From a virus, in the IMG/VR virus record IMGVR_UViG_3300047472_000309, positions 1 to 64,000 of that record: a stretch of 64,000 nt of DNA. One strand, given 5' to 3'. Shown here one piece after another: positions 1-64,000 of the stretch. Every line of letters begins with the position of its first letter. Position 1 is the first letter of the stretch. The position numbers and the translations under genes were made by a program. The notes under the pieces were generated by a model. That model ran no database searches. It saw nothing but the letters and a program-made list of their open reading frames with translations, and was not told the origin of the DNA.

Positions 1-785
1 CGATTCATAACGTTGTCATAGTTCATTCCCAATGCAGCCATGGCTTCAAATACATTAGAATAGCGCACACCCTCAATCGAAACAGGCGGAGATTTAGCTC
101 GCTTTGTCTTGATAAGGGAATCACTTAACTTCCGGCGCGCTTCCTCCGAAAGCACGTGACCTATACTTGCGTGTCTAAGTTTCTCTATGTGGCTGTCGGA
201 GAAAACAATTCCTTTTCTCGCAGCAGAAAGATTTTTACGGTGTTCCTCGGACAAAACTTTGCCGACGTTAGCCTGGCGAAGTTTTTCGCGCGTTACTTCT
301 GAGACGTAGCGACCCTGCATCGCAGCACGAATCTTTTCTTTTGTCTCAGGAGAAAGCTTCTTACCAATATTCATCCGGCGCAACGCATCTTTAACTTCGA
401 AGGAATGCGTCATACCTAACATGGCATATCGTGCATTCGGTGCGCGATTAAAAAGCACTCCCAATGGCAGTAACGTATCAAGTAGCTCCTGTTCGTAGGC
501 TTGGGCCTCTTCTTCGGTTTGCGTAACGATGGTCTGAAAATAAATCTCCGGATCATCGTCGTATGCCGCTTGAAGCTCAGGAATTTCGTGAATTCCTTTT
601 CGGAGCAGATCCCGATGCTTGCGATGTCGTTCGTAAAGATGGGTAGTGCTGCCAACGTACATTTTCCCACTTTTCACATGAGTGATGACGTAAACTGCAT
701 TCAGTCTGACACTTTTGCGAAGCTGCGGCATATCTTCGAACTTCTGATGAGTAGATGTCATCAGATCAGAAACGTGAATTGTCAT
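1..785 (-). CDS. GIY-YIG homing endonuclease (3' end outside window)
   Basis: Translating the minus strand from an ATG at 785 gives an open frame that runs off the left edge of the window. Residues about 22-55 hold a GIY-YIG core (VYVIT...GKMYVGSTTHLYERHRKH). It is followed by several NUMOD3-like units (KKLSPETKEKIRAAMQGR, then KVLSEEHRKNLSAARKG and HVLSEEARRKLSD) and a NUMOD1-like helix-turn-helix start (VSIEGVRYSNVFEAMAALG). This order is the classic free-standing phage homing endonuclease. The ATG at 785 has AGGTG upstream; a second in-frame ATG lies at 761. A terminator (812-837) separates it from the gene before it, so it is probably a separate, mobile insertion. Its codons are more AT-rich than those of its neighbours. 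Confidence 0.88.
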   Translation of the reverse strand, partial: MTIHVSDLMTSTHQKFEDMPQLRKSVRLNAVYVITHVKSGKMYVGSTTHLYERHRKHRDLLRKGIHEIPELQAAYDDDPEIYFQTIVTQTEEEAQAYEQELLDTLLPLGVLFNRAPNARYAMLGMTHSFEVKDALRRMNIGKKLSPETKEKIRAAMQGRYVSEVTREKLRQANVGKVLSEEHRKNLSAARKGIVFSDSHIEKLRHASIGHVLSEEARRKLSDSLIKTKRAKSPPVSIEGVRYSNVFEAMAALGMNYDNVMN

Positions 786-804
786 GAGCTAATAACACCT
801 AAAG

Positions 805-837
805 AAGAAAAAAGAGGACGCCGTTAGACGCCCTCTT
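805..837 (-). terminator. Intrinsic terminator after the 845-1483 gene
   Basis: On the minus strand a stem AAGAGGGCGT / GCGTCCTCTT with a short loop is followed by TTTTTTCTTCTTT. Confidence 0.8.
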
Positions 838-844
838 AATCACA

Positions 845-1483
845 TCAGAGTTTACTTGCGTACGGCGATGTGGGATCTTCCCCGCCATCTGCGATCAAAG
901 CGTTCATGGCATCCCAGCACTTGAAAATGTCGTGCTGTTCGAGCAGATGCAAGTAACGATCGCCTTCGACCGGTTCGTCGAAGAAGAATTCCACATGGAA
1001 GTCCCCCTCTTCGTGACCGTCCTTATCTTTTACCACAGGCGTCTGGACGAAGCCATGCGCGGCCATCTGGTAATCATAGTGCTGCCATCCGATCTTGCCC
1101 GGATGCATGTCCACATAGGTTTCCGAATAGCCGTCAATCCGTTGGCCGTTATACATCTCCCGCACGACCGGATTAGCCACCAAGAAACGCTGCATCGAAA
1201 GGGGTGCCTGCTGAAAGGCGCCCATCTCCCAGATGCTACGAATCTCGTCGCGCTGCCACATGTGAGACACCATGCGCACCGCCGCCTTCGCGCGACGGAA
1301 TGCTTCGCTATTGCCAAAGCGCTCCCACGCACTACGGGCCGTTTCCATGAAACCCTGGCCAAACCCCGCCATCGAGCTCGACATGTTGTCGAACTGATTT
1401 TGCAGATAGCTCATGGTTCCCGGATGGGGCTCATGATAAATCACAGCGTCAAAGACGTCTGCACCTCCTGTAATTACTCGCAC
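845..1483 (-). CDS. Unknown protein downstream of RNAP beta-prime
   Basis: 212 residues, GTG start behind a strong GAGGAGG site. It follows the RNAP beta-prime gene by 13 nt and is the last gene before a terminator, so both are probably on one transcript. The middle is helical and basic (FMETARSAWERFGN...AFRRAKAAVRMVSHMW) and the C-terminal third is acidic and aromatic (GDFHVEFFFDEPVEGDRYLHLL). No signal peptide, membrane segment or known motif is visible. I do not recognise the family. Confidence 0.75.
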   Translation of the reverse strand: MRVITGGADVFDAVIYHEPHPGTMSYLQNQFDNMSSSMAGFGQGFMETARSAWERFGNSEAFRRAKAAVRMVSHMWQRDEIRSIWEMGAFQQAPLSMQRFLVANPVVREMYNGQRIDGYSETYVDMHPGKIGWQHYDYQMAAHGFVQTPVVKDKDGHEEGDFHVEFFFDEPVEGDRYLHLLEQHDIFKCWDAMNALIADGGEDPTSPYASKL

Positions 1484-1496
1484 GATGTCCTCCTCG

Positions 1497-2966
1497 TTAA
1501 GCGGCTTCAGCCAACATCATCATCTTGTTCCACTTGGCTTGATCCACCGATTCGTCCGTGTCATGCAAGAAGTTCGCCGTGGTGGCAATCACCGGCTTGG
1601 GCTGCGCGAGGTTACTCGACACCTTCTTCGGCTGGTCGAGACCAAACGTGCTCTTATGCGGCGCAAGTGCCCGCAGTTCTTCCGTCGTGTAGTTATCCAG
1701 ACACGGCGTGAAGTTCAGCTGGTCACCATCGAAGTCCGCGTTCAGGCCCTTCACGTCCAGAATACTGATCGAGACGGTCGGGATCTCCACCACAGACTTC
1801 ACTTGCGTCACATACACGAGCTGCGCCGAGCCGCGTTCCAACGAGGGATTCCGCTGCATGATACACGGAATGCCTTTGTACGGGCACTCTGCAATCAGCT
1901 CCTGGAACAACTGATCCAGGTCCTCGTTGTAAATCGACGCGTGCTTGTTCAGGAACGCGATCCCTTCGTTCGGTGTATAGCCGCGCCGTATCAGCTTGTT
2001 CATCAAGTGGATACGGAACACCGACAGACCGATCCCCCACGGAATGTGGATTTCCTCGTAATCGTGCGCATCCGTCAACGACGAGATCACCGCACGGAAC
2101 GAGAAATGGGACCGAGAGCCGAACACGTGCTTACGGAAAATCCCCTGCTTCTTGGCGAGTGTGGTCTTATACAGACCCTCGTAAAACTCCGCCAATTGCG
2201 AGATCGTCTTCACGGTCCGATTCTCTTTCACACGCACGGTGTGAGAGGTCAGGGAGGAATCGATGCCTGCCATCATGCGAATCGCATCCACCGCACCGGT
2301 GATGATGGGGTCCACATAGGTGCCGACGTTGCTCTCCTCAATCACGAGAAGCGCCCGGTTCGGCAACGGCAGGTGATCGCTAAACACGCAGTCCCGTTGA
2401 TTGCGTATCGCCGTCATGAGCTCCAGATGCTCCTCACTCTTGCGATACTCCTTGAGATCCATGAGCAACGCCATGATCTCGTCGAACTTGTTCACGAAGT
2501 TGTTCAACCCACGCGGGCAGTTCAACTCCTCCAGCCGATACACGACCTGAGGTTTACGCACCGGCGGCGCGTAGTTCGTGTCACAAATCCAGCGAATGAT
2601 CTCATAACCACTGCGGGTGAATCGCTTCTTGAGCATCATCCACACGATCGGGTTGATCAGGCCATCAACGCCTTTCGGCCTTCTGATCCACACGATCGGT
2701 TCGAGGTCACGCTCCACATGCGAGCGCACTTCTGTGCCACAGGAGCTACATACCACACCGACGTTGTAGCCACCAACGATCTCGCCACATTCGCACGACG
2801 GCAGATTGCTCAGCAAATCGCCCGAATAGGTGGTATAGATCAGTCGGTTAAACTCTTGCCGATCCTTCTCCGATGATTCCGCAATCTCGTTGATGATCTT
2901 CGGCTCTCGCGTCGAGTGTTGGTAAAACAGCTCGTTGAAATTGATCAAACTGAGTCTTACGCCCAC
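1497..2966 (-). CDS. Non-virion RNA polymerase beta-prime subunit, N-terminal part
   Basis: Carries the universal catalytic aspartate motif NADFDGDQLN near residue 412, the Mg-binding loop of multisubunit RNA polymerases, and an N-terminal zinc ribbon (CECGE ... CSSCGTE, about residues 58-76). At 489 residues it is only the N-terminal part of beta-prime, as usual in phiKZ-like phages where each large subunit is divided. It differs from the second beta-prime part at 52262-53890, and lies away from the virion-protein block and near chmA, so I assign it to the non-virion enzyme that makes later transcripts (inference). The start is GTG with AAGGAG six bases upstream; no better ATG exists. Its beta-prime C-terminal partner is not in this window. 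Confidence 0.9.
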   Translation of the reverse strand: MGVRLSLINFNELFYQHSTREPKIINEIAESSEKDRQEFNRLIYTTYSGDLLSNLPSCECGEIVGGYNVGVVCSSCGTEVRSHVERDLEPIVWIRRPKGVDGLINPIVWMMLKKRFTRSGYEIIRWICDTNYAPPVRKPQVVYRLEELNCPRGLNNFVNKFDEIMALLMDLKEYRKSEEHLELMTAIRNQRDCVFSDHLPLPNRALLVIEESNVGTYVDPIITGAVDAIRMMAGIDSSLTSHTVRVKENRTVKTISQLAEFYEGLYKTTLAKKQGIFRKHVFGSRSHFSFRAVISSLTDAHDYEEIHIPWGIGLSVFRIHLMNKLIRRGYTPNEGIAFLNKHASIYNEDLDQLFQELIAECPYKGIPCIMQRNPSLERGSAQLVYVTQVKSVVEIPTVSISILDVKGLNADFDGDQLNFTPCLDNYTTEELRALAPHKSTFGLDQPKKVSSNLAQPKPVIATTANFLHDTDESVDQAKWNKMMMLAEAA

Positions 2967-3052
2967 TCGTTTCTCCTTGTTTCCTGTTTACTCGGGTACG
3001 GAATACCACTAGCTAGATGATACTCCAATAGATACCTCACCCCTGTAAAAAG

Positions 3053-3080
3053 AAAAAAAAGAGGGACCCGAAGGCCCCTC
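3053..3080 (-). terminator. Intrinsic terminator after chmA
   Basis: Minus-strand stem GAGGGGCC / GGTCCCTC with a TTCG-type loop followed by eight T, then CTTTTTAC. Confidence 0.85.
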
Positions 3081-3131
3081 TTTCGACCGCTTACGCGGAA
3101 ATGGTTACTGCTGCGCTACGTGTTCAGCTGC

Positions 3132-5042
3132 TTACCAGCGCGAGCTGAAGCCCGTGCGGCCCCAGCCAGCGCCTTGGTTCGACTGACCGCCGAAGCCTGC
3201 CGCGAACAGACCGGTTGCACCCGGCGCCATGAGCAGGCCGTTGGCGAACTGCGCCGTTGCACGCTCTTGACCCGCGACGTCGCCGAACGGGTATTGTGCA
3301 CGCAGGACGAGACCCGCATCCACGCAGCCCTTGGCCAGCGCTTCCATGAACGCACCGTCCAGCGTTGCACGACGTGCGAAACCCGTGAAGGTTGCATCGC
3401 CGACCAGACCCTGGATGATGTTCTTGCGACGCGCGAGACGCTGCGCGGGCGAGATTTGCAGATTGACGAACGTGTCGCTCCAGTCCTTGATGACCGTCGG
3501 GTCCTTCTCGCCGATCAGGTTCGCTACCGCGAGGTAGTCGATGTCGCGGATGTCGCGCTTGCGACCTTGCTGGTCGACGTACCAACCCAGGTGAATGCGG
3601 TTGTTGTTGTCGAACGCAACGCGGCCCGTGCCGTTCGTGTAGTGCTTCAGGAAGTTGCCGTTCGTCAGCGTCTGCGCTGCTTCGATGATGAACTCGTTGG
3701 CCTTCGGGCTGCCTTCAGCAGCAGCCGCGAACACCGAGTTCGACCAGGTCGACGGACCGCATTCCGGCACGTCGATCGAGAGCAGCAGGCCCGGACGCAC
3801 GAAAGCTTGCAGCAGCTTGTGCAGCGTGCCTTGTGCCGTGAACGCGTCCGACTTCGTGTCGATGCGCGCGCCGATGCCGTTCGCGTTGCCTTCCGGATTC
3901 GCTTCGATACCGATTGCACCGATGTCGTGCATGTCGATGCCTTGCGCGTAAGGACGCGGTGCGAAACCACGTGCCCAGGCGTTGCCGTCGCGCAGCGTGA
4001 GCGCCTGAACCAGCGCGAACAGCTGTGCCGGAACGGTCATCAGCTCGAGCGTTTCCAGGTGCGTCATCACGAAGTGCGTGATGTACAGCGGGTTGAACTG
4101 CTGTTGCTGCGCTTGACCCCACTGCGCGTACGGGTTCGCGGTCGGCGCGACCGGGTCCCACACGAGGTCGAGGAAGCCGCCGACTTGCGAGACCTTCGTC
4201 GCGCGTGCGTCTGCGTTGGCGCCCTGGCCGGTCGTGATTGCCGTGGCGATCAGGTCGATCATCACGTCGGTGCGGATCGGCTCGCCGACCGGGTCGACCA
4301 GTTGGTCGTGGTTGAACGCGACGCGCGCGGTCAGGTTCGAGTCGCGTGCTGCGCCAGCCAGGTTCAGGTCGCGGAAGTCCGTGCGCATGCGGTTCAGTTC
4401 GTGGTTCGCGGCAAACAGGGCGTTCGCGGCGAGCTGGTACACGAGCTGTTCGTCTGCGACGTCGAACGAACGCGGCACGACTTCGGCTTCAGCGTCGATC
4501 AGACGCGCGCCGTTGAAGGTACGGGCCACGGCATCGGCCACGACTTCGCGGAACTTGTCGTCCCACACGTCGCCGTCGACACGCTGGATTTCGACGTTCT
4601 GGCCGTTGATCTGGTCGTACTTCGGCGGGAACGGTTCGCCCGAGCCTGCGAGGATCAGCGTGTGGTACGCGACGCCCAGGTCCAGGTCGTTCTTGTCGAA
4701 CAGCGCCACGATGAGCGCCGAGCGCGCGATCGCCGGGTTGTTGTTCATGTCGAGCGGCAGCAGCTTGATCTCGAAAGCCGGGTTCGCCGACTTGTACGTT
4801 TCGATCAGTGCCTTCTCGAGCTTGACGAGCACTTCAGCGGCCGGGTTGCGACCCATCGGTGCGTTGCCCAGGCGGCCGAGCGAGCGGAAGCTGAAGCCCG
4901 CCGGTGCGGATTGTTGTTGCTGGTTCATGGTGCCTCGCGGTTGAGAGTTCTGGTTGTCCTTGGCCCGGCTGAAGCCTGCTGCCATTTGCGTTTCTGCCGG
5001 AGCTGCTGCTTGGCCTTCTTGGCCCGGTTGTTCGATTGCCAT
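3132..5042 (-). CDS. chmA: Chimallin, phage nucleus shell protein
   Basis: 636 residues, close to the roughly 630 of the known chimallin of Pseudomonas phage 201phi2-1. I recognise shared blocks from memory of that protein: KLLPLD near residue 85, AYHTLI, FRDLNLA, HDIGAIGIEAN, ALDVPECGP-like SIDVPECGPSTW, RDIRDIDYLAVANL and GEKDP, in the same order. Chimallin self-assembles into the proteinaceous shell that encloses replicating phage DNA and excludes host nucleases. The N-terminal 60 residues are Gln/Ala/Gly-rich and the C-terminus is a Gly-rich tail (GFGGQSNQGAGWGRTG), probably flexible linkers between protomers. ATG start with AAGGAATAGC upstream. An early promoter (5128-5156) lies 86 nt upstream, as expected for an early abundant protein. 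Confidence 0.94.
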   Translation of the reverse strand: MAIEQPGQEGQAAAPAETQMAAGFSRAKDNQNSQPRGTMNQQQQSAPAGFSFRSLGRLGNAPMGRNPAAEVLVKLEKALIETYKSANPAFEIKLLPLDMNNNPAIARSALIVALFDKNDLDLGVAYHTLILAGSGEPFPPKYDQINGQNVEIQRVDGDVWDDKFREVVADAVARTFNGARLIDAEAEVVPRSFDVADEQLVYQLAANALFAANHELNRMRTDFRDLNLAGAARDSNLTARVAFNHDQLVDPVGEPIRTDVMIDLIATAITTGQGANADARATKVSQVGGFLDLVWDPVAPTANPYAQWGQAQQQQFNPLYITHFVMTHLETLELMTVPAQLFALVQALTLRDGNAWARGFAPRPYAQGIDMHDIGAIGIEANPEGNANGIGARIDTKSDAFTAQGTLHKLLQAFVRPGLLLSIDVPECGPSTWSNSVFAAAAEGSPKANEFIIEAAQTLTNGNFLKHYTNGTGRVAFDNNNRIHLGWYVDQQGRKRDIRDIDYLAVANLIGEKDPTVIKDWSDTFVNLQISPAQRLARRKNIIQGLVGDATFTGFARRATLDGAFMEALAKGCVDAGLVLRAQYPFGDVAGQERATAQFANGLLMAPGATGLFAAGFGGQSNQGAGWGRTGFSSRW

Positions 5043-5127
5043 AGTGCTATTCCTTGTTTCAGAATTATCGTTTAATACACTCGAGTGTATGCTAGAAAAG
5101 AGCGATACTCTATTCCAACACAGGTTA

Positions 5128-5156
5128 GTAATATAGGTCTAACAAATCTTTGAATC
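5128..5156 (-). promoter_or_regulatory. Early promoter upstream of chmA
   Basis: Minus strand ends in an exact TATATTAC preceded by GATTCAAAGATTTG. The 29-nt block is almost identical to that at 44334-44362. TATATTAC is, from memory, the reported phiKZ early promoter core. Confidence 0.75.
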
Positions 5157-5214
5157 GTGCCTTTATTACTAACTTCTGCTGGAACAAGATCAAACCTCGC
5201 TCATAGGGGGGTCC

Positions 5215-5241
5215 CCTAGCCAGTGGGTAAGACTGGCTAGG
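5215..5241 (-). terminator. Hairpin ending the ten-gene early operon
   Basis: Perfect 10-bp stem CCTAGCCAGT / ACTGGCTAGG; no T-tract, but CCTATGAG follows on the minus strand, resembling the TATG seen after other hairpins here. Confidence 0.55.
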
Positions 5242-5297
5242 AGTAAAGACAGCGGTTTAGACTGTCTCTATACCATAGGCATTATCGCAGTAAGAAT

Positions 5298-5933
5298 TTA
5301 CTTCGCCAATTCTGCCTGGCGACGCTGCTTGCGCGGCATCGCTTTGTGCTGCTGGAGCTTCTGGGCGGCGAGCTCCGCGTCCGTGTACTGGACGTTGGTG
5401 GTAACACCAATGTAGGGTCGCTTCAGGGCCACCTTCACTTCGCCGTCGTCTTGACGATACACGGCGATGTTGCCGGTCATGATGCCGTGGTACCATTGGC
5501 CGTCGAAGAGTGCTGCGATTTCCGGCTGATGATCGAACTCGCGCTTCTCGTGACAAATGAGCAAGTACTTGACCAGTCCCCACTCACAGGTACGGGCCGA
5601 CGCCGGTTGCGGCCGGTGCGCCATGAACTGCCAAAAGCGTTGCTGCTTCAAGTAGTTCAGATAGGCTTCTTGCTGTTGCGCCATCTGCATGGCCTGCTCG
5701 ACCTGTTCCGGGGTTTGTTCCGGATTGGCAGCCAGGCCTTCGAGCGTGATCTGTTCCAGTTCGTCGGCGTTCATCACGTCGTCGAGTACCGGCACGCTTT
5801 TACGCGGTTCGGCTTCGGCTTGTTCCCGCATGGCTTGTTCGACCATGAGACCCTCTTGGATCTCAGCCAGTCGCGCAGCTTCTTCTTCCGAGACGGGCAA
5901 CGCAGCCGCGCTCTCTACCTTAACATCCATCAT
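5298..5933 (-). CDS. Unknown early protein, last gene of the early operon
   Basis: 211 residues from an ATG that overlaps the stop of the previous gene (TGATG), so translation is likely coupled. Residues 1-90 are acidic and rich in Glu, Gln and Ala with coiled-coil character; a stretch MAQQQEAYLNYLKQQRFWQF precedes a more globular second half with strands such as QWYHGIMTGNIAVYRQD, and the tail is basic (KAMPRKQRRQAELAK). No family recognised. As the final member of the operon driven from 8467-8495 it is probably a host-interaction or regulatory protein (inference from position only). Confidence 0.75.
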   Translation of the reverse strand: MMDVKVESAAALPVSEEEAARLAEIQEGLMVEQAMREQAEAEPRKSVPVLDDVMNADELEQITLEGLAANPEQTPEQVEQAMQMAQQQEAYLNYLKQQRFWQFMAHRPQPASARTCEWGLVKYLLICHEKREFDHQPEIAALFDGQWYHGIMTGNIAVYRQDDGEVKVALKRPYIGVTTNVQYTDAELAAQKLQQHKAMPRKQRRQAELAK

Positions 5934-6409
5934 CAGTTCCACCGATCGCGTTTTCTGTTCTTGGGCAAGGCGGGCCGCTGGGAGCTTTTCCCAGGGTTAT
6001 TCACCTTGAATGCGGGCATAGCGTGTACAACTTCTGCCAAGCCCAATGGCTCGACGTCACTTCTCATGGGATGCACCATCCCAGTAAGTTTTTCCTGGAT
6101 CTTGCGCTCACTCATGCCGCGACTCTTAAGCTCAACGCGCAATTCTTCGGGTGAAGCAATCACAATCAGGGGCAACTTGGCAGCACGAATCGCCTCAATA
6201 ACGTGGGGTGCATGTAAGGCGTGCTCCACGTAAAGAATCGGCAACTCCCGGAAAGCACCTTTATGCTGGGACGTGAGCTCCATGACAGGGGTGCCATCCG
6301 GTAGCGCCACGGTGAGGGGTTCGATGCTCTGGTCGATCGGCTCCAAATAAGCCTTGGTCGCTTCGCGCAGCTGCTCGATGACCCGCGCGCATTCTTCATC
6401 CCGGTTCAT
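5933..6409 (-). CDS. Unknown early protein with basic Trp tail
   Basis: 158 residues; the ATG at 6409 has an excellent GGAGG eight bases upstream and overlaps the end of the gene before it by four bases. Mixed alpha/beta composition with a possible small Rossmann-like segment (HVIEAIRAAKLPLIVIASPEEL). The last residues, LPKNRKRDRWN, resemble the basic, tryptophan-containing tails of several other proteins in this operon. Family not recognised. Confidence 0.78.
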   Translation of the reverse strand: MNRDEECARVIEQLREATKAYLEPIDQSIEPLTVALPDGTPVMELTSQHKGAFRELPILYVEHALHAPHVIEAIRAAKLPLIVIASPEELRVELKSRGMSERKIQEKLTGMVHPMRSDVEPLGLAEVVHAMPAFKVNNPGKSSQRPALPKNRKRDRWN

Positions 6410-6720
6410 TCCCACCACCTCCCTTTCTTGTAGCGTGAGCCCGACTTCGGCCCATGCTTACGTTTCTTCTTACCCCGGCGTTCATCGCGTGAACGATAGT
6501 CTTCCATCGGACCCTGATTCATGTTGGTGTATGTCTTGGCTCCGGTGCTCGCGTTCCCGTACAACGCCACGCTACTGGTATCGTTAACTGCTGCCTGAAG
6601 GGCGATCTGAACCGCAGCGCTGCGTAAGAGCGAACGGGCGTAGCCTGTACGGCCACCCGGCAAGATATGGCCGATGGTGCCCACATTCACGTGCGGCTTG
6701 GTGCGCTCAAACTTCGCCAT
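6406..6720 (-). CDS. Early protein with an EF-Tu N-terminal mimic
   Basis: 104 residues. After Met-Ala, residues 3-18 read [16 protein letters not shown], which equals the N-terminus of bacterial elongation factor Tu ([20 protein letters not shown] in betaproteobacteria, from memory) except for a two-residue deletion. In EF-Tu the next residues VDHGKT form the GTP-binding P-loop; here they are ILPGGRTG, so the site cannot be a normal GTPase. The rest is unrelated to EF-Tu: a helix ([19 protein letters not shown]), then a strongly basic tail ending RYKKGRWWE. The start is certain: ATG at 6720 follows GGAGGAG seven bases away and overlaps the previous stop by 14 bases. Eighth gene of the early operon, so made at the beginning of infection. 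Role unknown; decoy or competitor for an EF-Tu partner is inference. Confidence 0.85.
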   Translation of the reverse strand: [104 protein letters not shown]

Positions 6721-6997
6721 CTTTCTTCTCCTCCGGCGCGCTCGCACAGACTTTACAACACATCCGGCGCTTGTAGCCCAGGAAGTGATGTCGGCAGTGT
6801 AGGCAGATACATTCGTACATGCCGTTTTCGTGCGGGAAGTCTTCCGGCCAGTGGCGTTCTTTACTGTCCGGATGCTTACGATTGAAGCCGGTGATAATCG
6901 CTGCGTCTAGCTTATCGCGCTGGGCTTCCAGCCGCTTGAGAATCGCGGCTTTAGCGATCTCGGCAGGAGTGGGTTGGAGTTGGATCTCGTCGCTCAT
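6707..6997 (-). CDS. Small zinc-ribbon protein
   Basis: 96 residues. The N-terminal half is helical (TPAEIAKAAILKRLEAQRDKL); the C-terminal part has two Cys pairs in ECICLHCRHHFLGYKRRMCC followed by KVC, a likely zinc ribbon, and the end is Lys/Glu-rich. ATG at 6997 overlaps the stop of the preceding gene (ATGA). Probably a small nucleic-acid or protein-binding early factor; the family is not recognised. Confidence 0.78.
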   Translation of the reverse strand: MSDEIQLQPTPAEIAKAAILKRLEAQRDKLDAAIITGFNRKHPDSKERHWPEDFPHENGMYECICLHCRHHFLGYKRRMCCKVCASAPEEKKDGEV

Positions 6998-7218
6998 GCT
7001 GCTTCTCGTTCTTGGTATCGTTCTAGTGTTGCTTCGGCTTCTTCGAGCGCCGCACGCACTTCCGCTAGGCGGTTGGCTGCTTCCTCGACCGTCCAAGCTT
7101 CGCCACCCCGTTGGGCACTGTGCGCTATCCGGCTAAACTGATGCTGGATAGCACGCGCACCCCGCTCTTGTTCTTGTCGCCATGACGGCGCCCATGGTTT
7201 ATTCTGACGCTTGGCCAT
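6994..7218 (-). CDS. Small coiled-coil early protein
   Basis: 74 residues. A basic, Trp-containing N-terminus (MAKRQNKPWAPSWRQEQERG) is followed by a predicted coiled coil (ANRLAEVRAALEEAEATLER). Shares ATGA stop/start overlap with the downstream zinc-ribbon gene. No known family. Confidence 0.75.
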   Translation of the reverse strand: MAKRQNKPWAPSWRQEQERGARAIQHQFSRIAHSAQRGGEAWTVEEAANRLAEVRAALEEAEATLERYQEREAA

Positions 7219-7224
7219 GCTAGT

Positions 7225-7473
7225 TCACCGGTGATTCCACCACTGACGACTACGTTGGTTCTTGGTTCGCTTGGCTTGTCGCTCACGTTGCGCTTGACGC
7301 TCTTCCGCAGGTGTGAGGGGCGCTGCCATGTAGCTCAGTTCTTCTTCCGAGTACGGGTTGGGGGTGGGCGGACAGATCTGATTGAACACCCGTTGCGCGG
7401 GACTGTGCGACTTCATAGGTGCGGCGTAAGGTGGCGAAGTGACGGGTTTCTTGTAATCGCGTGAATCAAACAT
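7225..7473 (-). CDS. Small Pro-rich early protein with basic WW tail
   Basis: 82 residues from ATG 7473 with GGAG upstream; the previous gene ends at 7482. Pro-rich N-terminal half (KKPVTSPPYAAPMKSHSP), then a basic helix and the tail TKNQRSRQWWNHR, which resembles SRQREWWN near the end of the 8011-8265 product. Function unknown. Confidence 0.74.
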   Translation of the reverse strand: MFDSRDYKKPVTSPPYAAPMKSHSPAQRVFNQICPPTPNPYSEEELSYMAAPLTPAEERQAQRERQAKRTKNQRSRQWWNHR

Positions 7474-7481
7474 CTCGACTC

Positions 7482-7661
7482 CTAGAAGGCGTACCACATC
7501 AACCAAGCGACGGCGGAGATCAAGCAGCCGATTACCAAGAAGCCAGCCGCGGCAATGCTTTGGAACGGCACCCGCTCCGGCGTCGCCAGACCCAGGGCCG
7601 GTAGCCCCACACAAAACACCGTGATCCAGATCGGCAACCAGTAGGAATGAAAGGAGATCAT
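7482..7661 (-). CDS. Small two-helix membrane protein
   Basis: 59 residues, read directly from the sequence. Two hydrophobic segments, about residues 8-25 (WLPIWITVFCVGLPALGL) and 36-56 (IAAAGFLVIGCLISAVAWLM), with a short linker containing Glu-Arg. The ATG overlaps the stop of the previous gene as ATGA, and the gap to the next gene is eight bases, which strongly supports it as a real gene. An inner-membrane protein made early; a holin-like role is possible in shape but unlikely in an early operon. Confidence 0.8.
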   Translation of the reverse strand: MISFHSYWLPIWITVFCVGLPALGLATPERVPFQSIAAAGFLVIGCLISAVAWLMWYAF

Positions 7662-8014
7662 GTCGTGGTCAGAATGTTGGGCAAGGCGAGGAGGATGTTC
7701 TCGAGCGCCTTGGGCACACCTCGGTCACGGGCCGAACCGCGCGACATGACAAACGGAAAGTAGGCTTTGATCTTGTCGACCAATGCCGTATCGGCCACGT
7801 CGCACGTGTAGATGCTGGTATTGGCATCCGGCGTGCCTTGGAACATGTCGATCAAGAGCGCACAGGCGCGCGACATGTAGGGCTCGGCCGCGATGTCCTT
7901 CTCGTCGAAGACTTCCGGATGCTGACGGATAAAGCTGGTCCAACCACGGATAATCCCGACACTGGCGAGAAGGTTATTCGGCTCCACGGTTTCCCGTGTT
8001 TGATCGAAATTCAT
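7658..8014 (-). CDS. Unknown early protein
   Basis: 118 residues from ATG 8014, which overlaps the preceding stop as ATGA. Mostly helical (VGIIRGWTSFIRQHPEVF; ACALLIDMFQGTP), ending in a hydrophobic helix ENILLALPNILTTT. No family recognised. Middle member of the early operon. Confidence 0.75.
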   Translation of the reverse strand: MNFDQTRETVEPNNLLASVGIIRGWTSFIRQHPEVFDEKDIAAEPYMSRACALLIDMFQGTPDANTSIYTCDVADTALVDKIKAYFPFVMSRGSARDRGVPKALENILLALPNILTTT

Positions 8015-8265
8015 TTGCGTTTTCTCCGACGTTCTTTCTTGGGGGTGTTCCACCACTCGCGCTGACGACTGTATTTAGTCTCGAAGATGTTACTCTTCGG
8101 CACGCCTTCGGTTTCAACACTGATATAGGAACTGTTAGCGAGGACTTCGACGATGGCTTTGGTGACGGTTGCGCTTGGCCCCACGTTCACCAGGAGAATC
8201 TTCTGCTGGCCTGTGATCGCATGACGAATCGCACGCAGGTCCTCATCATCGACGACGGCAGTCAT
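8011..8265 (-). CDS. Unknown small early protein with basic WW tail
   Basis: 84 residues. A small alpha/beta N-terminal part (AIRHAITGQQKILLVNVG; VTKAIVEVLANSSYISVE) is followed by a very basic tail, SRQREWWNTPKKERRRKRK. The part around VTKAIVEVLANSSYI loosely recalls ribosomal protein S8 but the match is too weak to call. ATG overlaps the stop of the first operon gene. Probably binds nucleic acid or an acidic partner because of its tail (inference). Confidence 0.75.
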   Translation of the reverse strand: MTAVVDDEDLRAIRHAITGQQKILLVNVGPSATVTKAIVEVLANSSYISVETEGVPKSNIFETKYSRQREWWNTPKKERRRKRK

Positions 8266-8438
8266 TCCACGATTCCTTCAAATACCCAGCGCCGCAGGGC
8301 AGCTTGAGCAGCAATCTGGCGATCCAATGCACCCCGACGGTAGCCGCTCACGCGCTGCGAATTTCCGTTTGCATTGGTATTACGAATGCGCACGGGATTC
8401 TTGATCGTCGTGCGTTTAACTACGTTTACCCCGAACAT
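8262..8438 (-). CDS. First gene of early operon, small basic protein
   Basis: 58 residues, read directly from the sequence. ATG 8438 is preceded by GAGG at seven bases, and its stop overlaps the next start as ATGA. Arg-rich with no acidic residues before the C-terminal end; the segment SGYRRGALDRQIAAQAALRR resembles TGYARSLLRSAAVQIALQ in the EF-Tu-like protein of the same operon. An early promoter lies about 30 nt upstream (8467-8474). Function unknown. Confidence 0.8.
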   Translation of the reverse strand: MFGVNVVKRTTIKNPVRIRNTNANGNSQRVSGYRRGALDRQIAAQAALRRWVFEGIVE

Positions 8439-8466
8439 CAGCTGGCCTCATCGTATGCTTATCTGA

Positions 8467-8495
8467 CTAATATAGGACGTTTCTATGCACGGCCT
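8467..8495 (-). promoter_or_regulatory. Early-type promoter of the ten-gene operon
   Basis: Minus strand CCTATATTAG, one base from the TATATTAC core. The upstream GATT element of the other copies is not conserved, and the upstream half overlaps the start codon of the rightward gene at 8485. Confidence 0.55.
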
Positions 8496-9621
8496 TTTTA
8501 ATTTGTTGCCCGGTGTGAATCTGCCCACCATGTATGCAGCAAATTGGCATTACGCCAAAGAGGGACTCAGACACAACCTCAAAAAGGTCGTGGAGTTCTA
8601 CCACACGCATTCCATGGCCGTCGAATCGGAACACTTTCTGATTCGTTTGTTGCAGTCCATCAGCACACCTAAAGCCCTGAGCCTCGATCGGTATTACGCA
8701 ATCGTGGACGCACTGTCATTGAATCTTGGCATGGCGTTAAAAATGACTTCGTCGATTTCCAAGGGTCATGTGTTTTCCGGCGTGTTCTATGGGCCGGGTT
8801 GCACCGAAGTCTTGATTGCGGAAAATGCGGAGTTCGATCCTGTCGACGCCACTCGCAACTGGGAGCATGTCCAGGCGATCCGGGTACTGCGTCATCCGCG
8901 CAGTGATCTGATGCTCAATCTCCCCGATGGGAAGAAGACCGGTTCGGAAGAAGGCATCGCCGTGATTGCGATCAATATCCCGATGCTGGCGGTGCAGTAC
9001 CGGGCGTTTCGCCTACAGGAAGATGCGTATACGGCTCGCACCGGGGAGCCGGGTCGCACCATCCAGCAGTTTGTCCACATGCACGTACTGCCCAATATGC
9101 TCTACACGCATCTGGACTACGTGATCCTGAACCGGATCTGGAATCTGCTGCATGGTGCGCCGATGGGTGAAGGTAAACCCCACTCCTTCTACATCACGGA
9201 CTTCAATCAGAAGCTCAACGCAGTGCACACCACGATCCTCACGAATCTGCAGGCCGTGGGACAGGACTTTACCGGAGTGTTGCGCAGTATTCCGACCGTG
9301 ACCCAAGACAATCTGGATGAGGCCCTGGCGATTCCGGAGATGGCGCCCACCCGGCAAGTGGAATGGGCCTTGGCCTTGTCGCGCTTTCCGGCGCTGGATG
9401 TGATGGTGGATCTCACTGAAGGCGGTAACCAGGGCGGGGCGAATATCCGCAACCAGCAACAGTTGAATATCCTGATGCAAGCGGTGCGCCAGTATCGTTC
9501 AGGCGCTTACTTCTCGAGTGTGCTGACGGGCGATGTGTTGTACGACGTCAATACGGAAATCGACGAGCTGGTAGAGAAGATTCGTCAACGCGGTGGCACA
9601 GTGATGGCAACGCCACAATAA
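8485..9621 (+). CDS. Unknown phiKZ-like protein, probably late
   Basis: 378 residues, ATG with AGGA upstream. A single rightward gene between leftward operons, closed by a bidirectional terminator. Mixed alpha/beta with aromatic-rich helices (HVLPNMLYTHLDYVILNRIW) and no signal peptide, membrane segment or catalytic motif I can name. Rightward isolated genes here otherwise belong to the late virion set, so a virion or assembly role is a guess. Family not recognised. Confidence 0.8.
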   Translation: MHGLFNLLPGVNLPTMYAANWHYAKEGLRHNLKKVVEFYHTHSMAVESEHFLIRLLQSISTPKALSLDRYYAIVDALSLNLGMALKMTSSISKGHVFSGVFYGPGCTEVLIAENAEFDPVDATRNWEHVQAIRVLRHPRSDLMLNLPDGKKTGSEEGIAVIAINIPMLAVQYRAFRLQEDAYTARTGEPGRTIQQFVHMHVLPNMLYTHLDYVILNRIWNLLHGAPMGEGKPHSFYITDFNQKLNAVHTTILTNLQAVGQDFTGVLRSIPTVTQDNLDEALAIPEMAPTRQVEWALALSRFPALDVMVDLTEGGNQGGANIRNQQQLNILMQAVRQYRSGAYFSSVLTGDVLYDVNTEIDELVEKIRQRGGTVMATPQ

Positions 9622-9630
9622 CGACTAATA

Positions 9631-9670
9631 ACGGCATAAGGCCCGAGGGTTTCCCTCGGGCTCTATGACG
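9631..9670. terminator. Bidirectional terminator with inverted CGGCATA/TATGACG boxes
   Basis: Stem GCCCGAGGG / CCCTCGGGC with loop TTT between convergent genes; ACGGCATA on the left and TATGACG on the right, so each strand reads hairpin then TATG. Confidence 0.75.
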
Positions 9671-9679
9671 CTGAAACGT

Positions 9680-9961
9680 CTACTTCGTACACCGAGTAAT
9701 GACCCCGCGCTTCTTGCGCTCTTGAACTGCCAAACGCAAAACATCCACGCCCACAATCTTCTTGCAATACAACTGCTGTCCCGAGTAGGTGGCGGCGATA
9801 AATCCATCATCGCCTGCGTAAACGATTTTGGACAGGTACCCGTCGCGTACCAGGGTGTTTACGGCGAGTTTGTCCTCGACCTCGTCTTTATGCAAAGGAC
9901 CTTCCTCGACCATTTTCACCATGATCGCGATGTGACTGGTCTCCAACTGTGTTGCGGACAT
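9680..9961 (-). CDS. Small winged-helix-like protein
   Basis: 93 residues from ATG 9961. The layout helix (TSHIAIMVKMVEEGPLHKDE), helix (VNTLVRDGYLSKIV), beta hairpin (AGDDGFIAATYSGQQLY) looks like a winged helix-turn-helix, suggesting a DNA-binding regulator; this is pattern-based only. A TATGCCG box stands about 75 nt upstream, after the terminator of the polymerase gene. Confidence 0.65.
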   Translation of the reverse strand: MSATQLETSHIAIMVKMVEEGPLHKDEVEDKLAVNTLVRDGYLSKIVYAGDDGFIAATYSGQQLYCKKIVGVDVLRLAVQERKKRGVITRCTK

Positions 9962-10095
9962 TATAACCCCAAAAGTAGCGTATTGTTTCCTTTTCTCGAG
10001 TGGCCCGAAACCCCACTCATAACGATGCACTATTTAACGGCATATGGGGTCGATCACCAACCTCGCCCGGTACAGGACGCGGTCAGTGATCTTTT

Positions 10096-10128
10096 GCGCC
10101 CCTCTCCAATTAACAGTGAGAGGAGCGC
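10096..10128 (-). terminator. Hairpin after DNA polymerase gene
   Basis: 11-bp stem GCGCTCCTCTC / GAGAGGGGCGC (one G-U pair) with loop ACTGTTAATTG, then AAAAG; the minus strand reads CATATGCCGTT about 60 nt further on. Confidence 0.6.
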
Positions 10129-10196
10129 TCGCCCGTTCAGCTCAATAAGGGTAAGGGGTGACGACACTAAGCTGACGTGAATGTCCAGCCTACAAC

Positions 10197-12326
10197 TTAG
10201 TGTGAGTCTGACACCAAACGTGTCAATTTGTCGTTGGACAGATAAATGCCCAACGTTTCGAGGATAATGTAAAACACGCGCGTAGCATCCGCAACGATCT
10301 TACGCACCCCGGCCACCTGGAGGATCTCAGTCGGAATCCCCTTAGTCTGGAGATTCTGTTCCGGCAATTGCACGGAGCCCACATAGCGCTTACCCATTCG
10401 CTTCATGTACGCTTCCATGCGCCCTGCCAGTTCACGATCCTCAAGCGATTCCAACCACTCACGGGTCTTGGTCGGTGTGTCCAGCTCGGTGGCAATCTTG
10501 ACACACGTGTACGGTACAGGGGGGGCGATACCATACTTGGGACCAAATACCTCGTTCCACATTACGTACTGCTGATACGGTGATTCTTCCGCCGACTTCG
10601 CGTACGAATCGGGCGTTTTGATCTGACCCATCCGGAAGAACTGATAGCCACCTTCGCCAATCGCCGTAAAGATCTGGCGCTCGATGTCAGCAATCGTTTT
10701 CAGGATGTCGTGAATCTTGATCTTCTCGCCCTTTAGCACCGAGTTCATGATAAAGAGCATCATCTTCTCGGCTTCCTTAATCACAAAGCGTGGCGCATTC
10801 GACGCCTTCAAGTGCACGCCCTTGATTTCCTTCTTGTACTCCTTGAAGAGGTTGCCTTCCTGGCAGCCAATCAAGGCGAAGTAGTGCTTGGCCACCTGGG
10901 TCGCGACAAACACGTCGAACTTGAATTCGTTCTTCATGGCGACTTTGTGGATGTACTTCTCCACAATCCCAAAGTTCGCACTCATGCGCGCCAACACGTG
11001 AATGATAGTCTGCGCTGCCAGGTACACCATCGAGGCCGCTACCGCATTACACTTCTCATCAAAACCGAGCCAGCCCTGATGCCAGAGCACCCAGTCTTGC
11101 ACGGTAAAGATAGTCGAGTCCGTATCCGACGTAATCGCCGAACGACGAATCGAGTCCGGGAAAAACGCGAGAGAAGCAGGTACGTTGGTCGTCACCCAGA
11201 AGGCCGCGATCAGGTCCCGATACTCTTCCCCCACGTCGCCGATGTTCTTGGCTGTCGAGGCGAGAATACCGCGCGCCTCACCGACGATTTCATGCATCTG
11301 CAAGCCCTTGGTGTAGCGCTCACAGATTTGGGCTGCCAGGTGAACGTGTTCTTCTTGCACCGTCTTCAAGATGCTGTCAGGCTCCGGATGCGGCACTTCC
11401 ACCATCATCGACAACTTGCTGATGAAGGTCCGCACCACCTCGTCATTAAAGCGCATCAGGTGGTACAAGTCCCCCGTGTAGACAAAGGCAGAGCGCTGCT
11501 CGGGTGAGAGCGTCTTCACCAGGTCATACACCTTCTTCATCTTGAACTTGTCGCGCACATAGAAGTTGGTCGAGTACATGATGCATTCCATCGTCTCATC
11601 GACCGACGGATGACGAATGCCAAACTTGCGCATCGCCGCAGCTTGCGCTGCATAGTCCGTGTGGTTGATAATCGAGATGATATTCTGCATGCAGATCTCG
11701 ATCGACCAGTAATGGCGATTGCCCGAGAGGAACTTCTCGTTATTCGCATTGCCAAAGCCCGAGGTCGAGCGACAGTTCGAGGTGAGCGTCGAGTGGGCGG
11801 TCTTGTTGTACAGCGGCGTCGAAGGACTGACGTGCGCACCCGAGATCGAGTTATTCGCCAGCTTCTTATTGGTCTGCTCATTGTCCTTGATCTGCATCAG
11901 GACGACGTCGCCTTCCATTTCCGCTTTGAACTTGGCCTTCTTCGCCACCCCCCGTGCCTTCACGTTGCCCTCGATGTAATCAACGAGCGGTGACTGCTTC
12001 ACATCGGGATGCAAATACGTGGTAAGCGTCGGGGCAATGAGTTCTTTGTTACGGATCGAATCATTCAGGTAGGCTTGTAGCGTACCTTCCATCTGGACCC
12101 GGTCACCGTTTTCTTGGCGCTCCAGGTAGACGATCTTCGGGTCCTTGAATTCGAACTGTCCGCCAGGACGCATCTCTGTTTTCACAAAGGTGGTGCAGTC
12201 CTCGATCGGTGCCCCCGTCATTTGATGCAAATAGGTCGCGCAGTCCTGGACATAATAGCCCAGTACATTTAGATCGCGCTTGTACTGGGAAGGCGCCAGT
12301 ACAAATGGGTTGTTCGCTTCTGACAC
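10197..12326 (-). CDS. Family B DNA polymerase, C-terminal palm/thumb part
   Basis: 709 residues. Motif B is visible as NEQTNKKLANNSISGAH (about residue 150) followed by SRSTSG-like CRSTSGFGNAN, and motif C, the second catalytic Asp pair, as SDTDSTIF (about residue 395). A thumb-type basic motif follows (KEYKKEIKGVHLKAS). No 3'-5' exonuclease motifs and no motif A (D-x-x-SLYPS) occur before motif B, so one catalytic Asp must come from another polypeptide or a divergent sequence. This suggests a polymerase divided into two genes. GTG start behind AAGGAG. It stands directly after a terminator, so it has its own promoter. Confidence 0.85.
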   Translation of the reverse strand: MSEANNPFVLAPSQYKRDLNVLGYYVQDCATYLHQMTGAPIEDCTTFVKTEMRPGGQFEFKDPKIVYLERQENGDRVQMEGTLQAYLNDSIRNKELIAPTLTTYLHPDVKQSPLVDYIEGNVKARGVAKKAKFKAEMEGDVVLMQIKDNEQTNKKLANNSISGAHVSPSTPLYNKTAHSTLTSNCRSTSGFGNANNEKFLSGNRHYWSIEICMQNIISIINHTDYAAQAAAMRKFGIRHPSVDETMECIMYSTNFYVRDKFKMKKVYDLVKTLSPEQRSAFVYTGDLYHLMRFNDEVVRTFISKLSMMVEVPHPEPDSILKTVQEEHVHLAAQICERYTKGLQMHEIVGEARGILASTAKNIGDVGEEYRDLIAAFWVTTNVPASLAFFPDSIRRSAITSDTDSTIFTVQDWVLWHQGWLGFDEKCNAVAASMVYLAAQTIIHVLARMSANFGIVEKYIHKVAMKNEFKFDVFVATQVAKHYFALIGCQEGNLFKEYKKEIKGVHLKASNAPRFVIKEAEKMMLFIMNSVLKGEKIKIHDILKTIADIERQIFTAIGEGGYQFFRMGQIKTPDSYAKSAEESPYQQYVMWNEVFGPKYGIAPPVPYTCVKIATELDTPTKTREWLESLEDRELAGRMEAYMKRMGKRYVGSVQLPEQNLQTKGIPTEILQVAGVRKIVADATRVFYIILETLGIYLSNDKLTRLVSDSH

Positions 12327-12384
12327 TTTGTTTTACTCCTTGTCGACCTACATGATCAAGGCGCCCAATAAAAACGAATCGACG

Positions 12385-12434
12385 GCATAAAAAGGAAAAA
12401 AGGGCGAGGAGCGGTTTCGGGCCGCCACCTCGCC
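12385..12434 (-). terminator. Strong intrinsic terminator before the polymerase gene
   Basis: Minus-strand stem GGCGAGG / CCTCGCC enclosing a second GC-rich hairpin (GGCGGCC), followed by CTTTTTTCCTTTTTATGCCGTCG. Confidence 0.85.
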
Positions 12435-12893
12435 TAAATACAGGTCGTTACAAGTACCGAAAAGGAAAACCAGTCACTGAACATGCCCGAGCGATTCGGA
12501 GCCACAGAGACTCTACTACCACTACCACTTCAACCAAAATCGAGGTAGACAGGGGCCAGCTTACTCTTAATCCACGCGATCGACCAACTTCCACAGGAGA
12601 CTCCTATATTCGCCAAAGAGCGCTTGCGGAGGCGCAGAGCAGCGATAGGAGTAGGATCGATGTACGAGGAAACGCCGGTGCCAGGGGAAACAAGGAGGAA
12701 ACCCCAGCAGCGTGAATAAGCCAGCCCCGCGTCTAGGCATACGGCGCGGTAGCCCGCGGGAGGGCTCGCGCGAGAGTCCTTACCGGCACCAGTCAGGAGG
12801 AGGCCTGATGTCGATGAGGGTACAGGCTTGCCGGGCCTTTCTCTTCAGAACATTACGGATGGGCGATATAAATTAACTAGGGTAAACCCTGGC
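12435..12893 (-). ncRNA. Structured non-coding region A (candidate large RNA)
   Basis: About 460 bases without a convincing gene between the 12894-13295 stop and a strong terminator. Several complementary segments suggest a folded RNA: 12600-12607 with 12645-12652 (8 bp), an inner 6-bp hairpin at 12620-12635, 12677-12682 with 12785-12790, 12684-12687 with 12702-12705, 12727-12731 with 12745-12749, and 12751-12755 with 12762-12766. The minus strand is preferred because the terminator lies at that end. I cannot name the family. Confidence 0.5.
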
Positions 12894-13295
12894 TTATTTG
12901 ATCGCTACCGTAACGAAGTTGTAACCGTTGGCGGCCAAAATAGCCTGAACCTTCGGAATGTCCTGTGGGGTCACCTGGGCGATGGTCGCCGTGATGGTCT
13001 GCGCGGTGATGAGCGTGACCGACGAGTCGTCGATCCATGCCACGCCCAAAATCTGCGTGTTGCCGTTTTGCGTCTTGACCTTGATGTACAGGTACGCGGC
13101 TGGATCGTTCGGTGTGTTGGTTTGCGGACCGAAGAGCGGGTAGAACTGCACGTGCAAGGACGTGACGTCCTCGTCCTTCATCGCGTCTTCATACGACATC
13201 ACCGAGGTGACCTTGACGTTCTGCCAGTCGCTGCCCAGCAGAGGCGGATAGACGTTAAACGAGTACGTCTGCCCGATAGCAAAATTGTAAGCCAT
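12894..13295 (-). CDS. Small beta-rich protein, possibly SH3-like fold
   Basis: 133 residues from ATG 13295. Predominantly beta strands; the hairpin AYLYIKVKTQNG...ILGVAWIDDSSV resembles the SH3-barrel small proteins common in phages, though no catalytic residue is visible. Last gene of the leftward cluster of small genes starting at 16771; the non-coding region A follows. Confidence 0.72.
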   Translation of the reverse strand: MAYNFAIGQTYSFNVYPPLLGSDWQNVKVTSVMSYEDAMKDEDVTSLHVQFYPLFGPQTNTPNDPAAYLYIKVKTQNGNTQILGVAWIDDSSVTLITAQTITATIAQVTPQDIPKVQAILAANGYNFVTVAIK

Positions 13296-13328
13296 GGTTT
13301 CCCGTGCCCAAATGAACAAAAAAAAAGA

Positions 13329-13730
13329 TCAGAAGGGCAGGTGATCCAAAATCACGTCGTCACCGAGAAACTGGTGGACGTAGTACGGGAAGCCGTAGCC
13401 GCTACCGGCTGCTCCTGTACGTAGCCCACGCAGCCCCTCGAGACGCGCGTACACACTCTGTGCCAGATTTTGAACCGCTGCCCGCAATCGCTGATACTCG
13501 CTAGACGCCGTGTTTTCATAAACCGGGTCTACTATACGATTGGTAATGGGCAGCGCCTCAAGTCGGGCGGGACCGTTCGCTGAATAGTCCAAAAACACTT
13601 CGAAGATCTGCGTGAGGATTTCGCGCTTATCGTTGAAGTGAATAGGCAAACCTTGCACTTCAAACAGAAACTGCGCCCAGAGATCCGCGGTCTCAAAGAT
13701 CATGAGTCTGCTGTAATGCTCGTTTGCCAT
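13329..13730 (-). CDS. Small protein of a seven-member cluster (A)
   Basis: 133 residues from ATG 13730. Helical (REILTQIFEVFLDYSANG; LRAAVQNLAQSVYARLEGLR) with an aromatic C-terminal strand GFPYYVHQFLGDDVILDHLPF-type ending whose G-x-D-V motif is similar to that of its neighbours. Eight bases separate it from the previous gene. Family unknown. Confidence 0.75.
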   Translation of the reverse strand: MANEHYSRLMIFETADLWAQFLFEVQGLPIHFNDKREILTQIFEVFLDYSANGPARLEALPITNRIVDPVYENTASSEYQRLRAAVQNLAQSVYARLEGLRGLRTGAAGSGYGFPYYVHQFLGDDVILDHLPF

Positions 13731-13737
13731 GGTCGAT

Positions 13738-14124
13738 TCACAGGTTAGGGATATGGTCAGCGTGCAGGTGGCGCAGCACCATGTCACGGCCAAGCCAGTC
13801 GTGGAACTGATAGTACAGGTAGCCGTTCTGGTAGGCGCGCATCAGCCGTAGCTTCTGGAGCACCGACTCACCAAACTTATTGATGAGGCCCGCCAGGCGC
13901 GTAAACGACTCTTCGCCGCTCGTGCCTAACTGTTCCTGAAACAGATCGACACAGGCAAAGTTCAGCTCATGCAGCGCCTGCTTCTCGTAGTGGATTGACT
14001 CCATCACGATCTGCGCGACCATGTCCATCACGGTGTGGGGGAACTTATCCACCACCATGATGGGGGTCGTGGCGGTAGCAATTAACGAATCCAACTCGCG
14101 CGCCTTCCACAGCAGCGCCGCCAT
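13738..14124 (-). CDS. Small protein of a seven-member cluster (B)
   Basis: 128 residues; ATG one base after the previous stop (TGACATG), so coupled. Ends GYLYYQFHDWLGRDMVLRHL, closest in the cluster to the end of the 13329-13730 product. The body is helical (TVMDMVAQIVMESIHYEKQA). Unknown function. Confidence 0.77.
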   Translation of the reverse strand: MAALLWKARELDSLIATATTPIMVVDKFPHTVMDMVAQIVMESIHYEKQALHELNFACVDLFQEQLGTSGEESFTRLAGLINKFGESVLQKLRLMRAYQNGYLYYQFHDWLGRDMVLRHLHADHIPNL

Positions 14125-14125
14125 G

Positions 14126-14581
14126 TCAGAGTCGGTATCCAGAACCAAAAAGGTCGAAGGGGGCTGGCTGTGGACCGAACTCCTCAAAATCGGCCTTGGC
14201 AAACCGGACAAGATGGTCACTGTGGACCTCCGCAAAATGATAGGGAAAATAGCCGTCAGGCGGCAGATAAGCGTTGTACTCAAAGCGCAACCGATCTCGC
14301 ATGGCGAGCCCCATCTTCATCACCGCTTCAAACATATCGCGATGAGGACCACGGGGAATATCGGCTTCCTCGATGCGGAACTCCTGGTAGCCGCAGTCGT
14401 ACGCCAGTACGATCGCCACTTCCGTAAGCTCAGACTCTGCACAATCATACACGCTAATTGCCGAGAACACGCTCGCCAGCACTTCGTTCAAATCAAAGGG
14501 CGGACGAAAAGGCTGGGTCGCCACGCGCAGAAACCCATGGATCTCTTGCGTGAAGTCGATCAATAGGTTTTCAGTATACAC
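14126..14581 (-). CDS. Small protein of a seven-member cluster (C)
   Basis: 151 residues from a GTG at 14581 that overlaps the previous gene by 11 bases; no ATG is suitably placed, so the start is less certain. Acidic, aromatic-rich; the segment GYFPYHFAEVHSDHLVRF aligns with the C-terminal motif of the two genes after it, here followed by a Pro/Gly-rich extension. Unknown function. Confidence 0.7.
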   Translation of the reverse strand: MYTENLLIDFTQEIHGFLRVATQPFRPPFDLNEVLASVFSAISVYDCAESELTEVAIVLAYDCGYQEFRIEEADIPRGPHRDMFEAVMKMGLAMRDRLRFEYNAYLPPDGYFPYHFAEVHSDHLVRFAKADFEEFGPQPAPFDLFGSGYRL

Positions 14582-15056
14582 GGCGTTTTCCCCAATTACT
14601 GGTGAGGACCTCGATGCCCACCACCAGATCTCGACCGATCCAGCGCGGACTTTGGTCGTCGATGTGGTAAGGTCGGCTGCTAAAGAGATCTTGCATGATG
14701 AGCAGTACTTGCTCTTCAATGGACTGCGTGATCATCTCGAGCTCACCCACGCGGCTCATGTATTCGCTTAAATCCACGGACGTATGTTTAATACGGCCCG
14801 TGCGCTCATCGAACTGTTCATGACGCCGGTTCACGTAACTGTCAAACTTCTTCAACACGAAATCCACCAGCTCACTGTGATGATGTTGCAGCGAGCGCTG
14901 GTACTCAGTGTACGGCGAGGTTTCCTGAAACGACGTGCCCAAGACGGCATTCTTCACGACGGAATGCACCCCGCCCCTCAGAAAGAGCTTGAACAACTCA
15001 TCGTACACCATGGATTCCGTGATCAAATCACACGTCGGCAATATGAAAACGGACAT
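14571..15056 (-). CDS. Small protein of a seven-member cluster (D)
   Basis: 161 residues from ATG 15056 with AAGGA upstream. Helical with several charged segments (HHHSELVDFVLKKFDSYVNR) and a C-terminal strand SPRWIGRDLVVGIEVL carrying the same G-R-D-x-V motif as its neighbours. Unknown function. Confidence 0.77.
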   Translation of the reverse strand: MSVFILPTCDLITESMVYDELFKLFLRGGVHSVVKNAVLGTSFQETSPYTEYQRSLQHHHSELVDFVLKKFDSYVNRRHEQFDERTGRIKHTSVDLSEYMSRVGELEMITQSIEEQVLLIMQDLFSSRPYHIDDQSPRWIGRDLVVGIEVLTSNWGKRRVY

Positions 15057-15094
15057 GGTTGCTATTCCTTGTTTCGATTGTAATGACCTGTTAC

Positions 15095-15538
15095 TTACAG
15101 TCTCACGGGCTCGTACACAGGATCGACGGGGCGGGCACGAAACTCCGTGACCACCACATCCCATGCGCCAGTAAGATCAGCGTACGCCTCTGTGGACGTA
15201 TCGCTTAACTTCAAGTGCGGCAACACCGCGCCGATGTAATCGACGATCATGTCAAACGCACGGTTACACAACTGGTGCGCAGCGTTATGGTTCATGCCTG
15301 AGTTCTGCAACAGGGCTTTAGCTGTGACCAGGTATTCAGAAGGATGCTCTTCGCAGGTGTTGTCAAACACGTCCTTGAGCAAAGCTTCCAGGAGCGGGCC
15401 ACTATCGTAGCTTCTCCAGTTCGGATCAAGTGCTGCTTCCGGATTGCGTGGGTTACGCTTGCGTGCTTGATACAGAGCCAGCTCGCGTTGCACGAACATG
15501 CCCACATCCAGCAGCGAAATCACCGTACTGCTTCTCAT
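15095..15538 (-). CDS. Small protein of a seven-member cluster (E)
   Basis: 147 residues from ATG 15538. Largely helical (GPLLEALLKDVFDNTCEEHP; AHQLCNRAFDMIVDYIGAVL) with a C-terminal strand DLTGAWDVVVTEF similar in position to the G-x-D motif of the cluster. Unknown function. Confidence 0.75.
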   Translation of the reverse strand: MRSSTVISLLDVGMFVQRELALYQARKRNPRNPEAALDPNWRSYDSGPLLEALLKDVFDNTCEEHPSEYLVTAKALLQNSGMNHNAAHQLCNRAFDMIVDYIGAVLPHLKLSDTSTEAYADLTGAWDVVVTEFRARPVDPVYEPVRL

Positions 15539-15563
15539 CTACTCATCCCCGACACGCGCTCTG

Positions 15564-16373
15564 TTAATCTTCAAAATCGCGTCCGTGCTCCATCATCCAC
15601 GAGTAGATCCGATAGTCGATGGTCTTTTCCACCCGCACCGTCGTATTATCCACTTTCATGAAGTGCATGATCCAGCGATCTTGTCCCAAGAAGTCTGTCA
15701 ACTGATGTAGCATGTCGCTTAACTGCAGCGTGATGCTCTCACAGATCTCCTGAGAGGCGTAAAAAAGTTGCTTGTCCTGTTCCGTGATCCGCGAACGGCC
15801 CAGCTCATCAGTCGGTTCGTGCTCGAGCGCGATGATGTTGCCAGTCTCGCCCCAGGTGAATTTGGGATCAGTGGGATCTTTCGGATACTGGAATACCGAA
15901 TCGACCGTGATGCCGGAGCGCTGAAACTGCTCGAGCAGAAACGGCCGGATCACCGCATCAAAATTCAGCTTCTTGTGGCCACGACGAATGCGACCCTGAC
16001 TGGACCATTTTGCATGGTTGATCACCATGTGGTCAATCAGCTCGACGAGCAAGTTACGAGCACGCAGCGAATAGCGTGACTGCGGCTTCAGATACGGCAA
16101 GTGGACTTTGGGGACCACGAGATTGGCTTCCGCGTCGAACACCTCATCGCGCAGCGGCAATTCGAACGAGGTGATCGGAATCGGCACCGCCACACTCTTG
16201 ACTGCTTCACCTGCGTAGAAATACGGCTGCCCTGCGATCATCACCGGCTCACACTGAGTCGGCAGGTACAAGCCTTCCGGATTGGGCAACATGTAGGGAC
16301 CTGCGGCAGCTTCCACCGCGTCGACCCAGTCTCCCAGATCCAGCACCAGCGTTCCAGTGATTTTCAGTTCCAT
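15564..16373 (-). CDS. Larger cluster member (F)
   Basis: 269 residues from ATG 16373, overlapping the preceding gene by 10 bases. The N-terminal 110 residues are beta-rich (MELKITGTLVLDLGDW; PYFYAGEAVKSVAVPIPITS), followed by a helical region; near the end FLGQDRWIMHFMKVDNTT again shows a G-x-D element. It may be the cluster's ancestral, two-domain member. Unknown function; a virion-associated role is possible. Confidence 0.75.
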   Translation of the reverse strand: MELKITGTLVLDLGDWVDAVEAAAGPYMLPNPEGLYLPTQCEPVMIAGQPYFYAGEAVKSVAVPIPITSFELPLRDEVFDAEANLVVPKVHLPYLKPQSRYSLRARNLLVELIDHMVINHAKWSSQGRIRRGHKKLNFDAVIRPFLLEQFQRSGITVDSVFQYPKDPTDPKFTWGETGNIIALEHEPTDELGRSRITEQDKQLFYASQEICESITLQLSDMLHQLTDFLGQDRWIMHFMKVDNTTVRVEKTIDYRIYSWMMEHGRDFED

Positions 16374-16771
16374 TTTCTTTGGTAGTCGTAGTTCGTATTG
16401 GCAGGACGATTGTGGATGTAGTACCACAAGTACAGATCAATCCCGCGGATTTCTAAATCGATGAAGCAGTTATCCCCGTACAACTGCGGCACCTTGATGT
16501 ACTGGCCCGTGTAGTAATCCAGATCCAACTGTGAACGGATCTGGTCATGCAGTCGGGCAAAGCGCCAATCCCGCGGATCGTGGTTCACAGAGAACAAATG
16601 ATACACCTGCTCAATCTGTTCTTTCACGATCCATTCGATCAAGCGCTCTTCGCTTAACCCGGAGAAGACCAGTTGACTCGCAACGGCCCTCGTAGCGCCC
16701 TTTAAGACGCTCAGGAAGTCATGGATCTCCTGGATCAATAGCGCCCTAGGTTCGACGGTTAAGAGGTTCAT
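16364..16771 (-). CDS. First gene of the seven-member cluster (G)
   Basis: 135 residues, ATG with AAGGAG upstream. N-terminal helices (LLIQEIHDFLSVLKGATRAV; RLIEWIVKEQIEQVYHLF), then aromatic strands (EIRGIDLYLWYYIHN) and the tail NYDYQRKWN. Heads the leftward cluster that runs to 12894. Unknown function. Confidence 0.77.
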   Translation of the reverse strand: MNLLTVEPRALLIQEIHDFLSVLKGATRAVASQLVFSGLSEERLIEWIVKEQIEQVYHLFSVNHDPRDWRFARLHDQIRSQLDLDYYTGQYIKVPQLYGDNCFIDLEIRGIDLYLWYYIHNRPANTNYDYQRKWN

Positions 16772-16830
16772 GGCGGCTCCTTATACACAGTATCCAGCGG
16801 CTACGTTTGTTTTGACTATTTGTGTAACTG

Positions 16831-16890
16831 CGGCATAAAAAAATAATCAGTCCCTTTTGCACCCTCCTACTGGAAGGCATAAAAGGGACT
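16831..16890 (-). terminator. Strong terminator closing the RNA downstream of phuZ
   Basis: Perfect 10-bp stem AGTCCCTTTT / AAAAGGGACT, then GATTATTTTTTTATGCCGC on the minus strand. Confidence 0.85.
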
Positions 16891-17470
16891 CACCTCGTCC
16901 GATGCTCACCCAAACAGCGACCCGTAAAACGGACTGTGGGATTGTTGCGATCGGAACTGAGGTGGTCTGGACATCTCAAGATGCGAGCCAAGAGTTAGGC
17001 CCTATCGCTCATCCTTACCACGACCCATGGGTCTAGTAAACGATTGCCTCGGGTACTCCCTTGAAAACTGTCGCACTTATTGCCTCCTGCTCACCGGGGG
17101 TGGCAGGCCATTACTCACGGAATGTAAAAGACTGCCTAGCCCCTAAATGCACCCCCTGCGCCTGATGCGCGGTTCGGCTGGTATGGGACTAAGAGTCTGC
17201 GCATGGCCAAATCATCGGTCCGAATCAACGGGCCAAGCGCATCGCCTCAATGGCTGAAGGTACTACGAGCACCCTTAGCTCGCGTTGCCTTCCCCAGCTG
17301 GGGACGTCGCGCATGATGTCTATTCACCCGAGCTTGCGCCAGCCGAGGTGAGGACCGATGAACTTTGCGATTGGCGGCCGCTTGGAGGGAAGGGAACCAT
17401 GAAAAATCATGGTAGAGCCACTTCATCTCCCGCAGCCACCATCGAGCCAGGTTTCTCACATGGCTAAACA
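16891..17470 (-). ncRNA. Large structured non-coding RNA candidate downstream of phuZ
   Basis: About 620 bases without a gene between the phuZ stop and a strong terminator. Complementary segments: 17352-17361 with 17212-17221 (10 bp perfect), 17231-17240 with 17199-17208 (9 of 10), which together cross as a pseudoknot; hairpins 17396-17413 (7 bp), 17324-17351 (10 of 11), 17291-17304, 17022-17033 and 16909-16940; nested 17096-17101/17151-17156 and 17102-17106/17132-17136. Minus strand chosen because the terminator is at that end. Resembles in size the ornate phage RNAs ROOL and GOLLD, but I cannot assign it. Confidence 0.65.
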
Positions 17471-17514
17471 TCGGTTCTTATTGCTTTCCTTATCGTGTTT
17501 GCTGCGTTCTTGTT

Positions 17515-18519
17515 TTAGAGGATCAGCCCCGTTTCATCCGCACGGTCGCCTGCGCCCAAAATGGACTTGTGCGCGACGCGCGATTGCTGTTCCTCGCTCA
17601 GGTGCGTGAGCACCCGTTGCACGTTGTCCACGGCTTCGTGGATCACCCGGTCGCCCGTGATGTAATGCACCGGCGATTCCTTGGCGATGTTCTCGGGCAT
17701 GTCAGCCGGGAACAGACCCAGAAAGCGCACTTCCGGCATGAACGGCAGCGTTGCATCGGCACCCGCTTTCGCCAGCGTCGCGACGCTGATGACGTTGCCC
17801 ACGTGAGCGTGCGATTCGCCGTTCTTGACGATGTGCAATCCAGCGAGCATCGGCTGCTTGAAGGTGGTGACCTTGTCGAAGCGCAACCAGTTGTAGAGGT
17901 CACGCGTGTCGAGCTCGGTGTTCTCGCGGCTAAAGAGCGCAGCGAGGCCGACCACGACGGTTTCGATTTCAGCGTCCACCGCCGCACGCGGCGTGTCTTG
18001 CGTGTTCTGCAAATACGCGATGACGATCGGTGCACCCGCGGCCTTGGCGATGGCTTCGTAGGACTTGATCGTGTTGAGCGTGTTCTCCGCGTACAGACGC
18101 GTCGACGCATCACCCACCATGACCACAACCACCGGCACATCACGTGCGAGCAGCTCTTGCGTGAGGATCGGGCCGATCACCGAACCCGAACCGCCCGAGG
18201 CCGAATGCATCACCAGCGCCAGGTTGCCCGGCTTGTACGTGTGCAAGATTTCCTTGGCACGTTCTTTCACGACGGCAGCGTGTTCGCGACGCACTTGTCC
18301 AGCGCCATCGAGGCCCTGGAAGTGGTACACCGCATCGGCTGCGATGTCGGCGCTGAGTATGTTGGACTTGGAGGTGTCGATATAAACCGGATCGACGATC
18401 GCCATGCCTGCCTGACTCTTGCCGCGGTACTTCTCAAAGCGCGTCGCAATGTTCGTGCCAGCTCCGCCCGCTGCGTAGATGCTGATACGACCTTTGACTT
18501 TCTCGATGATTTCGGACAT
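17515..18519 (-). CDS. phuZ: PhuZ, phage tubulin/FtsZ-like GTPase
   Basis: 334 residues, the size of known PhuZ proteins. The tubulin signature loop is SASGGSGSVIGP (about residues 107-118), preceded by an N-terminal GAGGAGTN-like nucleotide loop (AAGGAGTNIATRFEKY, about residue 17) and followed by the strand/helix order of the GTPase domain (VPVVVVMVGDAST; APIVIAYLQNTQDT). The C-terminal end is acidic (GAGDRADETGLIL), as in PhuZ where the tail drives filament assembly. PhuZ filaments form a spindle that centres the phage nucleus and carries capsids. ATG with AGGAAAG upstream. An inverted repeat at 18547-18575 lies in its leader. A long non-coding region follows the gene. Confidence 0.93.
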   Translation of the reverse strand: MSEIIEKVKGRISIYAAGGAGTNIATRFEKYRGKSQAGMAIVDPVYIDTSKSNILSADIAADAVYHFQGLDGAGQVRREHAAVVKERAKEILHTYKPGNLALVMHSASGGSGSVIGPILTQELLARDVPVVVVMVGDASTRLYAENTLNTIKSYEAIAKAAGAPIVIAYLQNTQDTPRAAVDAEIETVVVGLAALFSRENTELDTRDLYNWLRFDKVTTFKQPMLAGLHIVKNGESHAHVGNVISVATLAKAGADATLPFMPEVRFLGLFPADMPENIAKESPVHYITGDRVIHEAVDNVQRVLTHLSEEQQSRVAHKSILGAGDRADETGLIL

Positions 18520-18546
18520 GTTTCTTTCCTAGTTTTTCAAAATGAA

Positions 18547-18574
18547 GCACTCCTACATAGTAGGGGATGTGCTC
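18547..18574 (-). promoter_or_regulatory. Inverted repeat in the phuZ leader
   Basis: CCTAC-ATA-GTAGG at 18552-18564 flanked by AGCAC ... GTGCT. Could be an operator, a promoter element (the minus strand reads CTACTATGTAGG, containing TATG) or an RNA hairpin. Confidence 0.45.
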
Positions 18575-18576
18575 GT

Positions 18577-18600
18577 AAAAAATGCCTGGCGAAGCAGGCA
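18577..18600 (-). terminator. Terminator between the early gene and phuZ
   Basis: Minus-strand stem TGCCTG / CAGGCA with loop CTTCGC, then TTTTTTAC. Confidence 0.8.
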
Positions 18601-18602
18601 CC

Positions 18603-19013
18603 TTAAACTGCGGCCAGGTGACCGTTGATGACCGCTTCGGTGATGATGGTGGTCGACATCGGCTTGTCTTCAGCGATGAAGAACTCTTCGAACTTCGATT
18701 CGTGGAAGTGCATTTCCAACGGCACGAGTTCGGTCGAGTTACGTTCCTTGGCGTTCAGGTACTCCATCACCTTGCGCTTGGAACCGGCCCACAGGACACC
18801 TGCTTCCAACTCGCCCTTGAACGTCTTGTGAGCGCCATCAGCCATCGAAGCACGGAAGCCTTCGACGATAAAGTCACCCAGCGCGTTTTGGCTCACGCGG
18901 TACAGGATGGTAGCGCCATTGCTGGACACTTCATCCATTGCATAGTGCTTGTTCATGTACACAAGAGCAGCCAGGTTAGCTGCGTAAGCCTTGATGTTAG
19001 CAACGTTGTTCAT
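18603..19013 (-). CDS. Unknown early protein
   Basis: 136 residues from ATG 19013 with AGGAG upstream; an early promoter lies about 70 nt upstream and a terminator directly after, so it is a single-gene early unit next to phuZ. Helical N-terminus (VANIKAYAANLAALVYMNKH) and a mixed C-terminal part (VPLEMHFHESKFEEFFIAED). Family not recognised. Confidence 0.8.
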   Translation of the reverse strand: MNNVANIKAYAANLAALVYMNKHYAMDEVSSNGATILYRVSQNALGDFIVEGFRASMADGAHKTFKGELEAGVLWAGSKRKVMEYLNAKERNSTELVPLEMHFHESKFEEFFIAEDKPMSTTIITEAVINGHLAAV

Positions 19014-19079
19014 GGTAATGCTCCTGAGAATAGACGAGATAGAATAGGTTGTCGAAGCTTCTTGCTTCAACTCAAGGAC

Positions 19080-19108
19080 GTAATATAGGTCTGAAATTGT
19101 TTTCAATC
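19080..19108 (-). promoter_or_regulatory. Early promoter
   Basis: Exact TATATTAC core preceded by GATTGAAAACAATTTCAG at the same spacing as the chmA promoter. Confidence 0.75.
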
Positions 19109-19158
19109 GACTTTTAACACGCGATCCTATGTAGATTCTTTTTTAGCGGAGGCCAAGA

Positions 19159-19962
19159 GTGAATCCTATCACCCGAGCTGTGGATGATCTGAAGTTCAGG
19201 ATTCCACGGCGTGTATTGGAAGAGGTGTTTGTCGAGCGCACGGCCCGTTGGCGTACTGCCCCGCGCTCGATCGACGAGTGTATTTTGGAACAAGTGGTGC
19301 GCCCCCGTGTGCTGGTGGACTGTAACCTGGTGGGTGGCACCGAAGCGTTTGTGTATCTGGATGATATTCCGTACGAACGCATGAACGACTACACGTCGGT
19401 GTATCGCATCCCCAAGACCAAGACGCAGGGTCGCTCGATTCTGTCGGTGCTGAACATCACATTCGCTGACCCGACGAAAGTCTCGAGCTACGGGATTGCC
19501 GCAGGCGCGCAGAACACCACGATGCTGCAAGCCGGTCAGGCTGTGATGGATGCTTACGGTGCCTTGCCCGTGACCTCCACCCATCGCGTGCAGTTGATCG
19601 GGGAAAACACCATCATGGTGCGCGATACCATCGTGCTGCCGCCGGACGTGTATCTGCGTTGTATTCTGGCTAACGACGAGAACATGTCGCATATCCAGAT
19701 GCGCAGCTATCGGCCTTTCTGTCGGCTGGTGGAACTCGCGGTGAAAGCCTACATCTACAATGACCAAGTCATCGAGATGGACATCGGCAAGATTCGTGGC
19801 GGTCAGGAAATCGGTAAGTTCAAGGAAATCGTCGAGGAGTACAAGGACGCGGAAGAACAGTATCAGGAGTTCTTGGCGACCACCTGGCAGAAGGTGGCGT
19901 ATATGAACGACAATGAGACGTTCAACCGATTTGTCAGGTCCCTGATTGGCGGCTACCGGTAA
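19159..19962 (+). CDS. Unknown rightward protein, probably virion-related
   Basis: 267 residues, GTG start with GGAGG six bases upstream. Beta-rich middle (STHRVQLIGENTIMVRDTIV) and a C-terminal coiled coil (KFKEIVEEYKDAEEQYQEFL). Isolated rightward gene between leftward early genes, closed by its own terminator, as is 8485-9621; late virion or neck function is only suggested by this context. Confidence 0.8.
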   Translation: MNPITRAVDDLKFRIPRRVLEEVFVERTARWRTAPRSIDECILEQVVRPRVLVDCNLVGGTEAFVYLDDIPYERMNDYTSVYRIPKTKTQGRSILSVLNITFADPTKVSSYGIAAGAQNTTMLQAGQAVMDAYGALPVTSTHRVQLIGENTIMVRDTIVLPPDVYLRCILANDENMSHIQMRSYRPFCRLVELAVKAYIYNDQVIEMDIGKIRGGQEIGKFKEIVEEYKDAEEQYQEFLATTWQKVAYMNDNETFNRFVRSLIGGYR

Positions 19963-19973
19963 CACGGTCATAG

Positions 19974-20002
19974 CGGGCAGCCCCAGGGCTGCCCGTATGC
20001 CG
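19974..20002 (+). terminator. Hairpin with TATGCCG
   Basis: Stem CGGGCAGCC / GGCTGCCCG followed directly by TATGCCG, then a second short hairpin GCCGC/GCGGC with TTATGCGG. Confidence 0.7.
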
Positions 20003-20012
20003 CTGTAGCGGC

Positions 20013-20612
20013 TTATGCGGCGTTGCGCAACTGGAGCTTCACGAAGGTTCCGGCCGCGGCTTCCTGGCCCTTAGCGAAGTCTACGAGACCCTTGGTGAGT
20101 GGCATGATGGTGAGCGTGAAACCTACGCCGTTCTCGTCGACCTTGAACACACAGGTGTTGGAGAGCTGGGAGACGAGGTTACGCATTTGGCTGAAGGCCG
20201 ACGCGTAGTCGAAGTCGATCCCAGCCGCTTTCTGCCAGCGCTTGCCGAATTCCTTCTTGGCAGCTTTTTCCAGACGCGGGTAGATGGCTTTGGCGTTCAC
20301 GTAGGTGCCTGCGTCTTCACCCATCTCGATCGTGACCTTCATCACGAGCTGATCGTCAACGTTCACCCGATAGCCTTCCAGCCGTCGGTACATGCCCTGA
20401 TGGGAGCCCGCGTCGAACACGAAGTCGGTCGCCAGCGCCGGATGGGCGCCCAATTCACGCACAGTACGACGCACGAGACGCATCACCGGTTGCTCGTCAG
20501 CGCTGTAGAGCGAATTGATGTGGTTTTCGATAAACCCTTCATCTGCGTTGGTCGCTTCGAAATTCTTGAAGTCGTAGTTGGCGAAGAAGAAGGAAAGAGC
20601 TTTGTGGTTCAT
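20013..20612 (-). CDS. Unknown protein
   Basis: 199 residues from ATG 20612. Aromatic N-terminus (MNHKALSFFFANYDFKNFEA), helical basic middle (YPRLEKAAKKEFGKRWQKAA), beta-rich end. No signal, membrane segment or motif recognised. Part of the leftward block of small genes; convergent with the gene at 19159. Confidence 0.77.
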   Translation of the reverse strand: MNHKALSFFFANYDFKNFEATNADEGFIENHINSLYSADEQPVMRLVRRTVRELGAHPALATDFVFDAGSHQGMYRRLEGYRVNVDDQLVMKVTIEMGEDAGTYVNAKAIYPRLEKAAKKEFGKRWQKAAGIDFDYASAFSQMRNLVSQLSNTCVFKVDENGVGFTLTIMPLTKGLVDFAKGQEAAAGTFVKLQLRNAA

Positions 20613-20670
20613 GTGAATCTCAGTGGTCTGTGTGGTACTTGGGCAAACCTGGCGTCGCCCCTGGTGTTTA

Positions 20671-20937
20671 TTAAAAGAGGACTAGCAACTGGTACGCGCG
20701 ATCGAACTGTTCGATGGCAAGCGAGAAGAGGTTAATCCTTCGCAGCACAACCCCCGAGCGAAAGTAGGCCGAAGCCAGGGCGTAAGCGGAATTCATCTCA
20801 AGCAACATTTGCGTGTGCTCGCGTTCAACGCGCTTACGTTCTCGTTTTGCCGCTACGTACATGTCACTGCACCGCTGACGTTCTTCCGTCCAAAAGGCAG
20901 GCGGTTGATTCTCGCGGGTTAAGGGGATAGAGTACAT
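20671..20937 (-). CDS. Small basic helical protein
   Basis: 88 residues; ATG follows the previous stop with AAGG in between. Strongly helical and basic (YVAAKRERKRVEREHTQMLL) with a hydrophobic C-terminal helix ending LAIEQFDRAYQLLVLF. Unknown. Confidence 0.72.
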   Translation of the reverse strand: MYSIPLTRENQPPAFWTEERQRCSDMYVAAKRERKRVEREHTQMLLEMNSAYALASAYFRSGVVLRRINLFSLAIEQFDRAYQLLVLF

Positions 20938-20945
20938 CGTCGGCC

Positions 20946-21218
20946 TTACGCAGCAAGTGCAGTAGCGCTACCTTCTTCGATAGCCTTGATAAAGGCTTTC
21001 ACCTCGTTGAGCATCGTCTGGTAGGTATTCAGTTGGTGGACCGTGTCGCCACCCAACGCTTCGGGATGCTTGAGCGTTTGCTCGATCTGAGCCAGGCGCA
21101 CGAGTTGCCCGATATTGGAGGTCAGTGCCTTGCATTCCCGGATCGCTCCGTGCAAGGAAATCTTGAGCTTATTCAGGATAGCCTGAAGCTCGGCTTCGGT
21201 AAAGCGCGCGTTAGGCAT
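20946..21218 (-). CDS. Small helical early protein
   Basis: 90 residues from ATG 21218. Almost all helix (EAELQAILNKLKISLHGAIR; TMLNEVKAFIKAIEEG), probably a helical bundle. A variant early promoter (TAAATTAC) is about 60 nt upstream. Unknown. Confidence 0.75.
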   Translation of the reverse strand: MPNARFTEAELQAILNKLKISLHGAIRECKALTSNIGQLVRLAQIEQTLKHPEALGGDTVHQLNTYQTMLNEVKAFIKAIEEGSATALAA

Positions 21219-21276
21219 GCTAGTTCTCACGCGGGTAGGTTGGGAAAATAAGAAGGGTCTCTCGTCCCCCTCTCAT

Positions 21277-21284
21277 GTAATTTA
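21277..21284 (-). promoter_or_regulatory. Possible variant early promoter
   Basis: Minus strand ACCTAAATTAC, one base off the TATATTAC core and sharing the preceding ACC; the upstream GATT element is missing. Confidence 0.4.
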
Positions 21285-21314
21285 GGTATCCCGACATACC
21301 AAAAAAGCATCACG

Positions 21315-21503
21315 TCATTTTTGTTTTGCAGGGGGCACTGGAGCGTCCACTTGACCAGGCCATTTCACCACACTGAGCTCTTTATTCTCATGCCGGGGGG
21401 CTTCCGGATACAGGGCATGCAGATTGTACAGGCAGTCCTTGTTAAAGAACGCACCCAGATGCCCGTGCGGGAGTTCCACCAGTGCCACTTCCTTTTTTGC
21501 CAT
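21315..21503 (-). CDS. Small unknown protein
   Basis: 62 residues from ATG 21503 (a longer frame upstream runs through the terminator and is not credible). Mixed composition, MAKKEVALVELPHGHLGAFF at the start, Pro/Lys-rich end. Unknown. Confidence 0.62.
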   Translation of the reverse strand: MAKKEVALVELPHGHLGAFFNKDCLYNLHALYPEAPRHENKELSVVKWPGQVDAPVPPAKQK

Positions 21504-21524
21504 CACAAACCTAAGAGAAAAGAC

Positions 21525-21566
21525 CAAAAAAAAAGACTGAAAAAGAGAGGCCCCGAAGGGCCCCCT
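21525..21566 (-). terminator. Intrinsic terminator
   Basis: Minus-strand GGGGGCCC-TTC-GGGGCC stem followed by TCTCTTTTTCAGTCTTTTTTTTT. Confidence 0.75.
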
Positions 21567-21605
21567 TAAACTCACCCCTCAGGCGAGGGGCAAGGGAGTT
21601 TTCGG

Positions 21606-21800
21606 TTAGCGCGGCAGATCCGCTTCGACCTCAATCATACCGGCCAGACGATACAGGAGCGTGGCGGCATGATTGGTGGAGCTCGCCGCGGCTGAGATTT
21701 CCTGGAAGGTCGGCTTATCGTCCAATGAGGCGAGAATATGCAGCGCTTGTTCCAGGCCGCTTTTAATCTCCTTCATCATGAGCTGCTTATTACGCGCCAT
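21606..21800 (-). CDS. Small helical protein
   Basis: 64 residues from ATG 21800, overlapping the previous gene by 11 bases. Helices KQLMMKEIKSGLEQALHILA and STNHAATLLYRLAGMIEVEA. Unknown; last gene before a terminator. Confidence 0.7.
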   Translation of the reverse strand: MARNKQLMMKEIKSGLEQALHILASLDDKPTFQEISAAASSTNHAATLLYRLAGMIEVEADLPR

Positions 21801-22323
21801 AGCGAGCCCCGTCGATAAAAGAGACTTCGAACTGACCATCAAAGCGCATCGTTACGCGCTCGTAGATCGGATGCTCACCCTCGTGCTCCACTTCACGCGG
21901 CTTCACAAAGCGGATCTTGCACTTGACGGCCGACTCATCGTCGATCACTTTGCACTCGCGCTTGAGGAGTTCTTCGAAACCGCGCTCAAGCGCGAAAGCA
22001 TACTGAGCGTCTTCGCCCAGCTTCACCATGATGACGTTCTGCATCAGCACACGCAGATTATCGACCACGACGTTGTAGGCGCGTTTGCGGCGCAGATCTG
22101 CGGGCTTCACCCCGGCCCGATCGGCCATGATGATAAGGTCAGCCATGGCGCGCAGACTGTCGCGCACCTTACCTGCCCAGAGCGTCGTGTCCAGGTCGCC
22201 ACCGGCGAACTTGAACTTACCGACGATGCGTTGATCGAGGCTCAGGTTAGCGATCTTGCGGATCTCTTCCGTGTGCGCCTTCAGGGACGTGACGGGAATT
22301 GCTGTAGTGTTAGTTTCGGCCAT
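21790..22323 (-). CDS. Unknown early-region protein
   Basis: 177 residues, ATG with AAGGAG upstream. Helical and basic in the middle (GVKPADLRRKRAYNVVVDNL), with a beta-rich C-terminal third (YERVTMRFDGQFEVSFIDG). Within a leftward chain of overlapping small genes. Family not recognised. Confidence 0.77.
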   Translation of the reverse strand: MAETNTTAIPVTSLKAHTEEIRKIANLSLDQRIVGKFKFAGGDLDTTLWAGKVRDSLRAMADLIIMADRAGVKPADLRRKRAYNVVVDNLRVLMQNVIMVKLGEDAQYAFALERGFEELLKRECKVIDDESAVKCKIRFVKPREVEHEGEHPIYERVTMRFDGQFEVSFIDGARYGA

Positions 22324-22358
22324 TTTGGTTCTCCTTAGTTTCGGTAGGGGTGAACGAC

Positions 22359-22685
22359 TTACTGCGGTACATCGAGCAGATTGACGCTTGTTTCGCCGAT
22401 CGTGATATTGAACTGGTCAAAGAGCAACCAGTGATCTTGCCACTCGAGGTTGCCCAACACCGGATGCTGCGTCGCGCCTGCTTGCGGCAGAGTGAAACCA
22501 AAGAGCTCCGACAGGAATGTCTGGTTCGGCAACGCGATGACCTTACGTTTGCTGTGAGGGCCTTCGGGCAACACGTAACGCTGCAGTGCCTTCTTCAGCT
22601 CATTAACCGTGACTTCGGCGGGTGAATGCTGCGCTTCCTGATAGCGCAAGGTGAGCAAGTGGCTCACGATAGAGGTACCGTACAT
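22359..22685 (-). CDS. Unknown small protein
   Basis: 108 residues from ATG 22685 with AAGGAGCG upstream. N-terminal helices (TVNELKKALQRYVLPEGP), C-terminal strands (WLLFDQFNITIGETSVNLL). Unknown. Confidence 0.74.
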   Translation of the reverse strand: MYGTSIVSHLLTLRYQEAQHSPAEVTVNELKKALQRYVLPEGPHSKRKVIALPNQTFLSELFGFTLPQAGATQHPVLGNLEWQDHWLLFDQFNITIGETSVNLLDVPQ

Positions 22686-22695
22686 TAAGCGCTCC

Positions 22696-22878
22696 TTAAT
22701 GACCTTGAGACTGGATTTCGTTGATGCGGGCCATTTGCAGCGAGTGACCCACTTCGCAGGTGGTGGCGATAACACCAGCGAACGTCATGAAGCACAGTGC
22801 CACGAAGGCACCCATCTTCACTTTATTCACGAGCTTCTGGCTTTGGCTCAGGTAATCTTTGCTGGCGTGGTCGATCAT
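22696..22878 (-). CDS. Small single-span membrane protein
   Basis: 60 residues; ATG 22878 is seven bases from GGAG, a second ATG sits two codons upstream. One hydrophobic segment at about residues 23-42 (KMGAFVALCFMTFAGVIATT) between a basic N-terminal part and a polar tail, so probably an inner-membrane protein with the N-terminus inside. Unknown role. Confidence 0.72.
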   Translation of the reverse strand: MIDHASKDYLSQSQKLVNKVKMGAFVALCFMTFAGVIATTCEVGHSLQMARINEIQSQGH

Positions 22879-22939
22879 GGTCATGCTCCAAGAGATGAAA
22901 AGAGGGATGTAAAAACTGAGATTATTTAAACGGCACACT

Positions 22940-22961
22940 GGCTAGGGGTTGCCCCCTAGCC
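22940..22961 (-). terminator. Hairpin between small genes
   Basis: Perfect 9-bp stem GGCTAGGGG / CCCCTAGCC; no T-tract, followed on the minus strand by AGTGTGCCGTTTAAATAATC. Confidence 0.5.
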
Positions 22962-22984
22962 GCTATGTCGTTCTGTCACTTGCC

Positions 22985-23407
22985 TTAGAACCCGAAGCGT
23001 GCACGCGGGCGAGCCGTAGCACGCACAGAGATGCGCACTTCATCCACCTGACGGCCCGGCAGCGGGCGCGACACGCGCGGCGTACCCAGCATGGATTCGA
23101 TGCTCGACTGGATGCGCACCACAGTCGTGCTGTGGGTGCCGAAGATGGACGCGCGTTCTGACGTATCAGTCGACAGATTCAGGCCCAGACCATCCAGGCC
23201 TTCGACCACCATCGTGGTGACCTTCTGACCATGGATCGAGGGCATGACTTCCGTCTTACCGAGGATCGTGCCCGGCTTAAGCGTGATGTTTTCTTCCTGC
23301 GTCCAGCTACGGCTTTCGTGACCGAGAAGCGTATCTTCTTCGATCGAGTAGCGCACCATGGCGCGCACGGTGTTGGACGAGGCGATATTGAGATTGATCG
23401 TGAACAT
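22985..23407 (-). CDS. Unknown beta-rich protein
   Basis: 140 residues, ATG with AACAAGGAAG upstream. Beta-rich (FTINLNIASSNTVRAMVRYS; ITLKPGTILGKTEVM) with a basic Arg/Pro C-terminus (RATARPRARFGF). Could bind nucleic acid through the tail; no family recognised. Confidence 0.75.
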   Translation of the reverse strand: MFTINLNIASSNTVRAMVRYSIEEDTLLGHESRSWTQEENITLKPGTILGKTEVMPSIHGQKVTTMVVEGLDGLGLNLSTDTSERASIFGTHSTTVVRIQSSIESMLGTPRVSRPLPGRQVDEVRISVRATARPRARFGF

Positions 23408-23445
23408 GGCTTTGCTTCCTTGTTTAAATGTAGGGGGTCTTCAAA

Positions 23446-23472
23446 CGCGGGGGAGCGTCTTCTCTCCCCCGC
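23446..23472 (-). terminator. GC-rich hairpin
   Basis: Perfect 10-bp stem CGCGGGGGAG / CTCCCCCGCG just after the 23485 gene, without a clear T-tract. Confidence 0.6.
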
Positions 23473-23484
23473 GGGTACTACCGG

Positions 23485-23748
23485 TTACTCGCCTGCGAAG
23501 AGCGCATCAAGGGCGTCACTCGACCAGGCTTCGGTGTAGCCAAAGGACGTCTCCTCTGCCAGGCCGAACTGCGCAGGCAGATTCAACTCATGGCGCAGCG
23601 AGACTTCCTGAACCTCCTCGAACACTGACATTTCTTCGATGTCGTAGATGTCCAGGAGTTGCCTGCGCTTCGGCGTATGGTCCTTCGCTTCAGACTTGCG
23701 AAAGACATGGGCCAGATTACCGAAGCGAAAGGGCTTGTTTTGCGACAT
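23485..23748 (-). CDS. Small early protein
   Basis: 87 residues from ATG 23748 with GGAG upstream and an early promoter 76 nt further up. Basic N-terminal half (FRKSEAKDHTPKRRQLLDIY), acidic second half (EEMSVFEEVQEVSLRHELN). Unknown. Confidence 0.75.
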   Translation of the reverse strand: MSQNKPFRFGNLAHVFRKSEAKDHTPKRRQLLDIYDIEEMSVFEEVQEVSLRHELNLPAQFGLAEETSFGYTEAWSSDALDALFAGE

Positions 23749-23823
23749 GGTTTCTCCAATTGCTTGAGAAGAGGTTGAACTACGGGAGTGGTTAGAACTG
23801 GTTACTTGCTCTAACTCAGCCGG

Positions 23824-23852
23824 AGAATATATGGTTGAAATCTTTTTCAATC
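23824..23852 (-). promoter_or_regulatory. Early promoter
   Basis: Minus strand GATTGAAAAAGATTTCAACC then TATATTCT; same spacing as the chmA promoter, core ending in CT instead of AC. Confidence 0.65.
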
Positions 23853-23865
23853 CACGTCACTCCGG

Positions 23866-23890
23866 CATAAAGGCCTGGGTCACCCCAGGC
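23866..23890 (-). terminator. Hairpin overlapping a stop codon, followed by TTTATGCCG
   Basis: Stem GCCTGGG / CCCAGGC; the stop of the 23880-24095 gene lies in the loop, and TTTATGCCGG follows. Confidence 0.6.
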
Positions 23891-24095
23891 TCCTAGCGCG
23901 CTCCATGAGTCCGCAATTACACGGAGCGTTATAGCCGTGGATGGCCGAGAAGCTATCCTCGACACAGGTAGTCTGTTTGCCATCACGCATGATCCAGACC
24001 ATACCGTCTCGGGGTTGGGTGTGTTGCTCTTCTTGTTCGATACTCTCGTGAATCGCCTTGAAGTTAGCGAGGATATGTTTAAAGCGTTGTGGCAT
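23880..24095 (-). CDS. Small early protein
   Basis: 71 residues from ATG 24095 with GAAGAG upstream, 62 nt after an early promoter core. Contains a helix (KHILANFKAIHESIEQEEQH) and two Cys in NAPCNCGLM. Its stop is inside the terminator hairpin. Unknown. Confidence 0.68.
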   Translation of the reverse strand: MPQRFKHILANFKAIHESIEQEEQHTQPRDGMVWIMRDGKQTTCVEDSFSAIHGYNAPCNCGLMERARSLG

Positions 24096-24156
24096 AAGTC
24101 TCTTCGTGGGGTTGAGGAACTGAGCTGCAAGTCTTTACTTGCTTGTGCTCGACGGG

Positions 24157-24185
24157 AGAATATAGGTTTGAATATTTCTAGCATC
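24157..24185 (-). promoter_or_regulatory. Early promoter
   Basis: Minus strand GATGCTAGAAATATTCAAACC then TATATTCT at the conserved 29-nt length. Confidence 0.62.
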
Positions 24186-24222
24186 CACGGATCGACGGCA
24201 TAAACGCCAGGCTCTCTGCCCG

Positions 24223-24798
24223 GCGAGGAAGATCACTTTGTAATTAAATATTCTATTCTTACAGAGTATGACTCCAGGGAGTATTCCTTTCTAGGGAATA
24301 ATAAAGAGAGGGGCTCCGCCCCTCTCTACGCTTAATTCTCTTCCTCCGCTTCGCTCCGCGTCGCCTCCGCTCCTTGACACATATCTAAGTTCCTACACAG
24401 TATTTTTTTACTTTATGCTTATAAATCAAGTACTTAGCTTCTAAACCCGATATTAACATATCGGGAGAGGGGCTTAGTCCCCCTCTCCCTTTTTTAAAAA
24501 GTTTAGACCGGGGTTTGTCAACCTAGAGAGTGAGCGCGTAGCGCTAGGGAAAGGAACAAAGGCACGAGCGCAGCGACAGAGATGTTTGGATAGGTATTGG
24601 ATGGTATTGTTGATGAATGACACCGCATGGTCGAAAACCCGCCCAGCGTTGCAAACCATTCTTAGGGGCGCGGCGGGCGGCGGCTTTTTATCGTGTTCCC
24701 CTATCTTGTTATGCACCGCGCGCAGCAGGATCTTTTATCCTGTAGATAGCAATACTGTGAATCTCCAATTCCGTTCCTACTCCCTAAGGAAAGAACCC
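24223..24798. other. Gene-free divergence region
   Basis: Some 575 bases between leftward early genes and the rightward late block. Comparatively AT-rich at 24240-24300 and 24390-24450. I see no convincing gene. It holds three hairpins: 24305-24327 (AGAGAGGGGC / GCCCCTCTCT), 24445-24464 (CCCGATAT / ATATCGGG) and 24463-24489 followed by TTTTTT on the plus strand. The last is a good rightward terminator although no rightward gene precedes it, so a short untranslated plus-strand RNA between about 24330 and 24490 is possible. Confidence 0.5.
24463..24495 (+). terminator. Rightward terminator without an upstream gene
   Basis: GGGAGAGGGG / CCCCCTCTCCC stem with TTTTTT directly after. Confidence 0.6.
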
Positions 24799-25875
24799 AT
24801 GAGCAAGAGCATGTTCCGAATGGCGCTGGAAGGCGAGACGGTCGAGATGACCTCGCGTCCTAATGAGCCGACCATCGTGATGAGCGGTCCGCTGTCCGAG
24901 ATCTTCACCAAGGCACTGGACGTGGCCTACGCCAAAGAGCCGAGCCAAGGTGAGGGTGTAGTGGCGACCGAGTCACAAGCCCAAGACGTGACGGTCATGC
25001 AAAAGATCGTCGAATCCATTAGCAACAACCAACAGCAGTCGGTGCAGCCGGTGAGCGAAGTCAACGGCGAAATCGGCGCGCCGGGTGCGCAAGGCGCTGA
25101 CCTGCAAGTCTACGGCGTGGCCAAGGCCGACATCACTGACGCTGACGTGGTCGACGTGGCCGACGCACTGATGAATGAAGACAGCGAAAGCCGTCCGAAG
25201 GAATTCGTGGTGGTGGTCGATGGCACGCTGCCCTCGGTCAACGGTCTGGGTGGCGCACCCAAGGAAGAAGTCGAATATCTGTCCGAAGCGATGGAAGCCC
25301 TGACCAAACGGCTAGGCGGTAAATTCTATCGTTCGTTCGAAGAATTCGTCGAAGGCGTCGTGAACCCGGAAACCGATCTCGGCAACGGTGGCAACGATGG
25401 CGCGGACGGTGTGGGGACGGCCGGTGACGTGACGGCCCAACAGGGCGGTGAAGGCGTTGCAGGCGATCCGGCCACCAATCCGTGTCCGCAAGATCCGTCG
25501 ATCACCTCGCGCGTGGTCGAGATCGCGAAGATCGCTGCTGAAGAAGCCGCCGCCGCTGCGGAAGCTCCGGCCGGTGACGACACGGGTGTCGCGCCCGCGT
25601 TGGAAGAAGGCAACACCGACACGGGTCAACCTGTGGTGCAAGCGGTCTCGGCCCTGCCGAACGATCCGGGCGCTTTGAGCCCCGAAGCGCAAGCCGCGAT
25701 CGGCGCGGGTGACGACAAGGTCCCCGCTCCCAAGAAGGAAGGTGAAGTGCCGCAGAACCAGGCTAACGGTGAAGACCCGACGGTGCCCGTCGCCAATGGC
25801 GATGCAGCGCTTGAAAGCTTCCGTGTTCGTCTCGTCACGTTGGCGCCGCGCCAACGCGTGCGCGCACGTAAGTAA
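24799..25875 (+). CDS. Acidic low-complexity protein, possible head or inner-body protein
   Basis: 358 residues from ATG 24799, chosen over an upstream frame because AAGGA lies at the right distance. The sequence is Ala/Gly/Glu/Pro-rich and acidic with long disordered stretches (IAAEEAAAAAEAPAGDD; GGNDGADGVGTAGDV), a compact region around residues 110-200, and a basic C-terminus (RVRLVTLAPRQRVRARK). Opens the rightward late block. It could be a scaffold or inner-body protein processed by the prohead protease at 44419-45219 (inference). Confidence 0.75.
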   Translation: MSKSMFRMALEGETVEMTSRPNEPTIVMSGPLSEIFTKALDVAYAKEPSQGEGVVATESQAQDVTVMQKIVESISNNQQQSVQPVSEVNGEIGAPGAQGADLQVYGVAKADITDADVVDVADALMNEDSESRPKEFVVVVDGTLPSVNGLGGAPKEEVEYLSEAMEALTKRLGGKFYRSFEEFVEGVVNPETDLGNGGNDGADGVGTAGDVTAQQGGEGVAGDPATNPCPQDPSITSRVVEIAKIAAEEAAAAAEAPAGDDTGVAPALEEGNTDTGQPVVQAVSALPNDPGALSPEAQAAIGAGDDKVPAPKKEGEVPQNQANGEDPTVPVANGDAALESFRVRLVTLAPRQRVRARK

Positions 25876-25903
25876 TCTCATCCCTGGAACGGATGGTGTA
25901 AAC

Positions 25904-25932
25904 GGCGGGGCTTCGGCCCCGCCTTTATGCCG
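25904..25932 (+). terminator. Terminator with TTTATGCCG
   Basis: Stem GGCGGGG / CCCCGCC with CTTCGG loop followed by TTTATGCCG. Confidence 0.8.
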
Positions 25933-25978
25933 TTGATCCTAATTCTGTGTATCGTTGCCCTATCTGAGAGGATGCTAA

Positions 25979-27220
25979 ATGGTAGACGTTTCTATCAAGG
26001 GCGTGTTTGAAAGCGAGTGTGCTCACCTTGCTTTGGACGCGCAACTGGCCAAACGCATCCATTTGTATACTGTCGGTTTCGCCCACAAAAACCAGGACCA
26101 CATCGAGTTCTTTGGCGGGAACCTGACTGGTGTGCAAGTGGTGCGCTTTACCGACGCTGATCGGGACCACTGGTTTACAGAGATTGTTCAGGCCGATGAA
26201 GGTGCCCTCGAAGCTCGCCTTCTCGCCTTGCCCACCGTGAACGAAAATTTCAACGTGTCCTCGGATACGATGAACCTCTCGTGCGCGTGGCTGCTGCACG
26301 CACTCCTGCACAGCAAGAAACTGAGCGACGCTCAGCGCCATCAGGCGATGCTGGATGTCGTGCTGGTGATGCAATACAAGTTCCTCACATCCCGTCTGTA
26401 CCGGCACTTTAAGTATCCGGCGGATCGTGCGACTGCAGAGGCTACCTACGCAGCCCTCACGTTTAAGTACGCTATCAAACAGTACGGCTCTTGGGCCGCA
26501 GTGCTCAATGCCCGCGCTGAAGAAGTGATCAGCCCGACCGGTCTTCACCGCAAAGCCATCGAACTGATGGACCCCGATAGCACCGTCATCTATTTGCTCA
26601 ATGACACGCAAGGTCGAATTCGTGACATGTTGAAAAACATTTACGACGTCTTCTTGCAAGTGCATCGGCAGGGTATCAAGATCAGCTCGACGAGTTCTCT
26701 CGTGGAACACGACGGGGTCGAGATCTTGAAGGACAAGTCGAAAAACCTCCTGGCTTACACCAGGTATATCAACTCGATCATCACCGACCGGAACTCCTTC
26801 ATTCGCGAAGAGCTGCTCACCGTTATTGAGAAGCAGATGAAGACGATGCCGCCCCGTCTTTTTCGCGAATCGCTCGAATGGATGTCGGACAATTACCGCC
26901 AGTCCGGCGCGAGTATGATCGAAGAGCTGCTCAACGAAACCCTGATCCACAGTTTTGACTACCTCGCGGAGAATCGGAACTTGGTGAGGAATTCTACGGA
27001 CTTGGCCAGCCTACTCACACGCTTGCGTGGTGTGTACATGAGTTCGCGGTCCACGGACCCTGCTCTGTTCTCGCTGCGGGAGAAAGCAGAAAAGATCGTG
27101 AAGCTCGCGACTAACAATAAGAACTCCAGTGTGATTGCGGCTGTGCGCACCGGGATACTGCTGTACTTGATCGCCCGCGCGTATTCGATGCGGTATTACT
27201 CCCAGAGCGCCGCTGCATAA
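25979..27220 (+). CDS. Unknown protein upstream of terminase
   Basis: 413 residues, ATG with GAGAGGA upstream. Alpha-helical throughout (SLSCAWLLHALLHSKKLSD-type helices; REELLTVIEKQMKTMPPRLF; REKAEKIVKLATNNKNSS). No membrane or signal segment. Its position just before the terminase matches where phiKZ-like phages carry a conserved virion or packaging gene, but I cannot name it. Confidence 0.8.
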   Translation: MVDVSIKGVFESECAHLALDAQLAKRIHLYTVGFAHKNQDHIEFFGGNLTGVQVVRFTDADRDHWFTEIVQADEGALEARLLALPTVNENFNVSSDTMNLSCAWLLHALLHSKKLSDAQRHQAMLDVVLVMQYKFLTSRLYRHFKYPADRATAEATYAALTFKYAIKQYGSWAAVLNARAEEVISPTGLHRKAIELMDPDSTVIYLLNDTQGRIRDMLKNIYDVFLQVHRQGIKISSTSSLVEHDGVEILKDKSKNLLAYTRYINSIITDRNSFIREELLTVIEKQMKTMPPRLFRESLEWMSDNYRQSGASMIEELLNETLIHSFDYLAENRNLVRNSTDLASLLTRLRGVYMSSRSTDPALFSLREKAEKIVKLATNNKNSSVIAAVRTGILLYLIARAYSMRYYSQSAAA

Positions 27221-27247
27221 GGCTTGGTCGCACGACCAGGTTCTACC

Positions 27248-27658
27248 ATGTCGCTTTTGAAGAGGTTAGCTACCCGAGGGTTCCTGTGGCTGGAGCACGT
27301 AAAGGGTAACAGGTCGTTCCAGCAAGAGGTCGTGATCCAAACGAATCGCCGCAATACGCTTCGGGTGATTCATCATTCGGGTTACGACATCACCATCTAC
27401 TGTCAGCGCTTGCAGTTCGAGACGGGCTACTCGCTCTGGCAATGGCCGAAGAAGAAACACCTGGCTTACCAGTTGTTTTCCACGACGACCAATGATGCAC
27501 CGGAATTGATTCGTCGGGCCTGTGACTTAGCCGTTACCTTGCCTGCCCTGTGTCCCGGTTATGTAGAAGACGAAGTGCAAAAGCTCTACGCCATTGATGC
27601 GTACGTGGATTTGATCACGGACAAATTAAGAGCGCTCAAGCAAAGCAGCTTCATCTAG
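27248..27658 (+). CDS. Small unknown protein
   Basis: 136 residues from ATG 27248. Basic N-terminal part (SLLKRLATRGFLWLEHVKGN), Trp/aromatic middle (YSLWQWPKKKHLAYQLF), helical acidic end. Lies between the 413-residue gene and the terminase, closed by a TATGCCG-type terminator. Unknown. Confidence 0.75.
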   Translation: MSLLKRLATRGFLWLEHVKGNRSFQQEVVIQTNRRNTLRVIHHSGYDITIYCQRLQFETGYSLWQWPKKKHLAYQLFSTTTNDAPELIRRACDLAVTLPALCPGYVEDEVQKLYAIDAYVDLITDKLRALKQSSFI

Positions 27659-27667
27659 CGCGTATGG

Positions 27668-27694
27668 GGGAGGCTTCGGCCTCCCTCTATGCCG
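27668..27694 (+). terminator. Terminator with TATGCCG
   Basis: Stem GGGAGGC / GCCTCCC with TTCG loop, then TCTATGCCG. Confidence 0.75.
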
Positions 27695-27815
27695 CGCATC
27701 TGTTGCTTATCTTGTTATGAGACGTATTATCCAGTTTAAGCTGGTTTCTACGGGTCATCCCCGGTGAGACTATGATCTCAAACTGGCTGATCAATTAACG
27801 TAAACGGGTGACAAA

Positions 27816-30083
27816 ATTATACTGTTCGAACAGGATTGGTACCGTTATCCTACTGCGATCATCGACACCAAGACCACCAACAAAAGTTGGATTCGTCTGG
27901 CCGCAGTGTATCGCTCGATGGGTATTAAGAACCACGCATTCCTGCTTGCGCTCGTGAATCCGAAACTGCAAGGGGTGGACCCCTTCAGCAAAGATCTCAC
28001 ACCTGAGCAGATGTACATGATCGCGGTGGAGTGCAAGATCAATCCCTGGTACTTCTTCCGGGAAATCGCCCGCGCGCCGGGTAACTCCGGCTCCGACGCG
28101 GTACCGCTTGAAGCGAACCGGGCCAACATTGCACTTTATTGGTCTTTTTTTAACCACATCTTCTTTACGCTGATTCAGCCACGTCAGACGGGTAAGTCCT
28201 TCTCGACCGATACGTTGATGAGCTACCTGATGAACGTGGTCTGTACGGGCACCAGCATTAACCTGTTGACCAAGGACGACAACTTGCGCCGCAAGAACAT
28301 TGAGCGGATCAAGGAAATCATGTCGGAGTTGCCGCCGTACCTGAGCCAGCGTTCAAAGGACGATGCGCAAAACGGTGAAGAAATCACCGTCAAGGCGTTG
28401 AAGAACTCGTACAACACGCACGTGCCGCAATCGAGCCCGAAGCGTGCGTACAACATGGGACGTGGTCTGACGACAGCGATCTTCCACATCGACGAGCCGC
28501 CGTTCCAGCCGAATATCGCGATTGCGCTGCCTGCTGCGCTGGCTGCAACGGGTGCTGCAGTGGAGCGTGCCAAGGCCGCTGGCGCCCCGTACGGCACCAT
28601 CCTGACGACCACTGCCGGGAAGAAGGACGACAAGGACGGCCGCTTTATTTACAAGCTGCTGGAAGACTCGGCCTCGTGGACCGAGAAGTTCTTTGACTGC
28701 CAGAACTGGGCCGAACTGGATCGCATGGTGCGCCGCAATTCGCGCGCTGGGCTGTTCCGCATCAACGGTACCTTCAGTCACCGTCAGTTGGGTAAGAGCG
28801 ATGAGTGGCTCAAGCAGAAGATTGAAGAATCGCTGCAAACGGGGGACGACGCGAATCGAGATTACTTCAACCTGTGGACTTCGGGTACGGAAAGCTCACC
28901 GCTCTCCACCAGCACCGCCGAGATGATTGCCTCGTCGCGGCTGGATGAGCTCTACACCTCGATCAGTGATCCGGATGGCTACATCACGCGCTGGTATATC
29001 CCGGAAGAGGAGATTGCCACACGGATGGCAACAGGCAAGTTCGTGCTCGGCATGGATACGTCCGAAGCCGGTGGGGGCGATGACATCTCGCTCGTCTTGA
29101 TGGATGTGGAAACGCTCGAAGTGGTGGCAGCGGGCTCGTATAACGAAACCAACCTGATTACCTTCTCGAAGTGGGTGTGCGATACGCTTGTTAAGTACTC
29201 GAACATCACGGCCGTCATCGAGCGGCGTTCCACCGGGGCGATGTTGCTCGATTACCTGCTGCTGATGTTGCCTAACCATGGTGAAGATCCGTTTAAGCGC
29301 ATCTTTAACAAGGTGGTGCAGGATTACGACGAGTATCCGGATCGTTACAAGGAAATCAAGGTGCCGATCGGTCGGCGCCCGACCGACATCTACGTGCGCT
29401 ACAAGACCACGTTCGGCTTTGCCACCTCGGGTTCGGGGGCTAACAGTCGCAATGCCTTGTATGGTCAGGTGCTCCAGGCAGCTGCTCAGCGCAGTGGCAT
29501 GAAGGTGCACGACAAGATGCTGGCCGGTCAGATCCTGGGTCTCGTGTACAAGAACGGCCGGATCGACCACGAAGATGGCGAACACGATGACTTGGTGATT
29601 GGCTGGTTGCTCTGCCATTGGTTCCTCATGCATGGCAAGAACCTGCAACACTATGGCATCGATCCTCGCCAGGTCATGTGTGCAGTCAGGACCAAGCAAG
29701 CTGAGTCGCAAGAGGACTTCTTCCGGCGCATGGAGCAACAAACCGTGCGCAGTCGTATCGAGGAGATCTACAACGCGCTCACCGGCGAGCACGATGACTT
29801 TGTGGCCGCGCGTCTGGAGCAGGAGCTGCGTATGCTGGATAAGAAGATCATTCTCGAACAGGATGAAATCTATTCGGTGGATGAGCTCATCCGTAGCGCT
29901 CGGGAAACCAAGCGCAACAAGGTGCGTAACTCCAATCTGTATCAGCAGTCACAGCAGAATCAGTATCTCGGCCACAATACCGGAATGCTGGTGACGAGTG
30001 ACTTGCCGATCTCGCATGTGGATATGTTTGGTTCACCCGCGAACTACGGGGTGTACTCGACCGCCGCAGGCAGTCGTTGGTAA
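27816..30083 (+). CDS. terL: Terminase large subunit (packaging ATPase-nuclease)
   Basis: Walker A is IQPRQTGKSFSTDT (about residue 125), Walker B AIFHIDEPPF (about residue 225); the C-terminal RNase H-like nuclease is marked by LGMDTSEAGGGDDISLVLMD, AVIERRSTGAMLLDYL and EDGEHDDLVIGW. Motor that threads DNA into the prohead and cuts it. The first ATG/GTG-type start is 27906, but the frame stays open and protein-like for 30 codons upstream (FEQDWYRYPTAIIDTKT...WIRLAAVY) back to a TAA at 27801-27803 without any ATG, GTG or TTG. ATT at 27816, six bases from GGGTG, is the most likely start; coordinates use it. Followed by the virion block as in phiKZ, where terminase precedes the sheath genes. 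Confidence 0.93.
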   Translation: MILFEQDWYRYPTAIIDTKTTNKSWIRLAAVYRSMGIKNHAFLLALVNPKLQGVDPFSKDLTPEQMYMIAVECKINPWYFFREIARAPGNSGSDAVPLEANRANIALYWSFFNHIFFTLIQPRQTGKSFSTDTLMSYLMNVVCTGTSINLLTKDDNLRRKNIERIKEIMSELPPYLSQRSKDDAQNGEEITVKALKNSYNTHVPQSSPKRAYNMGRGLTTAIFHIDEPPFQPNIAIALPAALAATGAAVERAKAAGAPYGTILTTTAGKKDDKDGRFIYKLLEDSASWTEKFFDCQNWAELDRMVRRNSRAGLFRINGTFSHRQLGKSDEWLKQKIEESLQTGDDANRDYFNLWTSGTESSPLSTSTAEMIASSRLDELYTSISDPDGYITRWYIPEEEIATRMATGKFVLGMDTSEAGGGDDISLVLMDVETLEVVAAGSYNETNLITFSKWVCDTLVKYSNITAVIERRSTGAMLLDYLLLMLPNHGEDPFKRIFNKVVQDYDEYPDRYKEIKVPIGRRPTDIYVRYKTTFGFATSGSGANSRNALYGQVLQAAAQRSGMKVHDKMLAGQILGLVYKNGRIDHEDGEHDDLVIGWLLCHWFLMHGKNLQHYGIDPRQVMCAVRTKQAESQEDFFRRMEQQTVRSRIEEIYNALTGEHDDFVAARLEQELRMLDKKIILEQDEIYSVDELIRSARETKRNKVRNSNLYQQSQQNQYLGHNTGMLVTSDLPISHVDMFGSPANYGVYSTAAGSRW

Positions 30084-30098
30084 GGCGTTGATGGCTTA

Positions 30099-30139
30099 AC
30101 GGCATAGAGCCCAGGGGGAAACCCCTGGGCCTTATGACG
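30099..30139. terminator. Bidirectional terminator with CGGCATA/TATGACG
   Basis: Stem GCCCAGGGG / CCCCTGGGC between convergent genes, flanked by ACGGCATA and TTATGACG. Confidence 0.75.
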
Positions 30140-30156
30140 CTTAGGATGCCACAGCG

Positions 30157-31923
30157 TTAGTTGGTTTGCCAGACCGCCATCGGGCACAGCGCCAGCTCGA
30201 GATCGTTCTCCGGCGTGCGGAAGAAGAACTTCACCACCAGCGTGCTGCCTGCCGCAATCGCCTGACCAATCGCCAGTTGAGAGGCCCACTGACTGATCGG
30301 GAACTCCACCGGCGCCTGGTTCGGGAGCAGGAGCGCGAACATGTTCGGCTCCGGTGCCTGCGTCTCGACGTTCGGATCGGTGAGCGGCTTGGCCGGGTAG
30401 TACACCTGATCGAGGAACGCGTCGAAGTCCGTGAGACCCTGATTGATGTACACCTGCATCAGGTTCTGGTTCACGAAGGTCGTCGATGCATGGGTGTTCA
30501 AGCCATACGCAGGCGTTTGACCCGGATCGTACGCGATGGTCCAGTTGGTGCCCGTCTTATCCGTCCCGTCACGATTGAGCACGAGACCGATGGTCTGCGT
30601 GAACTGCACGTTCTTGTAGGCGGGATTGACATCCGAGAGCTTCAACTGGACCTGCAACTGCTGATTCACCCCGTAGCCGTGCGGCAAGAAGGCCGGACTA
30701 TTGGGGGCGAACGTCACATACGGCGTGACCAGTTGCGCGAGGTTGCGATCGAGGTTAAAGAGGTACCAATCCAGATACCAGCCGTTGACCGAGTCAATGA
30801 AGCGCGGCACCGCAAAGAGCTTAAGCGTGTACGCGCCGTCGACATTCTCGGTCGTGGCGTTGTACGTTTCCTGGATAAAGGCTGCGCCACCCGAGCCGTC
30901 CACGTTCGCCGTAGCCCCGTACACCAGCTCGTCTTGCGACAGATTGTACTTGAGCACCAGCTTGAACTTCTGACCGACGATGGTCGCCACGTACGCATCC
31001 AGCCCGAAGAGCTGGAACTTGGTCCCATCCACCGGCATCGAGGCAGTGGTGCCATCCGAGTAATGGACCTGACCCATCAGGTTCAGACCATCCTTCGGCA
31101 CATTGATCGGGTAGACCAAGGTATTCGGATCGCTCGAGCTCATGAACGGCGAAGTCATCGAGATACCGGTGATGTACTTCTCGCTCGCATCGGTCGAGCG
31201 GATAAACGCCGTGTTCTCGATCAGCAGCTGACGCTTGGAGAGCACCGTACCATCCGCTGCGTAGATCACCACCGTAACAATCTCGCCATCGAGCAAGGCC
31301 ACTTTGGTGTAGCACTGCTTGACGACCTTCAGGGCCGTGGTGACCACGCCTTGTTGCGACGTTTGCACGACTTCCAGCGGCACGTTCTCGCCGAGCAGAT
31401 TGCCCGACTGATCGTAAAACGCCGAAATCACCGTGCCGTCGTCGCCCAGGATGGCGCCCTTGAAGATCTTCGCGTACGATGCCTGGCTACCCCCCACGAC
31501 CAGGCGCACGTCGACGGCCAACGAAAACGGCATCACGCTCTGATCGAGATAGCAGCGGTAGGTATCCGACTGCGTGCCAGGACCGACCCCCATTAAGAGA
31601 TCATCTTCGCTGAATTCCCCCGTGGCCGCGGTCGTGATGGAGACGAGCGTTGGAATGAGCGTGGTTTGGTCCAGAGCCGCGACCCGATACCACGCATTGG
31701 AGCCCGGTGAGTTATCCACCACGTAGTCGCCGACATTGGGGACGTACATGTTGGTGCCCGCCAGACCACGATAGATCTCGGACAATGCCCAGATCCGAAA
31801 CCCGCTGTCCGGGTTATAGACGGGGACACCCCCGTCCGTGCCCGTGACGCTGGTATTCCCAATGGATGCGCCGAGGGTAGCCCCCAGCGGCATCGTTAGG
31901 GTTGATTTACCCAAGACGTCCAT
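30157..31923 (-). CDS. Virion structural protein (neck/baseplate region)
   Basis: 588 residues, overlapping the previous gene's stop as TAATG. Beta-rich throughout with Ig-like strand patterns (DVRLVVGGSQASYAKIFKG; GEIVTVVIYAADGTVLSKRQ), no membrane segment. In phiKZ the genes between terminase and sheath encode virion proteins; this is in the equivalent place (on the opposite strand), so I call it structural by synteny. Last gene of a three-gene leftward unit. Confidence 0.75.
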   Translation of the reverse strand: MDVLGKSTLTMPLGATLGASIGNTSVTGTDGGVPVYNPDSGFRIWALSEIYRGLAGTNMYVPNVGDYVVDNSPGSNAWYRVAALDQTTLIPTLVSITTAATGEFSEDDLLMGVGPGTQSDTYRCYLDQSVMPFSLAVDVRLVVGGSQASYAKIFKGAILGDDGTVISAFYDQSGNLLGENVPLEVVQTSQQGVVTTALKVVKQCYTKVALLDGEIVTVVIYAADGTVLSKRQLLIENTAFIRSTDASEKYITGISMTSPFMSSSDPNTLVYPINVPKDGLNLMGQVHYSDGTTASMPVDGTKFQLFGLDAYVATIVGQKFKLVLKYNLSQDELVYGATANVDGSGGAAFIQETYNATTENVDGAYTLKLFAVPRFIDSVNGWYLDWYLFNLDRNLAQLVTPYVTFAPNSPAFLPHGYGVNQQLQVQLKLSDVNPAYKNVQFTQTIGLVLNRDGTDKTGTNWTIAYDPGQTPAYGLNTHASTTFVNQNLMQVYINQGLTDFDAFLDQVYYPAKPLTDPNVETQAPEPNMFALLLPNQAPVEFPISQWASQLAIGQAIAAGSTLVVKFFFRTPENDLELALCPMAVWQTN

Positions 31924-34496
31924 TAACTTCCACCTGTGTAGTTTTGGATGTTGACAAAGTTGGCCAGATTCACCAACCCATTCAGATACAGGTTGACTGC
32001 GCGCAGCAAGAACTTGTAGTGGTAGATCGAGGTGCCAATCACCGTCATCAAGTCATGCGGATGGATTTCGACAAAGCGCAGGTCCGGTGTATTGGCCGGT
32101 TGTGTCGGGTCCATCGTGAGCAGGTACTCGTACGGCGCACACAGCTCGCGCACCACGTCGTCGTTGTACTGCAGGTACATGCGCGGATCATCCAGCAAGC
32201 CATTGTTCATGTCGTACAACAGCTTGCAGGCAAAGGGACTGTAGACTGCCCACTTCTGTTCGATCTGATCCGGCCCGTCCGGTTGCGGCATCGGGTAGTA
32301 CTGCGACATGTAGTCGCTCACCACCTGATCCGTTTCCATGGCGATTGCCCGCAACGAATACGTGTCAGTCGTGGTCAGTCCACGCAACGGCACCACGAGG
32401 TCGCGCACCAAGTACGGCGTACCATTCAGGGCATTGGGGGCCGAGACCCCCGCATTGCCTTCCTGGAACAGCAGCGCTGAACGATCGAGCGTCGCCCCAT
32501 TCACCTGGATGCGCAACACCTTATCGTCACGGATGTCAAAGCGGTTGTTATCCGACAGAAGCCCGTACTGGATAAAACCCTTGTCATCTTGCGGCGTGCG
32601 TGACTGGTCGGCATTGCAAAAGCCCGTGAAGCGAATGTCCACATGCTGCGTGCTGTTGCTCGCCATCCGAAACGCCTTGTTGACGATCACGATCTGCGGG
32701 AAATTGACGTAGTAGTCAATATTCTCCACCAGCGCCTTGCCATTTAACCACAGGTCCAGCTCCCCCATCGGGATCTGCATGGTCCAGTTGGTCGTCTGGT
32801 TATTGCGATGCATGCGGTGCGAGAGCGTGAATTCCAACAAGCCGTCGGTGGTGGTCAGATCCAGCGAATACGCTAAGAAGAAGCGATCTCCGCGTACCAG
32901 CGTATAGAACTTGGTCGGGTCCACCAGCCAGGTGAGCTTGCCATTCGCGTCCACTGCGTACGCACCCGAGCCCGTTACATCGGTCCAGACGTTGGTTGGC
33001 ACTCCACCCACGATCGGACAGGTATACATCCGGTAATCGGTCGCTGAATCAAGCGTTTGCGACGTGATCCCGTAGGTCTCATCGAGCTGGGTATTGCCTG
33101 TGCCCGAAATGAGCTCCACCAGCGTTGCATTCGAGTAACCGCACGCGTAGATCGAGCCTGCCTGGTGTGAGGTCCAGCCCAGCAGCGTGCCAGTGCTGTC
33201 GTACTCGTAGCCAGTGGACTTTACCTGCAAGCCATATGGCACATCTACCACGTTCTGGCTGGATTCGACCCGCACTTGCTGCGGCGTATCACCCAGCAGC
33301 TTACTGATCGCGTTGTAGCCCAGCGCATCTTCGACTTCGGCCTTGGAGAGCACCGGCATGAGCGAGCCCATGATCTGCGTATAGGTCGACGACTCCAGGT
33401 TCGCTGCTTTCCAGTTCTCGACGTTCGAGTTGATCCCGAGCATCGCCCCGCGGATCAAGTTATCCGGCAGCTTGTAGAGCTCGTGGATGCGGTTATGCTC
33501 GAATACCAGTGAACGGTTCCAGCCGCCGTTGCGAATGTGCAGCCGCACGTAGCACTGCATCGGGTCCCAGCCCTGGTCCGAACAGAAGGCATTTACATAG
33601 GCCGGAACGATCGCATAGTCTTTGTGTGTGACCATGCGCAGACTATCGCCTGCATTGCGATGGTAATACACGCCCTTCCAGCGATTGGAGGGTTGCGGCT
33701 GGCAGACGTACACGTCGATGTCGTCTTCGTAGTCGATCTCGTTGACGTTACCCGCGTAGTGGAGGAGCCACTTTTGCTTGGTGTCGAGCGTGCTGGTGAA
33801 CGACTGCAGGTCACTGACCTTAAAATCCACCACCTTGTAGATTGAGGCGTCATAAACGAATTCGACCACATCGCCGACGTTGACCGTGAACAGATCGATC
33901 TGACTGACCTTGTAGCCATTCACGTACGCATACACCACACCTTGCTTGGCGCTGTACGCAGCCAGATCGTTTTGCAACGTCAGGATCGCGTCGGTGTTCA
34001 GTGGGGTACGGCCCTCGACATAGACCTTTGCACTCGCATCAGTGGCCGCTTGCGACTTGTAATACGCGTTGCTATAGACCCGCAAGAAAAGCGGCTCGGT
34101 GTCGAGGTTGATGTTGATCTTCGGCTGCACTTGCACCGCGACGATCAGGTTGTGATTCTCCGTGATCATGTACCAACTTTGCGTACGTGGCATTTGCAGG
34201 CCACTGTTCGCATATAGGTCCACCATCAGGTTCTCTTTGTTGCACGCGGCAGCAAACGTATTCCAGGTCCACTTGGGGTAGATCCCCAGCAGCATCGGGT
34301 TGACTTGGCCGATCGAGTAGACATGAAAGCGCGTCTTCTTGACCGGGAACCAGACCGTATTGTTCTGAACCTTGAAATAATTGAACGCACCCCCCACCGG
34401 AGTCAGACGAGCCAGTTCAAGGATCGCCTGATTATCCTGGTAGGGAGCACACCACACGTTTGACAGCGCGTATGCTTCGAGGTAATCGTAAGCCAT
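31923..34496 (-). CDS. Large virion structural protein (neck/baseplate region)
   Basis: 857 residues, ATG with AAGGCAGG upstream. Beta-rich with many aromatic residues, beginning MAYDYLEAYALSNVWCAPYQ. No enzymatic motif seen. Middle gene of the leftward three-gene unit between terminase and sheath; coupled to the next gene by a stop/start overlap, which suggests the two products are needed in fixed ratio, as in a complex. Confidence 0.77.
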   Translation of the reverse strand: MAYDYLEAYALSNVWCAPYQDNQAILELARLTPVGGAFNYFKVQNNTVWFPVKKTRFHVYSIGQVNPMLLGIYPKWTWNTFAAACNKENLMVDLYANSGLQMPRTQSWYMITENHNLIVAVQVQPKININLDTEPLFLRVYSNAYYKSQAATDASAKVYVEGRTPLNTDAILTLQNDLAAYSAKQGVVYAYVNGYKVSQIDLFTVNVGDVVEFVYDASIYKVVDFKVSDLQSFTSTLDTKQKWLLHYAGNVNEIDYEDDIDVYVCQPQPSNRWKGVYYHRNAGDSLRMVTHKDYAIVPAYVNAFCSDQGWDPMQCYVRLHIRNGGWNRSLVFEHNRIHELYKLPDNLIRGAMLGINSNVENWKAANLESSTYTQIMGSLMPVLSKAEVEDALGYNAISKLLGDTPQQVRVESSQNVVDVPYGLQVKSTGYEYDSTGTLLGWTSHQAGSIYACGYSNATLVELISGTGNTQLDETYGITSQTLDSATDYRMYTCPIVGGVPTNVWTDVTGSGAYAVDANGKLTWLVDPTKFYTLVRGDRFFLAYSLDLTTTDGLLEFTLSHRMHRNNQTTNWTMQIPMGELDLWLNGKALVENIDYYVNFPQIVIVNKAFRMASNSTQHVDIRFTGFCNADQSRTPQDDKGFIQYGLLSDNNRFDIRDDKVLRIQVNGATLDRSALLFQEGNAGVSAPNALNGTPYLVRDLVVPLRGLTTTDTYSLRAIAMETDQVVSDYMSQYYPMPQPDGPDQIEQKWAVYSPFACKLLYDMNNGLLDDPRMYLQYNDDVVRELCAPYEYLLTMDPTQPANTPDLRFVEIHPHDLMTVIGTSIYHYKFLLRAVNLYLNGLVNLANFVNIQNYTGGS

Positions 34497-34513
34497 AGCC
34501 TGCCTTGGAGAAG

Positions 34514-35431
34514 TTACTTGCCCATCGCCACGTTCACGAGGTTCACGATCTGGCGCGCGAACTGCTGGTTCACCGACATGCTCGAGCGCTCAGCAATCTT
34601 GGCGATCTGCGAGTTCTTGAAGGTGCGTTCGCTGGTTGCTGCCATCATGATGGAGAGCCAGGTGGGCGGATGTTCGAGGGCCACGGCAATGAGTTCCGGT
34701 GCGTTCGGTCCGAACCAGGTACGGCCCAGAATCTGGTAAAGCACCCCGACGTTAAAATCTTGCAGGCGGATCGACCCCGTCACTTCTTCAGCACGATCAC
34801 AGAACTCTTTGATGCCTGTGAGCGGTGCGGTGAACTGATCGAGCACGTCGAGCACGTCCGTGTTTTTCGCGTGCGTGTTCTTCGCAATCGACTGCACCAT
34901 GCGCAGCTTATCGCGCTCGGTAAGCTCCTTCATGTCGGTGAAGAGCGACTGATAGAAAAAGCCCGTGTAGACCGCCAGCTTCATCTGTTCGAGCGGATCG
35001 AGCGCAAAGCGACGCGCGACGTTCTCGCTCACCCAGGCACAGAACACCTGCATGGCAAAGGGCGACACATCGCGCAGCACTTCGGCCGGGTGCGACAGCC
35101 AGATGGAGTTCAGCTTGGCGCGAAACACCAGCAGATCGTATTCGATCGGGTTGCGTACGACGAACTCGCGCTGATGCGGATTCCATTTGCCAAAGGGTCG
35201 CGTGTCGATGACGAGATCGAGTTGGCTGCCTTCACGCTCGATGAGGAGCGGATGCAAAAAGCTCGGGATGGTGGAGGTGAGCGTATCGCTGCCGTCGACC
35301 TGACGGATGGGCGTATCGGCTACCGGGCTCAGCCAGCCCACGGTCATTGCTTTGGCGACTTCGCCTTGGAGCTTACTGACCGCGAAGCCTTCGCAAGCTT
35401 TCGTGTCGTAGGCTGTTCTGAAGATACTCAT
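34514..35431 (-). CDS. Virion structural protein next to sheath
   Basis: 305 residues, ATG 35431. Helical (EQMKLAVYTGFFYQSLFTDM; VNQQFARQIVNLVNVAMGK) with a beta-rich N-terminal third. First gene of the leftward structural unit, divergent from the sheath gene across 283 bases. In position it corresponds to the gene just before the sheath in phiKZ. Function within the tail not known. Confidence 0.75.
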   Translation of the reverse strand: MSIFRTAYDTKACEGFAVSKLQGEVAKAMTVGWLSPVADTPIRQVDGSDTLTSTIPSFLHPLLIEREGSQLDLVIDTRPFGKWNPHQREFVVRNPIEYDLLVFRAKLNSIWLSHPAEVLRDVSPFAMQVFCAWVSENVARRFALDPLEQMKLAVYTGFFYQSLFTDMKELTERDKLRMVQSIAKNTHAKNTDVLDVLDQFTAPLTGIKEFCDRAEEVTGSIRLQDFNVGVLYQILGRTWFGPNAPELIAVALEHPPTWLSIMMAATSERTFKNSQIAKIAERSSMSVNQQFARQIVNLVNVAMGK

Positions 35432-35714
35432 GTTTCATCCCAGAGTGGTTGGGGTCGCGTGGACCAAAGTGTCTATTCATAGTGAAAACTTACTGCCCAT
35501 CCTATGGCGATTTTTACTTGGGCGCTTTGCAGCTCGAAAGTCCCCGTCTGTAGCAGCCCCGGCGAATTAAATTTTAAATACTTATGACTGACATTTTCCT
35601 GCAGCTGGTGTTTTTGGCCAACTGATTTGGAGGGATACGGTCAGCCTCACCAGAGGACGCCAGGATGTTCAGCATCGTCTTCGAAACCATACCATTCAAC
35701 TAAGGAATCGCGAA

Positions 35715-37853
35715 ATGGCGAATGCAATTATCAACGCCGCTCCGATGACGAACTTCCTCGGCGTGCAGGATAACAGCACCCGAGCACTGGTTCCGATTCC
35801 GGAGAACCTGCCGACCCACCTGGCGAAGGTCTATCTGTATACGCAGACTGGCCCTGGCCCGAATCAGCCGATGCTGGTTGGCGGTGACGGCATGACCCAG
35901 ATGTACGGTGCCGACTCGTTCGACTATTTGAAGTCGTACGCGAACCACCAAACCGTGCTGGCCAATACGCTCAATGCAGCGGGCAACCAGATGATGATCG
36001 AGCGGGTCATTCCGACGGACGCAGCGCCGCGCGCGAACCTGCGCGTCTACCTCGATGTGCTGCCGACCAACGTGCCGGACTATGTCCGTAACGTGGACGG
36101 CTCGATCAAGCTCGACACGGGCGGCAACCCGGTGCAAGTGACCGGCGAAGGCGCCACGATCGCAGGCTACCAAGTGAAGTGGGTCACGGCCTACATCACC
36201 CCGGAAGAAGACGGCACGACCACCTTCGGCGCGGGCACGATCATTCCGGGCGACATGACCGATGGCACGTCCGCTCAATCGCAGCGCTACCCGATCCTCG
36301 ATCTGGAAGTGCCGCATATCGGTGCCGAAGGCAACTGGCACGGCTTCCGTATGTGGGCGCCCACCTCGGTGTCGAGCACGCCGATCAACGACGCGTATAT
36401 CACGGATGACTTGATGTATCCGTTCCGCTTCGCGTTCGCTAACAAGCCGAGCGCCAACGGTACGGCTGCCATTGTGGCAGGCCGCGATGGCTCGCAGTAC
36501 TACGATCTCGGCTTCAAGCCGGGCGTGATCGACAAGTCGACGACGCAGAAAATGTACGTCGGCGATCGCCTGATCCAGGCTTACCAGAATCTGCAACCGA
36601 CCGACGGTACGCCGCCGGTGTGGGGTCCGTTCGGCAAGCTCAAAGTGTACGACGACAATGTCGCCACGGTGCTGGCGCTGTTCTACGCAGCCGAGTTCCC
36701 GGTGGCGGGTGCCTTCAGCGACTTCACGGGCGCAGCAGGCGAGCAGTATCTGTTCAACTTCGTCTCGGGCGTGTCGAGCCAGAACGTGCCGTATCATTCG
36801 TTCCAGGTCGTCACGCAAGCGGCCAATGCCGTGCGCTTCACGCAGAATTCGACGATCTACGCATCGGGCGGATCGGACGGCACGATGAATGATGCGTCGT
36901 TCGCCACGCTGGTCTCTGCTGCAGTCGCCGGTTACGCTGATCCGAATGCGTACCTGCAAGATACGGCCACGTATCCGGAATCGATCCTGTACGACACGGG
37001 CTTCCCGCTCGCAACGAAGTACGATCTGTGCCAGTTCATCTCGGTCCGTAAGGATACCGCGGTGGTGCTCTCCGTCTACGACGGCAGCGGCCAGGTGATG
37101 ACGGCGGCTCAGGAATCGGCGCTCGCGATCGCACTGCGCACGCGTTTGCAGATGTACCCGGAGTCGGACTACTTCGGCACCGCCACGATGCGCGGCATGA
37201 TCATCGGTCGCTCCGGTACGTTGATCAACAGCCTGTACGGCAAGCGTTTGCCGCTCACCATCGAGTTCGCCGCGAAGGCAGCGAAGTACATGGGTTCGGG
37301 CGACGGCGTGTGGAAGTCGGTGTACTCGTTCGACAGCGACCCGTTGAATCAAGTCACGCTGATGACGGACATCAACGTGACCTTCACGCCTGCCTCGGTG
37401 CGCAACAGCGACTGGGACAACGGTCTCGTGTGGGTGGAATCGTACGGCCGTCGCTCGTACTACTTCCCGGCGTTCAAGACGGTGTACGACGACGACACCT
37501 CGGTGCTCACCAGCTTCTTCACCATGATGGGCTGCGTGGAACTCGAGAAGGTCGGCGACCGTATTCGGCGCAAATTCAGCGGCAACAGCAAGCTGAAGCC
37601 TGGCCAGTTGGTCGACCAGGTGAACAAGGAAGCGGTGAAGCAGACGAACCAGCGCTTCGATGGTCGCTTCACGATCATCCCGAACTGCTACTTCACGGCA
37701 GACGACACGCAACGCGGCTACAGCTGGACGCTGATGCTGAAGATCTACGCGGACAACATGGATACGGTGGAAACACTGATCATCCAGGCGAACCGTTCGT
37801 CGGATCTGTCGACCACCTCGGGTGGTACGGCCCAGCAGCTGATCGCGACCTAA
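35715..37853 (+). CDS. Contractile tail sheath protein
   Basis: 712 residues, similar to the large sheath of phiKZ. The C-terminal domain shows the typical sheath order: KSVYSFDSDPLNQVTLMTDI, the segment SDWDNGLVWVESYGRRSYYF, a helix GCVELEKVGDRIRRKFSG, and a final strand near TVETLIIQANRSS, which would donate to the neighbouring subunit. The middle insertion (about residues 90-350) is larger than in small myophages. Next gene is the tube, the universal sheath-tube pair. AAGGAATCG ribosome site. Confidence 0.87.
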   Translation: MANAIINAAPMTNFLGVQDNSTRALVPIPENLPTHLAKVYLYTQTGPGPNQPMLVGGDGMTQMYGADSFDYLKSYANHQTVLANTLNAAGNQMMIERVIPTDAAPRANLRVYLDVLPTNVPDYVRNVDGSIKLDTGGNPVQVTGEGATIAGYQVKWVTAYITPEEDGTTTFGAGTIIPGDMTDGTSAQSQRYPILDLEVPHIGAEGNWHGFRMWAPTSVSSTPINDAYITDDLMYPFRFAFANKPSANGTAAIVAGRDGSQYYDLGFKPGVIDKSTTQKMYVGDRLIQAYQNLQPTDGTPPVWGPFGKLKVYDDNVATVLALFYAAEFPVAGAFSDFTGAAGEQYLFNFVSGVSSQNVPYHSFQVVTQAANAVRFTQNSTIYASGGSDGTMNDASFATLVSAAVAGYADPNAYLQDTATYPESILYDTGFPLATKYDLCQFISVRKDTAVVLSVYDGSGQVMTAAQESALAIALRTRLQMYPESDYFGTATMRGMIIGRSGTLINSLYGKRLPLTIEFAAKAAKYMGSGDGVWKSVYSFDSDPLNQVTLMTDINVTFTPASVRNSDWDNGLVWVESYGRRSYYFPAFKTVYDDDTSVLTSFFTMMGCVELEKVGDRIRRKFSGNSKLKPGQLVDQVNKEAVKQTNQRFDGRFTIIPNCYFTADDTQRGYSWTLMLKIYADNMDTVETLIIQANRSSDLSTTSGGTAQQLIAT

Positions 37854-37868
37854 GCAATCCACGGGTGG

Positions 37869-37884
37869 GGGAGCCACGGCTCCC
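37869..37884 (+). terminator. Hairpin between sheath and tube
   Basis: GGGAGCC / GGCTCCC stem followed by TCTCTAGC; may attenuate or process the transcript. Confidence 0.55.
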
Positions 37885-37919
37885 TCTCTAGCTGACATTC
37901 TTAAGAACAGGAGTTTTAC

Positions 37920-38840
37920 ATGAGCCGTATCGCACAAACGCTGTTGCCGCAAGGTTACGCGTTCGGCGCTGGCGTGAATATCCCGATGGCGGATCTGCAG
38001 TATTCCGCGCAAATGGGTTACGCACCGGATCTGACGGAGTGGGTCGGTAATCAGGCGTACGTGCGCCGGAACCTGATCGCTCTGTTGATCGAAGCCCCGA
38101 CCGCTTTCTCGGACCTGCCGAACCCGGACTACTGGATCGGCACGCTGCGCGCCCTGGTCGAGCTGCACCCGCTCACCATCACGGGCCTGAGCTCCACGCT
38201 CACGGTCGACACCACGGACGGCAACCCCGTCGGCGGTGGCGGTCAGGTGCAAGAAGAATTCACCGACGTGAAGGAAAGCCGTTCGCAGCCGAACTTCCGC
38301 TGGAACGAAAAGTACGGCATGCCGATCAACCGCTTCCTGCGCGGCTGGATTCAGTACTGCATGATGGACCCGAACAGCAAGGTCGCCTCGATCAACACGA
38401 TCGCGGGCAACCAAGTCACCGACATGCTGCCGGACCGTTACACGATGACCTGCGCGTTCATCGAACCGGACCCGACCCACACCAAGGTCAACAAGTCCTG
38501 GCTCGTGACGAACATGTTCCCGAAGACCTCGGGCGAAGTCACTGGTCAGCGCGATCTGAACAGCGGCGGCGAAATCGTGGCATACGACGTCGAGTTCGCA
38601 GGTATTGCGCAGTTCGGTCTGGGTGTCGACGCGTTCAACCAGACGCTGCTCAACGGCATCAACATCACTGGCGCGAACCCGTACGAGCGGGCACCGTTCG
38701 TCGATTCGATCGCCGCTGACGTGGCCAACTGGGGCACCTCGAACTACGCGCAAGGCATCAGCGACCTCGCTGCTGGCGCTGCGCAAGTTCAAGCCGGTCT
38801 GACCGGTAGCGACTCCCTCTCGGTGAACGTCACGTTCTAA
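37920..38840 (+). CDS. Tail tube protein
   Basis: 306 residues, ATG with CAGGAG upstream. Directly after the sheath, the expected length for a phiKZ-type tube. Beta-rich body with VTGQRDLNSGGEIVAYDVEF and AQFGLGVDAFNQTLLNGI resembling the tube fold's hairpins. Forms the stack of hexameric rings inside the sheath. Assigned from gene order and size more than from motif. Confidence 0.8.
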   Translation: MSRIAQTLLPQGYAFGAGVNIPMADLQYSAQMGYAPDLTEWVGNQAYVRRNLIALLIEAPTAFSDLPNPDYWIGTLRALVELHPLTITGLSSTLTVDTTDGNPVGGGGQVQEEFTDVKESRSQPNFRWNEKYGMPINRFLRGWIQYCMMDPNSKVASINTIAGNQVTDMLPDRYTMTCAFIEPDPTHTKVNKSWLVTNMFPKTSGEVTGQRDLNSGGEIVAYDVEFAGIAQFGLGVDAFNQTLLNGINITGANPYERAPFVDSIAADVANWGTSNYAQGISDLAAGAAQVQAGLTGSDSLSVNVTF

Positions 38841-38866
38841 GACGCGAACCAAAAAAAGATGGATTA

Positions 38867-38916
38867 GCGGCATAGAGCCCAAGAGACCCGCAAAGGTCTC
38901 TTGGGCTTTTATGCTG
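38867..38916. terminator. Bidirectional terminator with CGGCATA/TATGCTG
   Basis: 13-bp stem AGCCCAAGAGACC / GGTCTCTTGGGCT, flanked by GCGGCATA and TTTTATGCTG. Confidence 0.85.
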
Positions 38917-38924
38917 TTATGCCA

Positions 38925-39158
38925 TTAACGCGGGTAGAGGCGTTTGAACTGATCGGTGCGCTTGTAGCACTTTTCCTTCAGGCTGTACTCCATGTTGCCA
39001 GGAGCGAGCTGGTTGTACAACCCCAGATCGTTAGAAGCCTGCGGTTTCGAGATACCGAAGTAATCTTCGATCAAGCGCCGCCGAACACTGCCATAGTGGT
39101 CCAGCACTGTATCGATCAGGCGAATGCGTTGCTCAACCGCATAGTTCAGTTTGTCCAT
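38925..39158 (-). CDS. Standalone winged-helix protein of the WYL/BrxR-CapW type
   Basis: 77 residues, ATG with GGAGG upstream. The sequence RIRLIDTVLDHYGSVRRRLI, then YFGISKPQASNDLGLYNQLA and PGNMEYSLKEKCYKR is the pattern of the N-terminal winged helix of bacterial WYL-domain repressors such as BrxR and CapW, which control anti-phage defence operons (family knowledge from memory). The WYL ligand domain and dimerisation part are missing, so this is the DNA-binding module alone. Could regulate phage genes or interfere with host repressors (inference). Last gene of the leftward accessory operon. Confidence 0.7.
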   Translation of the reverse strand: MDKLNYAVEQRIRLIDTVLDHYGSVRRRLIEDYFGISKPQASNDLGLYNQLAPGNMEYSLKEKCYKRTDQFKRLYPR

Positions 39159-39182
39159 ATTCCTCCAGTTGTTCGCGTTGTA

Positions 39183-40580
39183 TTAAGCCGTTTCGACTTC
39201 TTCCTCTTCCTCGAGCGGCTGATTTTCCAGCCACTTGTTGGAGATCACCTTGAACGAGCGACCGGTGACGTGGTTCTTCATTACGAGGCCTTCACGCAGC
39301 TTGGTGGACCCTGCAGCGAGCAGCGCTGACGGGCCGTCGGCGAGCTTCAGCAGTGCCTTGATATCAGCGGGCAGCTTGATGCGAGTCAGCTTCGGATCAA
39401 CCGGGATGTAATTCAAACCCAGGTAAGCAGCGATCGCTTTGGTTTCATCCGGCGTGAACCGGTAAGTGCCGTTGCCATAAGCACGGTACACAAAGAACTG
39501 ATCGACTGGGAAGCCTTCCGCACCGCCATTGAACGATGGCCCCACCATTTCACCCTGGACTGCAACGATCTTGCCGTGGGCGAATTCCAGCCCGATACCC
39601 TTGGCAATCGACACATCCATCATCAACGCCTTGTTCAGCGCTTTCAGATTGGCAGTAATGTCGTTGTTGATCATCCAACGCACGAGTGGTACACACTTCG
39701 GATCGTACTCGGTCTTCCAGGTCGGTACCGGACAGGCACCACCGCGCAGTCGCCGCGGCACGAAGCGCATCCAGTCCGACAGATAGACACGGAACGATTC
39801 TTTCCAGGTATAAGGGACGGTTTCGGTACGTAGCGAGAAGTTACGTTGCGCCAGACCAATGGAGCCGTCGTCCAGATCCTGGTAGGCCATGGCCGACTCA
39901 CCGTCGAGCTTGATCGAGCCCTCCCAGTCGTCGCCTTCTTTCACGAGCCGTGGGTATTCCTTGCCCAGGTTCTGTACGCGCTCTTCGTCTGACTTCACGT
40001 GACCACGCGGGAAGTCTTGCAGACCATCGACGAGAATCCCCTTGATCAACCGCATGCGTAGCTTCCACCACCAGCTGTTCGTACCGCGCCCGCCTGCACC
40101 AGATTCTTCGGCTAGACGCCGTAGGTATTGCTTGTACTCGACCGGGTTCACGTACTTCAGAATGCCGAGCTCCTGCGTGATGTTGACTTCATCTTCGCTA
40201 TGTACGGCCTGCGTGACCTTCATAAGCAACGCCGGAATGCTCTGCAGGTTCTTCAGCTGCATGAGTAGTCCCTGCGAGAGCGTCGAGCGCAGCTTGAGCG
40301 TCTTGATCACGGCATACTCCTTCTCGCCGTTTTCCATGTCCTTCTTCACCAGCAGGTACTTCTTATCGAAGTCTCCCCAGACCGGCGAGTCAAGCGGCAC
40401 GGCTGCATCGATCTCGAAGTACACAGCCGTCTGTCCGACCTGATACAGGTCTTTCTCGACCACGCACTCCCAACCCCCGACGACCGCGATCTCCAGCCGA
40501 TCGGCCTTCTTGATCGGCTTGATCTCATCGATCTTGACGATACGGGCGAGCGCCCGCGTTTCTTCTTTTACGAACGGCAT
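39183..40580 (-). CDS. RNA ligase, Rnl5 (DRB0094-like) family
   Basis: 465 residues from ATG 40580. The N-terminal OB-fold (RALARIVKIDEIKPIKKADR ... GWECVVEKDLYQVGQTAVYF) matches the N-terminal domain of Deinococcus-type Rnl5. The nucleotidyltransferase motif I, the adenylated lysine, is IKLDGESAMAY (about residue 218), followed by motif-III-like FHGG-equivalent QRNFSLRTE and motif IV near GLEFAHGKIVAVQGEM; motif V is near LREGLVMKNHV. Seals nicks with 3'-OH/5'-phosphate in RNA or RNA-DNA hybrids; in phages it may repair tRNA or mRNA cut by host defence. An acidic tail (EEEEEVETA) ends it. About 110 residues between the domains are extra. Confidence 0.87.
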   Translation of the reverse strand: MPFVKEETRALARIVKIDEIKPIKKADRLEIAVVGGWECVVEKDLYQVGQTAVYFEIDAAVPLDSPVWGDFDKKYLLVKKDMENGEKEYAVIKTLKLRSTLSQGLLMQLKNLQSIPALLMKVTQAVHSEDEVNITQELGILKYVNPVEYKQYLRRLAEESGAGGRGTNSWWWKLRMRLIKGILVDGLQDFPRGHVKSDEERVQNLGKEYPRLVKEGDDWEGSIKLDGESAMAYQDLDDGSIGLAQRNFSLRTETVPYTWKESFRVYLSDWMRFVPRRLRGGACPVPTWKTEYDPKCVPLVRWMINNDITANLKALNKALMMDVSIAKGIGLEFAHGKIVAVQGEMVGPSFNGGAEGFPVDQFFVYRAYGNGTYRFTPDETKAIAAYLGLNYIPVDPKLTRIKLPADIKALLKLADGPSALLAAGSTKLREGLVMKNHVTGRSFKVISNKWLENQPLEEEEEVETA

Positions 40581-40591
40581 TGTAATTCTCT

Positions 40592-40993
40592 TTAGATAAG
40601 TACGTCGCGAATAAACGGAACGCGAAACTGCGCCTGCTCTTTCAGCCAAGCGCGGGTCTGCCAGTAGTCCTTGTGCCAGATCGAATCAATCTTACAATCG
40701 TGATCGACACTCAGCGTAAAGCCAAACTCATCCCCCGTCTCTAACACAAAGACGAGATGATAGCCGAGCTGCCAGCATTGGTCCCACCATTCATCTTGCT
40801 GATCAATGATGGCGGGCGTGAAGTACCAGGAGGCGGCTTGCGCGCCAGAGTCAAACGACAGATGCAGTCGCTGAAGGGCGCGCAGATAACCCATCTGAAT
40901 CTCGAGCATCATGAAGTTATACGTTGCTTCATCACGCGCATGGTGATGCAAGAATAACTGCAAACGAGTATCGAGATTAAGATGACGTGCCAT
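40592..40993 (-). CDS. Unknown small protein
   Basis: 133 residues from ATG 40993 with GGAG upstream, overlapping the DUF488-like gene by 17 bases. Many His and aromatic residues (LFLHHHARDEATYNFMMLEI; DQQDEWWDQCWQLGYHLVFV). Between the DUF488-like gene and the RNA ligase, thus likely in one operon. Family not recognised. Confidence 0.73.
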   Translation of the reverse strand: MARHLNLDTRLQLFLHHHARDEATYNFMMLEIQMGYLRALQRLHLSFDSGAQAASWYFTPAIIDQQDEWWDQCWQLGYHLVFVLETGDEFGFTLSVDHDCKIDSIWHKDYWQTRAWLKEQAQFRVPFIRDVLI

Positions 40994-41432
40994 CAGGGAG
41001 CTCCGGTTTCGGAAAATGATCTTTGGTGATCTCACCCATGATCCGTACGCGCCAACCCATGGATTCAAGATGATTCTTCGCGTGCTGGATGAATAAGTGA
41101 CGGTGGCAAAACACCCCCGCCGGGCAGTAGCACCCATACGCAGCGTATGGGTACACGGAGAGGCGATCCCACACTGCTCGATGCAGGTCACGGGACTCCA
41201 CCATCTTGTCTTCGTAAAGCTCCGTGTAGCTCTGCTCGTTCAGGCGCCCTTCCTTGTACGCCTTCACATTCTCCCAGTCGGGCGCAAATGCCAGGACCCC
41301 GTCCTTCGCAGTAGTATTAATGAGTTTTATTTTTTGCTTGCCACGAGCAGTTTCGATTTCCTCATTCTCGATTCGTCGCCATTGGGCTATCTGAATCGTC
41401 CAGAGGAAGAACTGGGGAGGTTTCTCTTCCAT
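40977..41432 (-). CDS. DUF488-like protein
   Basis: 151 residues, ATG with AAGGAATTAA upstream, starting inside the 3' end of the homing endonuclease gene (71-base overlap). N-terminal motif FFLWTIQIAQWRR, then IKLINTTAKDGVLAFAPDW, YKEGRLNEQSYTELYEDKM, and the Cys/His cluster YGCYCPAGVFCHRHLFIQHA fit the phage branch of DUF488, a small family of unknown enzymatic activity with a conserved C-x-C...C-H-R site. A second copy of its N-terminal part lies beyond the endonuclease (42215-42490). Confidence 0.75.
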   Translation of the reverse strand: MEEKPPQFFLWTIQIAQWRRIENEEIETARGKQKIKLINTTAKDGVLAFAPDWENVKAYKEGRLNEQSYTELYEDKMVESRDLHRAVWDRLSVYPYAAYGCYCPAGVFCHRHLFIQHAKNHLESMGWRVRIMGEITKDHFPKPELPDGTSS

Positions 41433-42198
41433 TTAATTCCTTGTAGATCCCTGCGTTAACGCGATTGGTGATCGTTGTGGTGGTTAGCCCAAGCTCTTTA
41501 GCGGCTAACCCTCGGCTGGCATAGACAACATCGTCTATAACGACTGGTTTAGCGCGATAAAGCATACCCAGGTGTTTGTTAAGCACAGTCTCAGGAGGAT
41601 CTTTTCTCCCTAGGGCTACCTCACTCAGTTTCTTTTTGTGTTCTTCACTGAGATGACCACCAAGTTTTGCTTGTCGCATAACCTCTTTGGCTTCTGGCGA
41701 AACTACGTGCGTTCGGCCAGTACTGCTGAGTCTGAATTTTTCGATTGCTTCTGGAGAATGTCTGTAGCCTTTGTTGTAGCCGGGATTATTCTGATGCTCC
41801 TGAAGCAAAGCTTGTCGCAATTTCTCGACATGTTCAGGAGACAGTTTTCTTCCTACTAATTTCTCCTTCATTCTTTTTATTGAATCCGGAGATTGGCCTA
41901 CAGAACAATGCCGCGCATCATCAGACAAGTTCAAGAAAAGCGGACTCCCATAGAACTCATCAATGATAGATTGTTCAAGGTCAAACGCCGCTTCTCTGTT
42001 CTCAACTTCTACAGACACGAAGTCAAAATTGGGATTACGATTATACGCTCGTTGAAATTTATAATTCGGATGCCGCTTATTCCTCAGAGCACTCCTATGT
42101 TTACTCTCTCGATAAACATCATCTTTCGTACTACCCGCATAAACCTCGTCAGTCTCGGGATTGTGAAAGATGTAGACTTTGTGGTTTTCTTCAGGCAT
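41362..42198 (-). CDS. GIY-YIG homing endonuclease with NUMOD3 repeats
   Basis: 278 residues. GIY-YIG core: VYIFHNPETDEVYAGSTKDD with the following Arg in VYRESKHRSALR and Glu in the DLEQSIIDEFYG region. Then four NUMOD3-like DNA-binding units (GRKLSPEHVEKLRQALL; HSPEAIEKFRLSSTGR; SPEAKEVMRQAKLGGHLS; SEEHKKKLSEVALGR) and a NUMOD1-like helix-turn-helix (VVYASRGLAAKELGLTTTTI). Makes a site-specific cut in DNA lacking the insertion so that it spreads by recombination. More AT-rich than its surroundings. Sits exactly between two partial copies of a DUF488-like gene. Confidence 0.9.
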   Translation of the reverse strand: MPEENHKVYIFHNPETDEVYAGSTKDDVYRESKHRSALRNKRHPNYKFQRAYNRNPNFDFVSVEVENREAAFDLEQSIIDEFYGSPLFLNLSDDARHCSVGQSPDSIKRMKEKLVGRKLSPEHVEKLRQALLQEHQNNPGYNKGYRHSPEAIEKFRLSSTGRTHVVSPEAKEVMRQAKLGGHLSEEHKKKLSEVALGRKDPPETVLNKHLGMLYRAKPVVIDDVVYASRGLAAKELGLTTTTITNRVNAGIYKELNGRETSPVLPLDDSDSPMATNRE

Positions 42199-42214
42199 CT
42201 CTCATAATCCCTTC

Positions 42215-42490
42215 TTAATGTCGGAACCCCAGCCCCACCCCTGACTTGGCCGTGGTGTCAATCAGCTTGATGTGATCCACATCCCGACCCATCAGGTAGG
42301 GGTTTTCAGCCCCAGCTGGGTCGGCGGTAGCCGGTGATGGGATCGATGACGTCGTGCTTGACGGTGCCGAATCCGAGGGTGGGGTCGACGATGCCGTCGG
42401 GGTTGACGTCAACGCGGCGTTCGATGTCGCGCTTCGTGCGCGCAGCAGCCTGTGCTGCCCAAGCTGAATTGTCCAGAGAAAGAACTGCGG
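42215..42490 (-). pseudogene. 5' remnant of a second DUF488-like gene
   Basis: In one minus-strand frame PQFFLWTIQLGQHRLLRARS is followed further on by HIKLIDTTAKSGVGLGFRH and a stop 16 bases before the endonuclease start. Both motifs match the N-terminus of the intact gene at 40977-41432. Between them lie about 40 extra codons of Ser/Thr/Pro-rich sequence that in another frame encode the C-terminus of the 42306-43079 product, so the two genes overlap out of frame or the remnant is decayed. Confidence 0.55.
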
Positions 42491-43079
42491 GGTAGGACTT
42501 GGGGATGCTGGTGTGTCGGTAGACGAGATGGCGGATGCGTCCACAGGTCGGACCTCCCGTACGGTAGTTAAGGGATTCCCAGTCCGTGCGCTCGAGCACG
42601 TAACCGTTTGCGTCCAGCGACGCTTCGTCGAAGAGGACCGCGCCGACGACCGCGCCTTCGGGGGCCTTCTGGTTAAAGAGCTGGGCGATGTGGATGCGGC
42701 TCGCGAAGCCCATCAGGCTCGGCGTATTACTGCGTTGCACCAGACGGTGGATCGCGCTGTGATGATAGTCGACCATGAAGTGGCCGATCTCGTGGTTATG
42801 CAGCCCAGCCTGGTAATCGAAGTTGTCTTCCCGATACATCTTCGTGATGTCGTCGATATGACTTCCGTTCATGTCCAGCAGATGCGGTGCAACGTGAAAC
42901 TCTTTACAGGCGCTATACGCCTCTTCTGCGCAATGCAGCACCTGACCCTGCAAGACGTTCTTCAGACGGCTCAGAGCGTGGTTTAAGAGCGCCGGAGCAC
43001 CATCCTTGTACACGGGGCGACCCGCTTGGTCCAAAGTGATGATCAACTGCACGTTTTCTTTGCGGTTTTGTTCTTTCAT
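42306..43079 (-). CDS. Unknown protein overlapping the DUF488 remnant
   Basis: 257 residues from ATG 43079 with AGGGACC upstream. Contains LHNHEIGHFMVDYHHSAIHR, a His-rich helix with an H-E-x-G-H arrangement, which is close to but not the standard zinc protease HExxH. The rest is mixed alpha/beta. The last 60 residues overlie the remnant of the DUF488-like gene in another frame. No family recognised. Confidence 0.72.
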   Translation of the reverse strand: MKEQNRKENVQLIITLDQAGRPVYKDGAPALLNHALSRLKNVLQGQVLHCAEEAYSACKEFHVAPHLLDMNGSHIDDITKMYREDNFDYQAGLHNHEIGHFMVDYHHSAIHRLVQRSNTPSLMGFASRIHIAQLFNQKAPEGAVVGAVLFDEASLDANGYVLERTDWESLNYRTGGPTCGRIRHLVYRHTSIPKSYPAVLSLDNSAWAAQAAARTKRDIERRVDVNPDGIVDPTLGFGTVKHDVIDPITGYRRPSWG

Positions 43080-43115
43080 GGTCCCTGCAACAACAAAAAA
43101 TAAAGATGTCACAAA

Positions 43116-43141
43116 CTCCCAGGGGCCGAAACCCCTGGGAG
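43116..43141 (-). terminator. Hairpin terminator
   Basis: Perfect 10-bp stem CTCCCAGGGG / CCCCTGGGAG, then TTTGTGACATCTTTATTTTTTG on the minus strand. Confidence 0.75.
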
Positions 43142-43182
43142 CGTTCTCAGCTACTGCCCCCATAAACGGAAGTGGCGCTCGC

Positions 43183-43668
43183 TTAGTCGCTCAGCGCCGA
43201 CGCGGCGATGTCCGTCAGGTGATCGCGCACCTTCTTGAATTCGCCACGCGATTGCGACGCGCCGTAGAAGTCGAGCTTCATCGAGCCCGTGCCGAACTTG
43301 GTGGTCGGCTCTTGGCCCGGTGCACGCACTTGCGACGAGCGCTCGAAGACGCCTTCGAACTTCGACTTGCCGACCGTCGGGAACACAGCTTGCACTTCGT
43401 TGACGGTCTTGTGCTTCTTGAAGAAGTCGACGCCGGTTTCGCCGAGTGCCAGGAACGATGCTGCGGCGAAGCGCGTGTTGTGGTTGTCGATCGCGAGCAC
43501 CGTGTCGGCGCTCACGCCTTCGGGCAGCAGTTCGACGTACACGCCCTTCAGCTTTTCCGGATCGGCCAAGCCAGTCTTCGGATCGAGGTGGATGTGCTTC
43601 TTGATCTTGTCGGCCAGTTCACGCGTTTCCGGCTTGAAGACGATGGATTCTTTAACAGTCGTGGTCAT
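43183..43668 (-). CDS. Unknown early-type protein
   Basis: 161 residues, ATG with AACAAGGAAACG upstream. Mixed alpha/beta (KGVYVELLPEGVSADTVLAI) with repeated short charged segments; ends helical. Codon choice is strongly biased, like that of chmA and the sheath, suggesting high expression. Second gene after the early promoter at 44334. Unknown. Confidence 0.78.
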   Translation of the reverse strand: MTTTVKESIVFKPETRELADKIKKHIHLDPKTGLADPEKLKGVYVELLPEGVSADTVLAIDNHNTRFAAASFLALGETGVDFFKKHKTVNEVQAVFPTVGKSKFEGVFERSSQVRAPGQEPTTKFGTGSMKLDFYGASQSRGEFKKVRDHLTDIAASALSD

Positions 43669-43736
43669 GATACGTTTCCTTGTTTATCGGATTTAAGAAA
43701 GAGAGTGACTACTGGAGTCCTTGAGCTCAAGAACTA

Positions 43737-44222
43737 CTATTTGCTTCGAGCGTACTGGTTGCCGCCGGAAGGCTGCCGAGAAATCGTCGGGCGGCTCCCG
43801 TACGGCTTCCGCGGCGTTCTCACCTCAGTGCGGTTGGAGGGCACCGAGTTGAACTTGTCGACCAATGCTTCCACTGCCGCCGGGGCTACTGCCACCGGCG
43901 TGTCGATGCGCGCAGCTTTGAGCGCGGGACTGGAAAGGATGTGGCCGGAGATGTGGGTTTTGCCCTTTTGCAGGTCGCGACTGACTTGATCGCGCCCGCC
44001 GAAGACGATGAACTTGCCTTCGAGTTTGAAGAAACTGATCGTGCCGCCATGGAACTGCGGACAGTCTTGCGAGAGGTCGATCATGGCAAGCGCTGCGTCG
44101 GAGAAGTTGATGTCTTTCACCGCGACAGAAGCGATGCTACCGGAGCCAGCTTTGGCCATGACTTTGGTCAGCGAGTACTGCTGGTCTTTGAAGGTCAGGA
44201 TGACTTTCGAAATATCTTCCAT
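43737..44222 (-). CDS. Unknown early protein
   Basis: 161 residues from ATG 44222; the ribosome site is weak but the early promoter is about 110 nt upstream and longer frames would cross it. Beta-rich N-terminal part (SKVILTFKDQQYSLTKVM; FFKLEGKFIVFGGRD), helical middle, Pro/Arg-rich disordered tail (TPRKPYGSRPTISRQPSGG). Unknown. Confidence 0.75.
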   Translation of the reverse strand: MEDISKVILTFKDQQYSLTKVMAKAGSGSIASVAVKDINFSDAALAMIDLSQDCPQFHGGTISFFKLEGKFIVFGGRDQVSRDLQKGKTHISGHILSSPALKAARIDTPVAVAPAAVEALVDKFNSVPSNRTEVRTPRKPYGSRPTISRQPSGGNQYARSK

Positions 44223-44333
44223 GATAGATGCAGAGAATTCCTCGTGTTTAGGGACGATACTGTTATCGCATAGCAGGAGTCGCACACGTAAAATAATTCG
44301 CGTATTTGAATGCTTCTGTTTCTGCTCAATGTA

Positions 44334-44362
44334 GTAATATAGGTCCAACAAATCTTTGAATC
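44334..44362 (-). promoter_or_regulatory. Early promoter
   Basis: Exact TATATTAC core with GATTCAAAGATTTGTTGG; differs from the chmA promoter by one base over 29. Confidence 0.75.
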
Positions 44363-44371
44363 ATGCGGATC

Positions 44372-44404
44372 AACGGCATAAGCCCCAGGGTTTCCCCTGG
44401 GGCT
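44372..44404 (-). terminator. Terminator with TTATGCCG
   Basis: Stem AGCCCCAGGG / CCCTGGGGCT followed on the minus strand by TATGCCGTTGATCC. Confidence 0.78.
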
Positions 44405-44418
44405 CGCTTACGGTGGTG

Positions 44419-45219
44419 TCACCACTGCAAGAAGGCGGGCTTCTTCGCCCCTTCGGTTTCGGTTGTGTCCCAGCCCATCGCTTGAAACAGTTCCTGTCCC
44501 GTCAAGATGGCTGATTCCTGAGCTACCCCGTACATCGAGTTACGCTTGATGCCGCGCTCGATCTGACCCCGGCTAAACAGGTGGTCGAAGTCCTGCGTGT
44601 TGCGATCGCTCGCGCCCACGTGGGCTCCTTCCAGTGCCGGTGCCTTGAACTTCTCCGCCGCTGCCAGTCCGGGTTCCAACACTTGGTCCCAGGTGACGAT
44701 GGTGCGCAAAATGCGCTTGCAGGTGCCACGCTCCATGAAGTCGTCAGTGAACGCCCGGATCGAGAAGCAGACGTTCTCGTTCGGATTGTCCAGCGATCGA
44801 CGCAGCTGCTCGCCATGGGGACCCGACGGATAGACGCGCGAGATGATAGCGATCACGGGGTTCCCGTGGTCATCTTTCACCCGATCGAAATCCAGGTAGA
44901 TCTCCTTGTGGTGGCAGCACACGTTGTCTTCATAGATCGACATCACGCGCTGTGCAAACTGCTCTTCACTCATGCCAGGCAGTGGCTTGGGATGACCCAG
45001 CTCACCACGCAGCACGCCGCGCTTCACGCGTCGCATGAAGGTGCTCGAGCCCTCGAACAGATCACGGGCTTGGTCGTACACGTAGTACTGACCAATTGAG
45101 TTGAAGACGTTCAGCGCCCCGACCACTAGCTCGTAGTAGCCGTTCTCGTCTTTCTTCAACACCCCGCTCTTGTTCGATGCCGCGAGTGCCGTACACGCGA
45201 ATCGAATTTGATTGCCCAT
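44419..45219 (-). CDS. Prohead maturation protease
   Basis: 266 residues from ATG 45219. The His and Ser of the herpes-type prohead protease fold are in RGELGHPKPLPGM (about residue 70) and in NENVCFSIRAFTDDF (about residue 145), with the strand HHKEIYLDFDRVKDDHG between. This matches the T4 gp21/phiKZ gp175 group, which cleaves head and inner-body proteins during capsid maturation. Last gene of the leftward virion module whose order (protease, two structural genes, RNAP beta, beta-prime, giant tail protein) copies phiKZ genes 175-181. Confidence 0.85.
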   Translation of the reverse strand: MGNQIRFACTALAASNKSGVLKKDENGYYELVVGALNVFNSIGQYYVYDQARDLFEGSSTFMRRVKRGVLRGELGHPKPLPGMSEEQFAQRVMSIYEDNVCCHHKEIYLDFDRVKDDHGNPVIAIISRVYPSGPHGEQLRRSLDNPNENVCFSIRAFTDDFMERGTCKRILRTIVTWDQVLEPGLAAAEKFKAPALEGAHVGASDRNTQDFDHLFSRGQIERGIKRNSMYGVAQESAILTGQELFQAMGWDTTETEGAKKPAFLQW

Positions 45220-45239
45220 TGTGTTCTCGACTTGTTGAC

Positions 45240-45965
45240 TTATGCTCGCAAGAGAGACTCGATGCGCTCCACGCGATCCGCCGGATTCACGAGAGCAGAC
45301 ACCAGAGCATCTCCAAAGTACGACCCGGCGAGCTTGTTGGTCGTATTGGTCGCTGCGTACTGCACTGAGCGCAGCGGAATGAACGCAGGCTTCACGACGC
45401 TTAGCTGGGAGAGGTCTTCGATCGTGGTCCGGTAATACTGGTTGCGATCTTTCTCCGAGCGCGAGATCATCGAAATGATCAGCTCCGTGACTTCCTGGTT
45501 GGCCCCGATGTTGGCTCCGGCATGATACAGCGCCGTGTCGAAGATTTTCCCGAGCTCCAGATAGCCCAAGTACCAAGGTACCCGACCCTTCGAGATGATC
45601 TCGTCGTAGATTTTGTACACCAACACGTCGGTCTTCACCAGATCCGTGCTTGTGACCACGACGCTACCCGCATCGAAGCTGAACTCGTAATACTCATCCC
45701 CGTCGATTTGTATCTTCAGGGTCGCCGTCGGTTCGATGGGCAACATGGCATTCACCATGGAGACGCCATAGTACACATCCTCTACGACAATCGCATAGAT
45801 TCCCACAATGTAGGTTTCAATGCCGATCTGAGCGAGGCCTCGTTCTGCGAAGCGCGCCGGAATATAGATCTTCACCGGTTTCTTGCAGACGAGGCTCCCA
45901 TTTGGAAGTTCTTCGAGGTAAGCCTGGACCCGTTTGGGATCGCGAATGAGTTTACTCACGTCCAT
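45240..45965 (-). CDS. Virion protein (phiKZ gp176-like position)
   Basis: 241 residues. Beta-rich first half (YGVSMVNAMLPIEPTATLKI; GDEYYEFSFDAGSVVVTSTD), helical second half. No enzymatic motif visible. Called virion-related only because it lies between the prohead protease and the virion RNAP in the conserved module; 15 bases separate it from the gene before it. Confidence 0.72.
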   Translation of the reverse strand: MDVSKLIRDPKRVQAYLEELPNGSLVCKKPVKIYIPARFAERGLAQIGIETYIVGIYAIVVEDVYYGVSMVNAMLPIEPTATLKIQIDGDEYYEFSFDAGSVVVTSTDLVKTDVLVYKIYDEIISKGRVPWYLGYLELGKIFDTALYHAGANIGANQEVTELIISMISRSEKDRNQYYRTTIEDLSQLSVVKPAFIPLRSVQYAATNTTNKLAGSYFGDALVSALVNPADRVERIESLLRA

Positions 45966-45980
45966 GACTTACCCCCGCGC

Positions 45981-47435
45981 TTAGATGGATTGCTTGAAAC
46001 CCGCGTCGACCACTTGCAGCTGCGAGCCGACCCACCAGGCGACGTATTCGATCACCGAGATAGCGGCCGCTTCACGCACTTCGAGCGACGGGTTCTTCTT
46101 CTTGATGCGATCGATCCCGGCGAGGATACGCTCGGCTTCGGTCTTCGAGAAACGCGAGCGGCACACGAGCTTCAGACCCAGCGTGTAGAGGCATTCCAGA
46201 TCCGACTCGACCACCTCATCGAGCAGCTCATCGAACTTGGCCGTCGCTGCCCCCACGTCGAGGTTCGCGAGATCTTCCTCGGTAAGCTCGCGCAGCTGAC
46301 GACGAAATACCGTCGAGAGCGCTTCCTTGGTACGGGCGAACTTGCGGTTCGCTTCGACCGTGGCCGTCAGCGCAGCATGGTTGTCCCACGCACGCTTGAG
46401 CGTCCCGGCGTTAGCTTCGATGTCCTCGAGCATCACGTACGGGTTCGACTGCAGCAGGTTGCCGAAGAGCACTTCGTTCTCGCCGCCGTTCTCGATGTAC
46501 TGCTTGTAGAGCTGCGGGTTGACGACGATCTCGTTGCTGCTCAGGCTGATCACCAGCGCGCCTGCCGATTCGGCTTGCTCGTAGGCATTCAGTTCCCGGC
46601 ACAGGAAGGCCGCGGCTTGATCACGGAAGTCCGCCATCAGCGTTTCGTACTGCTGCAGGCTCATCGTGATCCCGTCGAGCGGGTTGTCGATCAGCTTGCG
46701 TGCGAGCAAGAAGATGATGAGGGCGTTGTCCACGCCGCAGTCGGGCGAATTGAGCAGATCGACGAAGCGATGCACCCGTGCGTCGTTGATGTCGGCTTGC
46801 TGTTGCTGGAAGGCTTTCGCCCACACGTCAATCAGGCAGCCGTCGCCCAGCGTTGCCGCAAACTGTTCGATGTCAGCATCCAGCGAAGCCGACCCGGTCT
46901 TCATCAGTTCGACGATTTCCGCACCGGTTTGATCCGGCAGGTTGAAATTCAGCGCCGGGGAATCCAGCGGCGTTTCTTCGAACTTGCGCACCATCGCGTC
47001 GAATGCAGCGTTCGTGAGCGGCGCGGGCAGTTCGTCGATGCGCACTTCCATGCCGAGCAGTTGGCTCGGGGTGTGCTGCGACAGAATGTCAGTCACACGG
47101 GTCACCAGATCATCCACGGCCGGAGCCACGACTTCCTTGGCAAACTTCACATGCGATTGGACTGCCGGGATACAGACTTCGGCGATCTGGTCGAACACGT
47201 TGTCGTGATCCGAGTCCCCAAAGACCGGATCTTTGATCGCAGCCGAAGCCGCGAGTTGTTGCAGGTCGACCTTGATCGTCACGCCATCGTGCGAGGACGT
47301 GACGGTTTCGGGACTGCGGGTGCGGTTCACCAGCATTTCCAGCGGCGTGTCCGCACGCGGCAGCACCAGCAGCTTGCGCTGGTCGAAGCGTTCGGCCAGC
47401 GGCAATGCGCTCTCGAGGGCTTGAATGCTCAGCAT
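45981..47435 (-). CDS. Virion protein (phiKZ gp177-like position)
   Basis: 484 residues, ATG one base after the previous stop (TAACATG). Mainly helical, acidic (ETPLDSPALNFNLPDQTGAE; RRQLRELTEEDLANLDVGAA), with no membrane segments. Likely a structural or head-inner protein by its place in the module; family not recognised from motifs. Confidence 0.73.
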   Translation of the reverse strand: MLSIQALESALPLAERFDQRKLLVLPRADTPLEMLVNRTRSPETVTSSHDGVTIKVDLQQLAASAAIKDPVFGDSDHDNVFDQIAEVCIPAVQSHVKFAKEVVAPAVDDLVTRVTDILSQHTPSQLLGMEVRIDELPAPLTNAAFDAMVRKFEETPLDSPALNFNLPDQTGAEIVELMKTGSASLDADIEQFAATLGDGCLIDVWAKAFQQQQADINDARVHRFVDLLNSPDCGVDNALIIFLLARKLIDNPLDGITMSLQQYETLMADFRDQAAAFLCRELNAYEQAESAGALVISLSSNEIVVNPQLYKQYIENGGENEVLFGNLLQSNPYVMLEDIEANAGTLKRAWDNHAALTATVEANRKFARTKEALSTVFRRQLRELTEEDLANLDVGAATAKFDELLDEVVESDLECLYTLGLKLVCRSRFSKTEAERILAGIDRIKKKNPSLEVREAAAISVIEYVAWWVGSQLQVVDAGFKQSI

Positions 47436-47436
47436 G

Positions 47437-47634
47437 TTAATCAGCTCCCAGAACTTTGCCCGCGCTCTCTTGGAACTTGAGCTGAGCCAGATTGAAAATC
47501 GTGCCGCGCGTGAGGGGCGACCCGTCGATGGTGTCCGCTACGTCGTTACCGACGACTCCCTGGACAATAGCCGCAACCAACTCAGCGGCATTGCCAAGTG
47601 TTGCGACGGTCCGATGCGAATCTTGCAATTGCAT
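47437..47634 (-). CDS. Small protein of the virion module
   Basis: 65 residues, ATG with AGGAAAAGC upstream and a stop next to the following start. One long helix (LGNAAELVAAIVQGVVGNDV) then a polar end. Unknown; possibly a small partner of the 484-residue protein. Confidence 0.7.
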   Translation of the reverse strand: MQLQDSHRTVATLGNAAELVAAIVQGVVGNDVADTIDGSPLTRGTIFNLAQLKFQESAGKVLGAD

Positions 47635-47726
47635 AGCTTTTCCTGTCTAGTAGACGTAAACGTTGAAAGGACGTGAAAAAAGGCCGAGTAGGTCACCCTC
47701 ACCGCAATGAGGGCAACCACACTCAG

Positions 47727-50700
47727 TTAGCTCTTGTAGGCAGCGACTGCTCGTTGGGCAATCACGTCCAGCAGGGTAGTGGTGGTGCCAATGATCGCAG
47801 GGCTATTCACAATACGATCGTAGACACTCTTGTAACCGAATACGCAGTCGATGACTGTGCCCGACTCCGTCTTCAGTTCGTTCTCCATCACCTTACCGAA
47901 CACCGTCTTCATCTGGTTGGCAAACACACCCTTGTCACCGACCCCTGCGCTCACATCAGCCGTGATGTAGATCTGAATCGCCACTGTATCCAACGCCAGT
48001 GGTTCTCCATCGACCCGGAAGCCCTCATCGGTACTTCCCGTGAAGCCCTTTCGTCCAGCGGACTTATGGCGCTTCGCCATCTCACGATCCGACATGTTCG
48101 TCAGTTGCCGCAGCGACTCCGACATGTCCTCTTTGTCCCCGTGATAGAAGACTTCAATACGCTCAACCACACCCTTGGTCTTGGAGAGCGGCACCTGAGC
48201 AGACAGATTGCGCAAGGTGTCCAGCGACTCCTCATCAAAGAGGTGATTGTTCGCGGTGACCGCGTCCTCGATTATGCATAAGATGTCCTCGCTGCCCACG
48301 CGCTGGCCGGTTTTCACCAACCGATGCACGGCTTGATCGAAGTTCACCACGATCTTACGCACCTTGGTGGTCTTCGTGGTCAAGAGACCCGACACCCGTT
48401 TGCTAATCGCCGAGGAGTCTTCCAGGGTATCGGTCGACTCCAACAGAACCGTCTTGACAATCGTCCCAGCCTTCCACACCACCTGATTCGGATTCAACGT
48501 ATCGCGCTCGAAGAATCCGGTGTTGTGACACAAGAGGTCGCCTGCCTTAAACACTTGACCTTCAACGACGTCAGCGACTACTTCATGCGCGACGGTAAGA
48601 CCCGCTGCGTTGCCATAACGACGACCCAGTTCGATCCCTTTGCGCGTACCATCGGCGTACTCGATCACCATGCCGGTGTCCGAGACGCTGATCACCTTGC
48701 CGTCCTTCTTGGCCGTATAGGCGTAGAGGTCTGAAGTCCGATGCGCGAGCACCTGTTCATAGCCGGTACGCACCGAGGCTTGCGTGTAACCCGCGCAGGC
48801 AATCCCGTGAGAATGCTGAATACCCACGAAGTTCACCCGCTTCGCATCATCGCGATCCGAGCCCGGTGACAAGAGCGCCGCAGTTGAGAGCAGGGCCGTC
48901 GCACCCGTCACTCCAATCTCGTACGGATTAGAGGTCCCGCGCAGTGAGTTAAACTGCGGGTCCGCCGACAGGTAGGTGTTGATCGCCACGTCGGAGGAGT
49001 CCTTGGTCGACTCGGAGATGGTCCCCATGTCGTTGCGATGGTACTGACGCGTGCGCTTGGTCATCGAGCGCGACCCCCGTCCACCGGTCCCCGAGAACGT
49101 GACGGCCTCGACGTCTTTCAGGTTTTCCACCGGATTGATGTCCGATACCTGGTTCTTGGCCGGGTCGGTCTGAATCGCCGTCCAGACAGCGTACGGGTTC
49201 AGGTCGATCGGATGCTTGTTCTTGCCCGGGCGGCCGTTATGAATCCGAATCGCCCGAATCAGTTCCGCATACACCGCCCCTGCCATACGCTCGTAGCCCT
49301 TGATCCGCATGTACTTCGGATCGAGCTCGTCGGGGTGGGTATCCGAGAGTAGCATCTCCACCGAGCGCACCAACAGCCCCTGGAACGTCAGCGGCTCTTT
49401 CATGCCCTGCAAGATTTCCCGTGTGATCGGATCGATAAACATCTGGTACATCAAATCGATCTCACGCAGGTAACGCTCCGAGCGACCATTGCCTTCGAGG
49501 ATGTTCAGATAGACGCCGCGCCGATCAAACTCGAACACACTGTAGTTACGGATCTGTCGATGGAACTCGTTAAAGCCGCCGAGGATCATCGCCGCGAAGG
49601 TGTTATCGCGCGGGAAGATCAGCGTCTCATCCGAGAACGCAATCGCGTACTCGTTATCTTGCAGGTTCAGACGCTGGCCCGCGTTCACACGGCGTGCCGT
49701 CACCTTCAGCGCCCGCATGAGCTTTTCCAAGCCCATTTGGTAGCCCAATACCACCGCCAGCGGAATCGTCCGACCCAGTACCTTGAGCTCCGCAAACTCC
49801 ACCGGGGCTTTCTTGGCTTCCAGATCCAGCAACTGCTCAAAGCCCGGCAGAGCGTCATCGGTATTCTGAATCACACCATCGATCAAACCGACCAGGGCCA
49901 TCGAGTTATCCGGATACATGACGATATACTCACCGCCTTCCGCCTGCCCGCAGATGATCTTACCTTCGCTTTCGAGCGCCGCCAAGACGTCCGGTCCGTA
50001 GAGCTTCTCACGCTTTGAGTGATCAAAGAGGAAGTTGAGCTTCTTCGAGAAATGGGCCGAATCCACCGTGAAACCCCGAAAGCCCATCGCCATGGATGAA
50101 TACAGACGCGGCGCTTCAAAGAGGTTGTCGAACACGTCGCCCGGATGCAGATTCACCACCGTGGTGTTCTCGTTATCCAGTCCCATCGCCATGATCGCAT
50201 TACGCATCCACTGCGAACGATCGTTCACGCGTTTTTCGCTCCGTGACACAAACACCTTACCGTAGTAAGACGTCAGCGCCACCCGATCCGGTGCAATCTT
50301 ACGAATCGGCATGTCACCCTTTTGCTTACGGATGCGATAGCGCGTACCGTTGGCCATGTAAGTGCCATCGTCTTGCAACAGCGGCAGCTTAAAGTGCAAG
50401 GTAGAGGCCGTGCCCTGCACCGGCACAATCCGTACGTGGTACATCACGTACGAGCCCATCACATCCTCCACTTCTTCACGCTCGTAGGACGTCACGCAGA
50501 TCCCGGCGTTTTGCAACGCCAGTACCATGCCTGCCACATCCTTTTCCAGCAGCGTCTCGATGTAGCGCTGGTCGAACTCCAGCAGCGACGATTTTAACAT
50601 CGTCTTATCCAGCACGGTCGGAATGTCCTTGATGGCGGGCGATTCCACGATCTTGGTTTCGTGTGGCTGGACTTGCGAGAAGTCGTGCAGGTTACCTTCG

Positions 50701-52265
50701 CCCTTGGGCGCAGGCAGGTTCTTGGGCGACTGTGCCAGTTGCGTGAAACGACGATACTCCGCCGCACTGACCATCCCGTCATCCGCCAGGCGATTGAGCA
50801 AAGCAATCACGCCGTCTTCCGGTTGCGGCACGTCATTCAGCTCGACCACTTCCGCCGGATGCGGAATCTCACCCGCGCTCACCGCGACGGCTTGACGACT
50901 GAGCTTATCGAGCGTTTGCAGATCCTTTTCAATCTGCGCGTCTTCAGTCGGATCAAAGACAAAGTCCTCGGCCTTCTCGGTCGGGGTGAATTCATCGGTC
51001 GGGGTGCTCTTGACCGAGTTGGTCTTCACTGCCGTCGGCTTCAGAATTGCTTCGCCCGTAATCGGATCGACCTTGGGGAGACTGCCCGTTTGCTTGAAGG
51101 TCGGCAAGAGACTCTCGTCTTCCTCGTCGTCCTTGTTTGCATCGAACTGCTCATCGGGATCGTAATGCTGCGCTTCCGGTACGCCATCGGCGCTCGCGTC
51201 TTGCGCATCCGCCGCCTGGATCGACTCTTCGTCTTGGGCGGCGTCTTCAGCTTCCGGACCCACATCCGTTCGCACTTGGAAGAGCGACATCGACATGCGC
51301 AGCAAGCGACGCTGCATCTGCACCGGCGACAGTCCCTTTTGATTCGCCTGCGGATTCGCCGCGAGCTCTTCCTCGGTCGCCACGCGCCAGCGATTGATGA
51401 CACCCAGATTCACCACGAACCACCGACCCGATTCCGTGAAGATCAGATTCACGCGATCCAGATGCTCATCATTGACGTTGGCAATCAGCGAGCTATGGCG
51501 GGCGTCGCCTGCCCACTTCCACAGCTCGAGCAGCATCAGGGCTTCGGGCGTATGGAACACCTTGAGCGTACGCTGGTTCATTGCTTCCATCGCTACGCTA
51601 TCCACATAGTGGGGCGAGGCTTGCACCAGATCCAGATACTCCTGATCGACGGACTCTAGCGCCAGCTTGATACCTTCGGCGGCATGGCTCAGCACGTCGC
51701 CTTCGATAAGCGACTCCGAGGCAATGCGCAAATCCGTCAAGCCCGGCAAAATCTTCGGCAGCCGGATTTCGATGAACTGATGCCGGGTCGAGTCTTTCGC
51801 CAGATCGCCAATGCGCTTCCAGACCGTGGCTGCAATATTGTACCAGCGGTTGTACTCCGCAAACATCGAGCGCTGATAACGGTAGAGCCCCGCCAGAAAG
51901 CCGTAGTTCATCACGAACGGGACATTCACATCGCGCAGCGCAGCGTTCAGGTTGATCTGACGACGAAACCGGCGATGATGCTGGTGGTACTTGCGAATCT
52001 CGGTTTCCACCGGCACTGCGACCCGCCGTGGCATGCCCTTGTCCGAGAGCAACTCGATCTGATGCATGATCGGGATGGGACGCGCCACATGCCGAAAGAG
52101 AAACTCATCCGAACGCGGGCCGATATCCACCGCGCTTTCACTCACGTAGTGAAAGATCGACTCACGCGGCAGCTCCAGCAAATCGAGCTTGGGCATGGGT
52201 GGGTTCGTCAACTGCGAAGCCGTGCGCACACCAAAGCGTCGAAAGAAGTTGTTGTAGAAAATCAT
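47727..52265 (-). CDS. Virion RNA polymerase beta subunit (N and C parts in one chain)
   Basis: 1,512 residues. The N-terminal and middle parts show beta-lobe and fork-like blocks (ANGTRYRIRKQKGDMPIRKI; DRVALTSYYGKVFVSRSEKR); the C-terminal part has beta motif SDRDDAKRVNFVGIQHSHGI, the counterpart of the catalytic-centre motif, and GVGDKGVFANQMKTVFGKV, the counterpart of GDKxAxRHGxKG. An acidic disordered insert spans roughly residues 325-480. The ATG overlaps the beta-prime stop as ATGA, so both subunits are translated together. The virion enzyme is injected with the DNA and transcribes early genes. Having both beta parts in one chain is notable, since beta is often divided in relatives. Confidence 0.9.
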   Translation of the reverse strand: MIFYNNFFRRFGVRTASQLTNPPMPKLDLLELPRESIFHYVSESAVDIGPRSDEFLFRHVARPIPIMHQIELLSDKGMPRRVAVPVETEIRKYHQHHRRFRRQINLNAALRDVNVPFVMNYGFLAGLYRYQRSMFAEYNRWYNIAATVWKRIGDLAKDSTRHQFIEIRLPKILPGLTDLRIASESLIEGDVLSHAAEGIKLALESVDQEYLDLVQASPHYVDSVAMEAMNQRTLKVFHTPEALMLLELWKWAGDARHSSLIANVNDEHLDRVNLIFTESGRWFVVNLGVINRWRVATEEELAANPQANQKGLSPVQMQRRLLRMSMSLFQVRTDVGPEAEDAAQDEESIQAADAQDASADGVPEAQHYDPDEQFDANKDDEEDESLLPTFKQTGSLPKVDPITGEAILKPTAVKTNSVKSTPTDEFTPTEKAEDFVFDPTEDAQIEKDLQTLDKLSRQAVAVSAGEIPHPAEVVELNDVPQPEDGVIALLNRLADDGMVSAAEYRRFTQLAQSPKNLPAPKGEGNLHDFSQVQPHETKIVESPAIKDIPTVLDKTMLKSSLLEFDQRYIETLLEKDVAGMVLALQNAGICVTSYEREEVEDVMGSYVMYHVRIVPVQGTASTLHFKLPLLQDDGTYMANGTRYRIRKQKGDMPIRKIAPDRVALTSYYGKVFVSRSEKRVNDRSQWMRNAIMAMGLDNENTTVVNLHPGDVFDNLFEAPRLYSSMAMGFRGFTVDSAHFSKKLNFLFDHSKREKLYGPDVLAALESEGKIICGQAEGGEYIVMYPDNSMALVGLIDGVIQNTDDALPGFEQLLDLEAKKAPVEFAELKVLGRTIPLAVVLGYQMGLEKLMRALKVTARRVNAGQRLNLQDNEYAIAFSDETLIFPRDNTFAAMILGGFNEFHRQIRNYSVFEFDRRGVYLNILEGNGRSERYLREIDLMYQMFIDPITREILQGMKEPLTFQGLLVRSVEMLLSDTHPDELDPKYMRIKGYERMAGAVYAELIRAIRIHNGRPGKNKHPIDLNPYAVWTAIQTDPAKNQVSDINPVENLKDVEAVTFSGTGGRGSRSMTKRTRQYHRNDMGTISESTKDSSDVAINTYLSADPQFNSLRGTSNPYEIGVTGATALLSTAALLSPGSDRDDAKRVNFVGIQHSHGIACAGYTQASVRTGYEQVLAHRTSDLYAYTAKKDGKVISVSDTGMVIEYADGTRKGIELGRRYGNAAGLTVAHEVVADVVEGQVFKAGDLLCHNTGFFERDTLNPNQVVWKAGTIVKTVLLESTDTLEDSSAISKRVSGLLTTKTTKVRKIVVNFDQAVHRLVKTGQRVGSEDILCIIEDAVTANNHLFDEESLDTLRNLSAQVPLSKTKGVVERIEVFYHGDKEDMSESLRQLTNMSDREMAKRHKSAGRKGFTGSTDEGFRVDGEPLALDTVAIQIYITADVSAGVGDKGVFANQMKTVFGKVMENELKTESGTVIDCVFGYKSVYDRIVNSPAIIGTTTTLLDVIAQRAVAAYKS

Positions 52266-53890
52266 GAATCGTAACCTGTCAGATTGTGGAACACCAAGGA
52301 CACGGTCGAGACTTCGATACTGGACATGAAGGAGCCGTCGGTACCGACGTAGGCGCGCTTCTTACTCAGGTGTGCCTTGACTTCCGCGATGGATTCGTCC
52401 GAGTACGTGACGTTACCCGAAGCGGTATCGCCGTCAAAGTCCGCGCCCAGTTTGCCAAGCTTGGCTGAGTGCGGCACCAGCGAGTTGATAAACGCACCGC
52501 CCGTAATCGGGAACTGATACGCCACCGGCGCATCCAGTCGTAGTTGCCACTGCTCATCGAGCTCCTTGCGAACCTCAGCCTTAATCGTCGTCTTCACATA
52601 GGCGAGCGACGGATAGATCGAGCCCACCCCGGTCACCGGGTAACGCGTCACAAAGAGCGGCAAGCCATTGATGGCCTGGAAGGTCGACAGATAGAGCAGC
52701 TCACAAAAGGTGAGCGGCGTCACATCTTTGCGACTGCGCTCAATGGGCACATCACCAATGTCCTGGAAGATCTTGTAGGTCCCGTCCGGGCCCTTGTAAA
52801 TGAGACCGAGGTAATAGCCTTCAATCTCCAGCGGCTTATGGCGCAGGTCCTCGTCTCCAAACGACGTGATCACCTTCTCGATGCCTTCGTTGGTCATCCA
52901 GCGATCGTAGCTTTGCGTCTTGAGTGTGACTTCGACTGGGCGCAGCGTCTTCTTGTCAATCAGCTTTACCGGCCGACCCACTTCAAAGAACACCTTGGAG
53001 AGAAAGCCGTTGCGAATGTTGTACATCGCAATCGGACGCGCCGCTTTCAACATCTGGTACAGGCCGATCACGGTGTTATTAAAGCCCACCGCGTCGGGTG
53101 CCCCCAGATAGGGACTGGACGTATCCATCGCCGTAATCACGTTTCGCGTGCCGTCCTGAATCCGCCGACTGGCCCACTTGCCCATCAGCAGCTTCTTCTT
53201 GCCCTGCACCATGTTTTCCAGCATGTCGTACAACTGGTTAAAGGTGAGCTGCAAGTTGTAGCGTGCGGTGTTGATCACTTCCGGTGCAGTCTTGACCGAC
53301 GCTTCGGAGATGGTGTTGGAGATCGCCAGCAGCTTGCGGTAAAAGGTGTTGATTTCATCCATCTGCACCCGACCGCCATCGAGCTCCACGTCACGCATCC
53401 CCGCAGGCATCACAATCACTTTGCTGGTGAGCGCCACGCTCTGGAACTTCTTCAAGAGCGACACATTCATTTCCCGTGTCACACTCTTGGTGTCACCGAA
53501 TTCGATGAGCTTCCAGTATTCCAGAAAGAATGCGTAGCCGGTACGGCCGGTAATTGAATTGCTGCGCTCAAAGTCTTTGGTTTCCGGATTCCACACCGCG
53601 TACTCAGTGCCTGCCATAATCGCAGCATAGAGGCGCTTGAGCTGGGCGAGTGCCCGATAGATCACCGGATGGAACACCGGGGCCTTGATGTCAACAAACG
53701 AAAAGCGCTGACTCCGGCGCTCATCCCCGACTTTGCCGAAGATGCTCACCGAGAAGAGTCCGCCTTCGTCGAAGTTGTGGGTCGCGCCATCGAAGATGTC
53801 TTGCTTCGTAACAGGTTTCACACCCACGAGCTTTTTCTCCGTGAGTTCAAGGATACTCACGTTAAATGGGACTTCGCTTTTCTGGGGCAT
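52262..53890 (-). CDS. Virion RNA polymerase beta-prime subunit, N-terminal part
   Basis: 542 residues. The catalytic motif is LGADFDGDTAS, about residue 485, near the C-terminus, so the chain ends shortly after the Mg-binding loop; the rest of beta-prime must be encoded elsewhere. No clear Cys zinc ribbon, unlike the other beta-prime part at 1497-2966. Conserved clamp and rudder-like segments include KKKLLMGKWASRRIQDGTRN. ATG with AGGA upstream; coupled to the beta gene. Divergent from the giant tail gene. Confidence 0.9.
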   Translation of the reverse strand: MPQKSEVPFNVSILELTEKKLVGVKPVTKQDIFDGATHNFDEGGLFSVSIFGKVGDERRSQRFSFVDIKAPVFHPVIYRALAQLKRLYAAIMAGTEYAVWNPETKDFERSNSITGRTGYAFFLEYWKLIEFGDTKSVTREMNVSLLKKFQSVALTSKVIVMPAGMRDVELDGGRVQMDEINTFYRKLLAISNTISEASVKTAPEVINTARYNLQLTFNQLYDMLENMVQGKKKLLMGKWASRRIQDGTRNVITAMDTSSPYLGAPDAVGFNNTVIGLYQMLKAARPIAMYNIRNGFLSKVFFEVGRPVKLIDKKTLRPVEVTLKTQSYDRWMTNEGIEKVITSFGDEDLRHKPLEIEGYYLGLIYKGPDGTYKIFQDIGDVPIERSRKDVTPLTFCELLYLSTFQAINGLPLFVTRYPVTGVGSIYPSLAYVKTTIKAEVRKELDEQWQLRLDAPVAYQFPITGGAFINSLVPHSAKLGKLGADFDGDTASGNVTYSDESIAEVKAHLSKKRAYVGTDGSFMSSIEVSTVSLVFHNLTGYDS

Positions 53891-53967
53891 ATATCTTATC
53901 CTGCGGGTTTTAAGCCCAAACCTATGAGGGGCTCACGTGCAGCCCGACATCATTGGAGCCTGTGTTT

Positions 53968-56900
53968 ATGGCCAAGCAACAAAAATTCACGTTGAACGAT
54001 TTCCAGTTCGACAAGAACCTTGACGTGCCTGATTTCGATTTCGATCTCAAGCCGCCGAAGGATAACCGCAAGCCGGTTACCAAAGTCGCTGCGGGCCTGA
54101 AAGAAGGCATCAGCCTGTCGGCGAAGAACTCCGAGTTTATCAAGGGCGTCATTGAGAAAGCACTGCCTCGGGGATACGGCTCCGCGTATGATCTCGCCGA
54201 GAAATCGTTCGGATCGATAAAAAGTCTATACGATGATACGACCAAGGAAATCCGGCCGTTCATGAACGACTTGAAGCGCACGACGGCACGCTTGCTCCCG
54301 AAGGTGGAGCAGGCGATGCCGGACAAGCTCAAGAAGCAAGTGAAGGACTGGACTGAGACGGCGGACGCCAAACCGGGCAGCTCGAACTATGATCCTCGCG
54401 AAGCCGAGATCAGTGCGATGCTTGCAGGCTTCGCCCAGGTTCAGTCCGAACTCCAATACAAACAAACCACTGAATCAGACACCAAGGATCGACTCCGTGA
54501 AGGCCTCGAACAAGTCCGCCATCGGGACAAGCTTAAGCAGATGGACTCGCTGCGCGTTGGCATTGCTCAGCTTGTGGATTACCAGTCCAACGTTACCGCT
54601 AACTACCATCGCAAGTCGCTCGAGCTCCAGTACCGCCATTACTTCGTTGCTGTAGACGCACTGGAAGAAACCAAGCGCAGCAACGCAGAGATGCGCCTGC
54701 TCTTGCAAAGCGTGGTGCACAATACGGCGCTACCCGAGCAAGCCAAGCTCAAGGCTTCGGACACCTTCAAGGACATGGCCAAGCAACAGGCCATGAAGCT
54801 GATTGGCGGCACCATTCTTGGGCGCGGCCAGGAGTTCTTGAACAATCTCACCGGGAACCTGAAGAAGAACGCCTTGCGCACGGTGAAGGGCGGGCTGGGT
54901 CATGGTCGCTCAGGGATGGACATGTTAAACGGCGTCCTGGATGCTGATGACATGGCGCGTGCAATGGGCATGCAAACCGATCCGTATCATGCTGGCGGGA
55001 TGGTGGCCGGTGCGTTTGGCACAGGCATCATCGGGCAGTGGCTCGCTAAGAAGATGGCGCCGCACTTGCAAAAGATGCCAGGTGTAAAGAAGTTCGGTAA
55101 CAAATTGCAGTACGGCGTTGAGAACGTGCCGCAGATGCTCGGCGAATGGGCGCGCTCGAACAAGCACGAGAATGGTGGCATCACCGACGGTCTGGTACGC
55201 TTCTTGAAGATGAACGTCAGGAGCTCGCAGAAGATGCAAACCGGTCTGCAAAAGGATACCGTTGAAGGCATGGGGGAGCCGTCCTACTTTAGCCGTCAGT
55301 CGGCAAAGTCGTTGAACGAGATCATTCCTGGCTACCTCGCCCGGATTCTGCGTGAGTTGCAAGTCACCCGCACCGGGGACCCGAACGTCGAGATGACGCA
55401 TTATGACTACACCAAGAACAAGTTCGACACGCAAAGCAATGTGCGTACGAACGCGTTTAAGTCCCTGGTCAAAGACAACGAGCGCAAGTGGACCACCGAG
55501 TCGATCGATAGCCTGATCGATGAAGTTACCACTAAGACGGGCAAAACCCTCACCCCGGAACAGAAGAAGATTCTCGGTAGTCAGCTCTTGCGTAACAACG
55601 TCAAGGGTCGCCTAGGTGGGGAAGAGGTGCTCGGTAACCGGCGCCGTTATGATGGTGATGCCGCACCGCACGCTGATGCGTTTGCCGATCTGTTTAAGAC
55701 GTACTTCCGCAACGATCACGATAACGAGCGCAAGCACTCGTTTGCCAATGCGTACAATGCATTTGGTCAGTATGCGTCCGCCTCGCGTGAAAAGGTCCAG
55801 CATTTTTCCAATCTGGGCATGAACGACTTCTTGAATGAGGCGGGCCTGCTTAATGATGACGAAGATGGCGTGAAGCTCGAGCAGTTCTTTGACTACTATT
55901 ACGGCAAGGACTTTAACCCGGCCGCGGGGAGTACTGCGAATGGTTTTCGTCCCGCTCAGGCTGGGGCAGCCGCGGCTGCTGTGGGTCCGCGTCGTCGTCG
56001 GCGGCGCGGCAATGCAGGCAGTATTGGTCGCGCAAATCGCGGTGGGGTGCATCAAGCCCTGTCTCAATTGGCAGCGGGTCCGGTCCCGTCCTTTGCAACG
56101 CCTGGTCTGATTACGCCGAGCTTTGTACCGACGACCGCTAATGCGGGTGCCTATAGCCCGCAACCGAACGCCGCCGTCGGCACGCCCAAGTATCGTCAGC
56201 AGTTGGCGAACTACTTGCAAAAGCTGGGAGTACCGGTTCAGCAAGTCAATGCGCTGGTGGAGCAAACTGTTTCTGCCATGGGAGCAACGGCGCACGGTGC
56301 AGTACAAGGTGCGGCAGGTTTGCAAGCCGCGGGTACGCAACGCGCTGGCGGGTTCTTTAGCAATGCACGAGATCACGCGCGTGAGTTTGCTAACCGGACG
56401 GCTTCGGGTGCACGCGCGCTGCATGAGAATGCCAAGAACCACATCGAGACGTTGCTCGAGAAGCTCTCTGAAGGTGTAGGGTCCATTAGCGATGGGATCA
56501 AGGCCATCCAGGAACGTTTCGCCGAAGCGCTGCCAGTGATGGTGGTCGGTAACGCCGCAGATGGTTCGATCCCGACGGGTGCCGCAGGTACGGGTCGCAA
56601 GGTACGCTGGTGGAACAAGTCCATCAAGGACGGTGTCAAGAGCCTCGCCTCGGGCGCATGGGGCGGCATGAAGAGTGCAGGCAAGCTGGGTAACTGGTTG
56701 GTCGGCAGCAGCTTCGGTGGTCTCTTCGGCACGGCCAAGGCGGTGGGCGGTATGGCAACCGGTCTCGCAGGCAAGGTGATTGACAAGGCCCGCGGCTTTA
56801 AGGATGTGTATTCAGAAGAGACAGGTCCGCGTAAGGTCCTGCTCTATGCGGCACGTCTGAAGGCTGGTGAATACTTCGATGTCAAGACGGGCAAACCCGT

Positions 56901-59900
56901 CAAGACCTGGCGAGATATTCAAGGCGCAGTGGCCGATGCCTCAGGCATTGTCATGACCGAGGAGCAAGCGTCGACCGCCTATGTGCGAGAAGGGCTCGCT
57001 AAGAAGGCCCTAAGGGGGCTGGGTGCCGGTGTCAAGGTCGCCAGCAAGCTCGGTAGCTTCCTCGGTGGCAACCTCTTGGGTGGCCCTCTGGCGGGCTACA
57101 AAGCGATCGCTAAACTCGGTGAGCTGGCCATCAAAGGCGCGCTGGGTTATGCCAATGGTCCGCAAGATGTGTACGTATTCGACAAGGATCATCCGAAGCG
57201 ACTGCGTAAGGCTCTGGACGCGAAGACCATGCGCGCAGGTGGCTATCACTCGGCAGTCAATGACAAAGCCATCAAGAGTCCGAAAGACATTGATGGCGAA
57301 GTCTACAACTACAAGGGTGTTACGGTACTCGACGAAGAGGAATTCAAGCGCGGTCTCTATGACAAGAACGGCAACCCGCTCAAACACGGGGTGGCACGAC
57401 TTCTGTCAGGCGCCACGAAGATTCTCGGCGGTGGGTTCGGCGCGCTTAAGTGGTTGGCTGGGGGTGTGAACCAAGGTATCGGTCATGCGTTCGGCCTGGG
57501 CAAGGGCATGTTCAGTGGACTGGGTTCCCTCTTTGGCAAGACGGGGATTTTCTTTGGTGGTGGCAAGAAGTTGATGTCCGCTGTGGAAGAGATTCGTGAC
57601 TTGCTCAAGGACCGGCTACCTGAACGGCACAGAATCCGCAAGGGTTCGATCGAGGACCAGCACAAGTCGCGTAAGGAACAGCTCGAAGAGGAATGGAAGA
57701 AGCACCTGGGTCAGAACGGCCAAGGTGATGACAGCCAGAAGAAGGGCGGTATTCTCAGCCTGCTCAGTGGTCTGTTCAAGCGCAAGAAAAAGAAGGACGA
57801 TGACGAAGACGACTCCAAGGGTGGTCTGGTTGATGGGGTCGAGTCCGCAGTCGAACAAACGATTGCTGATAAGATCCTCGGCAAGATTCCTGGAGGCAAG
57901 CTCCTGCGCAAGATTCCGGGCCTAGGACGACTCTTCGGTAAGGGCGGCGCGGGTGCAGCAGCCGGTGCCGCTGAAAACATCGTGGGCGGCGCGGCTAAGC
58001 AGGGTCTCGGTACCCGCATCATGGGCGGTCTGAAGTGGGGCAAAGGCCTGGGTGCCGGTATGGCGCTCACGGGTGCCTCGGCGCTGGCCAATGCCACGGG
58101 CCACGATACCATTGGAAAGGGGTTGGGTTATGCAGGTGATGCTGCGACTGGGTGGTCTCTTGCTTCTGGGGCTGCTGGTCTACTCGGTGTTGAAGGTGGA
58201 GCATTGGGCCTTGCAGGCGCTGCAGGCGGGACACTCCTTACTGGACTTGGGGCGGTGCTTGCTTCGCCTGTGCTCTTGCCTGCTCTCGGTATTGCGGCTG
58301 CTGGGGCTGCAGTGTACAGCGGCTATCGGCTCCTGACCCGTAACAAGCTCGATGCGCTCTCAAAGATCCGTTACGCTCAGTATGGTTGGAAGCCCGAGGA
58401 CGACGGCAATGTGCACAAGGTGTTTGCGTTGGAAAACGCACTGATGCCGGGTGTCACGTACGTCGGTGGTCAGGCGCAGATTGATCCCAAGAAGGTGGAC
58501 ATTAAGAGCGCAGTCGAAGGCCTGGGTGTCGATCTGAAGGATAAGGATCAGGTGCAGAACTTTGCCACCTGGTACGTGCGTCGCTTTAAGCCGGTCTTTA
58601 TCACCCACCTGACCATCTTGAATAACATCAAGAAGGGTACGGCGTTGTCGGATGCCAACGACAAGCTGTCCTCAGCGGAGAAGAAGACTTTCCTGCAAGG
58701 GATTCGCATGCCTGCCGACCCGTATAACTCGATGGTCTCGCCGATTCCGGGCGAGAAGCAATTGAGTGCAGGGGCTGACGACGTGAAGGCCGTGATGGAC
58801 GAGGTGCAAGCCGCCAACGATAAGGAGGTCGAGAAAGATAAGGACAAGAAGACCAACGACAAGGCGGACAAAGCCAAGGACGAGGCTAAGCACGACGCAG
58901 CGACGAAGGGCGATAACAAGCCTGAGCCGAGCTGGATGGATAATCTTAAGTCAGGGATCAGTAACGCCTGGGATAAGACCAAACAGTTTGCAGGCAATGC
59001 GTGGGACGCGACGAAGAGTGCTGCCAGCTCAGTAGGTTCGGCGGCGTCGAGTCTCATCTCGGGTGCAGGCGATGCCCTGAAGTCCGGCTACCAAGCGGCG
59101 AAGGGAGCAGCGGGTAAGATTGGTGCCACCCTCACGGCTTCGGCCTCGGCTATTAAGGGTGCGTTGATTGCGGCGATGAAAACCGCAGGCATGAGTGACC
59201 CGACCGAGCAAGCGATGTTCATGGCACAGATGGACCACGAGAGTGGCGGCTTTAAGTCCCTCTCGGAAAATCTGAACTATCGACCCTCGGTGCTCGCGAG
59301 TCTCTTTAAGTCGCACTTTAATGGCGAGGGGGATGCCGCTAATGTGGCTGCGGCCGGTCCGCAAGCGATTGCGAATCGGATCTACGGTGGTCGCATGGGG
59401 AACACGGGGCCTGATGATGGCTGGAACTATCGGGGTCGCGGGGTCGTCCAGTTGACGGGTAAAGCCAACTACGCCAAGTACGGCAAGATGACTGGTCTGG
59501 ATCTGGTGAACAATCCGGATCTCGCCTCTGACCCGGCCAATGCCGCTAAGATTGCGCTGGCGTACTGGAAGGATCGAGTGTCTTCAGCGGCTGCGAAAGC
59601 AGGCGATGTGCTCTCGGTCACCAAGGCGATCAACGGTGGCACGAACGGCCTGAGCGATCGGCAGGCGAAGTTCCAGGCTTACCTCGGTCAGGCGCAGCAA
59701 GGCCAGTTGGGTGGCAAACCGGACCCGAATGCCAAGGCAGGGGAGGCGGGTACCCAAGTCGCCTCGACCGGTGGTGCTCCGGCCACGGGTAGTGCAGGTG
59801 GTGCGGGCGCAGCGGGTGCGACAGGCGCAGCAGCAGGCGGGATCATCAAGGTCGCGGATCAGACTCCTGGTCCGGCTCCGGCACTGAAGTCAACCCCGGC

Positions 59901-60282
59901 AACTGCTCCGGATGCAGCGCCGGTGGATAATGGTGCGAGCGCAGCAGTTAGCGCCCTGCCTGACTCCATCAATAGCCAAACCGCGGCAGCCATGGGGGGC
60001 TTCCAGAATCGCAGTAAGGATCTGGCAGCCCAAAGCCAAGCCCAGTCGCAAGATCTGGCCAAAACACTCGGCCCGGTCTCTGATGTGCTCAAGCAATCGC
60101 TCGATGTCCAAAAGCAGATGCTGACGGCGTTGCAACAACTCGTGGGTTTTGCCGGTAAGCAAGGGAGCAATTCTCAAGCGAACGCGAAGACTCCGACGGG
60201 GACACTCTCGCCTGATGCTATGCAAAGGAAGACACCGCAGCCGATGACGTCTGCTCCGGTTTCCATGTCCAAAGTGGCTTAA
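53968..60282 (+). CDS. Giant tail/virion protein with GH19 lysin domain
   Basis: 2,104 residues from ATG 53968 with GGAG upstream. N-terminal 400 residues helical and coiled-coil like (LREGLEQVRHRDKLKQMDSL). Central region has long Gly/Ala-rich hydrophobic stretches (about residues 1330-1460, e.g. GLAGAAGGTLLTGLGAVLAS), then a highly charged segment near 1620 (EKDKDKKTNDKADKAKDEAK). Residues about 1730-1910 are a GH19-type lysozyme/chitinase domain: MAQMDHESGGFKSLSENLNY with the catalytic Glu, IANRIYGGRMGN, and WNYRGRGVVQLTGKANYAKY. An Ala/Pro/Gly-rich tail ends it. Corresponds in position to phiKZ gp181, a tail-associated lytic protein that opens the wall during DNA entry. Confidence 0.9.
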   Translation: MAKQQKFTLNDFQFDKNLDVPDFDFDLKPPKDNRKPVTKVAAGLKEGISLSAKNSEFIKGVIEKALPRGYGSAYDLAEKSFGSIKSLYDDTTKEIRPFMNDLKRTTARLLPKVEQAMPDKLKKQVKDWTETADAKPGSSNYDPREAEISAMLAGFAQVQSELQYKQTTESDTKDRLREGLEQVRHRDKLKQMDSLRVGIAQLVDYQSNVTANYHRKSLELQYRHYFVAVDALEETKRSNAEMRLLLQSVVHNTALPEQAKLKASDTFKDMAKQQAMKLIGGTILGRGQEFLNNLTGNLKKNALRTVKGGLGHGRSGMDMLNGVLDADDMARAMGMQTDPYHAGGMVAGAFGTGIIGQWLAKKMAPHLQKMPGVKKFGNKLQYGVENVPQMLGEWARSNKHENGGITDGLVRFLKMNVRSSQKMQTGLQKDTVEGMGEPSYFSRQSAKSLNEIIPGYLARILRELQVTRTGDPNVEMTHYDYTKNKFDTQSNVRTNAFKSLVKDNERKWTTESIDSLIDEVTTKTGKTLTPEQKKILGSQLLRNNVKGRLGGEEVLGNRRRYDGDAAPHADAFADLFKTYFRNDHDNERKHSFANAYNAFGQYASASREKVQHFSNLGMNDFLNEAGLLNDDEDGVKLEQFFDYYYGKDFNPAAGSTANGFRPAQAGAAAAAVGPRRRRRRGNAGSIGRANRGGVHQALSQLAAGPVPSFATPGLITPSFVPTTANAGAYSPQPNAAVGTPKYRQQLANYLQKLGVPVQQVNALVEQTVSAMGATAHGAVQGAAGLQAAGTQRAGGFFSNARDHAREFANRTASGARALHENAKNHIETLLEKLSEGVGSISDGIKAIQERFAEALPVMVVGNAADGSIPTGAAGTGRKVRWWNKSIKDGVKSLASGAWGGMKSAGKLGNWLVGSSFGGLFGTAKAVGGMATGLAGKVIDKARGFKDVYSEETGPRKVLLYAARLKAGEYFDVKTGKPVKTWRDIQGAVADASGIVMTEEQASTAYVREGLAKKALRGLGAGVKVASKLGSFLGGNLLGGPLAGYKAIAKLGELAIKGALGYANGPQDVYVFDKDHPKRLRKALDAKTMRAGGYHSAVNDKAIKSPKDIDGEVYNYKGVTVLDEEEFKRGLYDKNGNPLKHGVARLLSGATKILGGGFGALKWLAGGVNQGIGHAFGLGKGMFSGLGSLFGKTGIFFGGGKKLMSAVEEIRDLLKDRLPERHRIRKGSIEDQHKSRKEQLEEEWKKHLGQNGQGDDSQKKGGILSLLSGLFKRKKKKDDDEDDSKGGLVDGVESAVEQTIADKILGKIPGGKLLRKIPGLGRLFGKGGAGAAAGAAENIVGGAAKQGLGTRIMGGLKWGKGLGAGMALTGASALANATGHDTIGKGLGYAGDAATGWSLASGAAGLLGVEGGALGLAGAAGGTLLTGLGAVLASPVLLPALGIAAAGAAVYSGYRLLTRNKLDALSKIRYAQYGWKPEDDGNVHKVFALENALMPGVTYVGGQAQIDPKKVDIKSAVEGLGVDLKDKDQVQNFATWYVRRFKPVFITHLTILNNIKKGTALSDANDKLSSAEKKTFLQGIRMPADPYNSMVSPIPGEKQLSAGADDVKAVMDEVQAANDKEVEKDKDKKTNDKADKAKDEAKHDAATKGDNKPEPSWMDNLKSGISNAWDKTKQFAGNAWDATKSAASSVGSAASSLISGAGDALKSGYQAAKGAAGKIGATLTASASAIKGALIAAMKTAGMSDPTEQAMFMAQMDHESGGFKSLSENLNYRPSVLASLFKSHFNGEGDAANVAAAGPQAIANRIYGGRMGNTGPDDGWNYRGRGVVQLTGKANYAKYGKMTGLDLVNNPDLASDPANAAKIALAYWKDRVSSAAAKAGDVLSVTKAINGGTNGLSDRQAKFQAYLGQAQQGQLGGKPDPNAKAGEAGTQVASTGGAPATGSAGGAGAAGATGAAAGGIIKVADQTPGPAPALKSTPATAPDAAPVDNGASAAVSALPDSINSQTAAAMGGFQNRSKDLAAQSQAQSQDLAKTLGPVSDVLKQSLDVQKQMLTALQQLVGFAGKQGSNSQANAKTPTGTLSPDAMQRKTPQPMTSAPVSMSKVA

Positions 60283-60285
60283 CAC

Positions 60286-60312
60286 GAGGGGAGCTTCGGC
60301 TCCCCTCTTTAT
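60286..60312 (+). terminator. Terminator after the giant tail gene
   Basis: 9-bp stem GAGGGGAGC / GCTCCCCTC with TTCG loop, then TTTATTTC. Confidence 0.8.
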
Positions 60313-60327
60313 TTCGTAGGAGCAGCC

Positions 60328-62439
60328 GTGGCTTCAACAGTCTCGCTGAATAATCTTGAAAAAGACGCCTCGTGGGTACGGCAGTCTTTTCTGGTGAACC
60401 TGTCGCACCTGCAACCGGTGGATCAGCAAAACCGGATCTTCACGCCGGTGAGTCTGGACTTTCAGGACACCCGCCCAGGCGGGAGTTTGTGTATCAACCC
60501 GCCCCCGCAGTTTACCCGCAACGCGGATCTGAAACCCCGCGCGCCCAACGGGAGCTGGAACCCCAACCAGGTCAATCGGGCCGGGAATACTGGTTATGGT
60601 CGCTATTACGGGGAAGCCATCGCCGCGAACTCGCAGATCATCAATATCCGTTGTGGTCTGCCCTCGTTCAATTCGTTGACGACCTTCTTCACGGGCTTCT
60701 ATAACACCAGCGCAGGTACCCTGGCACGCACCGGACGAGCACCCTCAGCGTTTTATGAGCTGGGCCGCGCCGCAGGCTTTGTAGTCTCGATCCTGTCGTG
60801 GAAGTTGCTGGCCGTGACGCTCCTGGGTAATGCAGCACGCTTCTTCTTGCAAAAGCCCTCGAGCAAGTTCTACTACTCGAAGCCTGCCATGCCACTTTAC
60901 TGGAACGCGGTGCAAACCATCGTCAACCAGATTGCGGTGAACATGGGGATTGTGCCACGGATTGGCGGCACCTCGCTTGCCCAACAACTGGGGGAAGGCT
61001 ATCAGTTCGATGCTAAAGCACAAACGCAGCTGCATCAGCTCTTGCCCGACATCATCAACGAAGGCGGTTCGATCAACGTCTACGCGATGGCCAACCGGGC
61101 GCAGCGCCTGGCGACCCTGCATCAGAACAACCTGAAGCAGGCGTTTAATGCCGATAACCTCGATCTAACGAGCGCGGTGCAGAAGGCCTATAGCCAGTCC
61201 TTGAAAGATAACGGTGGCACGGGTTGGAGTGATTACCTGAAGAAGTGGCTGGGTTCGTCTCAGGCCGTTCCGCAAGCCGCCGGGGGTGGGGGTGAGAGTT
61301 CGACCACGGAGTCGCTCAATAACGACGACAATGGCACGACCGCTCCGAATCAGGCTTACGATGCAGGCTTCTTCGAATTCCTTGGCTCAGAGATCAATGA
61401 CGGCTCGGCCTTTGTGGGCTTTCGGGTCAATGCAACTGGTCCAGTGGGTGAGTCGTTTTCCAGTCAGGCGCAGGAATCGGAAATCGCGCAGAAGATCAAT
61501 AGCATCTCCTCGCAGGCCCGCTCGGCTGAGTTTGATCTGGCCAATGGTAACCTGGGGGGTGGGGCGATCGGCGGCATGATCACCAGCGCCTTCGGTGCGG
61601 TGGGCAATTTCATCAAAGGCGGGCTGGACTCCTTGCATTTGTCGGGTCTGGCCGCTCTGGGCGGTGCAGCGTTTGTGGACATCCCGCGTTCCTGGCAGTC
61701 GTCCGCCGCGTCCTTGCCCCGTATGAGCTACACCATCAACTTGGTGAGCCCGTATGGCAATCGCGTCTCGCAGCTGCTTAATCTCTACGTGCCGCTGGCG
61801 ATGCTGCTCGCCATGACCTTGCCGATTGCAACCGGTAAGCAGTCCTACACCAGTCCGTTCCTGTGTGAGATCTTTGACCGGGGTCGTTGCCAGTCGCGTT
61901 TGTCCATGGTGGAGAGCTTGTCAATTACCCGCGGTACGGGCAACACAGGCTTTAACAACAAGGGCCACGCGATGGGCATTGAAGTGAGCATTACGTTCAT
62001 GGACATGTCCACGGTGCTCGCGATGCCGATCAGTCAGGGCTTCTCCTCCAATGCCATGGCAGCAGGCAGTGAGATTGGCGCCGTCGCAGGTGGGGTGGTG
62101 GGTGCAGGCGGGGGTCCGCTGACGGCGATCGGGGGTGCAGCACTCGGCGGGGCAGTCGGCGGCGCACTCGGTGCGGGTGCCGATGCCTTGAACAATGCCG
62201 CGCAAACCATCGGCTCGATGTTCGACGATGACAATACCTTCACGGATTACATGGCGGTGTTGTCAGGCATGGGTCTTACGGACCAGATCTACTCGATGAA
62301 CAAGTTCAAGCTTAACTTGACTCGCGCCATGACGAGCTGGAAGACCTGGTATAGCACGGCGCATTTTGCCAGCTTTGCCGGAGATACCTTGCCGGGCAGT
62401 TTAGTTTCCGCGATCTTTGGTCGCACCGTCCGTAACTAA
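60328..62439 (+). CDS. Virion structural protein with Gly-rich hydrophobic segments
   Basis: 703 residues, GTG start with GTAGGAGC upstream. Hydrophobic Gly/Ala-rich stretches at about residues 585-625 (AGGVVGAGGGPLTAIGGAAL) resemble membrane-active or tail-internal proteins; another runs at 410-450. The domain around residue 460-520 (SYTINLVSPYGNRVSQLLNL) is mixed. Follows the giant tail lysin, as the next structural gene does in phiKZ. Exact role unknown. Confidence 0.78.
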   Translation: MASTVSLNNLEKDASWVRQSFLVNLSHLQPVDQQNRIFTPVSLDFQDTRPGGSLCINPPPQFTRNADLKPRAPNGSWNPNQVNRAGNTGYGRYYGEAIAANSQIINIRCGLPSFNSLTTFFTGFYNTSAGTLARTGRAPSAFYELGRAAGFVVSILSWKLLAVTLLGNAARFFLQKPSSKFYYSKPAMPLYWNAVQTIVNQIAVNMGIVPRIGGTSLAQQLGEGYQFDAKAQTQLHQLLPDIINEGGSINVYAMANRAQRLATLHQNNLKQAFNADNLDLTSAVQKAYSQSLKDNGGTGWSDYLKKWLGSSQAVPQAAGGGGESSTTESLNNDDNGTTAPNQAYDAGFFEFLGSEINDGSAFVGFRVNATGPVGESFSSQAQESEIAQKINSISSQARSAEFDLANGNLGGGAIGGMITSAFGAVGNFIKGGLDSLHLSGLAALGGAAFVDIPRSWQSSAASLPRMSYTINLVSPYGNRVSQLLNLYVPLAMLLAMTLPIATGKQSYTSPFLCEIFDRGRCQSRLSMVESLSITRGTGNTGFNNKGHAMGIEVSITFMDMSTVLAMPISQGFSSNAMAAGSEIGAVAGGVVGAGGGPLTAIGGAALGGAVGGALGAGADALNNAAQTIGSMFDDDNTFTDYMAVLSGMGLTDQIYSMNKFKLNLTRAMTSWKTWYSTAHFASFAGDTLPGSLVSAIFGRTVRN

Positions 62440-62444
62440 TCGAC

Positions 62445-62481
62445 GGCATAGAGGCCAGGGGAAACCCTGGCCCTTATGACG
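62445..62481. terminator. Bidirectional terminator with CGGCATA/TATGACG
   Basis: Stem GGCCAGGG / CCCTGGCC with GAAA loop, flanked by GACGGCATA and TTATGACG, between convergent genes. Confidence 0.78.
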
Positions 62482-62500
62482 TTGAAATAGACGATGAAGC

Positions 62501-64000
62501 TTAGTCGAACGTAATGCTCTTAGCCACGTAGCCTTGGCCGGTATCCTTGTTCGTGTAGACCCCACCAATCTGCCAGTGACCGTCGGGCCAGATGTAGTAG
62601 CCGTTCTGGTTCTTGACACCCGGATCGCTCAGGTCATAAGCCTGACCGGTATCCGGATTGATCGTCTTCGGGTCCGGAGCCGGGTTGACCGTTTGTCCCG
62701 TATTGGGCGAAACATTCGAGTAGCCGGTCGGCACTGTGATCGGTTGAGCCCCCGAAGCCAGTGCCAAGGGGTCTTGTGTGGAGGCCGACTGACTGTTGCC
62801 CTCAAACACCGTCATCGGAAACTGCGAGGCCAGTTTGTCCGCCACGGTGGATTGCTGCACCACCCCTGCCAAAGCCATCACGTTGTTGGTGCGATCCGTG
62901 GTGCTCGTCACGCCCTGCTGAATCACCTTCTTAAAATCATCCGAGCCATTGGTGATCGCATTCAGATTAAATGCCGGATCGTTTTGTGTCACGTCATTAC
63001 CGTCGGCATCGGTAATGGTGGTTTCCCGATTCAGCGTGGCCCAGTCTGGATCAACGCTACTGTACGCACTGGTCAGATTGCTAAAACAGTCCGCATAATC
63101 CACCTGGTTCGTATTGGACGAGGGTGGCGGCAAATAGTACGACGAACTGAAGTCCGCCAGGATGTTCGGGTTATAGGCGTAGGCGCCACGCGCCCCCAGG
63201 CTCGCACCAATTGACATTAGGCTGTGCACATCACCACTGGCAATCACTGAAGGCAATACCCTGGCCGTAATCTGCGCGAGCATGCCGCGATCCGTAATGG
63301 CTGCTGTGAGCGAGCCGAACGAATTCGGAATCCCGTAGCCGCACGAGGTTTGAATCAGGCCCGCATACAGACCGACCTTCACCCCAACGTCGTTGATATT
63401 GAAGTTCGCACTGATACCCAGCGAGTTAATACATTCCCCGAGCGCCTGCATGCCGCCCGCGTACGCCTGGTCCACTTGCTGCATCACCCCGCCTAGCTCA
63501 GCGTAGATCTGACTACCTACCTGACCCACGGCCTGGCCTACTGCGCCCTCGGCTGCACCAATTCCGGCATTGATGGAACTGGCGATATTGTCTAGTCCTG
63601 CTAGACCGAGCGCATTGAGCGCCCCTTTGGTGACGAGCGACGCCCCGAGGATGCGCGCCATGATGTCACCCTTTTGCAGCATGGTGACACCGCGCTGAAT
63701 CTGACCCGCTACGCGCAAGCCAGCGCGCAAGCCTGCCATCACCGCCCCGGCTTCCTGGGCGATAAACTTCCCCCCGCGCAAGACGTCGGAGATGGAGAAG
63801 TCAAACTTCTGAAACAGATTCTGGACGTCCGTGATGATGGCATTGCCACCAGGGGGATTGTAGACGTCCGCGGTAGCCAGCGCGTTATCCGCTGAGCCGA
63901 CCCAGGCATTTTGCGCCAGCGCGGCTTGCTGCGCAGACATTGCACCATTGACACCCGTCAGTGCCGTGCTGGTGCTCGCGGCCACAGCGTTAGTAGCGCT
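62501..64000 (-). CDS. Virion structural protein (5' end outside window)
   Basis: At least 499 residues; the frame is open to the right edge, with an internal GTG at 63985, so the true start is probably beyond the window. Central Gly/Ala-rich helices (GAAEGAVGQAVGQVGSQIYA) and Asn/Pro/Thr-rich C-terminal third (VSPNTGQTVNPAPDPKTINP), ending YIWPDGHWQIGGVYTNKDTG. Convergent with the 60328-62439 gene. Presumably a tail or baseplate component by position; no motif recognised. Confidence 0.75.
   Translation of the reverse strand, partial: SATNAVAASTSTALTGVNGAMSAQQAALAQNAWVGSADNALATADVYNPPGGNAIITDVQNLFQKFDFSISDVLRGGKFIAQEAGAVMAGLRAGLRVAGQIQRGVTMLQKGDIMARILGASLVTKGALNALGLAGLDNIASSINAGIGAAEGAVGQAVGQVGSQIYAELGGVMQQVDQAYAGGMQALGECINSLGISANFNINDVGVKVGLYAGLIQTSCGYGIPNSFGSLTAAITDRGMLAQITARVLPSVIASGDVHSLMSIGASLGARGAYAYNPNILADFSSSYYLPPPSSNTNQVDYADCFSNLTSAYSSVDPDWATLNRETTITDADGNDVTQNDPAFNLNAITNGSDDFKKVIQQGVTSTTDRTNNVMALAGVVQQSTVADKLASQFPMTVFEGNSQSASTQDPLALASGAQPITVPTGYSNVSPNTGQTVNPAPDPKTINPDTGQAYDLSDPGVKNQNGYYIWPDGHWQIGGVYTNKDTGQGYVAKSITFD

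Follow-up and report, generated by a model that had tools for sequence, protein, structure and literature searches.

The window analysed here, a whole stretch of 64,000 nucleotides from a virus record of 310,654 bases, carries on its minus strand the phage tubulin gene phuZ, followed by a conserved small open reading frame (ORF74), a structured RNA and a gene of 135 amino acids, whose positions are summarized in Table 1. A homologue of chimallin, the nuclear shell protein, is encoded at 3219-4874 on the minus strand (29% identity to PhiPA3 gp053, E 2e-41). Since the window encodes both PhuZ and a homologue of the shell protein, this phage is very probably a nucleus-forming one related to phiKZ. 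Burkholderia phage FLC9 is the nearest isolated relative that we found, and its record annotates neither ORF74 nor the RNA.

Table 1. Features at the phuZ locus (positions in the window) and what was seen of them in the relatives
Feature	Position	Strand	Remarks
phuZ (phage tubulin)	17515-18519	minus	phrog_4733, E 2e-82
ORF74, unannotated conserved small ORF	17250-17471	minus	74 aa; stop codon 17247-17249
ORF74, codons 1-36	17364-17471	minus	apparent protein-type selection
ORF74, codons 37-74	17250-17363	minus	apparent RNA-type selection (nucleotides rather than amino acids conserved)
Conserved structured RNA (core, 3' domains and terminator)	16846-17364	minus	72-94% identity in relatives; no Rfam match
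Pseudoknot strand A (UCAUCGGUCC)	17352-17361	minus	invariant in all sequences though within coding sequence
Hairpin P3, directly after strand A	17324-17351	minus	both-side changes in 7 of 10 pairs
CCCC/GGGG hairpin and P4 (outer AAGG/CCUU, inner GCGAGC/GCUCGU)	17257-17303	minus	
Helix B/B', encloses A'	17198-17241	minus	10 pairs, 100% paired
Pseudoknot strand A' (GGACCGAUGA), in loop of helix B	17212-17221	minus	invariant
Helix P7 and inner hairpin	17130-17197	minus	17185-17197 with 17130-17143
Hairpin P9	17086-17107	minus	9 pairs; outer C-G to A-U in two sequences
Distal domain	16970-17084	minus	long closing helix and fast-evolving hairpin (loop 17022-17033)
Helix P12, closes last internal domain	16891-16967	minus	6 pairs, 3 with both-side changes
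Intrinsic terminator and U tract	16835-16890	minus	17-pair stem, 100% paired; one double change, U-A to A-U
TATG of the recurrent hairpin-TTTATGCCG(T/C)GAT module	16834-16837	minus	putative late promoter of the downstream operon
135-aa gene, downstream of the RNA	16364-16771	minus	neighbour in all eight carriers

An earlier note on this DNA had described the region after phuZ as lacking a gene, which holds outside ORF74 but not for the 5' third, where ORF74 is open in all 8 sequences (74-81 aa). The two halves of this ORF evolve differently. For codons 1-36, pN/pS is 0.17-0.38 in nine of ten pairs and 0.76 in the tenth, the variable sites number 13, 9 and 27 at the first, second and third codon positions, and one 3-nt indel is in frame. 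For codons 37-74, pS is 0.11-0.39 compared with about 0.54 for phuZ (more distant lineages), pN/pS spreads over 0.2-1.3 (mostly 0.4-1.3), and the variable sites are flat over the codon positions (9, 14 and 12). The regime switches at strand A, where the RNA structure starts, and therefore the first half appears to be selected as protein, the second half as RNA at the level of nucleotides.

ORF74 matched no family in Pfam or PHROGs, and a tblastn search in phages and plasmids gave only FLC9 above noise; one weak match was set aside, as we read it as lying across an unrelated gene. The AlphaFold model is helical with low confidence (mean pLDDT 61), and a well-spaced Shine-Dalgarno sequence is absent at the start. 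A possible further ORF of 22 codons after ORF74 was rejected because of frame-breaking indels in two of the related contigs (L018 and L023).

The structured RNA is about 520 nt long and its 5' part overlaps the end of ORF74. The strong terminator that had been noticed at the end of the region is real, with -25.5 kcal/mol for the stem alone, and because it sits at the low-coordinate end, the RNA is placed on the minus strand. The helices point to the same strand, since G-U cells far exceed A-C cells in all three segments (22:1, 26:3 and 19:0). For the region in the window, folding energy has a z score of -4.8 when the minus strand is folded and -4.6 for the plus strand, while the conserved RNA gives -4.5 to -7.0 in five lineages, and still -2.6 to -4.6 with the terminator removed. 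It turned out that the region indeed contains more long complementary segments than its dinucleotide shuffles, namely ten perfect 8-mers (3.5 expected; 3 of 200 shuffles), five 9-mers (0.95 expected; 4 of 200) and two 10-mers (0.26 expected; at least two in 13 of 200). The count of 10-bp pairs is by itself only moderately unusual.

For the covariation counts, structures were laid out from the window sequence and then scored on the alignment rows of the relatives. On seven distinct rows from about five lineages, for which shuffle counts are not to be read as probabilities since the sequences are related, 99.4% of the cells in the core are paired and 12 pairs carry changes on both sides (0 of 500 shuffles), together with 7 pairs in the P4-P7 segment (0 of 500) and 4 pairs in the 3' domain including the terminator (8 of 500). 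The covariation score was reached by 0 of 500 shuffles in each of the three segments, the 3' domain included, and lay near zero in the slid controls; when partners were slid in the core, the pairs changed on both sides dropped to 0-1. RNAalifold predicted 148 pairs, 32 of them with both-side changes. Compensatory changes in the relatives thus go beyond shuffles and slid controls, and they lend strong support to the large structured RNA that the earlier note had claimed. The segment from 17364 to 16846 is, on this comparative evidence, strongly supported as an evolutionarily conserved structured RNA with an intrinsic terminator.

Among the single helices, P7 is the most telling one, as read from the alignments: much of its 3' strand differs in L015 and L017, where pairing is restored with the bulge moved, and L018 has lost bases from both strands yet keeps a complete helix. 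The inner helix of P4 is 100% paired with both-side changes in 4 of 6 pairs, and its outer pairs are invariant. In helix B/B', one pair is changed on both sides and three on one side. The distal domain has 10 pairs with both-side changes in A9, and when the distal segments were folded independently for each lineage, they gave a long hairpin of equal or nearly equal shape from almost no shared sequence. The four-base loop of this distal hairpin, at the same place in the window, L015, L017, L023 and FLC9, is palindromic yet different (CAUG, CGCG, UGCA), and reads UACG in L012. The palindromic loop is a possible site of kissing-loop dimerization.

The pseudoknot had been proposed from two pairings, both of which are present in the letters: strands A and A' form a perfect 10-bp pair, and 17231-17240 pairs with 17199-17208 in 9 of 10 positions, with one T-T mismatch, in an order of helices that would make a pseudoknot. 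All ten pairs of A-A' are invariant in the 7 rows, so that covariation cannot address this pairing, and the duplex reaches -19.2 kcal/mol. The pseudoknot is plausible: its strands are compatible with pairing, and what supports it is the complementarity and a conservation beyond coding need. Two other segments could pair with strand A as well, though more weakly: the terminator's 3' arm, invariant, at -13.4 kcal/mol, and the start region of ORF74, at -11.2 kcal/mol.

The RNA is found in seven other contigs or phages, with one copy per record and always in the slot between phuZ and the 135-aa gene, and the pairwise identity among the eight carriers is 68-99%. The carriers in IMG/VR share 94% (L015), 89% (L017, L018 and L019), 78-81% (L023) and 72-74% (L012) identity, and one further IMG/VR contig is identical to the window. 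L023 has the look of a mosaic: its distal domain is close to the window and the remainder to FLC9, and it is likely a recombinant in that domain. A distant DNA search returned one phage record, FLC9, with 99% of the query matched at 72.7% identity. By blastn the RNA was found in this phage clade only, and when 80 phuZ loci and 23 phage records were searched with a profile and with a CM, no relatives outside this clade appeared. Scanning 84,980 bacterial and archaeal genomes for exact 18-mers yielded 12 matches, about what chance would give at this length, none of which looked like this RNA by profile. The association with a tubulin gene, which the earlier note had found new, is thus positional and constant in all eight carriers, but does not extend to the other phages with phuZ that were searched.

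Spacing between phuZ and the 135-aa gene ranges in the next clade from less than 100 to nearly 2,900 bases, and therefore this slot is one that takes up different cargo. In sister phages (L057-L067, L089 and others), different genes or almost nothing stand in the slot after phuZ. The gap between phuZ and PHIKZ040 in phiKZ is 54 bases. The "p40" 5'-UTR ncRNA of phiKZ was considered as a parallel and rejected, as it could not be placed beside phuZ across this gap and the p-numbered tags in the phiKZ record name other small genes.

TTTATGCCG comes after the terminator hairpin, and a module made up of a hairpin and TTATGCCG(T/C)GAT occurs at 12 sites in the window (up to 2 mismatches; 2.05 expected), for example at 12378-12390, 24191-24203, 25925-25937 and 44369-44381, and probably serves this phage group as terminator and late promoter in one. 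The late promoter of phiKZ is TATG, with transcription starting at its G (PMC4666361). The downstream operon would accordingly have a late promoter of its own. On the minus strand from 18559, just upstream of phuZ, to the terminator hairpin there is no TATG, the promoters of this phage itself being unmapped, and a terminator-like site was not found between phuZ and the RNA; for these reasons the simplest view is that the RNA forms the end of the phuZ transcript. It may also have a separate promoter.

Besides the phuZ RNA, the window contains a second large stretch, at 12387-12893 on the minus strand, that is conserved but holds no conserved ORF; it shares 68-70% identity with FLC9, L141 and L142 and has both-side changes in 28 of 151 predicted pairs (5 sequences). 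It closes with a strongly covarying terminator followed by TTTTTATGCCG, the same ending as that of the phuZ RNA, had no match in Rfam and is unannotated in FLC9. Taken by itself, the window sequence gives an unremarkable folding energy for it (z -1.6), so the support for it is comparative, and on that basis we regard it as a second large conserved structured RNA of the same character. In another gene-poor stretch (24185-24585), the segment 24240-24412 is about 80% identical to FLC9 over 173 bases.

The RNA belongs to no catalogued RNA family. Rfam at gathering score gave no match for the window and the relatives, including ROOL, GOLLD, group I and II introns and RNase P, and a permissive search (up to E=10) of 16700-17700 listed only chance matches, with ROOL and GOLLD not among them. 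We also compared the helix order by hand with group I, RNase P and HDV-like RNAs and found no fit. For instance, there is no hairpin between A' and B', where the P8 hairpin of a group I intron would stand. ROOL and GOLLD usually lie near tRNA genes (PMC12286853), and ARAGORN found no tRNA genes in the 64-kb window. The earlier note had been reminded of ROOL and GOLLD by size and ornateness; kinship with them is not borne out, and membership is rejected on the absence of a covariance-model match.

We favour, with belief and doubt in about equal measure, a dual-function transcript, which would encode PhuZ and ORF74 and then, overlapping the latter, run into the folded RNA of about 520 nt that ends in the terminator. 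This reading is built on the conserved helices with compensatory changes, the switch of regime in ORF74 and the fixed position. Transcription would place the RNA at the 3' end of the phuZ mRNA, and this folded part, either stable or processed, would act as a noncoding RNA during infection, presumably in trans. Protein partners are probable because many unpaired bases are invariant. Strand A could pair with A' in the pseudoknot or, more weakly, with the start codon of ORF74, and folding could in this way switch the translation of ORF74 on or off. A search of the phage genome for antisense targets gave short matches only, which the relatives do not share.

A serious rival, although we think it unlikely, is a cis-acting leader whose terminator/antiterminator switch controls read-through into the 135-aa gene and the later genes. 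In its favour, 64 bases separate the terminator from the next gene, there is a leader-like ORF, and strand A is also complementary to the terminator 3' arm; however, the stem alone reaches -25.5 kcal/mol, and the putative late promoter after it means that the operon need not depend on read-through. Ribosome-coupled attenuation is further disfavoured in a phage with a chimallin homologue, as transcription and translation are uncoupled in nucleus-forming phages (PMC12908238). Promoter and uncoupling together weaken this rival. Somewhat less probable again is an elaborate 3' UTR and nothing else, which keeps 3' exonucleases off the phuZ mRNA and determines the half-life of this mRNA without any function in trans. 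The 3'-terminal place in the likely phuZ transcript and the high stability agree with this, as does the second, unrelated large RNA that also ends an operon, but long invariant unpaired stretches and a pseudoknotted core exceed what stability needs, and other phuZ phages manage with short spacers, such as the 54 bases of phiKZ.

An ornate RNA that assembles into a homo-oligomer like ROOL or GOLLD is possible as a way of working, though we consider it improbable. Its size and phage location are similar, and the distal loop changes yet stays palindromic, as a kissing loop would; against it stand the UACG loop of L012, the lack of an Rfam match to either family and the fact that the window has none of the tRNA genes beside which such RNAs usually lie (PMC12286853). 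That the conservation and the apparent structure come from protein coding only is scarcely credible. ORF74 is conserved, but third positions in its second half are as constrained as the others, and for 17249-16846, outside ORF74, this reading is refuted by frame-breaking indels and compensatory changes in the relatives.

Going beyond the dual-function transcript, we suggest, with more doubt than confidence, that the RNA may represent a new class: a large pseudoknotted phage RNA, both coding and structural in its 5' third, that forms the end of the tubulin mRNA of nucleus-forming phages. It might serve as an RNA-protein particle or an mRNA-localisation element, with an RNA switch on the start codon of ORF74, and the same genomes would carry at least one further such RNA. 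Large structured phage RNAs are few and mostly unexplained, and the phuZ RNA has good comparative support without an Rfam family. FLC9 is an isolated phage carrying it, which allows testing, and the annotation of FLC9 is corrected here by the two missing features. The overlap of coding and structure is unusual. Besides, transcription in these phages takes place within a nucleus walled by protein, so that a structured tail on a tubulin mRNA touches on how jumbo phages stabilise and export their mRNAs and on their RNA-protein particles.

Compared with known systems, the phuZ RNA resembles ROOL and GOLLD as a large, highly structured and pseudoknotted phage-encoded RNA with no assigned function, whereas it has no sequence or structure match to them in Rfam, lies away from tRNA genes, overlaps a protein ORF and is confined to one narrow phage clade. 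A precedent is offered by a northern-confirmed RNA of phiKZ, which ends in a putative terminator and has been ascribed by its authors to processing of an mRNA 3' UTR (PMC8545117). The PHIKZ298 ncRNA of phiKZ, known from Grad-seq, is similar in that its proposed origin is the 3' end of an mRNA of a jumbo phage, with the terminator of that mRNA as its proposed end, but it is about 100 nt long with two stem-loops, has no ORF and lies at a different locus, compared with about 520 nt, a pseudoknot and an ORF here. With leader-peptide attenuators the phuZ RNA shares a small ORF, alternative pairings and a terminator ahead of an operon, while it is much larger, has a putative promoter after the terminator and belongs to a host biology in which transcription is uncoupled from translation. 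Bacterial dual-function RNAs such as SgrS/SgrT and RNAIII combine a small ORF and a conserved structured RNA on one transcript. The phuZ RNA differs from these in being phage-borne, with a much larger structured part and an ORF that overlaps a pseudoknot strand.
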